Source: Akkermansia muciniphila (lineage in GTDB: Bacteria; Verrucomicrobiota; Verrucomicrobiia; Limisphaerales; UBA9464). From it: 33,000 nucleotides of DNA. A model generated the notes under the pieces. The model searched no databases. It was not told where the DNA came from and saw only the letters and a list, made by a program, of their open reading frames with translations. Location of the stretch: NCBI GenBank assembly GCA_945898055.1, contig CAMDGV010000049.1, positions 1 through 33,000 of the forward strand, written 5' to 3'. Shown piece by piece: positions 1 to 33,000 of this stretch (its first letter is position 1; the number at the start of each line of letters is the position of its first letter). The position numbers and the translations under genes are program-made.

Positions 1-48
1 CGGTTTCCTAAACCGCGGATCCAGGTTCAATTCCTGGTCGGGACACCA
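1..48 (+). tRNA. tRNA-Arg (anticodon CCT), 3' part only
   Basis: The window begins inside a tRNA gene. An anticodon arm is visible at about 1-15, with stem CGGT/ACCG and loop TTCCTAA, giving anticodon CCT and hence Arg. It is followed by a T-arm with stem CCAGG/CCTGG and loop TTCAATT at 21-37, a 3' acceptor strand TCGGGAC at 38-44, discriminator A at 45 and an encoded CCA at 46-48. The 5' acceptor strand and D-arm lie outside the window. A tyrosine recombinase pseudogene starts about 110 bp downstream, so this 3' end is a likely past integration site. The identity call rests on the anticodon arm alone. Confidence 0.85.
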
Positions 49-159
49 GCCCAATGAAATCAAGGGTTTGCTGTATGGTTTGCTCCCCTGTTTTCAGTCT
101 CTTCTCGCAACAGTCGCCCAACAGTTGGGCCCTGGAGGTAGGAACACGCCCCGAACGGA

Positions 160-1297
160 AGCCGATCACCGTTTCGGTCGGACGCAACAACGCCAAAATC
201 TACCTCAGGCCGCCTGATCGAGGCCGAAGCGCCAACTGGATGCTGGCAACTACTCGACCGGCAAACGCTGCTGGCAGACCTTTACCGACGAAAAGGCCTC
301 CCGTGCCGAGGCTGTACGCATAGTTTCCAGATTGAATGCCAAGGACGCCGAGGGAGAGGGCATGACTGGGGCCGAGCGCCGAGACCTGCAGCGCGCAACA
401 AAACTTGTTGCGCTACACAAGGCCTACGCCCGCCACGCCCCGGTTGCCCGGACCCGATGCCGATCGGGAAGGCTGTGCTGGATCTGATTGAGGCCAAAAC
501 CGCCCAGAGTCGTTCCAAGCGATCTCTGGGCGAACTGCACAGCCGCCTCAGCCGTTTCGCTGCCGATCACCCGGGACAGAACCTCGCCGAGTTCACCACG
601 ACGGGTTTGCAATGCTGGCTGGATGGCCTGACCTGAGCCGATGGCAAGCGCCTGTCCGCCCTCAGTCGTCGAAACTTTGCCGTCGTGGTGGGTGGACTTT
701 TCGAGTTTCACCAGCGTCGCGGGGTCTTACCCAATAACCGTGACAAGGATCTGGAGCGCGAAACTGTAAAGCGATCGGAAGAAATCAAGTTTTGAAGACC
801 CCAGGAGGCCACAGCCCTTCTTTTCGAAATCGACCGAGAGGCTCTACCTGCCCTCGTCCTTGGCCTGGTTTCTGGTCTGAGATCAGCCGAAGCCTGCCGG
901 ATCACCTCGGGTGACGTTGACATTGAGGCCCGCCACGTCGTTATCTCTGGGACCGAGACCAAGACCGGAAGACGTCGCCTTGCCCCATTGCCCGATAATG
1001 CCTCATAATCGCTCCGACCGCTTGCCGAGTCACTGGAGGCCCGGATCTTCAACGGAGACCAAAGCCAATTCGCTCGGCTCGTCTCCGCCGCTTGCCAAGT
1101 CGCCTTTGTTCCACGGATCGCCAACGGAGCCCGACATTCCGTGCATCACTTTTAAGGCCGCCCTGACCGGAGACGTCGCTAAAATCGCCCTTGAGTAAGG
1201 AAACAGCCCTACCGTCGTGCACCAGCACTATCGTGGACTTGCGATCGAGGCCGACGCCCGTGCTTTCTTCGCGATCCGCCCTAGAGGTGCCCGATGA
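160..1297 (+). pseudogene. decayed tyrosine recombinase (phage/island integrase)
   Basis: The translated frames together spell most of a site-specific integrase, but it is broken. An N-terminal arm-binding-like segment (KPITVSVGRNNAKIYL) shifts frame near 240 and again near 440-480. From about 480 to 1190 one frame runs through in-frame stops at 634-636, 793-795, 1006-1008 and 1153-1155. The catalytic region is recognisable: GLVSGLRSAEACRI (Arg I box), TKTGRRRLAPLP (Lys beta-hairpin), NGARHS (HxxR region) and, after another frameshift between 1155 and 1211, HQHYRGLA with the nucleophilic Tyr. The last part ends at TGA 1295-1297. Position next to a tRNA 3' end fits an integrated island that has lost mobility. 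The 5' boundary is approximate and the product cannot be functional. Confidence 0.85.
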
Positions 1298-1525
1298 AGA
1301 CCGGACGCAAGAAGCGATTCCGCTCCGTCACCATCTGCCTCTACACCAACACGCCGGACGAACACCTCTGGATCAATCGCCAGCCCGTGCTCCGCCCACG
1401 GCTACAAATTCGCCAGCGCCATCTGCGAAATCTTCAGCGACCCGCCACCACGGGCAGAAGCCCGTTCGACTTCGCACTGTTTGGGAATCGATTCACATCG
1501 ACTCCGCATCATCTCGGCTGACATT
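1294..1525 (+). pseudogene. frameshifted small gene formerly coupled to the integrase
   Basis: An ATG at 1294-1296 overlaps the integrase TGA (ATGA), the usual sign of translational coupling. The first 32 codons (MKTGRKKRFRSVTI...WINRQPVL) read in one frame. About one base is then missing near 1390, and the continuation HGYKFASAICEIFSDPPP reads in the +1-shifted frame to roughly RLRIISAD, where it runs into the antisense 3' end of fpg. I do not recognise the family. It was probably a small accessory protein of the same mobile element. The true 3' end cannot be fixed because sense codons continue through the fpg antisense strand. Confidence 0.5.
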
Positions 1526-2306
1526 TCGCGCACCACGCTGTCGTCCGCCCGCCGATGGTCGCGCGGCCAAGTTCGCTCCCGTCTTTCGGACAACGCCCGC
1601 CCTTCTCCCAGCGATGGCGGAATAGCCATGACGGTGGCGGATCGGAGTAATCCTTCGATACGATTCTCAGTGCGCCTTCGCACACAAACCGAACCGCTTT
1701 CCAGATCGTACGCGATTCCTCGTCGGTAAGCTGGCCTGCTGCGCGACTGGGATGAAGCTTCGCGCGCCAGAGAATCTCGTCCGCCATCCAGTTCCCAATG
1801 CCGATGAAGAACTCCTGCTGCAACAGCACGCCCTTGAGCGGCGAGCGTGCTCGACGCTGGAGAAACGCCTGCATCCGTTCGAGCGTGAAGGCGTCTGAGG
1901 TGAGCGCAGACGGGAGACTCGACCACCACTCCGGTACGCTCGCACCATAGTGAAAGAGCACGCGACCAAATAGGCGAGGGTCGCTGAACACGAGCGATTG
2001 CCGCGCTTGCGCCAGCACCAGATGGTCGTGTTTTCCAGCGGAGAACTCGGCTGGTTCGTGGCGCAATTCGCCGGTCATCCCGAGATGCAAGCCCAGCCAA
2101 GCGTCATGGCTGAAACGAAAGAGCATTTGTTTCCCACGCGCTTCGGAGGCGAGGAGTCTAGCATCTGGAAGGACGCGAGTCAGGGTGGTGAAATCGTTGC
2201 CGCGAAAGATTCGCTTCTCAGAGTGCAACGTCACCGCCGCGATCTTCTGGCCAACGCCGACATCCCAGCGGCGACGAAAAAATTCCACTTCAGCAAGCTC
2301 AGGCAT
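1509..2306 (-). CDS. fpg: Fpg/MutM-family DNA-formamidopyrimidine glycosylase
   Basis: This 265-residue protein is an Fpg/Nei-type base-excision repair glycosylase/AP lyase, which removes oxidised purines such as 8-oxoguanine. The N-terminus MPELAEVEFF carries the catalytic Pro2 and Glu3 (the family consensus is MPELPEVE). RGKQMLF supplies the conserved Lys of the beta-sandwich, HLGMTGEL is a family signature, and GIGNWMADEILWRAKLHP is the helix-two-turn-helix. The C-terminal zinc finger reads CPKD...CAKCQ: Cys239, Asp242, Cys259 and Cys262 with the standard 16-residue spacer, so the second Cys ligand is Asp. Length is normal for the family. The gene stands alone on the minus strand between two mobile-element scars. 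Its 3' end abuts, and overlaps in antisense, the integrase-associated remnant. Nei/MutM-like specificity cannot be decided from sequence. Confidence 0.93.
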   Translation of the reverse strand: MPELAEVEFFRRRWDVGVGQKIAAVTLHSEKRIFRGNDFTTLTRVLPDARLLASEARGKQMLFRFSHDAWLGLHLGMTGELRHEPAEFSAGKHDHLVLAQARQSLVFSDPRLFGRVLFHYGASVPEWWSSLPSALTSDAFTLERMQAFLQRRARSPLKGVLLQQEFFIGIGNWMADEILWRAKLHPSRAAGQLTDEESRTIWKAVRFVCEGALRIVSKDYSDPPPSWLFRHRWEKGGRCPKDGSELGRATIGGRTTAWCAKCQPR

Positions 2307-2444
2307 GGCGAAAGTTTAACCGGCACGGAGGAAATGCAAGTGGGCGAATACTGGCGGACGCTACTTCGCCACCGGCAACCGGAAACACAGGGCTTCCTTT
2401 TCGTGTCGGGGCCGGAACAAAAGTGGAATTCGGTTTTGGACTAA

Positions 2445-3141
2445 TACTCTTTCCTTTGGCTTACGCATCCCTGGGACCTCGGAGGAGGCCGGACGCAGAG
2501 GCCACAGAGATGCGGCGTAAGCCACCCTCCCCGCCTCCCCGCGGATATCGTCCTGCGCGTCCTTTCGGATTTTGACGCGGGCCGCCCTGATGCCTCCACC
2601 TTCGCCAGCCTCCTCGGAATCGGCAAAACCCGCCTTTACCAGCTTCGCACCGCCTGGCTCATTGATCCAAAAGCCTTCCAGCCCGGCTCTAGTGGCGGCG
2701 ACCATCACGGAGCGTGGCCTCCGGAAGTTCACGCCTTCCCCCAGAGATTTCTGCCTCTGCAATGCCCTCCCACCGACCAACTTGTCTGCAATGAGCTCCA
2801 ACGCCTCTGCCACTTCAAACGCGCCCGCTCCAGCGTCGAGGCTTCCGTCAAAATCCACTTTCCCCACTTGGTCCCTTCACCCCCTCGCAAGCCTCGCGTC
2901 TATCGCCGTTTTCGCCGCGCCCGTATCGGCGATCTCTGGCAGCACGACAGCTCCATTTACACCGACGCCCTCAGTCTTTTCGGGCCCAGCTCCAGCAGTG
3001 ACCACAGCGATCCAGGGAGCTCTGGAAGTCGCCCATCTGGTCGCCCCGACTCCTCAGGCCAAAGGTAAAATCGAACGCCGTTTCGGCACCTACCAAAGAC
3101 GCCTAGTCACCCTCATGGCCCAAGCCAAAGTCCACTGCTGA
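2445..3141 (+). pseudogene. internally deleted integrase-core (rve/DDE) transposase, IS481/ISNCY-like
   Basis: A frame open from 2445 to 3068 encodes an HTH-like start (DIVLRVLSDFDAGRPDASTF, then GKTRLYQLRTAWL) and reaches RRARIGDLWQHDSS, the first catalytic-Asp motif of integrase-core transposases. It then leaves frame. The +1 frame restores APTPQAKGKIERRFGTYQRR at about 3040-3105, the region holding the catalytic Glu in IS481/ISNCY-like transposases. Family members have roughly a hundred residues between these two motifs, but only about 30 codons lie here. The copy has therefore lost its core as well as being frameshifted. Its 3' end overlaps the last codons of the minus-strand serine hydrolase. 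Exact IS family and termini are not resolved. Confidence 0.7.
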
Positions 3142-4632
3142 GAGCACGCCCACAATCTGCGGCTGTTTCGACCAGCCGAACGCGACGTTGGGCTCCGCGT
3201 CGTAAAGCAGATGATCCCCGGCGAACTTCAGGGTAGCCGTGATGGAGGTCGGCGTTTCGTAGAAGCAAAGTTTCAGCGAATACGTGTCGTCCGCCGTCCA
3301 CGCGCCGCTCACCGCCACCGGCTGATTCGTGAATGCACCATAAGCCATCCGGCCCAACGGCCACTTGCCGTGACCGCACTCGACGCGCTGCTCCACGCCG
3401 CCCATGCGCATCGAAACGTTCGTCACGCGGCCAGACGAATCGGCGTCGAGCTTGATGGCCTCAAGCTTCTGTTCGTTCGCCGGGAAAACGAACTTCTTGC
3501 TGGAGAACTTCGCAACCACAGCGGACGACGACGCGCCTTGCGGATGATGCATACTCAAGCCGGCGAGCGTCTCCTTAAGGTTCGACTCTTCAGCCTTGTT
3601 CGCGGGCAGGGATGCTTTCTCCATCGCCGGAAGAAGCTTCTCCCAGATCAGATTCAACACCCCCTGCATGTCGCGCGTGCCGCTGGTGATCGAAATCACC
3701 GCGTCCTGTTCGGGCATCACGATGCTGTATTGACCGAAAGCGCCATCGCCGCGATACGCACCGTTGCGAGAGCGCCAAAACTGGAAGCCGTAGCCCTGCT
3801 CCCAATCACTTTTCGGGTTGCTCCCGTTCGAAGTCTGCCGTCCCGTCGCAGTCTCAACCCAAGACGCAGGCACCAACTGCTTGCCGTGCCACATCCCCTT
3901 TTGCAAATAGAGCTGGCCGAACTTCGCAATGTCTTCCGTGCGGATATTCAGTCCGTAACCGCCGAGAGAAATCCCCTGCGGACTCGTGCTCCAGATCGGG
4001 TTCTCAATGCCGAGCGGCTCGAACAAACGCGGCCGCAGGAAATCGAGCACGGTCTGGCCGGTGACCTTCTGCACGATGGCGGACTGCATGTAGGTGCCCG
4101 GCGTGTTGTAGAGAAAGTGCCCGCCCGGCTTGTGCGGCACGGGATGCGTGAGGAACGACTTCGTCCACGTCCACTCGTTCGTCACCGCCAACTTCACTTC
4201 CACCTGATGACCCGCCGACATGCAGAGCAAATCGCGGACGCGCATCGCCTTTAGATTGCTGCTGGGCTCGGCCGGCGCCTCTTCGGGAAAGAACTTCAAA
4301 ACCTCGTCATCAATGTTCAGCTTGCCTTCCGCCACGGCGAGTCCGACCGCCGTCGAGGTAAAGCTCTTGCTCAAGGAGAAGAGCGGGTGCGGTGTAGCGG
4401 ACGAGTAAGGCGTCCACCAACCTTCCGCGATAACGAAGCCGTGGCGCACGAGCATAAAGCTGTGCATCTCGTTGACCTGCCGATCCGCCGTTTCAATGAA
4501 CGAACGAATGGCCGCGCTGGAGACGCCTTGCTTCTCCGGCGGGCTGCGCGGAAGGGGTTTGCCGGACGGCGCGGCGGCGTGGGCGGCGATTGCAGCAAAC
4601 AGGACGAGGACAATGGAAAGAATGGATTTCAT
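3103..4632 (-). CDS. secreted serine hydrolase, beta-lactamase (class C)/PBP-like fold
   Basis: I chose the ATG at 4632 because it opens directly into a signal peptide (MKSILSIVLVLFAAIAAHAA). A longer in-frame start at 4719 adds only 29 unsupported residues. The 509-residue product has the PF00144 fold: Ser86-Leu-Ser-Lys89 (S-x-x-K nucleophile and base) in PLFSLSKSFTS, the Tyr motif in FLYNTPGTYMQSAI, and a late Gly-rich strand AFGQYSIVMPEQDAVISITSG. A C-terminal beta domain follows from about residue 370. Such exported proteins act as esterases, D-amino peptidases or carboxypeptidases, and substrate is not predictable. The last ten or so codons (VDFGLGHEGD) are antisense to the transposase remnant, so the native C-terminus was probably replaced. 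The catalytic domain is intact. Confidence 0.87.
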   Translation of the reverse strand: MKSILSIVLVLFAAIAAHAAAPSGKPLPRSPPEKQGVSSAAIRSFIETADRQVNEMHSFMLVRHGFVIAEGWWTPYSSATPHPLFSLSKSFTSTAVGLAVAEGKLNIDDEVLKFFPEEAPAEPSSNLKAMRVRDLLCMSAGHQVEVKLAVTNEWTWTKSFLTHPVPHKPGGHFLYNTPGTYMQSAIVQKVTGQTVLDFLRPRLFEPLGIENPIWSTSPQGISLGGYGLNIRTEDIAKFGQLYLQKGMWHGKQLVPASWVETATGRQTSNGSNPKSDWEQGYGFQFWRSRNGAYRGDGAFGQYSIVMPEQDAVISITSGTRDMQGVLNLIWEKLLPAMEKASLPANKAEESNLKETLAGLSMHHPQGASSSAVVAKFSSKKFVFPANEQKLEAIKLDADSSGRVTNVSMRMGGVEQRVECGHGKWPLGRMAYGAFTNQPVAVSGAWTADDTYSLKLCFYETPTSITATLKFAGDHLLYDAEPNVAFGWSKQPQIVGVLSAVDFGLGHEGD

Positions 4633-4726
4633 GTTGGGCAAGAGCGTGTGTTTGGGCGGACCCAAGCCGCGTGTCGTTGGGCTGTCAATGCGACAGTTAT
4701 CCGCAGCGGACTCGTCCACCTTCCTC

Positions 4727-4990
4727 CTACTTCACTTTCCGTAAGTGCTCGGGGAAATCGCGTTCGTGTCGCTTCAACAACGCAAGCGCCTCTCCCGTCA
4801 TGACATAGATCTTCCCTCGCACTTCCTTCCGCTCGCCGTGGGCAAGACCGCCGCGACAAAAGCCCGAATACAGACAGCGGGCCATGCCTTGGAAGAGCTC
4901 CTGATAGGGCTCCCACGCCGTCGCGAAGATCATCTTCTCGTCGGCGCTGAACGCGCCAATTAACCCGTTGTCCGGAACCAGCCCCTTCTC
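4727..4990 (-). pseudogene. 5'-truncated gene remnant, conserved C-terminal segment
   Basis: On the minus strand a continuous frame reads LVPDNGLIGAFSADEKMIFATAWEP, then YQELFQGMARCLYSGF, GGLAHGERKEVRGKIYVM and LLKRHERDFPEHL to a stop at 4727. The text looks like a genuine protein C-terminus (balanced composition, no low complexity), but no plausible start or upstream domain exists before the AT-rich stretch at 5019. An internal ATG at 4933 would give only 68 residues. I infer the 3' end of a larger secreted or hydrolase-type gene whose 5' part was lost when the block at its right was inserted or deleted. Family not recognised with certainty. Confidence 0.55.
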
Positions 4991-5018
4991 CCCTCCACGT
5001 AAAAAAGAATTCTCTAGG
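4988..5018 (+). repeat. imperfect direct repeat, left copy
   Basis: The sequence from CTCCCCTCCACGT through A6G and AATT to CTAGG recurs at 7147-7179 in the same orientation. I count 28 identical positions of 31 plus two single-base gaps. The left copy sits between the 5'-truncated remnant and the promoter region of the rsbR-like gene. Together the two copies bracket the whole partner-switching module. This could be a recombination footprint or an attachment-like sequence. Confidence 0.65.
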
Positions 5019-5077
5019 ACAATATTTTTGAATTATGCAGTCTAATTAATAACGCAAATAATCAGAAGAATTATACT
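5019..5077 (+). promoter_or_regulatory. AT-rich promoter and leader of the rsbR-rsbT module
   Basis: The 59 bases before the rsbR-like ATG are sharply AT-rich compared with both flanks and include TTGAAT at about 5029 and AT-rich hexamers downstream of it. An AGAAGA purine run at 5064-5069 lies eight bases before the ATG and is a credible ribosome-binding site, unusual in this window, where most genes lack one. The exact -35/-10 pair is not certain. Confidence 0.45.
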
Positions 5078-6370
5078 ATGACAGCAAACCTCTCGCCTTT
5101 CTCGTCTACAGCCGATGCTGCCCTCATCGAAGCCATTCAGCGCTCGATGGGTGTGATCGAGTTCAAGCCAGATGGCACGATTGTGCGGGCCAACGACATC
5201 TTCCTGAAGACCCTCGGCTACGCCCTCGACGAGATCCAAGGCCGCCATCACCGAATGTTAGTGAATCCCGACGAGGCTGCCGGGCGCGATTACCAGCACT
5301 TTTGGACGGCTCTGTCCTCAGGGGCAATCAAGTCTGGCCGGTTCGATCGCATAGGAAAAGACGGTCGCATCGTATGGATGGAGGCAATCTACAACCCCAT
5401 CCTTGATGAGCAGGGCAAAGTGGTTGCGGTCATCAAGATCGCCACCGACATCACCGAGACCACACGATCGAGTTTCGACAACGCCGGCAAGATTGCGGCC
5501 ATCACGCGTTCAATGGGGATGATTGAGTTTGAGCCCGATGGCACGATCCTTAAGGCCAACGACTTGTTTCTGAATATTTTGGGCTACAGCGAAAAGGAGA
5601 TCCAAAACCGGCATCATCGGCTTTTCATCAAGCCAGAAGAGGAAAATTCAGCAGCCTATCCCGCTTTCTGGAAGTCCTTGGCCGCCGGTTCTGTGCAGTC
5701 AGGTCAGTTTGAGCGGCTCAACAAGGACGGGCGATCCGTATGGCTCGAGGCCACCTACAACCCGATCTTCGATTCTAAGGGCCGAACCGTGAAAGTGGTG
5801 AAGTTCGCGATCGACATCACCGAGAAGTTCATGGCCGCCCAGCGGATGGCCGAGAAGCTCCGTGAGCTTGAAGAGGCTATGGCCCAATTGCGCGAAGCCG
5901 AGCGCGTGCGCGAGGAACTCGACCGCACCTTGCTGGCGATGGCCACACCGATCACCCCGATTTGGGACGAAATTCTGCTGCTACCCTTGGTTGGTGTGGT
6001 GGACTCCACCCGCACCGCCGATATCATGCGCAAAAGCCTCAACCGGATCAGCGAGACCCGCTCGAAGGTGTTCATTCTCGACATCAGCGGTGTGGCATCG
6101 GTGGACACCGCTGTCGCCGACCAATTGATCCAGATCACCAAGGCTACGCGCCTGATGGGCTGCGAAACCCTCATTTCGGGGCTGTCGCCTGCGATCGCGC
6201 ACACGATGGTGGACTTGGGTATTAATGTGGGTTGTGTGCGTACCACCGCCAACTTGCGCGATGCCTTCAAGATCGCGTTGAGTCAGGTGGGCTCGCTCGC
6301 CGGGGTCGCGCAAGACAAGAGCGGTGACGCACGAGGCGGTGGCCAAAACGCTCAAGCGGCAGGATCGTGA
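5078..6370 (+). CDS. RsbR-type stressosome/partner-switching protein (PAS-PAS-STAS)
   Basis: This 430-residue cytoplasmic sensor has two tandem, mutually similar PAS domains (about 15-128 and 136-250). Both carry the pattern PDGTI..AND.FL..LGY..EIQ.RHHR..., FW..L..G and KDGR.VW.EA.YNPI, followed by a DIT end, as in PAS domains of BdlA-like and chemoreceptor proteins. A charged helical linker (250-290) leads to a C-terminal STAS domain (296-400). In the STAS domain FILDISGVASVDTAVA aligns with the RsbR/RsbS phosphorylation segment, so Thr344 corresponds to RsbR Thr171, while the second site (SGLSP, Ser367) has Ser where RsbR has Thr205. RsbR proteins scaffold stressosomes and release RsbT on stress. 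The rsbT-like gene overlaps or directly follows, but no RsbS gene is present. The ligand of the PAS pair is unknown. The tail after residue 405 is Gly/Ala-rich. Confidence 0.88.
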   Translation: MTANLSPFSSTADAALIEAIQRSMGVIEFKPDGTIVRANDIFLKTLGYALDEIQGRHHRMLVNPDEAAGRDYQHFWTALSSGAIKSGRFDRIGKDGRIVWMEAIYNPILDEQGKVVAVIKIATDITETTRSSFDNAGKIAAITRSMGMIEFEPDGTILKANDLFLNILGYSEKEIQNRHHRLFIKPEEENSAAYPAFWKSLAAGSVQSGQFERLNKDGRSVWLEATYNPIFDSKGRTVKVVKFAIDITEKFMAAQRMAEKLRELEEAMAQLREAERVREELDRTLLAMATPITPIWDEILLLPLVGVVDSTRTADIMRKSLNRISETRSKVFILDISGVASVDTAVADQLIQITKATRLMGCETLISGLSPAIAHTMVDLGINVGCVRTTANLRDAFKIALSQVGSLAGVAQDKSGDARGGGQNAQAAGS

Positions 6371-6866
6371 ATCGCGTGATGTGCCGTGGCCTGGCGACCG
6401 GCCCGTGCCTCGAACAGGAATGACCTCCCCAAAGCAGCCGACGGATCTGGAGTTTTCCATCCGGCGCCAAAGCGACATCACCCTCGCGGTGACGGCCATT
6501 TTGCAGTCCGGTCTTCCGGACGTATTTCCCGCAGACGAGCACAGCAGGGTCGGCATCATCGTCTCAGAGCTTGGCACCAACATCCTGAAGTACGCTGGGC
6601 ACGGCGTGGTTCGGGTGCGGTACCTAGCAACTGATGGCCGGAACGGCATGCGCGTCGTGGCGGAGGACCACGGGCCCGGTATTGCGGACTTGGAAGCCGC
6701 ACTCAAAAATGGTTTCAGCACAGGTGGAACCCTGGGGTTGGGGCTGCCGGCGGTCCGCCGCCTCACCGATACCCTGAACATCACCTGCCCTCCGGGTGGC
6801 GGCACTCGGGTCGAGGCGATTCGTTGGTTTAGACGCCCTCTGCGCGTCTCTGATGACCGCGCCTAG
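6324..6866 (+). CDS. RsbT-type anti-sigma/serine kinase (HATPase_c)
   Basis: The product is a GHKL-fold serine/threonine kinase of the RsbT/RsbW class. Signatures are the N-box VSELGTNILKYAGHG (Glu82, Asn86), the G1 box EDHGPGIADLE and the G2 region GGTLGLGLPAVRRLTD, which match RsbT more closely than RsbW. RsbT phosphorylates STAS proteins and, once released, activates downstream phosphatases. The GTG at 6324 overlaps the rsbR-like gene by 47 bases. The ATG at 6420 gives a 148-residue protein closer to the usual RsbT length (about 130-140), and similarity begins just after it, so the later start is plausible on family grounds. Stop is TAG at 6864-6866, and the same frame continues into a phosphatase remnant. 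Confidence 0.88.
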   Translation: MTHEAVAKTLKRQDRESRDVPWPGDRPVPRTGMTSPKQPTDLEFSIRRQSDITLAVTAILQSGLPDVFPADEHSRVGIIVSELGTNILKYAGHGVVRVRYLATDGRNGMRVVAEDHGPGIADLEAALKNGFSTGGTLGLGLPAVRRLTDTLNITCPPGGGTRVEAIRWFRRPLRVSDDRA

Positions 6867-7103
6867 GCCCCCGAGACTGAGGGGTATGTATTGCTGGTGC
6901 ATCTGGAAGGCACCGGCCATGGAGCCAAGGCAGATCATGCGTCTTGTTGCATCGTCGGGGGCATCGGACAAGAGATTGCCAAGTGGCCGCTACAATCGAG
7001 CGCAAAAATGATCTTGACCCTTCTGGACGCCTGCCAAAACGCAGCAACCGGTACTGTCGGCGCAGCCATCGCCTTGGCCATGATCGACCGCCTCAGGTGC
7101 TGA
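6867..7103 (+). pseudogene. truncated RsbX/SpoIIE-type (PP2C-like) phosphatase remnant
   Basis: Directly after the rsbT TAG, and in the same frame, 78 codons read to a TGA at 7101-7103. They contain VLLVHLEGTGHGAKADHAS and, further on, LTLLDACQNAATGTVGAAIALAMIDRL. This resembles the first third of RsbX-like SpoIIE phosphatases: a D-G-x-GHG-x-x-A motif, then L..CH..L.GTRGA.....ID. The expected Asp before the GHG motif is Glu-Gly-Thr here, and everything after the first metal-site region is missing. No ATG exists; TTG at 6891 is the only conventional alternative start. It most likely marks the lost third gene of an rsbR-(S)-T-X operon. Similarity was judged by eye. Confidence 0.5.
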
Positions 7104-7146
7104 CTGAAGAACCTCAGTACGATGTCGCACGTGCAGCCTTTCCACT

Positions 7147-7179
7147 CTCCGCTCCACGTCAAAAAAGCAATTTCCTAGG
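7147..7179 (+). repeat. imperfect direct repeat, right copy
   Basis: This is the right-hand partner of 4988-5018 (CTCCGCTCCACGTC, then A6GC, AATT and CTAGG) and differs by three substitutions and two single-base insertions. It contains the stop codon of the antiporter gene (minus strand, 7175-7177). So if an insertion occurred here, it used the very end of the antiporter gene. Confidence 0.65.
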
Positions 7180-8437
7180 CGGATTCGCCCTCGAGAGAAC
7201 CTAAACGGCGTGAGTGCCTTCCGTAGCCCCATTCGAAGAGGGGGGTGGCCATGAGTGTCGTGACAATTGCCATCACCACCATGATGGAAAAAAGAGAAGG
7301 TCCGATGAGGCCTTTCTGCAAACCGATATTGAGAATGATCAATTCCATCAGCCCCCTCGAATTCATCAGTGTTCCTACGGCGAACGCGGTCCGGTTGTCT
7401 TCGCCGTTGAGACGTGCTGCAGCCCAGCAGGCAACCCCTTTACCGACTATGGATGCAGCTAGCACCACCAAGGCGACCCCGAAAAGACTCCACGAATTAA
7501 CCAAATCTAGACGCGTTCGAAGTCCGGAAAATGTGAAAAACATCGGCAGAAGAAAAACCACGGCGAACGGCTCGACTTGCCGTTGCAATTCTTGAGTTAG
7601 ACGTCCACGCGGCAGGGCCGCTCCCAGCAGAAATCCGCCGAAAACAGCATGGATTCCAATCGAATCCGTAGCCCAAGCGGCGGCGGCAAAGAGACTGAGC
7701 AGAAGAGCTAAATGAGTTTGGGTCAAACCACCTGATTGCTCGACGGAACGGCCTAAAGGACGGAGCAGACGCCGCCCGGCGGTGAGGATCAGAAGGGCAT
7801 ACGTGACTCCACCGACGATGGCTTTGACCGCGACCAAAGGTCCGGCCCCAAAGCTAGCCAGCACGATAGCCAAGACGCACCAAGCAGCGGCATCGTCGAT
7901 GGCACCAGCGGCGAGAGCCAATGTTCCGAGGGGGGTGCCGCTAAGCCCCCTTTCCTTGATGATACGAGCCAGCATGGGAAAGGCGGTGATAGAGATGGCC
8001 GCACCCATAAACAGAGTGGCTTCGAACTGGGTTGTTTGAGCAGCAAATAAGCCAGATTGGCGCATCAACCATGGGGTCAAGAGGGCGGCTAAGGCGAAGG
8101 GCACAGCCATTCCTGCGATAGAGACCGAAGCGGCACTCCGAAGGCGGCTATGAAAAAGATCCAACCGGAACTCGGCACCTACCAAAAACATATAGAGACC
8201 GACGCCCAGTTGGGACCCAACGTAGAGAATTTTAAGCGACTCTTGGGGGAAAATACTTTTTTGAAAATCGGGAGAAAGTAAACCGAGCAAGGAAGGACCC
8301 AGTGCTACTCCGGCGATCATTTCGCAAACTACTTGGGGTTGACCGAGGTATCGTCCAAGCCAACCCGCTAATCGGCAGAAGAGCAGGATAAGGAGCATCT
8401 GCGAGAAAAAGGTCACGGAAAGCTGCTCGTTACTCAT
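7175..8437 (-). CDS. cation:proton antiporter, CPA2 (KefB/NapA-like) family
   Basis: A 420-residue integral inner-membrane protein with about twelve hydrophobic segments spread over its whole length. The first contains the family pattern GRYLGQPQVVCEMIAGVALGPSLLG, and AAGAIDDAAAW (around residue 185) holds the paired Asp of electrogenic Na+/H+ or K+/H+ antiporters in the CPA2 superfamily. There is no C-terminal TrkA-N/RCK domain, so the protein is the transporter core only. Ion specificity cannot be read from sequence. The role would be pH and cation homeostasis. The gene is single, its stop codon lies within the right direct repeat, and a 327-bp spacer without recognisable genes separates it from the glycogen cluster. 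Confidence 0.9.
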   Translation of the reverse strand: MSNEQLSVTFFSQMLLILLFCRLAGWLGRYLGQPQVVCEMIAGVALGPSLLGLLSPDFQKSIFPQESLKILYVGSQLGVGLYMFLVGAEFRLDLFHSRLRSAASVSIAGMAVPFALAALLTPWLMRQSGLFAAQTTQFEATLFMGAAISITAFPMLARIIKERGLSGTPLGTLALAAGAIDDAAAWCVLAIVLASFGAGPLVAVKAIVGGVTYALLILTAGRRLLRPLGRSVEQSGGLTQTHLALLLSLFAAAAWATDSIGIHAVFGGFLLGAALPRGRLTQELQRQVEPFAVVFLLPMFFTFSGLRTRLDLVNSWSLFGVALVVLAASIVGKGVACWAAARLNGEDNRTAFAVGTLMNSRGLMELIILNIGLQKGLIGPSLFSIMVVMAIVTTLMATPLFEWGYGRHSRRLGSLEGESA

Positions 8438-8764
8438 CCAAGATTCTGATATTACCCGCTGACGGAAGCGAGGATCAATTGCCCCTTCAGCGAGTGTGCC
8501 TGCGGGAGGCAGTTGAACGCACTACTCCGGCCAGCGAAGAGTCAAATTAAGCGACGACGCAAAGCACCTCTTCGGAAAAAGATGGTTAGATGGATGACGT
8601 TCTTCAACGATCAAGCCCGATGTCATTGGGTAGGCATCAAGAGAACAGCAAAGTCGGCGGTTGGAAGGATCGGCACTACGCTAAATGCTTCGCCTCTATA
8701 TCACCAAAGAGATCACCAACCGCCTACGAGTCCGGCGCCATCGGCTAGGCACCGTTCCTGCCGG
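8438..8764. other. intergenic stretch, no supported gene
   Basis: This lies between the antiporter start and the GH57 stop, both on the minus strand. A 105-codon frame on the plus strand at 8513-8830 has no recognisable domain and runs into the GH57 gene in antisense, so I do not call it. The antiporter promoter should lie at the left end of this stretch. No convincing terminator hairpin was seen. Confidence 0.5.
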
Positions 8765-10399
8765 TCACTGCTGAGGCGATCCAGGCTCTGGATTCAACCA
8801 CCACCTCAAGTCAATCTCAGGAAAAGGTAAACTACAACCCGCTGAAGTCTCAATCTCCGGCCTTCCTCTCGGATTGATATTCTTACCACTCCCTTGAAGC
8901 CACTGAATCTCTTGCCAAAAAGCCTCTAAATGCCGTTCAAATCGCCTCCGGGCGTAGCCAGATGCTGTCCCCATCCGCATTAAAAACGGCCAATCACTCG
9001 CCTGCGCCAGTAAGAGGTTCCGGGCACATTCTTTCGCACAACGAGTTCTCTCTTCGAAGTCTTTCTTTCTTTGGAAGACATCTGACCTAATCACCTGATG
9101 CGCTAGCTGACTCATCGCCAAACCCGCTTCTCCAAGGCGAGGTTGTAAAAAAGCATTGGATGGATCCAACCAAACCCCTAAATGCCCGCCCTCACCCCAA
9201 CTCGATTCTACAATATTTACCTTGGGACGCATTCCCGAGTCTCCCGCGCGGGCTGATAAAGTGACCATCCGGATTCCACTGCTCGCCGCGCCTCGCTGGA
9301 CTGCGGCTAGAAACTCCGGCCCCTCAAACCACCAATGACCAAATAATTCTGCATCATACGGTGCGACAATGAGAGGCGGTTGCTTCATCCAAGGCGTAAT
9401 TTTCTCACAGCGCTGTGCACACTGTTGGAGAAAATGGTTAGCATGCTCGGCGACCGCCTCAAGTGCTCTCCCTCGTTCATACAACGCTTTAGGGCCCGAA
9501 CCGCCGGTTACTCGATAATACTTAATGCCAGTGAAACCGCGAGCGCCGGCTCCTGGTAAATAGGGTCGAATGGACTCCCAATTCGCTTCGAATCCTAAAT
9601 CTCGGTAAAACTCTCGATACCGTGGATCCCCTGGGTAGCCGCCTGCCCGACTCCACACTTGGTGCGCCGTGGCAGGATCGCGTCCAAAAACAATCAACCC
9701 ACTCAGGGTCCGCACCGGTCCAAAAACCGAGGTTAATGGAGGTGGTTGAGCCTCTGTCACAGCCCGAGTCTCGACCACCACATGCTGAATTCCCGCAGCG
9801 TGCAGCGCCGGCTCAATCGCTGGGCACCAAGCACACTCCGGAAGCCAAAATCCGCGCGGTCTTTTACCAAAACGTCGTTGGTGTTCACGGCATCCCAGTT
9901 CTATCTGAGCCTGAAGACTCCCTGCATCAAGGACGAGTAAAGGCAGAACCGGATGGGTCGCTGGGCCTCCCAATAATTCTAATCGACCGGTATCAGCCAA
10001 TGTTCGAAAAGCACCCAGTAAATCGCCATCAAGAGAATCCCACAACGCCGTGACTCGTCGGTAGAAGGCACCGTGAAACCTGGCCAAGGATTGAAGGCCA
10101 GCCTCCCCCCGCGTTCGGACTTCTTCCCGATCAGCTAAATCAATTCGCTCACTTAAATAGCGGCGGACCCGATAGCTCAACAAAGAATCTTCCAACATCG
10201 ATCCGAGAGTCGGCGTTATTCCTAACGTCAAGGCCCAATCCACCCGATCCTTTTCCCAATCGAACAAGACTTGGAGCAAAGGTAAATAACATTCAGCGAC
10301 GGCCTCATACAGCCAACTTTCCTCAAAGAATCGATCGTGTTCAGCGTGCCGTACAAACGGAAGGTGCGCATGCAAAACCAGCGCTAGTTCCCCCTTCAT
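8765..10399 (-). CDS. GH57 1,4-alpha-glucan branching enzyme
   Basis: The 544-residue protein has the layout of GH57 branching enzymes (TK1436/TTHA1902 type), which make alpha-1,6 branches in glycogen. The N-terminal beta/alpha barrel opens with LHAHLPFVRH (GH57 region 1, His10/His12). GFWLPECAW places the nucleophile at Glu188, and APYDAELFGHWWFEG places the acid/base at Asp349. A helical C-terminal domain (DUF1957-like, about 410-530) contains the conserved WPFLMRMGTASGYA-like segment. Its ATG overlaps the TGA of the upstream DUF4912 gene (ATGA at 10396-10399), which implies translational coupling. Together with glgC at 16142 it marks a glycogen locus. No glgA or glgP is present in the window. 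Confidence 0.92.
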   Translation of the reverse strand: MKGELALVLHAHLPFVRHAEHDRFFEESWLYEAVAECYLPLLQVLFDWEKDRVDWALTLGITPTLGSMLEDSLLSYRVRRYLSERIDLADREEVRTRGEAGLQSLARFHGAFYRRVTALWDSLDGDLLGAFRTLADTGRLELLGGPATHPVLPLLVLDAGSLQAQIELGCREHQRRFGKRPRGFWLPECAWCPAIEPALHAAGIQHVVVETRAVTEAQPPPLTSVFGPVRTLSGLIVFGRDPATAHQVWSRAGGYPGDPRYREFYRDLGFEANWESIRPYLPGAGARGFTGIKYYRVTGGSGPKALYERGRALEAVAEHANHFLQQCAQRCEKITPWMKQPPLIVAPYDAELFGHWWFEGPEFLAAVQRGAASSGIRMVTLSARAGDSGMRPKVNIVESSWGEGGHLGVWLDPSNAFLQPRLGEAGLAMSQLAHQVIRSDVFQRKKDFEERTRCAKECARNLLLAQASDWPFLMRMGTASGYARRRFERHLEAFWQEIQWLQGSGKNINPRGRPEIETSAGCSLPFPEIDLRWWLNPEPGSPQQ

Positions 10400-11547
10400 T
10401 CGGACTGAATTTTACTGCTCTGAGAGGCACTGTCCGTCTCCCAAGAAATCGATCTCGATTGCAAGGTGAACGACGATACCACGGAAACGCGCCCCGAAGT
10501 GGCTTCCGGCAGAGCTCCATTTCCTGCCGAAGACATCGTTTGCCCATACAAAACCTCTTCCAAGAGTGAAGCCGGGATTCCTGTTTCATTTTGCCCTAGA
10601 CGGCAGGATAAAACTGCGACCCGATCCGGATTGACCCTGACCCTGAGAGGGACTCGTTCGGTCTCAGTAGACTCAAAAGAATCCGGACCCGTTAAAACGG
10701 GTGACGAGCAGGCGAGTGAAATCCAGTTTCCTGCATCTTCCACTCCAATTTCAGCGAAATAACCCACACCGCCTAAATTGACCGCGACAAACATAAATTC
10801 TACATCCGACGGCAAAGGTCCACTGGCAATAACCGTGCCGCTCAATGAAACACTGTGCACCCGCCACAAAAGGCTCCAACGCCCAACCACACTAGGACTT
10901 AATTTACTCCAGTAGAGCATCAGACACCGAGGATCACGCGCTACTAGCCAAACGGGGCCAGCCCATCTCGGCCGCTCCTCGAGAAATTTCTCAGAGACAT
11001 CTGCAGTTAAAGCGAGGGCCTCAGGGAGGGAATTCAAACCGATTTGTTCCTCCTCAAAATCTCCTTCGAACAGAATGGGGATCCGCCGCAAACCACTCAC
11101 TCGACACCCCGGAATCTCAGGAAACCTTGACTCCATGGGCAATTCGACTCTCGCCCCAATCTTCTCTCTGATTCGGCTTTGGGGAACTTTGACTTTCAGC
11201 CGCAACTCTCCCGAAACCCTTCTCAAATTTTCCGCCACTTTTTTCTTCGCTAAACCCACTCCTTGCAACAAGGGCCCTCGTGGAAACCATTCCTTCAAGT
11301 TTTTTCCTGATCCCTTGGCGAGGGCCAAATTCCTCTTGGCTTGCGTGAACTTCCGAAGGCCCTCACTCCGATAGCGACCACGTCGACGCGGCGAACTCTG
11401 AGTCGGTTGCGGAACCGGATCTGGACCAAAGACTCGAGGCGGGTGAGTGGCGAGCAGACGAGCATCTCGCAATCGCAGCGAAGCGGCAAAGCCCGGTTTG
11501 ATGAACAAATCGATTAACGGCAACCCGTTCAGTGGGTGATGTTGCAT
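10396..11547 (-). CDS. DUF4912 domain protein coupled to the branching enzyme
   Basis: The 383-residue protein has a basic N-terminal third (about 30-130: RRRGR, KKKVAENLRR) that is probably disordered. A DUF4912-like core follows at about 185-290, starting WLVARDPRCLMLYW, which is the typical opening of this family, and ending in a glycine-rich strand before a Ser/Thr-rich tail. DUF4912 genes are frequently found directly upstream of GH57 branching enzymes, and here the two genes share the ATGA. The function is unknown. The domain resembles a beta-sandwich that might bind carbohydrate or position the enzyme, which is inference. No signal peptide is seen, so it is probably cytoplasmic. Confidence 0.8.
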   Translation of the reverse strand: MQHHPLNGLPLIDLFIKPGFAASLRLRDARLLATHPPRVFGPDPVPQPTQSSPRRRGRYRSEGLRKFTQAKRNLALAKGSGKNLKEWFPRGPLLQGVGLAKKKVAENLRRVSGELRLKVKVPQSRIREKIGARVELPMESRFPEIPGCRVSGLRRIPILFEGDFEEEQIGLNSLPEALALTADVSEKFLEERPRWAGPVWLVARDPRCLMLYWSKLSPSVVGRWSLLWRVHSVSLSGTVIASGPLPSDVEFMFVAVNLGGVGYFAEIGVEDAGNWISLACSSPVLTGPDSFESTETERVPLRVRVNPDRVAVLSCRLGQNETGIPASLLEEVLYGQTMSSAGNGALPEATSGRVSVVSSFTLQSRSISWETDSASQSSKIQSE

Positions 11548-11608
11548 CCTTGAAATCGAGTATAAATAGTAGCAAACTGAGTTAAGATAATTAACGACGA
11601 CTCAACGA

Positions 11609-12424
11609 TCAAATCGCGGCATTGGGTTTGCGTAGTTCGACCATCACCCCTGAAAAAACAGGGGTTCGATGGTCTGCGGGAACCTCCGACATATTAGTAA
11701 AAAAGTCACCCAACCAGTTAAGCGCTGGAAGGGCAAACCAGCAGTAGAGCTTTCGCACCACTGTCAATAGGGCATGCACTTGCGGACGCTCCGTCTGAAT
11801 GAGTTCAGCCACACAATAATGCATCAAGTGAAACGATCCTCGCGGACCAGCGACGATCTTGGAGGCTCTCAGAATTTCAAATCCTGCTGCTTTAGCTTCC
11901 CACTCCAATCCTTTAGCTGTCCAACGACGGAAATCATCCGGGCATCCGTGCTCAATGAAGAGACCGTGAGTCGTCACCAACATACGTCCACCCGGCTTTA
12001 AAACGCGGAGTCCTTCACGCAAATAAGCCCCAGGATCAGGAACATGTTCCAAAACTTGGGTGGACAGTACCGCATCAAAGGTACCCTCAAACACAGGCAC
12101 AGAACCATCCGAACGTAGAGTTAGCGTAACGTGGGGGCCCGGGGTCACATCGGCAGCCTCATACCGAGTGAGAGCACGAAACAAACTGCGATACGGTGCC
12201 CCTCCACTGCCGTAATCCAGCAAATGCCCCTCCACCGACTCGGCAAACCGACGAATGACCGGGAGAAGATCTTTGAAAATTAGATAATCGAGGTCAGTCA
12301 ACGGCGGATTCATTCGCCGCCGTAAATACAGATCGTCATTCAGCACCGACGAAAGTGCTTCAACTGAGTCAGAACTAGGCTCAGGTCGCTGGCTTTCGAT
12401 AGTGGGCATGCAGACTGTTTCCAA
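11609..12424 (-). CDS. class I SAM-dependent methyltransferase
   Basis: A 271-residue Rossmann-fold methyltransferase. Motif I is HLLDYGSGGAPYRSLF (about 68-83), and the region around FDAVLSTQVLEHVPDPGAYLREGLRVLKPGGRMLVTTHG carries the motif IV-V pattern of the methyltransf_11 group. The C-terminus has a hydrophobic helix (LYCWFALPALNWLGDF) but no clear membrane anchor. Start is uncertain: ATG 12424 overlaps the upstream methyltransferase by 44 bases, and ATG 12409 reduces this to 29. Either way the two are co-transcribed and probably modify the same class of substrate, plausibly glycans or lipids given the neighbouring glycosyltransferase and glycogen genes. Substrate unknown. Confidence 0.85.
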   Translation of the reverse strand: METVCMPTIESQRPEPSSDSVEALSSVLNDDLYLRRRMNPPLTDLDYLIFKDLLPVIRRFAESVEGHLLDYGSGGAPYRSLFRALTRYEAADVTPGPHVTLTLRSDGSVPVFEGTFDAVLSTQVLEHVPDPGAYLREGLRVLKPGGRMLVTTHGLFIEHGCPDDFRRWTAKGLEWEAKAAGFEILRASKIVAGPRGSFHLMHYCVAELIQTERPQVHALLTVVRKLYCWFALPALNWLGDFFTNMSEVPADHRTPVFSGVMVELRKPNAAI

Positions 12425-13328
12425 ATCGCAGATAATGTCGAGCCAGCGAAAGTCGGTAGAGAAAGGTCAGTACTTCTCTGACCAACCAGGACGAATAACG
12501 GTCAGGTCGCTTGAGGATTAGATTAAAGTGACTCTGCAAACGCAACGTCTCGCGTATTTGTACACCGCGAAGAAGATCTGCGGTTAAATCAACCATCTCT
12601 AGCCCCAAAGTGGTACCCAAGTGCCGTAAATCTTGAGCACGCCAACGACTTAAATGATGAGGGGGCCACTGTCTCGGATCCAAAGTAAACCAACGATAAA
12701 TACCGGTGCCATTAGGCACGGCGATGGCTAAATGCCCCCCCGGTTTCACCAAGCGAGCCGCGCCCTTAAAGAATCCCACAGGATCCGATAAATGCTCCAT
12801 TACTTCGAAGGCGGTGACCAAATCAAAGCGATTCTCCGGACGCGATGCAGCATAAGACTCCGCCGTGCAACAAAGAACTTCATGCCCCCGACTCCGAGCC
12901 TTCTCCACCGCCTGTTCATTAAGATCCAATCCGTAGGTCTTAATCCCTGCCGCCCTCGCTTTATCCAGAAAACGACCCGCACCACAGCCTAGGTCCATCA
13001 ACGTCTTAGCCCCCGTCTGTCGGGCAAGATCCAGAGCGCGCAAGAAGGATGGGCTATTTTCAGGATAATAGCCTGGAATCTGATTCTCGAGATCTCGATA
13101 AAAGGCATTATTACCCGGCAGAATTGGATCGAAGAACTGAAAGCCACAGACGAGGCATTGTCGGTGTTCAATATTTCCAACCCCGGCAAAAGAAGCCATC
13201 GCTTCGGTGGTTAAGAGAACTCCCTCGACCGCAAAAAGGCACACGATTTCTGCCGGTGATATCCTATCCAGACAGCGGGCTTCAGCTGAGCCACAAACAA
13301 GGCATTGAACTTTTTTTGGCAAGGCCAT
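12381..13328 (-). CDS. zinc-ribbon class I SAM-dependent methyltransferase
   Basis: The 315-residue protein opens with a zinc-binding segment (Cys9-x2-Cys12 and Cys58-x2-Cys61), as in many sugar or polyketide C-/O-methyltransferases. The SAM fold follows: motif I LMDLGCGAGRFLDKA at about 110-124, acidic loop TYGLDLN, and FEVMEHLSDPVGFFKGAARLVKPGGHLAIAVPN. HHLSRW near residue 225 is typical of methyltransf_23-type enzymes and their close relatives. The gene overlaps its downstream partner by at least 29 bases and lies 134 bp after the secG stop on the same strand. The pairing of a zinc-ribbon methyltransferase with a second methyltransferase suggests surface-glycan or secondary-metabolite modification. 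Confidence 0.86.
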   Translation of the reverse strand: MALPKKVQCLVCGSAEARCLDRISPAEIVCLFAVEGVLLTTEAMASFAGVGNIEHRQCLVCGFQFFDPILPGNNAFYRDLENQIPGYYPENSPSFLRALDLARQTGAKTLMDLGCGAGRFLDKARAAGIKTYGLDLNEQAVEKARSRGHEVLCCTAESYAASRPENRFDLVTAFEVMEHLSDPVGFFKGAARLVKPGGHLAIAVPNGTGIYRWFTLDPRQWPPHHLSRWRAQDLRHLGTTLGLEMVDLTADLLRGVQIRETLRLQSHFNLILKRPDRYSSWLVREVLTFLYRLSLARHYLRFGNSLHAHYRKPAT

Positions 13329-13462
13329 GGAAATGCAGTTTGACGAATGAACCCTTCAAGAGGGGTTGGTATGGACTTCCCTCATAAAAAGCTCTACTCG
13401 GCGACCGTCAACCCCTTTTTTCGTAGTCAAGCAGTACGGGACCGTCACCCGTTCACCCTCGA

Positions 13463-13852
13463 TCACTTCGCAGCAGGTCCATTGGTCGCGACACCTAGGG
13501 GCCGAACCAAAGGCGTTGCGGGAAGTGCATTCGACAAACCTGCAGGGCGGGAGAGAACACTGCTCTGATTCGCAGCTTCACGGATACCTTTGGCAGCTTT
13601 AGCTGAACTGCTCGCACGACTGCCTAACAAAGACAGCATTAAACAGAGTACCAAAAAGGATCCTGCCACCCACTTAGTAATCGTGGTTAAAGCATTACCC
13701 GCTCCCGCTCCCAACAAAGTATCAACGGCACCAGAACCGAAGGCCATTCCTTGACCCGCATCCTTTCGAGGAAGTTGAATGAGGACCAAAAGTCCAAGCA
13801 AGAGGCAGATTAGAACGAGGATAAATCCGAGGATTCCAATAACAATTCCCAT
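13463..13852 (-). CDS. secG: preprotein translocase subunit SecG
   Basis: I chose the ATG at 13852 because it opens directly into the first transmembrane helix (MGIVIGILGFILVLICLLLG). The longer frame starting at 13927 would overlap tpiA and add a basic tail unlike SecG. The 129-residue product has the SecG layout: helix 1, the loop IQLPRKDAGQGMAFGSG with the conserved GQG..FG, and helix 2 (WVAGSFLVLCLMLSLL). An Ala/Ser/Pro-rich cytoplasmic tail of about 50 residues makes it longer than the 75-110 usual elsewhere. SecG is the auxiliary subunit of SecYEG. It sits 19 bases downstream of tpiA, an arrangement common in many bacteria. Confidence 0.92.
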   Translation of the reverse strand: MGIVIGILGFILVLICLLLGLLVLIQLPRKDAGQGMAFGSGAVDTLLGAGAGNALTTITKWVAGSFLVLCLMLSLLGSRASSSAKAAKGIREAANQSSVLSRPAGLSNALPATPLVRPLGVATNGPAAK

Positions 13853-13871
13853 AAAAATAAAGATAACGTGA

Positions 13872-14636
13872 TTAAATCGAGTTTTTGATAATCTCGACAA
13901 AGTTTTTTGAATCAAGCGACGCACCACCTACCAAGGCTCCGTCGATATCAGGTTGACCAAGAAGTTCCCGAGCATTTGATCCCTTGACGCTGCCACCGTA
14001 TTGAATCCGAACTCGGCGACTGACCGACTCACCATAAAGCGAAGTCAACACTTGGCGTACAAAAGCATGAACTTCTTGAGCCTGAGCACTTGAGGCTGTT
14101 CTCCCGGTACCAATCGCCCACACCGGCTCGTAGGCCAGAACCGTCATTTCCATCTGCTCAACCGAAAGACCCGCGAGGCTACCCCGTACCTGAGTCTCGA
14201 CGATCTGTTCGGTGATACCCGCCTCACGTTCAGCTAAGGTCTCTCCAAAACAAACAATCGGAATCAGGTTATTCGCGTGGGCATTTGCCGCTTTCCGAGC
14301 GACTTGAGCATCGGTCTCCTTCTGAAACTGACGGCGTTCACTATGGCCCAAAATCACATAACGAACGGACAATTCGCGCAACATTCCCGGGGCAATCTCA
14401 CCGGTGAACGCGCCATAGCCAGCTTCACTTAAATTTTGAGCACCTAACCGAAGGTTGGACTCGAGAACCATCCGTGAAACATCCGACAGCGCAGTGAAAG
14501 CTGGGCAGACCACAATATCCAACTCCTTGACGTTGGCTAGATCTCGGATGAGTTCCGAGACCAAAGCTATCGCCTCAGAGTTCGTTTTGTTACTCTTCCA
14601 ATTACCGGCAATAATGAGTCGACGCGTTTTATCCAT
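13872..14636 (-). CDS. tpiA: triose-phosphate isomerase
   Basis: The 254-residue TIM-barrel enzyme interconverts dihydroxyacetone phosphate and glyceraldehyde 3-phosphate in the cytoplasm. All catalytic motifs are intact: GNWKSN (Asn12, Lys14), VILGHSERR (His98), YEPVWAIGTG (Glu170 and the flexible loop 6) and the phosphate-binding IQYGGSVK and GALVGGASL. Length is typical. It is the first gene of a tpiA-secG pair transcribed on the minus strand. The 89-bp gap to the glycosyltransferase upstream contains no obvious terminator. Confidence 0.97.
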   Translation of the reverse strand: MDKTRRLIIAGNWKSNKTNSEAIALVSELIRDLANVKELDIVVCPAFTALSDVSRMVLESNLRLGAQNLSEAGYGAFTGEIAPGMLRELSVRYVILGHSERRQFQKETDAQVARKAANAHANNLIPIVCFGETLAEREAGITEQIVETQVRGSLAGLSVEQMEMTVLAYEPVWAIGTGRTASSAQAQEVHAFVRQVLTSLYGESVSRRVRIQYGGSVKGSNARELLGQPDIDGALVGGASLDSKNFVEIIKNSI

Positions 14637-14725
14637 GCAGAACAGAGGCCAGAGCCTATTCAGAGAGTTGCAGAGGTAAAGGGCTTTTTACAGTCCAATT
14701 TCAGAGAAGACCGACGACCGGCCGG

Positions 14726-15949
14726 TTATTCGTCCATCTTTCTACCTCGACCACGGCGCGAAGTCTGCCATCCCCAAAGCGTTCTTTCAAAACTAACCTC
14801 CAAACTTTCGATAAACCTCTCCGGGTGAAACCGAGGGAACTCTCGAACGGCTCCTGCCGCTAACCGATCCCGAAGAACGCGATCCTCTAGCAGACGACTA
14901 ATCCCTTCAGCTAAGGCCTCCGGAGTCCTTAATTCAATCCGAATACCCGTCTGCTCAGGTTTTAACCATTCCTCAACCCCTCCCCCTCCAAAAGCCACTA
15001 TCGGCTTTCCGTAAGCCAATGCCTCGGTCCCAATCAGTCCGAAGGGTTCTAGTCGCAGAACAGGGAAAACCACAAAATCGCACCGAGCATACTCATCGGC
15101 CATCTTTTCCGGACTGATTTCTCCGGGAAACTCAAAGCGATCCGCCATTTGCCAAGCAGTTGCCACTTTCTTTAATTCAGCCGCTTCTGGCCCGCCGCCC
15201 GGCATACACACTTTCCAGTAACCGCCACGGAGTAATCGCATCGCCGCCATCAACACGTGGACACCCTTCTCTCGTACTAACCGGCCCGGAACCAAAATGC
15301 GGCCTTGCTCGGGGCGATCGGGTCGGGTCGATGGCTCAGAAAATAAGGGGATGAGGTCAATCCGATCCGCCTCATAGCCATTCTCCAAAAGACTTTCTTG
15401 CATCATTTTAGAAGCCACTTGAAGCCGGAGACTCGATTGCTTTTTTACTGGGACAAAAAACTGAGTATTCTTCCACCAAGCCCAATTATTCAGGGGGTTT
15501 AATCCTCCACAACCGAGCAAATGGTTGTACACGAGACACGAAACTCCGTGGGGGCGGTGGCAAGCCACGTTCCCACGAGTAACCCGATGACCTCCTCCGC
15601 AAACGTACGATTGGTCATGAATGAATTGGCACATCGCAGCCCGGTCTAGGATCAAATCAAGGTGTCGACTCGCTCGACGAGTATGGGCATAAACAATCTC
15701 TGGCTGGAACGACTCGAGAATACTCGTCAACCGTGTGGTCATCTCGGCATGGGAAGCGGCTGATCCGCTCAGTGTTTCCGGCATTTGCCACGAAGGCCCC
15801 TCCACCTCCACCACCTCACTCGGTTGATGGTAGGCAATGCCCAATTCGTAACCACGTAAGCGCAAACGGCGACATGTCTCGACCACAACCCGACTCACAC
15901 CCCCGTGAGAAATACGCGGCCAGTCGGCGACAATAAGAACTCGTTTCAA
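14726..15949 (-). CDS. GT4-family glycosyltransferase
   Basis: A 407-residue GT-B glycosyltransferase. The N-terminal domain begins VLIVADWPRISHGGVSRVVVE, the Gly-rich acceptor-side loop of GT4 enzymes. A Cys-rich insertion at about 118-160 (CGGGHRV, CHRPHGVSC, GCGG) may bind metal. The C-terminal domain has GRLVREKGVHVLMAAM and EPFGLIGTEALAYGKPIVAFGGGG, the E-x7-E nucleotide-sugar motif. The start codon is TTG at 15949: an in-frame TAA lies six bases upstream, so no ATG further up is possible. The gene is divergent from glgC across 192 bp. It is not GlgA (GT5), and donor and acceptor are unknown. A role in surface glycan synthesis is inferred. Confidence 0.88.
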   Translation of the reverse strand: MKRVLIVADWPRISHGGVSRVVVETCRRLRLRGYELGIAYHQPSEVVEVEGPSWQMPETLSGSAASHAEMTTRLTSILESFQPEIVYAHTRRASRHLDLILDRAAMCQFIHDQSYVCGGGHRVTRGNVACHRPHGVSCLVYNHLLGCGGLNPLNNWAWWKNTQFFVPVKKQSSLRLQVASKMMQESLLENGYEADRIDLIPLFSEPSTRPDRPEQGRILVPGRLVREKGVHVLMAAMRLLRGGYWKVCMPGGGPEAAELKKVATAWQMADRFEFPGEISPEKMADEYARCDFVVFPVLRLEPFGLIGTEALAYGKPIVAFGGGGVEEWLKPEQTGIRIELRTPEALAEGISRLLEDRVLRDRLAAGAVREFPRFHPERFIESLEVSFERTLWGWQTSRRGRGRKMDE

Positions 15950-16141
15950 TTGTTATTAATTTTGTTTCAATACTCTCCCCTTGGTCAATAGGCGGAGCAA
16001 CATTAATGAAGAAGACCTCGCTCCTCGGATTTCGATAGTCCAAAGGCTTCACCCGCGACTCCCTATAAACTTATTTTCGGCACTTGTCGGGACTTGAGAA
16101 TTTAAAACATCCCAAGTAAAGTCTTCGCAACCGTCCTTGCA
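15950..16141. promoter_or_regulatory. divergent promoter region between GT4 gene and glgC
   Basis: This 192-bp spacer must hold promoters for both the minus-strand glycosyltransferase and plus-strand glgC. It contains an AT-rich tract at 15948-15972 next to the TTG start and a TATAAA at about 16072-16077, 64-69 bases before the glgC ATG. No clear Shine-Dalgarno precedes either start. Exact elements are not resolved. Confidence 0.4.
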
Positions 16142-17437
16142 ATGTCTCTTCCTCGAAATCTGTCTTTCTCGAAAAACACCCTCAGTATTATCTTGGGCGG
16201 GGGCCAAGGTACACGACTCTTTCCACTGACCCGCGACCGAGCTAAACCTGCCGTGCCTTTAGGAGGCAAATATCGGCTTGTGGACATTCCCATTTCAAAC
16301 TGCATCAACAGCAGCTTGAACCAGATTTATCTTCTAACCCAGTTCAACTCAGCCTCACTGCATCGGCATATTTCCCAAAGCTACAAGTTTGATCATTTTA
16401 ATGGCGGTTTTGTCGAACTGCTGGCCGCAGAACAATCCTTCTCTGACACAAGTTGGTATCAAGGAACCGCTGATGCGGTTCGGAAGAACTTAATGCACTT
16501 CCGCAATCACAATTTCGACTACGCCCTGATTCTCTCGGGTGATCAACTCTACCAGATGGATTTCCAAAAAATTCTTCAAAGTCACGTCGAGTCAGCGGCT
16601 GATCTTACCATTGCCACCATTCCGGTTCCCACTCGTGAAGCCTCTGCTCTCGGAATCCTCCAGACCAATTCCGAGCAGCGAATCACCCGATTTGTCGAGA
16701 AACCTAAAGACATCCAAGTTCTGGATTCCCTGAAACTAGACCGTTCCAGCTACGCCGGCTTAGGAATTCAAAGCGAGGAGGATTTATATTTAGCCTCGAT
16801 GGGAATCTACGTCTTTTCGCGCGATGTTCTCTTCGAACTCCTCAACAATAATCACACCGACTTCGGTAAACATATCATCCCGAATGCCATCGGGAATCGC
16901 AGGGTTTTTTCTCATATCTTCCAAGGTTACTGGGAGGATATCGGTACCGTCCGCGCCTTCTTCGAAGCCAATCTCGACCTCACCACAGAGTCGCCCAAAT
17001 TTAATTTCTTTAGCCCAACCGTCTTTTCAAGACCTCGTTATTTGCCAGCGTCGAAGATTAATAGCGCGGCAATTGACCACGCCGTGATCAGCGACGGCTG
17101 CATTATCAATGAGGCCCAACTCAAACATACCTTGGTGGGTATACGTTCTATTCTAGAATCCGGGTGCTCTTTAAAGCGTGTTGTTATGATGGGCGCTGAT
17201 TATTTTGATACAGCTGACAAACGAAACCAACCTCAGAACCTCGGTATTCCCTTGGGTGTCGGATGCGGTTCTCGCATCGAAAATGCAATCATCGATAAAA
17301 ATGCTCGAATTGGTCGAGGCTGCATTCTGTCGCCCCATGGCAAACCCTCCGAGGTGGATCATCCTCTCTACTACATTCGTGATGGAATTCTGGTGATCCC
17401 AAAGGGTGGAGTCATCCCTGATGCTACAGTGATCTAA
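16142..17437 (+). CDS. glgC: glucose-1-phosphate adenylyltransferase (ADP-glucose pyrophosphorylase)
   Basis: The 431-residue enzyme makes ADP-glucose from ATP and glucose-1-phosphate, the committed step of glycogen synthesis. The N-terminal nucleotidyltransferase domain has LGGGQGTRLFPLTRDRAKPAVPLGGKYRLVDIPISN. It also has WYQGTADAVRKNL, the LILSGDQLYQMD metal site and FVEKPKD. The C-terminal left-handed beta-helix begins at about residue 300. The sequence has the plant/cyanobacterial type features (YRLIDIPISNCINS-like block, DYFDTAD and GIPLGVGCGSRIENAIIDKNARIG near the end) rather than enteric ones. The GH57 branching enzyme lies about 6 kb away on the other strand, and the DUF4912 gene is beside it. 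Confidence 0.96.
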   Translation: MSLPRNLSFSKNTLSIILGGGQGTRLFPLTRDRAKPAVPLGGKYRLVDIPISNCINSSLNQIYLLTQFNSASLHRHISQSYKFDHFNGGFVELLAAEQSFSDTSWYQGTADAVRKNLMHFRNHNFDYALILSGDQLYQMDFQKILQSHVESAADLTIATIPVPTREASALGILQTNSEQRITRFVEKPKDIQVLDSLKLDRSSYAGLGIQSEEDLYLASMGIYVFSRDVLFELLNNNHTDFGKHIIPNAIGNRRVFSHIFQGYWEDIGTVRAFFEANLDLTTESPKFNFFSPTVFSRPRYLPASKINSAAIDHAVISDGCIINEAQLKHTLVGIRSILESGCSLKRVVMMGADYFDTADKRNQPQNLGIPLGVGCGSRIENAIIDKNARIGRGCILSPHGKPSEVDHPLYYIRDGILVIPKGGVIPDATVI

Positions 17438-17524
17438 TCGGTCCGTCGCACTCTCAGTGCCCCCCTCTAACTCAGGCTCCATTCCCGAACCAAAGAGTTT
17501 GGGTTTAAAGACCTCGTCCTTGGG

Positions 17525-18457
17525 TTAGCCCCTATTGCCTGTCGCTAGCAGAGTTTCAAAACAGGGATCTTGATCTTCTCGTGCCACCTTGGTGATTTCT
17601 ATGCCCACAAAGCCTGCCTTCTCCAACCAACTCTGGAGATCGCTTTCAGCAAAGCCCATCCAACGGTCTCCATACAGTTCTCGGACTTGCTCAAATCGAT
17701 GCTTTACCAAATCGAGAATCATCACCCGCCCCCCCCGTCGCAAGAGTTGAAAAGCGGCCTGTATCGCCTTCAAGGGATCGTCAGCATGATGAAGGGCTTG
17801 GCTTAAGATCACCAAGTCAACGGACTGCGATTCGATAGGCGGATTCTGTAAATCGCCCTGCCGAAATTCCAAATTGTGGAGGCCATTTTTCTTCGCTTGC
17901 AACGCTCCGAAGGCCACCATTTTTTCAGAATTATCCACGGCGATAACCCTCTTACAGCGACGGGCCAATAATTCAGCGAGCAACCCTTCGCCTGAACCAA
18001 GATCCGCCACCTCGATCGGAGGAAGAATTCGGAGAAGCAAATGCCCGAAGGCCTGCCAACTCCGACCAGGTCCATAGCTCCGGTCAAATCGCCCAGCAAC
18101 CTGATTAAAATAAACCTGCGCCTGTTCTTCTCGACGACTTAATACTCGACGCAAATTAACCTGATCAGCCCCGTGCTCCGGCAACTCGCGCGCGCCTCTC
18201 ATAGCCAATCGAGTGAATTCGCGCACATCCCCTTCTGCCGTTCGATTCAATCGATAAAAAGTTCGCTTCCCATCCCTCCGCGAGGCCACTAAACCGGTTT
18301 CGGCTAAAAGACTCAAGTGAGTCGATACTCGGGATTGCCCCAGAGCCGTCACCTCTTGTAATTCATTCACCGATAATTCGCCACTCTCCAGCAAAGCAAC
18401 AATTCTCAGCCGAGTTGGGTCGGCAAGGGCACGGAGTGATTTGAGAGTGGAGGGCAT
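17525..18457 (-). CDS. ArsR-family regulator fused to a SAM methyltransferase domain
   Basis: The 310-residue protein joins an N-terminal winged helix of ArsR/SmtB type (1-80: LADPTRLRIVALLESGELSVNEL, GQSRVSTHLSLL) to a methyltransferase domain. That domain has motif I VADLGSGEGLLAELLA near 150-165, acidic loop AVDNSEKM and SQALHHADDPLKAIQAA. No ArsR-type metal-binding Cys cluster is seen in the helix, so metal sensing is unlikely. This fusion is a known architecture, in some bacteria located near methionine/SAM-cycle genes and thought to sense SAM or its product, but no such gene is adjacent here. It is convergent with glgC, with 87 bp between them. Target genes and the methyl acceptor are unknown. 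Confidence 0.88.
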   Translation of the reverse strand: MPSTLKSLRALADPTRLRIVALLESGELSVNELQEVTALGQSRVSTHLSLLAETGLVASRRDGKRTFYRLNRTAEGDVREFTRLAMRGARELPEHGADQVNLRRVLSRREEQAQVYFNQVAGRFDRSYGPGRSWQAFGHLLLRILPPIEVADLGSGEGLLAELLARRCKRVIAVDNSEKMVAFGALQAKKNGLHNLEFRQGDLQNPPIESQSVDLVILSQALHHADDPLKAIQAAFQLLRRGGRVMILDLVKHRFEQVRELYGDRWMGFAESDLQSWLEKAGFVGIEITKVAREDQDPCFETLLATGNRG

Positions 18458-18683
18458 GTGAAATCAGACTCGCATCTTCAACCTCAAGTGAAGCCTTTCA
18501 TCGGTCATCAAACAAGCTTCTGAAATTAATCCCGCCTTTCTTCCCCGTATTAACGTGCAGAACTCAAACTCCCAAAAGTGTCCTTGACCCTCCCTATTCA
18601 AGCTCCAAATTCCCCCCTCAATCCGACTGGGTGCAACCTGCTTTTCTTTAGCCAAACCTCATTTAAACTTGAGACCGACCGAA

Positions 18684-19445
18684 TCATTTCGTCTTGAAAT
18701 CTAAAATTAAACCGTTGGTCTGACGACGAGTGCGAGCAGCAACGTGGTAATCAAAGAACAAGATGTTGGCCAACCCATCAGGATGAAGAGTCCCGTGGCG
18801 CCAGCCTATGTCATAGGTGTTGTCGCCCGCCCGGCCTAGATTACTAATCGCTGGATGATTCAATTCCATAGAGACATCTGCGCCACCCAAAGTATCCGAA
18901 GGACGGGGGATACTAGACAATTTTTCTGTTTTCGGATTAGTGACGGCGGAGGGGAAGCTAATCAGCGTGAATTGACTTAAGGCATAGCTAATTTTCCAAG
19001 GATTCCCTGGGGTACTGCTGGTGTACATCTTATAGGTGCGCCAGTGGTTTTCCTTAAGTCGATCAGGACAGGGATAAACGACAGAAGCAAAATCGCTATT
19101 GGTGGTTCGCGTGCCCGACTTGAAGACTGTCGACTTTAGGTACGGCTGCAGGAGGTAATGAAAATTATTTACGTCAGCAGAGTCTCCATTGGCATTATAC
19201 CACCAAGCGTAAGGCAGATGGTCCTGATTATCGTCGGTATATAGAGCCATCGCGACGCCGATTTGCTTCAGATTACTGGTGCACTTAATTTTTGAGGCCT
19301 GATTTTTAGCTTTAGCCAACGCGGGCAGGAGCATGCCGGCAAGGATCGCGATGATGGCAATAACCACCAACAATTCAATGAGGGTGAAGGCTCGAACGTC
19401 AACCCACTTTTCCTTTAACAAAGGCGGTTTAACCACAGTGTGCAT
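18684..19445 (-). CDS. prepilin-type N-terminal cleavage/methylation protein (type II pseudopilin-like)
   Basis: The 253-residue protein has an 18-residue positively charged leader, then [25 protein letters not shown], the classical class III signal with Glu at +5. PilD-type peptidase would cut before Phe20. A coiled helix ([23 protein letters not shown]) follows, and a C-terminal globular domain ends [15 protein letters not shown], the H-x-DG-like end of the large Verrucomicrobiota/Planctomycetota pseudopilin families (DUF1559-like). It stands alone, far from any secretion-apparatus genes. Function unknown; it is probably displayed on or assembled at the cell surface. Confidence 0.92.
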
Positions 19446-19708
19446 AATTTAAGTCGTGCCCAAATGAAGGTTCCTCTCAGCAAACGAATGCCCAGCAAAT
19501 GGAAACCGATAAGCGGCCTAGAGAATTAGAACGTTTGGGTAGACCCCAAGGGTAGCCATCACCCGCGAAATTGCAGCCTAATTTTGAAGTATCTTGACCT
19601 TGTCGATCACAAGGAAATTCACCCAGATAACCGGAATGAAATTCCAATGCCGAACGGATGCTGGAAGACCGCCAATCAATCAATCACCGACCGCCTTTGC
19701 AGAAAAAC
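19446..19708. other. intergenic stretch, no supported gene
   Basis: Upstream of the pseudopilin gene. A 68-codon minus frame (19477-19683) has no recognisable features. The left end should hold the pseudopilin promoter. No repeats or hairpins were noticed. Confidence 0.45.
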
Positions 19709-19882
19709 TCACGAGAAATGAAAAAGCACTCGACTAGAATCGAGCTTCAGCGATGTCTCTGAAAACTCGTTCTTCAGCACTGGCTTCAGTGGGGTAAGCG
19801 TTTCTAGTGCCTTTGCTGCGTGAACCGCAACGGTCGTGGCAAACGCAAGGAGCAGGACGCTGATCCATGTTTTCAGATGCGT
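19709..19882 (-). pseudogene. possible secreted-peptide gene remnant without a standard start
   Basis: A minus-strand frame reads LKTWISVLLLAFATTVAVHA, a textbook signal peptide ending at A-x-A, and continues about 35 residues (AKALETLTPLKPVLKNEFSE...) to a TGA at 19709-19711. The only upstream codons in frame after TAA 19883-19885 are ACG, CAT and CTG, so no ATG, GTG or TTG is available. Either CTG 19876 is used, or the gene lost its start and most of its body. It lies downstream of the sialidase-like gene on the same strand and might have been co-transcribed with it. Confidence 0.35.
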
Positions 19883-19997
19883 TTAACTGGTGGGGGTATC
19901 CGGTGTCGCCGAACGACCAAGCTCAGCGGCGACTAGAATAGAAACCGTTTCAGCTTAGCCGCCAAAGAAAGGGATAGGCCTCCGATCATCTGCGACC

Positions 19998-21254
19998 TCA
20001 ATAAACAATGACAAAGGTCCCGTCTGCTCGGGCATAAGAAGCCGCATAGCTCCAGACCGGTATACCGGGCCTTCGACCGCGATCTAGGGTTGGTTTACCT
20101 GTGGCGTCAAAGACCTGCCAAACAAGATCACCTCCACGCATCCAACCAGTCCCTTCCGTCCAGACAAGGAGTGTTTCGCCACGGATGTTTGTCGCAAGCG
20201 AGGGGTGTTTCGCTTTAGACCCCGTCGTCATTGTCTCGTCCAAAGTGGCGGCACTCGTCTTCGACTTTACCGGTCGCATATAAATTTTCCCTTGGGTCTC
20301 CCACGCGGCCACCATCCCTCGCCCTGTAACCGCCAAGGCAGCACTGCTCATCGGACACATCCCAGTCTCCCAATCTTGCAAAACCGTTAAATTGAACTTT
20401 GTCCCACGATCGATCGACGACAAGAGGGTGGTCTCGCGATGCACTTTATCTCGAGCACCCCGAAAGAGTGCGAACAAGTGCCCTTCGGCATCAACTAACG
20501 CGCGCATCCCACAACAACCGCAGGCGCCCGATACGTCGGCGATTGGCTTCTCGGCAGTAAAGGTTTTCCCGTCATCCGACGACTTCGCTAAAAAAACTTG
20601 CCGCTTTTCTTCCGTCGTTTTATGGCCGGGAGTTCCTCCATGCCAAAGGACATAAACATGCCCTAAATGATCCGCGGCGAGTGTTCCACCTCCATCGAGA
20701 TCAGAGGTCTGGCTGATGAGATTACGCTGAGGTGCGAAGGTCTGGGCGGTCGTGTCCCACCGAGAATAGAGCAATGGGGAACTCTCGGCGGACCGCGGGA
20801 CCGCGCCATTAGACCCATTCCAGATCACATGTACAGTGCCTTGGCGGCCTAGTGCAATCTGTGCACCTCGAATGGTGCCAACGGCAATAGCGCTACCGGG
20901 TTGACTATTCACCTTCAGCTGGGCGCTTGGAGTCCGCTTTTCAAGCTGACGCTGGTAAAAAATATCGGAAGCTTTGGGCTCTCCACTCAGCCAAAGAAGA
21001 TGAAGAGTATGATCGTCATCGGTCAGGGCCTGCGGTTGTAGTCCGCCCGCGGGCAACCTTTGAAACTGGACGTCGCCTAGAACCATCGTCCCACCTAGGC
21101 CAAACAAACCCACCCCGCCCAAAATAGGTGCAAGCCAGCGCTGGAATGGCCTAGCCCCGATCCAAGGACGATGAGCTGCCTGCCTGCCTTTCAGGCAAAC
21201 TAATCGATTTCTTCGAATCTGAATGAGCCTCAAAAATAAACTGAGAAAGGGCAT
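19998..21254 (-). CDS. membrane-anchored sialidase-fold (BNR/Asp-box) protein with CGCC motif
   Basis: I prefer the ATG at 21254, which gives 418 residues. A GTG at 21302 adds 16 unremarkable residues. A hydrophobic segment at about 43-62 (LAPILGGVGLFGLGGTMVLG) after a basic N-terminus looks like an N-in anchor or signal. The remainder is a beta-propeller of exo-alpha-sialidase type, with a good Asp-box (SSDDGKTF) and a degenerate one (SIDRGTKF). GACGCCGM and GMCPMS contribute four Cys plus Met residues that may form a metal or disulfide site. Sialidase activity is doubtful because the Arg triad is not evident. Neighbours give no clear context. Confidence 0.72.
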   Translation of the reverse strand: MPFLSLFLRLIQIRRNRLVCLKGRQAAHRPWIGARPFQRWLAPILGGVGLFGLGGTMVLGDVQFQRLPAGGLQPQALTDDDHTLHLLWLSGEPKASDIFYQRQLEKRTPSAQLKVNSQPGSAIAVGTIRGAQIALGRQGTVHVIWNGSNGAVPRSAESSPLLYSRWDTTAQTFAPQRNLISQTSDLDGGGTLAADHLGHVYVLWHGGTPGHKTTEEKRQVFLAKSSDDGKTFTAEKPIADVSGACGCCGMRALVDAEGHLFALFRGARDKVHRETTLLSSIDRGTKFNLTVLQDWETGMCPMSSAALAVTGRGMVAAWETQGKIYMRPVKSKTSAATLDETMTTGSKAKHPSLATNIRGETLLVWTEGTGWMRGGDLVWQVFDATGKPTLDRGRRPGIPVWSYAASYARADGTFVIVY

Positions 21255-21629
21255 AGGCTGATAACCAAGACAGACTCTCAGTCGGATGCAACTTCTTTGC
21301 ACACTTGAACTGCTCTATTTCTTACTCCAACCCGCCCGTCAAGACGTCATCGACAAATTTACTACCACCCCAATGGTATTGAACCCGAAGAATAGCAGGT
21401 TTGAAATTTTAAGCCCTCCTAGACTCCTCGAACTTGAGCGCACAACATTCACGAACTTGCTGCATCTAAAAAGGGTAGAAACTTTGTAACTCAAGGCAGA
21501 AAATTAGACTGAAAATGACGCCCTTTCGCCAGCGAGATCCCCGTTCAACCTCTTTCTCTTAACTGCTAATTTTGCAAATCGCCTCATCAGGGGCTTGACC
21601 CGGAGGAAGGGTTTCGTTGCAGTTAACCC
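21255..21629. other. divergent intergenic region between sialidase-like gene and lipoprotein gene
   Basis: This must contain promoters for both flanking genes. On the plus strand GGCTTGACC (21590-21598) is a possible -35-like element, and GGAGGAAGG lies about 20 bases before the lipoprotein ATG, too far for a normal ribosome-binding site. No other gene was seen. Confidence 0.4.
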
Positions 21630-22007
21630 ATGACTAAATTCGCAGCGATACTTATCGCAGGGATCGCTCTCGTCGGATCCACCGGTTGCTACCGCACCCA
21701 AGAAGGCCGCACCAATGCCGGCATTCCTTTTGTGACCGATCAAATCGAGAGCCGCTATGAACGCCCAGCCTCGCAACTCTTCGAAGCTGCTAAGGCTACC
21801 CTAAGCTACAATGGTACCCTCACTTCCGAAGATGTCATCCGCCGCACCTTGACCTCGAAAATCGATAATCGCTCCATTTGGATCAAGGTCGAGGAACTCG
21901 AACCCAACATTAGCCGTATTTTTGTGCAAGCTCGTAAGAGCGGTGGTCGCGGCGATGTTATCCTCGCCAGCGAACTCGACAAACAGATCGCCCTGCGTCT
22001 GCGCTGA
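21630..22007 (+). CDS. small putative lipoprotein
   Basis: The 125-residue product starts with a lipoprotein signal peptide (MTKFAAILIAGIALVGSTGC; lipobox S-T-G-C, lipidated Cys20). About 100 residues follow, with alternating strands and helices (ESRYERPASQLFEAAKATLSYNG, then SEDVIRRTLTSKIDNRSIWIKVEEL). The pattern of a helix followed by I.....VW..V.E......I.V...... resembles DUF3568-type small periplasmic lipoproteins, but I cannot assign it firmly. Cellular location would be the periplasmic face of the inner or outer membrane. It is a single gene with no operon partner. Confidence 0.78.
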   Translation: MTKFAAILIAGIALVGSTGCYRTQEGRTNAGIPFVTDQIESRYERPASQLFEAAKATLSYNGTLTSEDVIRRTLTSKIDNRSIWIKVEELEPNISRIFVQARKSGGRGDVILASELDKQIALRLR

Positions 22008-22520
22008 ACCCCATCAAACGTAGCAACTCCACGAACTCTGCTCGGGTGTCGTCCAACTGTTCGGAAGTTACTTTCAAGAAAGAGGACTAGCCTCGGTTGG
22101 TAAATCGATGCCTCCCTTTCAAGGGGTCCGACCGAGAACACTCTGCACCTTGGCTACCCTTCGGCTCCTGTACCGATCAATCGACTCTCAGTCTGAGCGG
22201 ATCGGTCTCTCTGCCAACTCTGGCGAGTTGCCGGATTCGTAGTTCTGCCGCTCGGCATGCCTCTCACCTCGGTGCGAATTCAGGGCCACGACGGCCCAGA
22301 GCAAAATCCCTGAACCGTGCTCAAGGCCGCCCTCTCGTTCAGGATTTTGAGCGGAATAGACCCAACCGACGCATCAGCATCGCAAGAACCTCTTCCCGAC
22401 CCAATGACACCCACCGCGTGACTGAAAGGAGTCTAGGGTGCGGCGCACTCCAAATCAATGGGCCTTGATCTGTGGACAAGACGGCCTGAACCTTGTTTTT
22501 GTTTGACCCAACCCTCCTCT
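22008..22520. other. 513-bp intergenic region with hairpin-forming repeats
   Basis: No convincing coding frame. Plus-strand frames here (such as 22097-22468) lack any domain pattern. The region holds two adjacent inverted repeats at 22283-22352 (described separately). It should also contain the promoter of the Gfo/Idh/MocA gene at its right end, where TTGTTTTTGTTTGACC occurs at about 22494-22509. Confidence 0.45.
22283..22352. repeat. paired inverted repeats (possible structured RNA or protein-binding site)
   Basis: First element: GGGCC-ACGAC-GGCCC at 22283-22297, a perfect five-base stem. Second element: GCAAAATCCCTGAAC (22301-22315) faces GTTCAGGATTTTGAGC (22337-22352), complementary over about 14 bases with two single-base bulges and a 21-base loop. 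Neither is followed by a T-run, so a simple rho-independent terminator is unlikely on the plus strand. Confidence 0.4.
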
Positions 22521-23561
22521 ATGAGCACGCCCCTTCGCCTCGGAATCATCGGTACCGGCTTCATTGCTGACGTCATCGCCCACGCCCTGCGGAGCACCGC
22601 CACGGTGACCCTGAACGCCGTCGCTAGTCGGAGGGTCGAAACGGCCGCCGCCTTTGCCTTGAGGCACGGATCGGTGTCGGTCTTCGAGTCGTGGGAGTCC
22701 CTCCTTAAATCGGAAACCGTGGACGCAGTCTATGTCGCGACACCGACCTCGGTCCGAGAGTCTATCTGCCTCGCGGCTGCGGCCCAAGGTTTGGCTGTGC
22801 TGGCGGAAAAACCCTTTCTGAACTGGGAATCACTGCAGAAAATCACCCAAGCATGCTCGCAAGCCGGTGTAGGATTTCTGGACGGAACGCACTTCACCCA
22901 CCACCCACGCACCCAAGCTGTTCGCGATGCCCTGTCGCAAAAAACTGGCCCCCTTCAAGGGTTGCGCACATCGTTCTTTTTTCCAGCTCTCGACCGTAAC
23001 AACATTCGACTTCAGCCAGACAAAGAACCGACAGGAGCAATCGGTGACATGGCCTGGTATTCCATGAGGGCCGTCGTCGAATACTCGGGCAGCGATGCTT
23101 CAGTCGCCGAATGCCGCAGTTGGGCCCAGCGGGACGCGCTGACGGGCGGATGGATCCGTGGCGCGGGTTTCCTGAGGTTGAACGATGGATTCACGGCCAC
23201 TTGGGATGCGGGCTACACGGTCGGGGCTTGCCTGATGGACTTAGACCTCATGGGCAGCCAAGGAGTGATTTCGATGGACGACTTCGTGCTCGATTGGGAC
23301 GGCGGCTTTGGCAAACCTGATCCCACTCGACTGGTCGGATTTACCCACCGCTTTGGCATGGCTAACCCGTCTACTTGGGTCCGCACCGAGACCCCTTCCC
23401 CGCAACCCCAAGCCCATCGAATGCTCGAAGCCTTCGCTCGGTTAGCACGGAATCCACTGGGCCCAGAAATGGCCCTGAGCATTCGCCGCAGTCTTCGTAC
23501 CCAGGAACTGGTCGATACAGTGGTGGCCTCTCTGCGCGATGGATCTGGTCTTACCAGTTGA
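22521..23561 (+). CDS. Gfo/Idh/MocA-family NAD(P)-dependent oxidoreductase
   Basis: The ATG at 22521 places the Rossmann motif at residues 8-16 (GIIGTGFIA). An in-frame ATG at 22458 would prefix 21 residues of no family character. The 346-residue product has AVYVATPTSVRESICLAAAAQG and the AEKPF motif (Lys of the EKP catalytic segment). The C-terminal beta-sheet domain carries the GAIGDMAWYSMRAV segment, in the position of the family's GG.L.D.G.Y pattern. Such enzymes oxidise or reduce sugars, inositols or related polyols. The DUF985 cupin gene starts 18 bases after its stop, so both are probably co-transcribed. Substrate unknown. Confidence 0.9.
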   Translation: MSTPLRLGIIGTGFIADVIAHALRSTATVTLNAVASRRVETAAAFALRHGSVSVFESWESLLKSETVDAVYVATPTSVRESICLAAAAQGLAVLAEKPFLNWESLQKITQACSQAGVGFLDGTHFTHHPRTQAVRDALSQKTGPLQGLRTSFFFPALDRNNIRLQPDKEPTGAIGDMAWYSMRAVVEYSGSDASVAECRSWAQRDALTGGWIRGAGFLRLNDGFTATWDAGYTVGACLMDLDLMGSQGVISMDDFVLDWDGGFGKPDPTRLVGFTHRFGMANPSTWVRTETPSPQPQAHRMLEAFARLARNPLGPEMALSIRRSLRTQELVDTVVASLRDGSGLTS

Positions 23562-23579
23562 ATTCTTCCCTTCCCCTTC

Positions 23580-24092
23580 ATGCATCCCACCATTCAGGCA
23601 CTGATCACGCGCTACCGTCTCGAACCGTTGCCCGTCGAAGGCACTCTCTTCGTTCAATCCTATCGGACCGCCTTAGAGATTCAGCCCGGCCGACCAGCTG
23701 GGACGGCAATGATCGGACTCTACTGCGAAGAGCCCTTGAGCCACTCACGCTTCCATCGACTCACCTTGGACGAACTCTGGCACTTCTATGGCGGCGCCCC
23801 CTTCCGATTGATCCTTCTGCGACCCGGCGGATCCACTGAAGACGTGATTCTCGGGCCGGATCCCCTCCTCGGACATCACTGCCAATATCTCGTGCCTGCC
23901 GGAGTCTGGCAGGCCGCTCACCTCATCGGTGGTGGGCTTTACGCACTCTATGGCTGCACTCTGGCCCCAGGTTATATGCCGGACATCTTCGAGGGAGGAA
24001 CTCGTTCCGTACTGGCAGCGAGCTACCCTTCCCGTTTGGCCGACATCGAACGTTTCGCCTGTCCAGACTCCGAAACCCTCATGCCTATGTAA
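23580..24092 (+). CDS. DUF985 cupin-domain protein
   Basis: The 170-residue protein is a single-domain RmlC-like cupin of the DUF985 family. Signatures are SRFHRLTLDELWHFYGGAPFRLILL in the first half, then LVPAGVWQAAHLIGGGLYALYGCTLAPGY. The tail (LAASYPSRLADIERFA) is characteristic too. The His pair of HRL...WHF may bind metal. The biochemical role is unknown; structures in the family resemble sugar epimerase-type cupins. It immediately follows the oxidoreductase gene, so a shared role in carbohydrate or polyol metabolism is a reasonable inference. Confidence 0.88.
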   Translation: MHPTIQALITRYRLEPLPVEGTLFVQSYRTALEIQPGRPAGTAMIGLYCEEPLSHSRFHRLTLDELWHFYGGAPFRLILLRPGGSTEDVILGPDPLLGHHCQYLVPAGVWQAAHLIGGGLYALYGCTLAPGYMPDIFEGGTRSVLAASYPSRLADIERFACPDSETLMPM

Positions 24093-24456
24093 CCGCGTAA
24101 CTCTTAGAGCGCTTCTCAACCGATCACGACCTTTCGAACACTCACTTTGGCAGAGTATTCCTCGGGTAATTGAACTGTTGATCGTCCGTGCGCAAACGCT
24201 GAAGCGCTGATCATTCCGAAGAATCAACCTCTTACCTTATCTGCGCGGCCTCGGGACGGTTGTCGGGTTGAGGCTATTGTCCTAGATCATCAACCGTGCC
24301 ACCTCTCGGCCGAGTCGAACTTCAGTCTCATAAGAAGGTTTTTCAACGATTAACAAGGCGATCCGGACGGATTCAATCGAAGGCTATTATCTTAAGTTCG
24401 ATTAGAATTGCCTTACGGTAGCAGTGTTTGGCGCTTCGAATAGTTACTTGGTTTGA
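24093..24456. other. intergenic stretch, no supported gene
   Basis: Between the cupin stop and the DUF4338 remnant. Short frames only, with no recognisable protein pattern. The right half (about 24330-24480) is visibly more AT-rich than its surroundings. Confidence 0.45.
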
Positions 24457-24690
24457 TTAGAAATAAAATCTCCGCGCACACGACACTGCACACGGCTGAG
24501 AATGGAGGTAGACGTCCTTCACCGGAACCTTCAAGCGGTGTTCGCGGTCATGGCGGCGGCGGCCTTGGGTGGAGCCGACGAACATCCAGTTGGCCACCCG
24601 GTAGCAGGTTCCCAAGAAGCGTTCCTGCTCCACAAAACTCTCCAGCCACTCCAGACTAGGGTCGGAGCGGGTCTCCCAGTCCGCGTCGTT
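24457..24690 (-). pseudogene. DUF4338-family gene remnant (transposase-associated)
   Basis: The minus-strand frame contains DWETRSDPSLEWLESFVEQE, then RFLGTCYRVANWMFVGSTQG, RRRHDREHR and VPVKDVYLH. This is the conserved C-terminal block of DUF4338 proteins (LET FVD..RF.GTCYRAANW..VG.T.GRGR.D), which are common in PVC-group genomes and often annotated as transposase-related. The upstream part of the same open frame (to 24960) shows none of the family's N-terminal motifs, and no start makes sense. It is a decayed 3' fragment, and the residue pattern is convincing despite its short length. Confidence 0.7.
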
Positions 24691-25043
24691 TCTTCGGACC
24701 ACCCAGTCTGCCCTTGGCATCCCGTCAGTCCTACCGATGGCACAGCTCCAAGTCGATGCGCTTACGGCTCCATCCAGGGTTGGATCGGGTCCACCCTCGC
24801 AACTCCTCCACATCCCGCCCGAATACCATCTCACCTTGAATAACTTCCGCAGTCTCCAGCCAGGTTCCTGCCATCCTCGACGAGGGTAGTTCAGATCAAT
24901 CACCAACAACTTCGCGATGCACGCTAACGAGTTCACCGAATGGACCTGTGATTGACACAAAACAGTTCCAGATCTAATTCTTTCAATCTCCTCGAAAGCA
25001 GCCTTACGCTTGAGATTCTACAACGTTCCATCTTAGATTAATC
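24691..25043. other. intergenic stretch upstream of the amidohydrolase gene
   Basis: The left part probably still contains unrecognisable decayed sequence of the DUF4338 element. The right end should carry the promoter of the amidohydrolase operon. AT-rich segments occur at 24960-25040, but no clear -35/-10 pair or ribosome-binding site precedes the GTG at 25044. Confidence 0.4.
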
Positions 25044-25880
25044 GTGATTGATGCTCATCAGCACTTTTGGCAACTCAGCCAACCGTTCAACTACGCCTGG
25101 CTCGACAATCCCAGACTGAAACGAATCCGCCAAAATTACCTGCCCGCCGACCTCAAGCCCCATCTCGATGCCATTGGCATTCGCCAGAGTATTTTCGTCC
25201 AGACTCAACATAACGTGGCGGAAAACCGCTGGGTGTTGGAGATGGCGGAACAGCATGAGTTCATCGCAGGCGTGGTAGGCTGGGTTGACCTCGCCAGTCC
25301 AGCCTGCGAAGCACAACTACTGGAATTCAAGGATCACCCCAAGTTCGTTGGCATCCGACACATCACTCACGACGAACCAGACGACAATTTCATCGTGCGT
25401 CCCGACATCGTGAGGGGACTGATGGTTCTCGAAAAACACCGAGTCCCTTTCGACCTCTTGTTCTATGTCAAGCACCTCAAGCACGCCGCGACACTCGGTC
25501 GTTTATTACCCGAATTACCCATGGTCATCGATCACTTGGCCAAACCTCTCATCAAGGACCGCGCTATAGACGATTGGCTCCCTCACCTGCGCGAAGCCGC
25601 GAAATTCCCAAATATTTACTGCAAACTCTCCGGACTCATTACCGAGGCCGACTGGTCGCATTGGAAGGCGCCCGACCTTCAACCCTATATCCACGCTGCG
25701 CTGGAACTCTTTGGACCGAGACGCTGTATGTTCGGCTCGGATTGGCCGGTCTGCGAATTGGCAGGAAGTTATGAACAGGTCTTCACCGCCACTAACGAGG
25801 CCCTCGGATTTCTAACAACCGAGGATCGTGAACAGATTTTCTCTGGCACCGCACGGCGCTTTTACCGCCTCAAGAGTTAG
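25044..25880 (+). CDS. amidohydrolase-2 family lactonase-like hydrolase (COG3618)
   Basis: The 278-residue protein starts with GTG and immediately shows MIDAHQHFW, the HxH metal-binding motif of the amidohydrolase superfamily. Further markers are GIRHITHDEPDDNF, MVIDHLAKP (metal-side His), YCKLSGL and MFGSDWPVC with the catalytic Asp. This set matches COG3618 enzymes such as L-fuconolactone or L-rhamnonolactone hydrolases, which open sugar-acid lactones. No signal peptide, so cytoplasmic. It is the first of three plus-strand genes spaced 30 and 21 bases apart with the DUF1549/DUF1553 and DUF1501 genes. Sugar catabolism is plausible, but the substrate is not certain. Confidence 0.9.
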   Translation: MIDAHQHFWQLSQPFNYAWLDNPRLKRIRQNYLPADLKPHLDAIGIRQSIFVQTQHNVAENRWVLEMAEQHEFIAGVVGWVDLASPACEAQLLEFKDHPKFVGIRHITHDEPDDNFIVRPDIVRGLMVLEKHRVPFDLLFYVKHLKHAATLGRLLPELPMVIDHLAKPLIKDRAIDDWLPHLREAAKFPNIYCKLSGLITEADWSHWKAPDLQPYIHAALELFGPRRCMFGSDWPVCELAGSYEQVFTATNEALGFLTTEDREQIFSGTARRFYRLKS

Positions 25881-25910
25881 TCGCCCGCCCCCCCGCAAAC
25901 CACACTCCAG

Positions 25911-28757
25911 ATGACAGAGCACCTTCCTCCAATGTTTGAACCACTCGAGGAAGATGTTCCGCCAAACTCACGGCAACAGTCGGCATCGGCATTCGGTTTG
26001 CGGCGGCTCGTCGGAGTCGCGGTCACTGCACTCGTCTTGGCGTTAAATTCAGCATCAATTACCTCCCCCGCCTTCGGAGCAGTCGATTACCTCAAGGACA
26101 TCCAACCCTTGGTCCGCAGCCATTGCTCCGCCTGCCACGGGGCCTTGAAGCAGAAAGCCGATCTTCGTCTCGATACCGCGCAATGGATGCTCAAAGGGGG
26201 CAAAAACGGACCAGTCCTGACTCCCGGCACTTCCTCAAACAGTGCGATCATCGCCCGCATATCGACTTCCGATCTTGCGGAGCGAATGCCACCTGAGCAC
26301 GAAGGCGAACCCTTTTCATCCGCCCAGATTCAACTCCTTCGCATTTGGATCGACGAGGGAGCGCACGCCCCCGCCAATGAAGCACCCGAACAAGATCCCA
26401 AAGATCACTGGGCTTTCCGGCCGCGCGTGCAGCCCACGCCGCCCACCGTCCAACACCCCGAGTGGCTCCGCAATCCAATCGATGCGTTCATCGCCGCCCC
26501 GCGGGAGAAGGCCGGGTTGTCGCCCCAACCAGAAGCCCCTCGTGCTACCTTGGTCCGCCGCCTTTACCTCGATCTCATCGGACTCCCCCCGTCTCCGGCG
26601 AACCTCGCTGCCAGCGAATCCGATCACTCGCCCGATTGGTACGAGCAGATTGTCGATCGATTGCTGGAGGATCCTCGCCACGGTGAACGCTGGGCTCGAC
26701 ATTGGATGGATATCTGGCGTTACAGCGATTGGTGGGGATTCGGCGACCAATTGCGCAATAGCCAAAAACATATCTGGCACTGGCGCGACTGGATCATTGA
26801 ATCGCTCAACACTAACATTCTCTACGACGAACTCATCCGGCAGATGCTCGCCGCAGATGAGTTATACCCTGAGGATCTACAAAAATTGCGCGCTACCGGT
26901 TATCTCGCCCGCAACTACTTTCTCTTCAATCGCAATCAATGGCTCGAGGAGACCGTCGAGCATGTGAGCAAAGGGTTCATGGGCCTGACCCTCAATTGCG
27001 CGAAGTGCCATGATCATAAGTTCGACCCGTTGACTCAGGAGGATTTCTACAAACTCCGCGCCTTTTTCGAGCCCTACCACGCACGCATCGACGTCCTGCC
27101 CTCCCAACCGGATCTCGCCCGTGACGGCCTTCCCCGCGCTTACGATGCGCACCCCGAAACCCCAACATACCGATTCATCCGAGGTGAGGAAAATTCTCCT
27201 GACAAAACCAAACTGATCGAGCCAGGTATACCGAAGCTGCTCGCGTTCAAATCCCTCAACATTCAGCCCGTCGCGCTCCCGCGCAGCGCGGCCCAACCGA
27301 GTCGCCGCTCTTGGGTTTTCGATGCCTATCGGGCTCAAGCAAAGGAAACCTTGGTTGGTCAAACTCTTGCCGCCACCGCCACATCCAATCGTCTCGTACA
27401 ACTCAGGTCCAGCGAGTCCTCTAGCCCTCTGCTGGAGGAAACCCGGTTGAATCTTGTGGCTAACCTCGCTGCCGTGGATGTTGCCAGACATCAACTGGAA
27501 TCGGTGGAGGCACGGGCATCGGCTATGCTCGCCAGATGGGCGCGTGAGGATGCCGGTACCAGCACCAACGTCGATCACTCGCTCCTCGCTCAGCAAGAGC
27601 TTTCCGCACGCGAAGCCGCCATCCGTTCTGAACGATCCGTCGCTCGTGCCAAAGCGCAACAATCACTAACTGACGTCGAACTCAGACTCCAACGTAGTGC
27701 AGTCGACAAGCGCGAAGCCGTTGCCAAGGATGTTCAATCGACGCGTGAAGCCCTCACAAAAGCGGATCAAAAACTGGCCGAACCCATCAGAGAACCTGAT
27801 AACTTTACACCTTTAATCGGTACGGCATGGACCCCGACTCGGTTCTTCGATTCGACCAAGGATGATCCCACCCCCGTTTTACACCCCACTAGCACCGGGC
27901 GACGGAAGGCCTTGGCGGAGTGGATCACCGATTCGCAGCATCCTCTCACGGCGCGTGTCGCGGTCAACCACCTCTGGAACCGCCATTTCGGCACACCTCT
28001 TGCCCCCGCTGTTTTTGATTTTGGTCGCAAGGCGGGGACCCCCATCCACACGGAACTCATCGACTGGCTCGCGTGCGATCTGGTTGATAGCGGATGGAAC
28101 CTAAAGCAACTCCACAAACGGATTCTCCTGTCAGCGACTTACCGCATGGATTCGTCGCAAGCCACTACAGGCGCCAACCAGACCCGCGATCCCGACAACC
28201 AATTATGGTGGTATCGCCCGGCCATTCGACTCGAGGCGGAAACAGTCCGAGACTCCATCTTGTACCTCTCAGAGGCTCTCGATCTTCAACACGGCGGCCC
28301 ATCTATTCCTGCCTCCGATCAAGCCGCATCCAAGCGACGGAGTCTTTATTTTTATCATTCCAACAACGACCGCAATCTCTTCCTGACCACCTTCGACGCT
28401 GCCAACGTCAAGGAATGTTACCGGCGCGATCAAACCATTGTCCCGCATCAAGCGCTCGCCCTAGCAAATAGCGAATTAACCTTGAGTGCTTCCGAACGTA
28501 TCTCGTCAAGGATAGAGCAATCGTTACCGCGACCCGATTCCTCCCCATCCGATGACTCTGGATTCATCCGACTCGCCTTCAAAACCGTGCTCGGCCTCAA
28601 CGCCAGCAAGGCAGAGATCACCGCGTGTATAAAGTCACTTCAAGCATGGCGCACCTTGCCTGAAAATAAACCCTCCTCCGCAGCCCAACCGGAACTCGCC
28701 CGAGCTCACCTCGTCTGGGCACTGCTCAATCACACGGATTTCGTCACGCTCCGTTGA
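25911..28757 (+). CDS. PSCyt1-DUF1549-DUF1553 cytochrome-type protein
   Basis: The 948-residue protein is a typical large Planctomycetota/Verrucomicrobiota exported protein. After a 30-residue hydrophilic start comes a signal-like segment (VGVAVTALVLALNSASITS). Then follow a PSCyt1 c-type cytochrome domain with haem motif CSACH (Cys72-Cys75-His76) and likely axial Met in RMPPEHEGEP, and a DUF1549 domain from about 190 with LDLIGLPPSP and a second CAKCH (363-367) in LNCAKCHDHKFDPL. A coiled-coil-rich insert (about 480-640) precedes the C-terminal DUF1553 domain (about 660-945: HPLTARVAVNHLWNRHFG, LLSATYRMDSSQ). It is followed after 21 bases by the DUF1501 partner. Role in periplasmic electron transfer linked to polysaccharide or sugar-acid degradation is only inferred. 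Confidence 0.93.
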   Translation: MTEHLPPMFEPLEEDVPPNSRQQSASAFGLRRLVGVAVTALVLALNSASITSPAFGAVDYLKDIQPLVRSHCSACHGALKQKADLRLDTAQWMLKGGKNGPVLTPGTSSNSAIIARISTSDLAERMPPEHEGEPFSSAQIQLLRIWIDEGAHAPANEAPEQDPKDHWAFRPRVQPTPPTVQHPEWLRNPIDAFIAAPREKAGLSPQPEAPRATLVRRLYLDLIGLPPSPANLAASESDHSPDWYEQIVDRLLEDPRHGERWARHWMDIWRYSDWWGFGDQLRNSQKHIWHWRDWIIESLNTNILYDELIRQMLAADELYPEDLQKLRATGYLARNYFLFNRNQWLEETVEHVSKGFMGLTLNCAKCHDHKFDPLTQEDFYKLRAFFEPYHARIDVLPSQPDLARDGLPRAYDAHPETPTYRFIRGEENSPDKTKLIEPGIPKLLAFKSLNIQPVALPRSAAQPSRRSWVFDAYRAQAKETLVGQTLAATATSNRLVQLRSSESSSPLLEETRLNLVANLAAVDVARHQLESVEARASAMLARWAREDAGTSTNVDHSLLAQQELSAREAAIRSERSVARAKAQQSLTDVELRLQRSAVDKREAVAKDVQSTREALTKADQKLAEPIREPDNFTPLIGTAWTPTRFFDSTKDDPTPVLHPTSTGRRKALAEWITDSQHPLTARVAVNHLWNRHFGTPLAPAVFDFGRKAGTPIHTELIDWLACDLVDSGWNLKQLHKRILLSATYRMDSSQATTGANQTRDPDNQLWWYRPAIRLEAETVRDSILYLSEALDLQHGGPSIPASDQAASKRRSLYFYHSNNDRNLFLTTFDAANVKECYRRDQTIVPHQALALANSELTLSASERISSRIEQSLPRPDSSPSDDSGFIRLAFKTVLGLNASKAEITACIKSLQAWRTLPENKPSSAAQPELARAHLVWALLNHTDFVTLR

Positions 28758-28778
28758 CGCACCTAAATTTCCTAACCC

Positions 28779-30242
28779 ATGAAGCCGCCCCACTTTTTTC
28801 CATTCGACCCTCAGATCCAGCCGCGCCGCCGGTTTTTGGCTGATCTCGGCATGGGCTTTACAGGGCTTGCGCTCGGCGCACTTCTCCAGCGAGAGGCCCG
28901 AGCCAATCCGGACTTATGGACCCCGCCCACCGGTCGCCCTCATTTCGCGCCCAAAGCCAAAAATGTCATTTGGCTGTTCATGAATGGCGGCGTCAGTCAC
29001 ATGGAAAGTTTCGACCCAAAACCGATGCTGACGAAGTACGCGGGGAAGACCATCGCCGAAACACCGTTTGCCAGCGTCCAAGATCCCAAAAAACTCGCCC
29101 TCGAACGGCTTGTCGTTCCCGACGCCAATGGCAATCAGCGCAACACACTTTATCCGCTCCAAATCGGCTTCAAGAAGCATGGCCAATGCGGTATGGAAAT
29201 TAGCGATTGGTTCCCGCATATCGCCCAGCACGCTGACAAACTGGCCCTCGTTCGATCCCTCTGGACCACAGACAGCAATCATGGAGCTCAGACGCAGTTT
29301 CACTCCGGACGCCACCAGAACGACGGAGATTTCCCAAACCTCGGCGCCTGGATTCATTACGGACTCGGTTCGCTCAACGAGAACCTGCCTCAGTTCATTT
29401 CCATGGGCACGCGTGAGTATTGGAACAAGCGCGATGGCCATTACCTCGGCCCCGCACATGACGCCGTGCCGCTCCGGATCGATCCCGCCAATCCACTTGA
29501 TTTTGGCCGAGCCGAGAAGCCCTTCTCAGTCGCGGCTCAAGGAATCGGATTAAACTTAATCCAAGAACTAAACCAACTGCGCGGAATCGAATACCCCAAT
29601 GATCTCGCGACCGCCGCACGCATTGCTTCCTATGAGCTCGCCTTCCGAATGCAGCAATCTGTGCCGGGCGTCGTCGATCTGGGGAAGGAATCCGAAGCTA
29701 CCAAGGCTCTTTACGGCCTCAATAAACCACATTGCCGCGAGTTCGGCATGCAACTCCTCGCCGCTCGCCGCTTTGTCGAACAAGGAGTTCGGTTCATCCA
29801 GATCCAACATGGCGGTGGTGGCGCAGGCGCTTGGGATGCCCACGGTGCACTCAAAGCCAATCACACCGGTAACGCACTGGCCGTCGATCAACCCGTCGGT
29901 GGCCTCCTGGCCGACCTCCACCAACGCGGGCTCCTCGACGAGACCCTCGTCGTCTTTGCCACCGAGTTCGGACGAACTCCTGGCACTCAAGGATCGGACG
30001 GTCGCGATCATCATATCTTTGGATTCAGTGTCTGGATGGCCGGCGGCGGACTCAAACGTGGTATTGTTCATGGGGCTACCGATGAAATCGGGTTCCACGC
30101 CACGGAAAACCGCCACTACGTCACCGACATCCACGCCACGATCCTCCACCAGCTCGGCCTCGATTCCCGCAAGTTAGAAATTCCCGGTCGCAAACGACTC
30201 GAAATCGATCACGGCAAACCCATCCAAGAGATCATCGCGTGA
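28779..30242 (+). CDS. DUF1501 protein, Tat-exported
   Basis: The 487-residue protein carries a twin-arginine signal ([21 protein letters not shown], residues 16-36), so it is exported folded. The mature part has the alkaline-phosphatase-like DUF1501 fold: [86 protein letters not shown] and [11 protein letters not shown]. The Asp/His residues in these blocks match the metal-site positions of the phosphatase/sulfatase superfamily. DUF1501 genes are the near-constant partner of DUF1553 genes, as here. Its enzymatic activity is not established. Confidence 0.94.
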
Positions 30243-30622
30243 ATTAAAACACCGTTCCTAAAAAGCGAAAGAGGTGGAGAATCGGGGCGCGTCGCTGCTT
30301 CTCCTGTCCGATTCTTGACCTCAAAATCAAAATCAAATACCTGTGAGGTAAAAGGGGCTCACTGATCGCAAGGGGTTACGGATTTAAATTTGGGGGCAAG
30401 GTTGAAGAACTTCTGGTGGAGCCTTCCACGTGCAACAAACCCCGCCCTTGCTGAACTCCTGCCCCAGAACTGGAAACCGGCGGAAGCCTAATCCGGTCGG
30501 TCAATCCTGACTTGTCCACCGCCTTCGAACTCGGAAGATCGCCCTGTTTCCAACAAGGGAACTAGGGTACTCAGCGAACGTTTACCCTTTTGACTCACCA
30601 AAAAAAGCGAACTCTCCAAAAG
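30243..30622. other. intergenic region between convergent genes
   Basis: No gene was seen. A perfect seven-base inverted repeat, GAATCGG (30279-30285) and CCGATTC (30308-30314) with a 22-base loop, lies 37 bases after the DUF1501 stop. It might act in termination or RNA processing, but it lacks a T-run. The rest is unremarkable. Confidence 0.45.
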
Positions 30623-31060
30623 CTAATCTCTTGGCGACAATTCACCTTCTGCTTTGCCTCCTGCTATCTCCTCTGGCGTATCAGGCAGAGAGGCTTGCCC
30701 GGTTGACTTGGCAATCGCCTCCCTTAATTGGGATCTCACTGCATACCGATGCTTCGGTGTGATCGTAAATTTCCGAAAAACTCCACTCTTCCGCTCCAAA
30801 ACTAACATCCGATGAGCATCCCAATAGGTCGTCCTCCAATTCTCTGATTCCATCCAACGCAGATCTCTTCGAGGCATTCGTACCGAAGAAATATCGGCAA
30901 ACCGAATACGCCTCAGGGTCAATCGACCGATCATCACTCGGAACGAGTCACGCCCAATCACGTAATTAAACCTCGACGCAACCACCGTCCGCCAAATCAA
31001 CCAAATCATTCCTAGACCCGTCACCGAAGCTAAAAACTCTAGTACAATTCGCCGATCCAT
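30623..31060 (-). CDS. small membrane-anchored protein with PH-like domain (hypothetical)
   Basis: I chose the ATG at 31060, one base after the TAA (31064-31062) of the preceding gene. The longer frame from 31111 would overlap that gene by 50 bases. The 145-residue product has one N-terminal transmembrane helix (LEFLASVTGLGMIWLIWRTVV), then a compact basic domain (FNYVIGRDSFRVMIGRLTLRRIRFADISSVRMPRR, LVLERKSGVFRKFTITPKHRYAVRSQL). Its strand-rich pattern with a final helix recalls bacterial PH-like domains. A charged disordered tail follows. Function unknown. It appears to be the last gene of a minus-strand run from 32405. Confidence 0.7.
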   Translation of the reverse strand: MDRRIVLEFLASVTGLGMIWLIWRTVVASRFNYVIGRDSFRVMIGRLTLRRIRFADISSVRMPRRDLRWMESENWRTTYWDAHRMLVLERKSGVFRKFTITPKHRYAVRSQLREAIAKSTGQASLPDTPEEIAGGKAEGELSPRD

Positions 31061-31061
31061 A

Positions 31062-31442
31062 TTAGGCGGCCCTCCCTGCCCAAAGGAGGAGTATGGGAAC
31101 CAGAATACCACCCAGCAAACACAATGCGACCGTCCACGGGCCCTTCGAAAAACGGAAGGCCAAAACCACCCCCAAACCGGTAGTCACTAATAACGCCGCC
31201 GACATAACAACCACCAAGGCTTGAAACAACTTCGGCGATGAGGGCTTCCGGATCTCGGTGTCCCCAGGGTAAATCTGATCCGTATGCACAACCCTTAACT
31301 TCTGCACCAAAGTCTCTGCCTCACTGGTGGACTTCAATCGCTCGATGTTCACTGTCTGATACCAACCAGTCCCAATGAAAAAAACGAGCATCGGCGTAAA
31401 AAAAACCCCTAGAAAAAGATGGGCTTGGCGAAGTCGTTTCAT
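31062..31442 (-). CDS. small membrane protein, PepSY-TM-like N-terminus (hypothetical)
   Basis: The 126-residue protein has three hydrophobic stretches: one at 8-28 (LFLGVFFTPMLVFFIGTGWYQ) and two near the C-terminus (ALVVVMSAALLVTTGLGVVLA and TVALCLLGGILVPILLLWA). The opening RLRQAHLFLGVFFTPMLVFFIGTG resembles the first helix of PepSY-associated TM proteins, but the PepSY domain itself is absent. Start is ATG 31442; the LysM gene ends 31 bases upstream. A role in envelope or metal-redox handling would be speculation. Confidence 0.72.
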   Translation of the reverse strand: MKRLRQAHLFLGVFFTPMLVFFIGTGWYQTVNIERLKSTSEAETLVQKLRVVHTDQIYPGDTEIRKPSSPKLFQALVVVMSAALLVTTGLGVVLAFRFSKGPWTVALCLLGGILVPILLLWAGRAA

Positions 31443-31473
31443 TCAATCCTCTTTTCGCTCAGGTGGATTGGGA

Positions 31474-32136
31474 TCATTTGATCACCGGAATCTTGACTTT
31501 CCTGCCCGGAACCATCCGGTCTGGATTCAACTTAGGATTGGCCTCCAATACATGCTTCAATCGCACCTTCATTGAGTAGATCTTATTATACTGGGCCATA
31601 ATCTCGCCCAAAGTCTGCCCCGCCTCAATCACGTGCTCGTAGGACTCGTAATTCGCCGGTAACAGAGACTTGGATTCAGGTACCAGCTTCGCTCCTTCGC
31701 CCTCGTCACTCGTCGCTTCTCCCTTTGGTTTGCCTCCTTTACCGATGTTTTTTTCTGGCTTCAAAGGGGCAGGAGGCAACGAGGGCGGGGGCAAATCCGC
31801 CAACCTTTTTAATTGATTGATCACCTTATCGTTATCCTCTTGGCGCCGCTTATCGAGATCCCGGAGTTGTTCAACCACCTTCTTCAACTGATCCTGACTT
31901 ACTGCCTCTTTGACCGAAGAAACAGCCGAATTACGCACGTCCCCAATCTGTGCCCGCAATTCCGCTAAGGAAGCTTCCAATCGTTGAACCCGAGCCCGCA
32001 ACCGTTCGCCGTCTTCCTCAGATTGCTGAAAACGGGTCTGCATTTGACGGAAATCCTCCTGAGTTAGTTCGGCTCGACCCATCGACGTCGACAGCAGCAT
32101 CACGGCTAAAATTAGAAACAAAGACGGTCTACTCAT
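31474..32136 (-). CDS. secreted coiled-coil LysM-domain protein
   Basis: The 220-residue protein has a signal peptide (MSRPSLFLILAVMLLSTSMGRA), a long charged coiled-coil (about 25-110) with heptads such as RLRARVQRLEASLAELRAQI, and a Pro/Lys/Gly-rich linker (113-155). A C-terminal LysM-like domain starts HVIEAGQTLGEIMAQYN and ends NPDRMVPGRKVKIPV (about 165-218). LysM binds peptidoglycan, so it probably sits in the periplasm anchored to the wall. Its ATG overlaps the TAA of the upstream small ORF by one base (TAATG at 32138-32134), which suggests an operon. Confidence 0.88.
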   Translation of the reverse strand: MSRPSLFLILAVMLLSTSMGRAELTQEDFRQMQTRFQQSEEDGERLRARVQRLEASLAELRAQIGDVRNSAVSSVKEAVSQDQLKKVVEQLRDLDKRRQEDNDKVINQLKRLADLPPPSLPPAPLKPEKNIGKGGKPKGEATSDEGEGAKLVPESKSLLPANYESYEHVIEAGQTLGEIMAQYNKIYSMKVRLKHVLEANPKLNPDRMVPGRKVKIPVIK

Positions 32137-32405
32137 TATTTATCCCTATTTACCAACCTTCCCCATTTTGCCGCAAGTCTGAGTTTATCTTCGGTCTGTA
32201 AATCTTTAGTGGCGAACTCCCTATAAGATCCGACTTGAAATCCTTCTCCATCGACCACCGAACCAAGAGCCGTAGCCCAGCCCTCGCCGAAAGTATTAGC
32301 CAAAACTCGCCTCATCTTCGCCTCCAGCCAAGACCGCGATTCTGGCAGCACTAGCCCTCTCCGCTCGCTCACCGGTTCACCCCGACCGACACCTCTGGGC
32401 GCCAC
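32136..32405 (-). CDS. hypothetical small protein, possibly 5'-truncated
   Basis: This frame starts at GTG 32405 with an alternative ATG at 32315, and it ends in TAA overlapping the LysM ATG. The C-terminal half (NTFGEGWATALGSVVDGEGF, then FATKDLQTEDKLRLAAKWGRLVN) reads like a real small protein. The N-terminal half is Arg/Gly-rich and less convincing. An upstream in-frame TAG lies about 30 bases before the GTG. The IS91-type transposase begins 174 bp away on the other strand, so the original 5' end may have been lost. Family not recognised; the tight TAATG junction supports its being translated. Confidence 0.5.
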   Translation of the reverse strand: MAPRGVGRGEPVSERRGLVLPESRSWLEAKMRRVLANTFGEGWATALGSVVDGEGFQVGSYREFATKDLQTEDKLRLAAKWGRLVNRDK

Positions 32406-32578
32406 TCGCCCATTCCCCAGCAGACTCTCGCCCTGCTATTCATCTGATTTGCCTAACCCATTTCGAAAAGACTCCACCTCACTCTAACTCCCGTTTACCT
32501 CAACCCACCTCAATCAGTTTCCCCTCTCTATCCCCTTCGCAAAGCCCTCCCTCACCCTTTCCCACCTTTTGCTTTTTC
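32406..32578. other. pyrimidine-rich upstream region of the IS91-type element
   Basis: The plus strand is strongly C/T-rich from about 32480 to 32577 and contains no coding frame. It probably includes the left terminal region of the IS91-family element, but no boundary sequence could be defined. No ribosome-binding site is visible before the transposase ATG. Confidence 0.4.
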
Positions 32579-33000
32579 ATGAAAACCTATCGTTGCCGTA
32601 ACCCACGCAAATCCCCCGTTTGGAACTGCGTCCAGCGTCATCGCAACACCTTTGTCCAAGACTATTCCAAAAACCATCTCTCTCAATTCGGTCCCCTCCG
32701 GCCCGTCGTTTCAGATGTCTTCGAAAAATACCTCAACTGCGGTATCCTCGATCGCGGCTTTGCCCGCATTCGTTGCGATCACTGCAATCACGAGTACCTC
32801 CTCGCTTTTTCCTGCAAAAGTCGATGGTTTTGCCCCTCCTGCCATCAGCGAAAAGTCCTTTCTACCTCCTCACATCTGGTCGATCATGTCCTCCTTCCCG
32901 TCCCCCATCGCCACGTCGTTCTTGCTCTCCCTAAACTCATTCGATCCTTCTTCCTACGAAACCGCGGACTGCTCAAACTCCTCTGCACCGTCGCTCAAAA
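32579..33000 (+). mobile_element. IS91-family transposase (5' 140 codons; runs off the right edge)
   Basis: A frame from ATG 32579 stays open to the last base. It shows the N-terminal zinc-binding domain of IS91/ISCR transposases: RCDHCNHEYLLAFSCKSRWF followed by CPSCHQRKV, i.e. two CxxC pairs with intervening Cys. PHRHVVLALPKLIRSFF then follows, matching the family segment that reads (V)P(Y/H)RH(V/W)V..(L)P..LR. The catalytic tyrosines and HUH motif lie beyond the window. These Y-type rolling-circle enzymes move single-ended and do not create target duplications. No sign of decay is seen in the visible part, unlike the other mobile elements in the window. Confidence 0.9.

Follow-up and report, generated by a model that had tools for sequence, protein, structure and literature searches.

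Within the 33,000-nucleotide stretch of DNA analysed here (the window), an RsbR-like and an RsbT-like gene lie between two copies of a short, imperfect direct repeat, raising the question of whether the gene pair was set down there as a unit and, if so, by what agent. The order at the locus is gene1 fragment, decayed motif copy, RsbR-like gene, RsbT-like gene, short remnant, good motif copy, putative antiporter gene. The gene1 fragment (4727..4980, − strand), delimited by its reading frame and by homology in relatives, has its 5′ end cut by the left motif copy (4986..5016, + strand). The enclosed 2.1 kb, as the initial annotation of this DNA had it, carries as its cargo a 430-aa RsbR-like PAS-PAS-STAS protein (5078..6370, + strand; Pfam PAS_3, PAS_9 and STAS) and a 180-aa RsbT-like HATPase protein (6324..6866, + strand; Pfam HATPase_c and HATPase_c_2). 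Also as annotated, there is no recombinase between the two copies, so that mobilisation would be in trans. The left flank of the right copy (6870..7147, + strand) holds short reading frames, taken from the ORF list only, that may be a gene remnant; its last 23 nt are part of a 52-bp, 89% match to C23:44092-44143. The right motif copy (7148..7180, + strand) was confirmed to contain the stop codon of the putative antiporter gene (7175..8437, − strand). This gene is essentially full length, as judged by comparing its C-terminus in 14 loci, and has DNA homologues in 14 of the 18 other genomes of the genus.

The two copies differ greatly in preservation. Scored with a profile trained on copies from the genome, the window's own excluded, the right copy aligned at window 7148-7177 on the + strand (the unit extending to about 7180) with 32.0 bits (E 3.3e-9), against a best of 12.4 bits in 100 dinucleotide-shuffled windows; it also matched the motif pattern with 0 mismatches. 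The left copy was not significant with an ungapped-seed profile (5.1 bits), and reached 9.7 bits (E 0.03 in the window) with a profile allowing indels, a better best match occurring in 2 of 100 shuffles. BLAST of left against right copy gave only a 20-bp, 90% piece, equalled in at least 5 of 100 shuffles; the shuffle controls covered the profile scores and this BLAST match. Nevertheless, the left copy is real, though decayed, because 11 of 13 non-self genome matches to the 104-bp stretch holding it were copies of the motif, and because homology to gene1, present in 10 of the 18 other genus genomes and confined to window 4745-4980, stopped at 4980, just before the left copy, in 10 of 10. The claim of a direct repeat thus stood unaided for the right copy; for the left copy, weak alone, it stood by virtue of the genome matches and the end of gene1 homology, which likewise bore out the proposed truncation of the gene at the left border.

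The motif is abundant in the source genome (G000). Allowing up to 3 mismatches, a 24-base pattern found 84 copies, or 96 when one position could be A or T, and its reversed control found 0; a profile called 138 sites in stretches fetched around copies, which is no whole-genome count. The source genome therefore contains about a hundred or more such sites (at least 96 copies). At the stringency of the first pattern (≤3 mismatches), 7 of 58 other genomes had 1 to 6 copies and the motif was absent from the remaining 51. An exact degenerate pattern retrieved 82 stretches from GTDB genomes, of which 80 were analysed; 69 of these were titled Verrucomicrobiota or members thereof, and the remainder Acidobacteria, Planctomycetota, Acidimicrobiia or unnamed bacterium, where binning errors are possible. 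The same pattern had 0 matches in IMG/VR viral contigs. The sources are mostly fragmentary metagenome bins with short contigs.

The identity of the motif emerged from transposase genes. Y2_Tnp was present in 16 of 59 genomes searched, from which 30 tnp loci were fetched; the C-terminal tail pattern was recognisable in 7 of these, and in 5 of these 7 readable loci the motif lay on the coding strand, 186-303 nt past the tnp stop. In the other two, the motif was absent from one and the contig ended too early in one. The five tnp-linked motifs scored 27.5, 14.7, 9.8, 9.3 and 8.4 bits (E 1e-7 to 0.13); position and strand were the reason for counting the weaker ones. Pfam confirmed Y2_Tnp in one locus (L300, E 9e-12); the shorter frame in another (L298) had no Pfam match. 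In the source genome, tnp C-terminal remnants lie left of the copies on contigs C11 and C23, and the longest left parts of copies encode the C-terminus of an IS91-family transposase. Because it follows Y2_Tnp genes on their coding strand, the ~37-bp motif is identified as the right end, on the oriIS side, of rolling-circle elements of the IS91 family, an assignment that we consider well supported. The source genome's own Y2_Tnp is a fragment only, covering 44 of 183 positions, and no active enzyme was seen there. Among the 59 genomes, 8 had the motif (≤3 mismatches), 16 had Y2_Tnp and 3 had both; co-occurrence of the two is thus not clear at this level.

Comparison of flanks revealed a one-sided structure: left DNA is common to copies up to the motif and right DNA is unrelated, tandem hairpin units, which share both flanks, being the exception. 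The right edge is thus fixed and the left part variable in length, comprising the IS 3′ region in long copies. Terminal inverted repeats were not apparent by eye in the copies shown, whose left edges are unrelated to the motif's reverse complement; exceptions occur at C19, C1 and C23, where two motif copies lie inverted with 124-244 bp between them. R, T and W, a candidate target preference, are favoured at +1 to +3 after the core, with T at +2 in 86 of 92 source-genome copies and 86 of 93 others, unlike GAAC in the short target (GAAC/CAAG) that IS801 prefers next to its right end. Junctions compared with relatives leave 3-12 nt unaccounted for.

The commonest form of the motif is bare. Of 114 copies extracted from other genomes, 107 were measurable, and 74 of the 107 were a bare unit with a common start ~37 bp from the right edge; 29 were longer, 2 were cut by a contig end and 2 were otherwise. 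Nearly all the longer copies (27/29) had an internal half-site resembling the motif's own end, which in 26 lay exactly 38 nt before the right edge, and 72 of the 74 bare copies lacked it. In the source genome, a loose match to the half-site lay 36-38 nt before the edge in 14 of 138 copies. As longer copies carry the internal half-site and bare ones do not, the bare unit is the DNA between two origin-like half-sites. Such a unit is what a rolling-circle round would be expected to yield if begun at the end and halted at the internal site.

For 18 sites, the flanking DNA was compared with that of 7 relatives; at none of the 18 did a match bridge the two flanks, and about half had no close flank match. 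The six best-matching sites were compared at length, leaving aside the short-match sites C13:6205, C33 and C27. At four of them (C13:31041, C11, C86 and C12), synteny blocks of 2.8-6.6 kb stop 0-8 nt from the profile-called right edge, or 3-12 nt past the core by eye; at C61 and C41 the blocks are short (383 and 278 bp) and reach the motif's left edge, where they stop. At the C13 locus synteny resumes beyond, with about 323 bp in the source genome against about 1380 bp in relative G008; the motif-ended insertion breaks a 598-aa ORF, intact in G008, and an apparent 1.4-kb deletion is suggested by this alignment. At C11, the G008 DNA across the break was found on source contig C8, ~0.5 kb away from a further motif copy, which lies toward the far end of the displaced block and not on the side that faces the break. 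At C86, the G001 DNA across the break had no match in the source genome. The repeat does occur genome-wide, which the initial annotation had set against a cassette, but it sits at synteny breakpoints, unlike an ordinary terminator or regulator site. The motif is not in every case where shared segments end: in three soil bins with a common DUF1905 segment, divergence sets in 29 nt right of the copy for one pair (L235 and L256) and 27 nt left of it for a pair that includes L304.

Neighbouring copies tend to point the same way. Among 116 sites in the source genome, neighbours 1-5 kb apart ran in the same direction in 26 cases versus 2 opposite; the corresponding figures were 37 versus 8 for all neighbours <5 kb apart, and 9 versus 12 for those >5 kb apart. 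The 80 stretches from other genomes gave 47 same-direction versus 4 opposite neighbours. Genes between same-direction copies are diverse, encoding sulfatases, a GDSL lipase, an M20 peptidase, a DUF1549/DUF1553 protein, MurJ, photolyase, Vsr, AAA_21 with RloB, and HlyD, besides RsbR-RsbT; in the Pfam sample of cargo (40 proteins picked from 120 listed), 5 of 40 had no Pfam family. The RsbR-RsbT pair is thus one of many segments between such ends, and the prediction that the repeat would flank other cargo held, in the same orientation, in both the source genome and others. An identical cassette was not caught at two places. The largest ORF (≥150 aa) had the motif's orientation in 49 of 63 intervals, divided by hand into 28 of 29 in other genomes versus 21 of 34 in the source genome, where orientation is weak. 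Taking all sites, the bias was weaker: same:opposite ratios for the nearest right-hand genes were 41:18 in other genomes and 43:47, i.e., random, in the source genome, and for left-hand genes 41:14 and 41:26, respectively. Sites fell inside a long reading frame in 45 of 131 cases in the named genomes and 27 of 139 in the source genome.

One-ended rolling-circle transposition is the agent that best fits these observations, and the overall explanation that we favour, and hold to be probably correct, is that IS91-family right ends, by this process, made the motif-bordered segments. A transposase acting in trans would nick at the motif's right edge, and DNA to the left would be peeled off until the next origin-like site. 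A stop at the internal half-site would yield the bare 37-bp unit and a stop at an earlier motif copy a [gene-motif] cassette; alternatively, the process might stop at a chance site, the strand in each case being inserted elsewhere. Repeated rounds could then build same-direction arrays of motif-bordered segments, with neighbours deleted or truncated. The window locus resembles a mosaic, its three segments meeting at two right ends. In it, the RsbR-RsbT segment was probably [module + right copy], placed next to the antiporter, while the module's left border would be a decayed copy of greater age, by which gene1 had been cut beforehand. Both the cassette rule (each round beginning at one copy and running to the preceding copy) and the movement of the RsbR-RsbT module are what we infer. 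The idea of a cassette is right in spirit, the module probably having moved as a unit.

A somewhat unlikely alternative, to which we nonetheless allow a real chance, is that RsbR-RsbT is resident and that two one-ended right-end insertions with local deletion landed on either side of it. The C13 locus, where a motif-ended insertion of ~323 bp replaces ~1380 bp and interrupts an ORF, provides a precedent, as does the cutting of gene1 by the left window copy; moreover, at the four long loci it is the right edge that abuts conserved backbone, which for the left copy would make the module backbone. However, compact segments with same-direction borders are far commoner than random orientation predicts, and DNA homologues of RsbR occur in 2 of the 18 other genus genomes (G003 and G005) and of RsbT in 1 of 18 (G003), the RsbR homologues in both cases on a different contig from the antiporter, in fragmented assemblies. 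The G003 module had no adjoining motif at E 0.1; RsbR-RsbT homologues without the repeat thus exist, which accords with the annotated interpretation. An empty site with a single repeat adjoining the antiporter was found in none of the relatives. Less likely again is that homologous recombination between dispersed copies shuffled the segments and transposition only spread the ends. The C11 block, whose adjoining DNA in G008 sits on C8 in the source genome ~0.5 kb from a motif, would suit such shuffling, but efficient homologous recombination generally calls for more than a 37-bp imperfect repeat, and common left flanks with unrelated right flanks suit transposition better. Reorganisation is, on the other hand, what a paper on IS801 prefers for most natural IS801 fragments. 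Homologous capture as the main agent, one of the routes annotated initially, is not supported; one-ended rolling-circle transposition fits instead.

Two further readings seem very improbable. The array layout, the compact genes and their single orientation recall integrons, and the annotation had spoken of attachment-like sites, i.e., those of a tyrosine or serine recombinase. GTT is the integron crossover triplet, but it follows the core in only 23 of 92 source-genome copies and 31 of 93 others, and the motif is itself a part of IS91-family elements, forming their 3′ end; we thus replace the attachment-site reading with that of an IS91-family right end. Nor do we give appreciable credence to an ordinary intergenic motif, whether promoter, terminator or 5′ leader RNA. 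Outside the source genome, same-strand genes do often begin no more than about 120 nt downstream; against this, there were 0 Rfam matches at gathering score in 10 loci (62,887 bases), 51 of 58 relatives had 0 copies at ≤3 mismatches, and copies cut genes (gene1 and the C13 598-aa ORF). In L260, judged by eye, the homologue of a source-genome gene also seems to lack its 5′ end at the position of the copy.

Several other candidates were considered and set aside. An inverted-repeat MITE, prompted by the inverted pair on C19, does not accord with units that are single-ended and close pairs that are mostly direct. The end of a DruA/ISAs1-like element beside the C11 and C90 copies was rejected because the motif also occurs without that element and the IS91 link accounts for more of what is seen. 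Truncation at the 5′ side, as in retroelements, would look one-sided in the same way, but the gene found upstream encodes a Y2 transposase. A reading frame left of the C41 copy, of what we take to be a primase-like family, was judged a neighbouring gene, and an adaptor or linker artefact was discounted because subfamilies differ between genomes. Termination at GAAC alone was weakened by the source-genome subfamily, which has no GAAC at its left edge; the internal half-site fits better.

More tentatively, and with the balance tipped slightly against it, bare ~37-bp IS91-type origins might be portable borders, so that any gene between two copies could move as a cassette and integron-like arrays could form with no integron involved. 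This portable-border reading covers Verrucomicrobiota and possibly other phyla. If true, a family known mainly for the spread of resistance and virulence also builds gene arrays in uncultured environmental bacteria, and same-direction arrays need a border of only ~37 bp. It would also supply a concrete agent for chromosome shuffling in carrier lineages, a simple sequence handle for finding such arrays, and a testable rule for gene capture by bacterial rolling-circle elements, namely start at one origin and stop at the previous one. Among the open PMC papers listed in searches (subscription papers and preprints lying outside these), none reports arrays of solo IS91 right ends in its title or the opening of its abstract; such arrays of bare ends seem to be a known process in a form so far undescribed.

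In integrons, the gene cassettes are compact, stand in tandem in one direction and have a short conserved site at the border of each gene. The segments described here share these features, but there is no conserved GTT, the site is that of an IS91-family element, and copies are scattered over the genome. Helitrons (PMC4778049) are also transposons that capture and mobilise gene fragments; they are eukaryotic, and the likeness rests on gene capture, not end structures. Closer are the ISCR elements (PMC13393415), which share the HUH transposase gene and the distinct oriIS and terIS ends, and are thought to mobilise adjacent genes; the ISCR described there carry the transposase gene, whereas cargo here is bordered by solo ends and, in our sample, mostly metabolic. 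The nearest parallel is IS801 of the IS91 family, from Pseudomonas syringae, for which two papers report one-ended products, mobilisation of adjacent DNA, and plasmids apparently derived from a transposition event that stopped exactly where another IS801 copy ends (PMC3189936, PMC6354349). Like IS801 as depicted there, the elements studied here have a fixed right end (essential in IS801), miniature fragments with variable left parts, and one-ended deletions. IS801 miniatures are 229-679 nt long in these accounts, versus ~37 bp for the commonest unit here, and, unlike IS801 as so far described in them, the ends reported here number about a hundred or more copies in same-direction gene arrays.

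A hairpin-like repeat (..AAGACGC../..GCGTCTTTGCGTGAG..) builds tandem units of roughly 150-200 bp (stretches L091, L092, L133, L134 and L140; contigs C31, C14 and C4), and the motif forms the terminus of every such unit in these stretches. A second, distinct repeat lies close to several motif copies, giving matches of 270-410 bp at 91-94% identity (L122, L086, L083 and L128).

DUF1905 gene segments that carry motif copies were 97-99% identical among L235, L256 and L304, which come from three soil bins with differing phylum assignments. Such near-identity would reflect either recent transfer or misbinning.

On C11 and C90, motif copies adjoin a DruA-like reading frame (PF14236) and a transposase piece that we take to be ISAs1-like and that returned no matches in a Pfam search (L105 243-698 and 973-1569 (-); L088 3293-4047); the C11 and C90 loci match each other over 884 bp with 89% identity. 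Elsewhere in the C90 stretch (L088 ~11136-12790), the same short peptide recurs in reading frames, as in-frame reading of a CRISPR array would produce; this is a candidate array. Motif copies on C64 flank an AAA_21 ATPase and RloB pair (L086 4839-6750), the layout of which recalls that of defence gene pairs.
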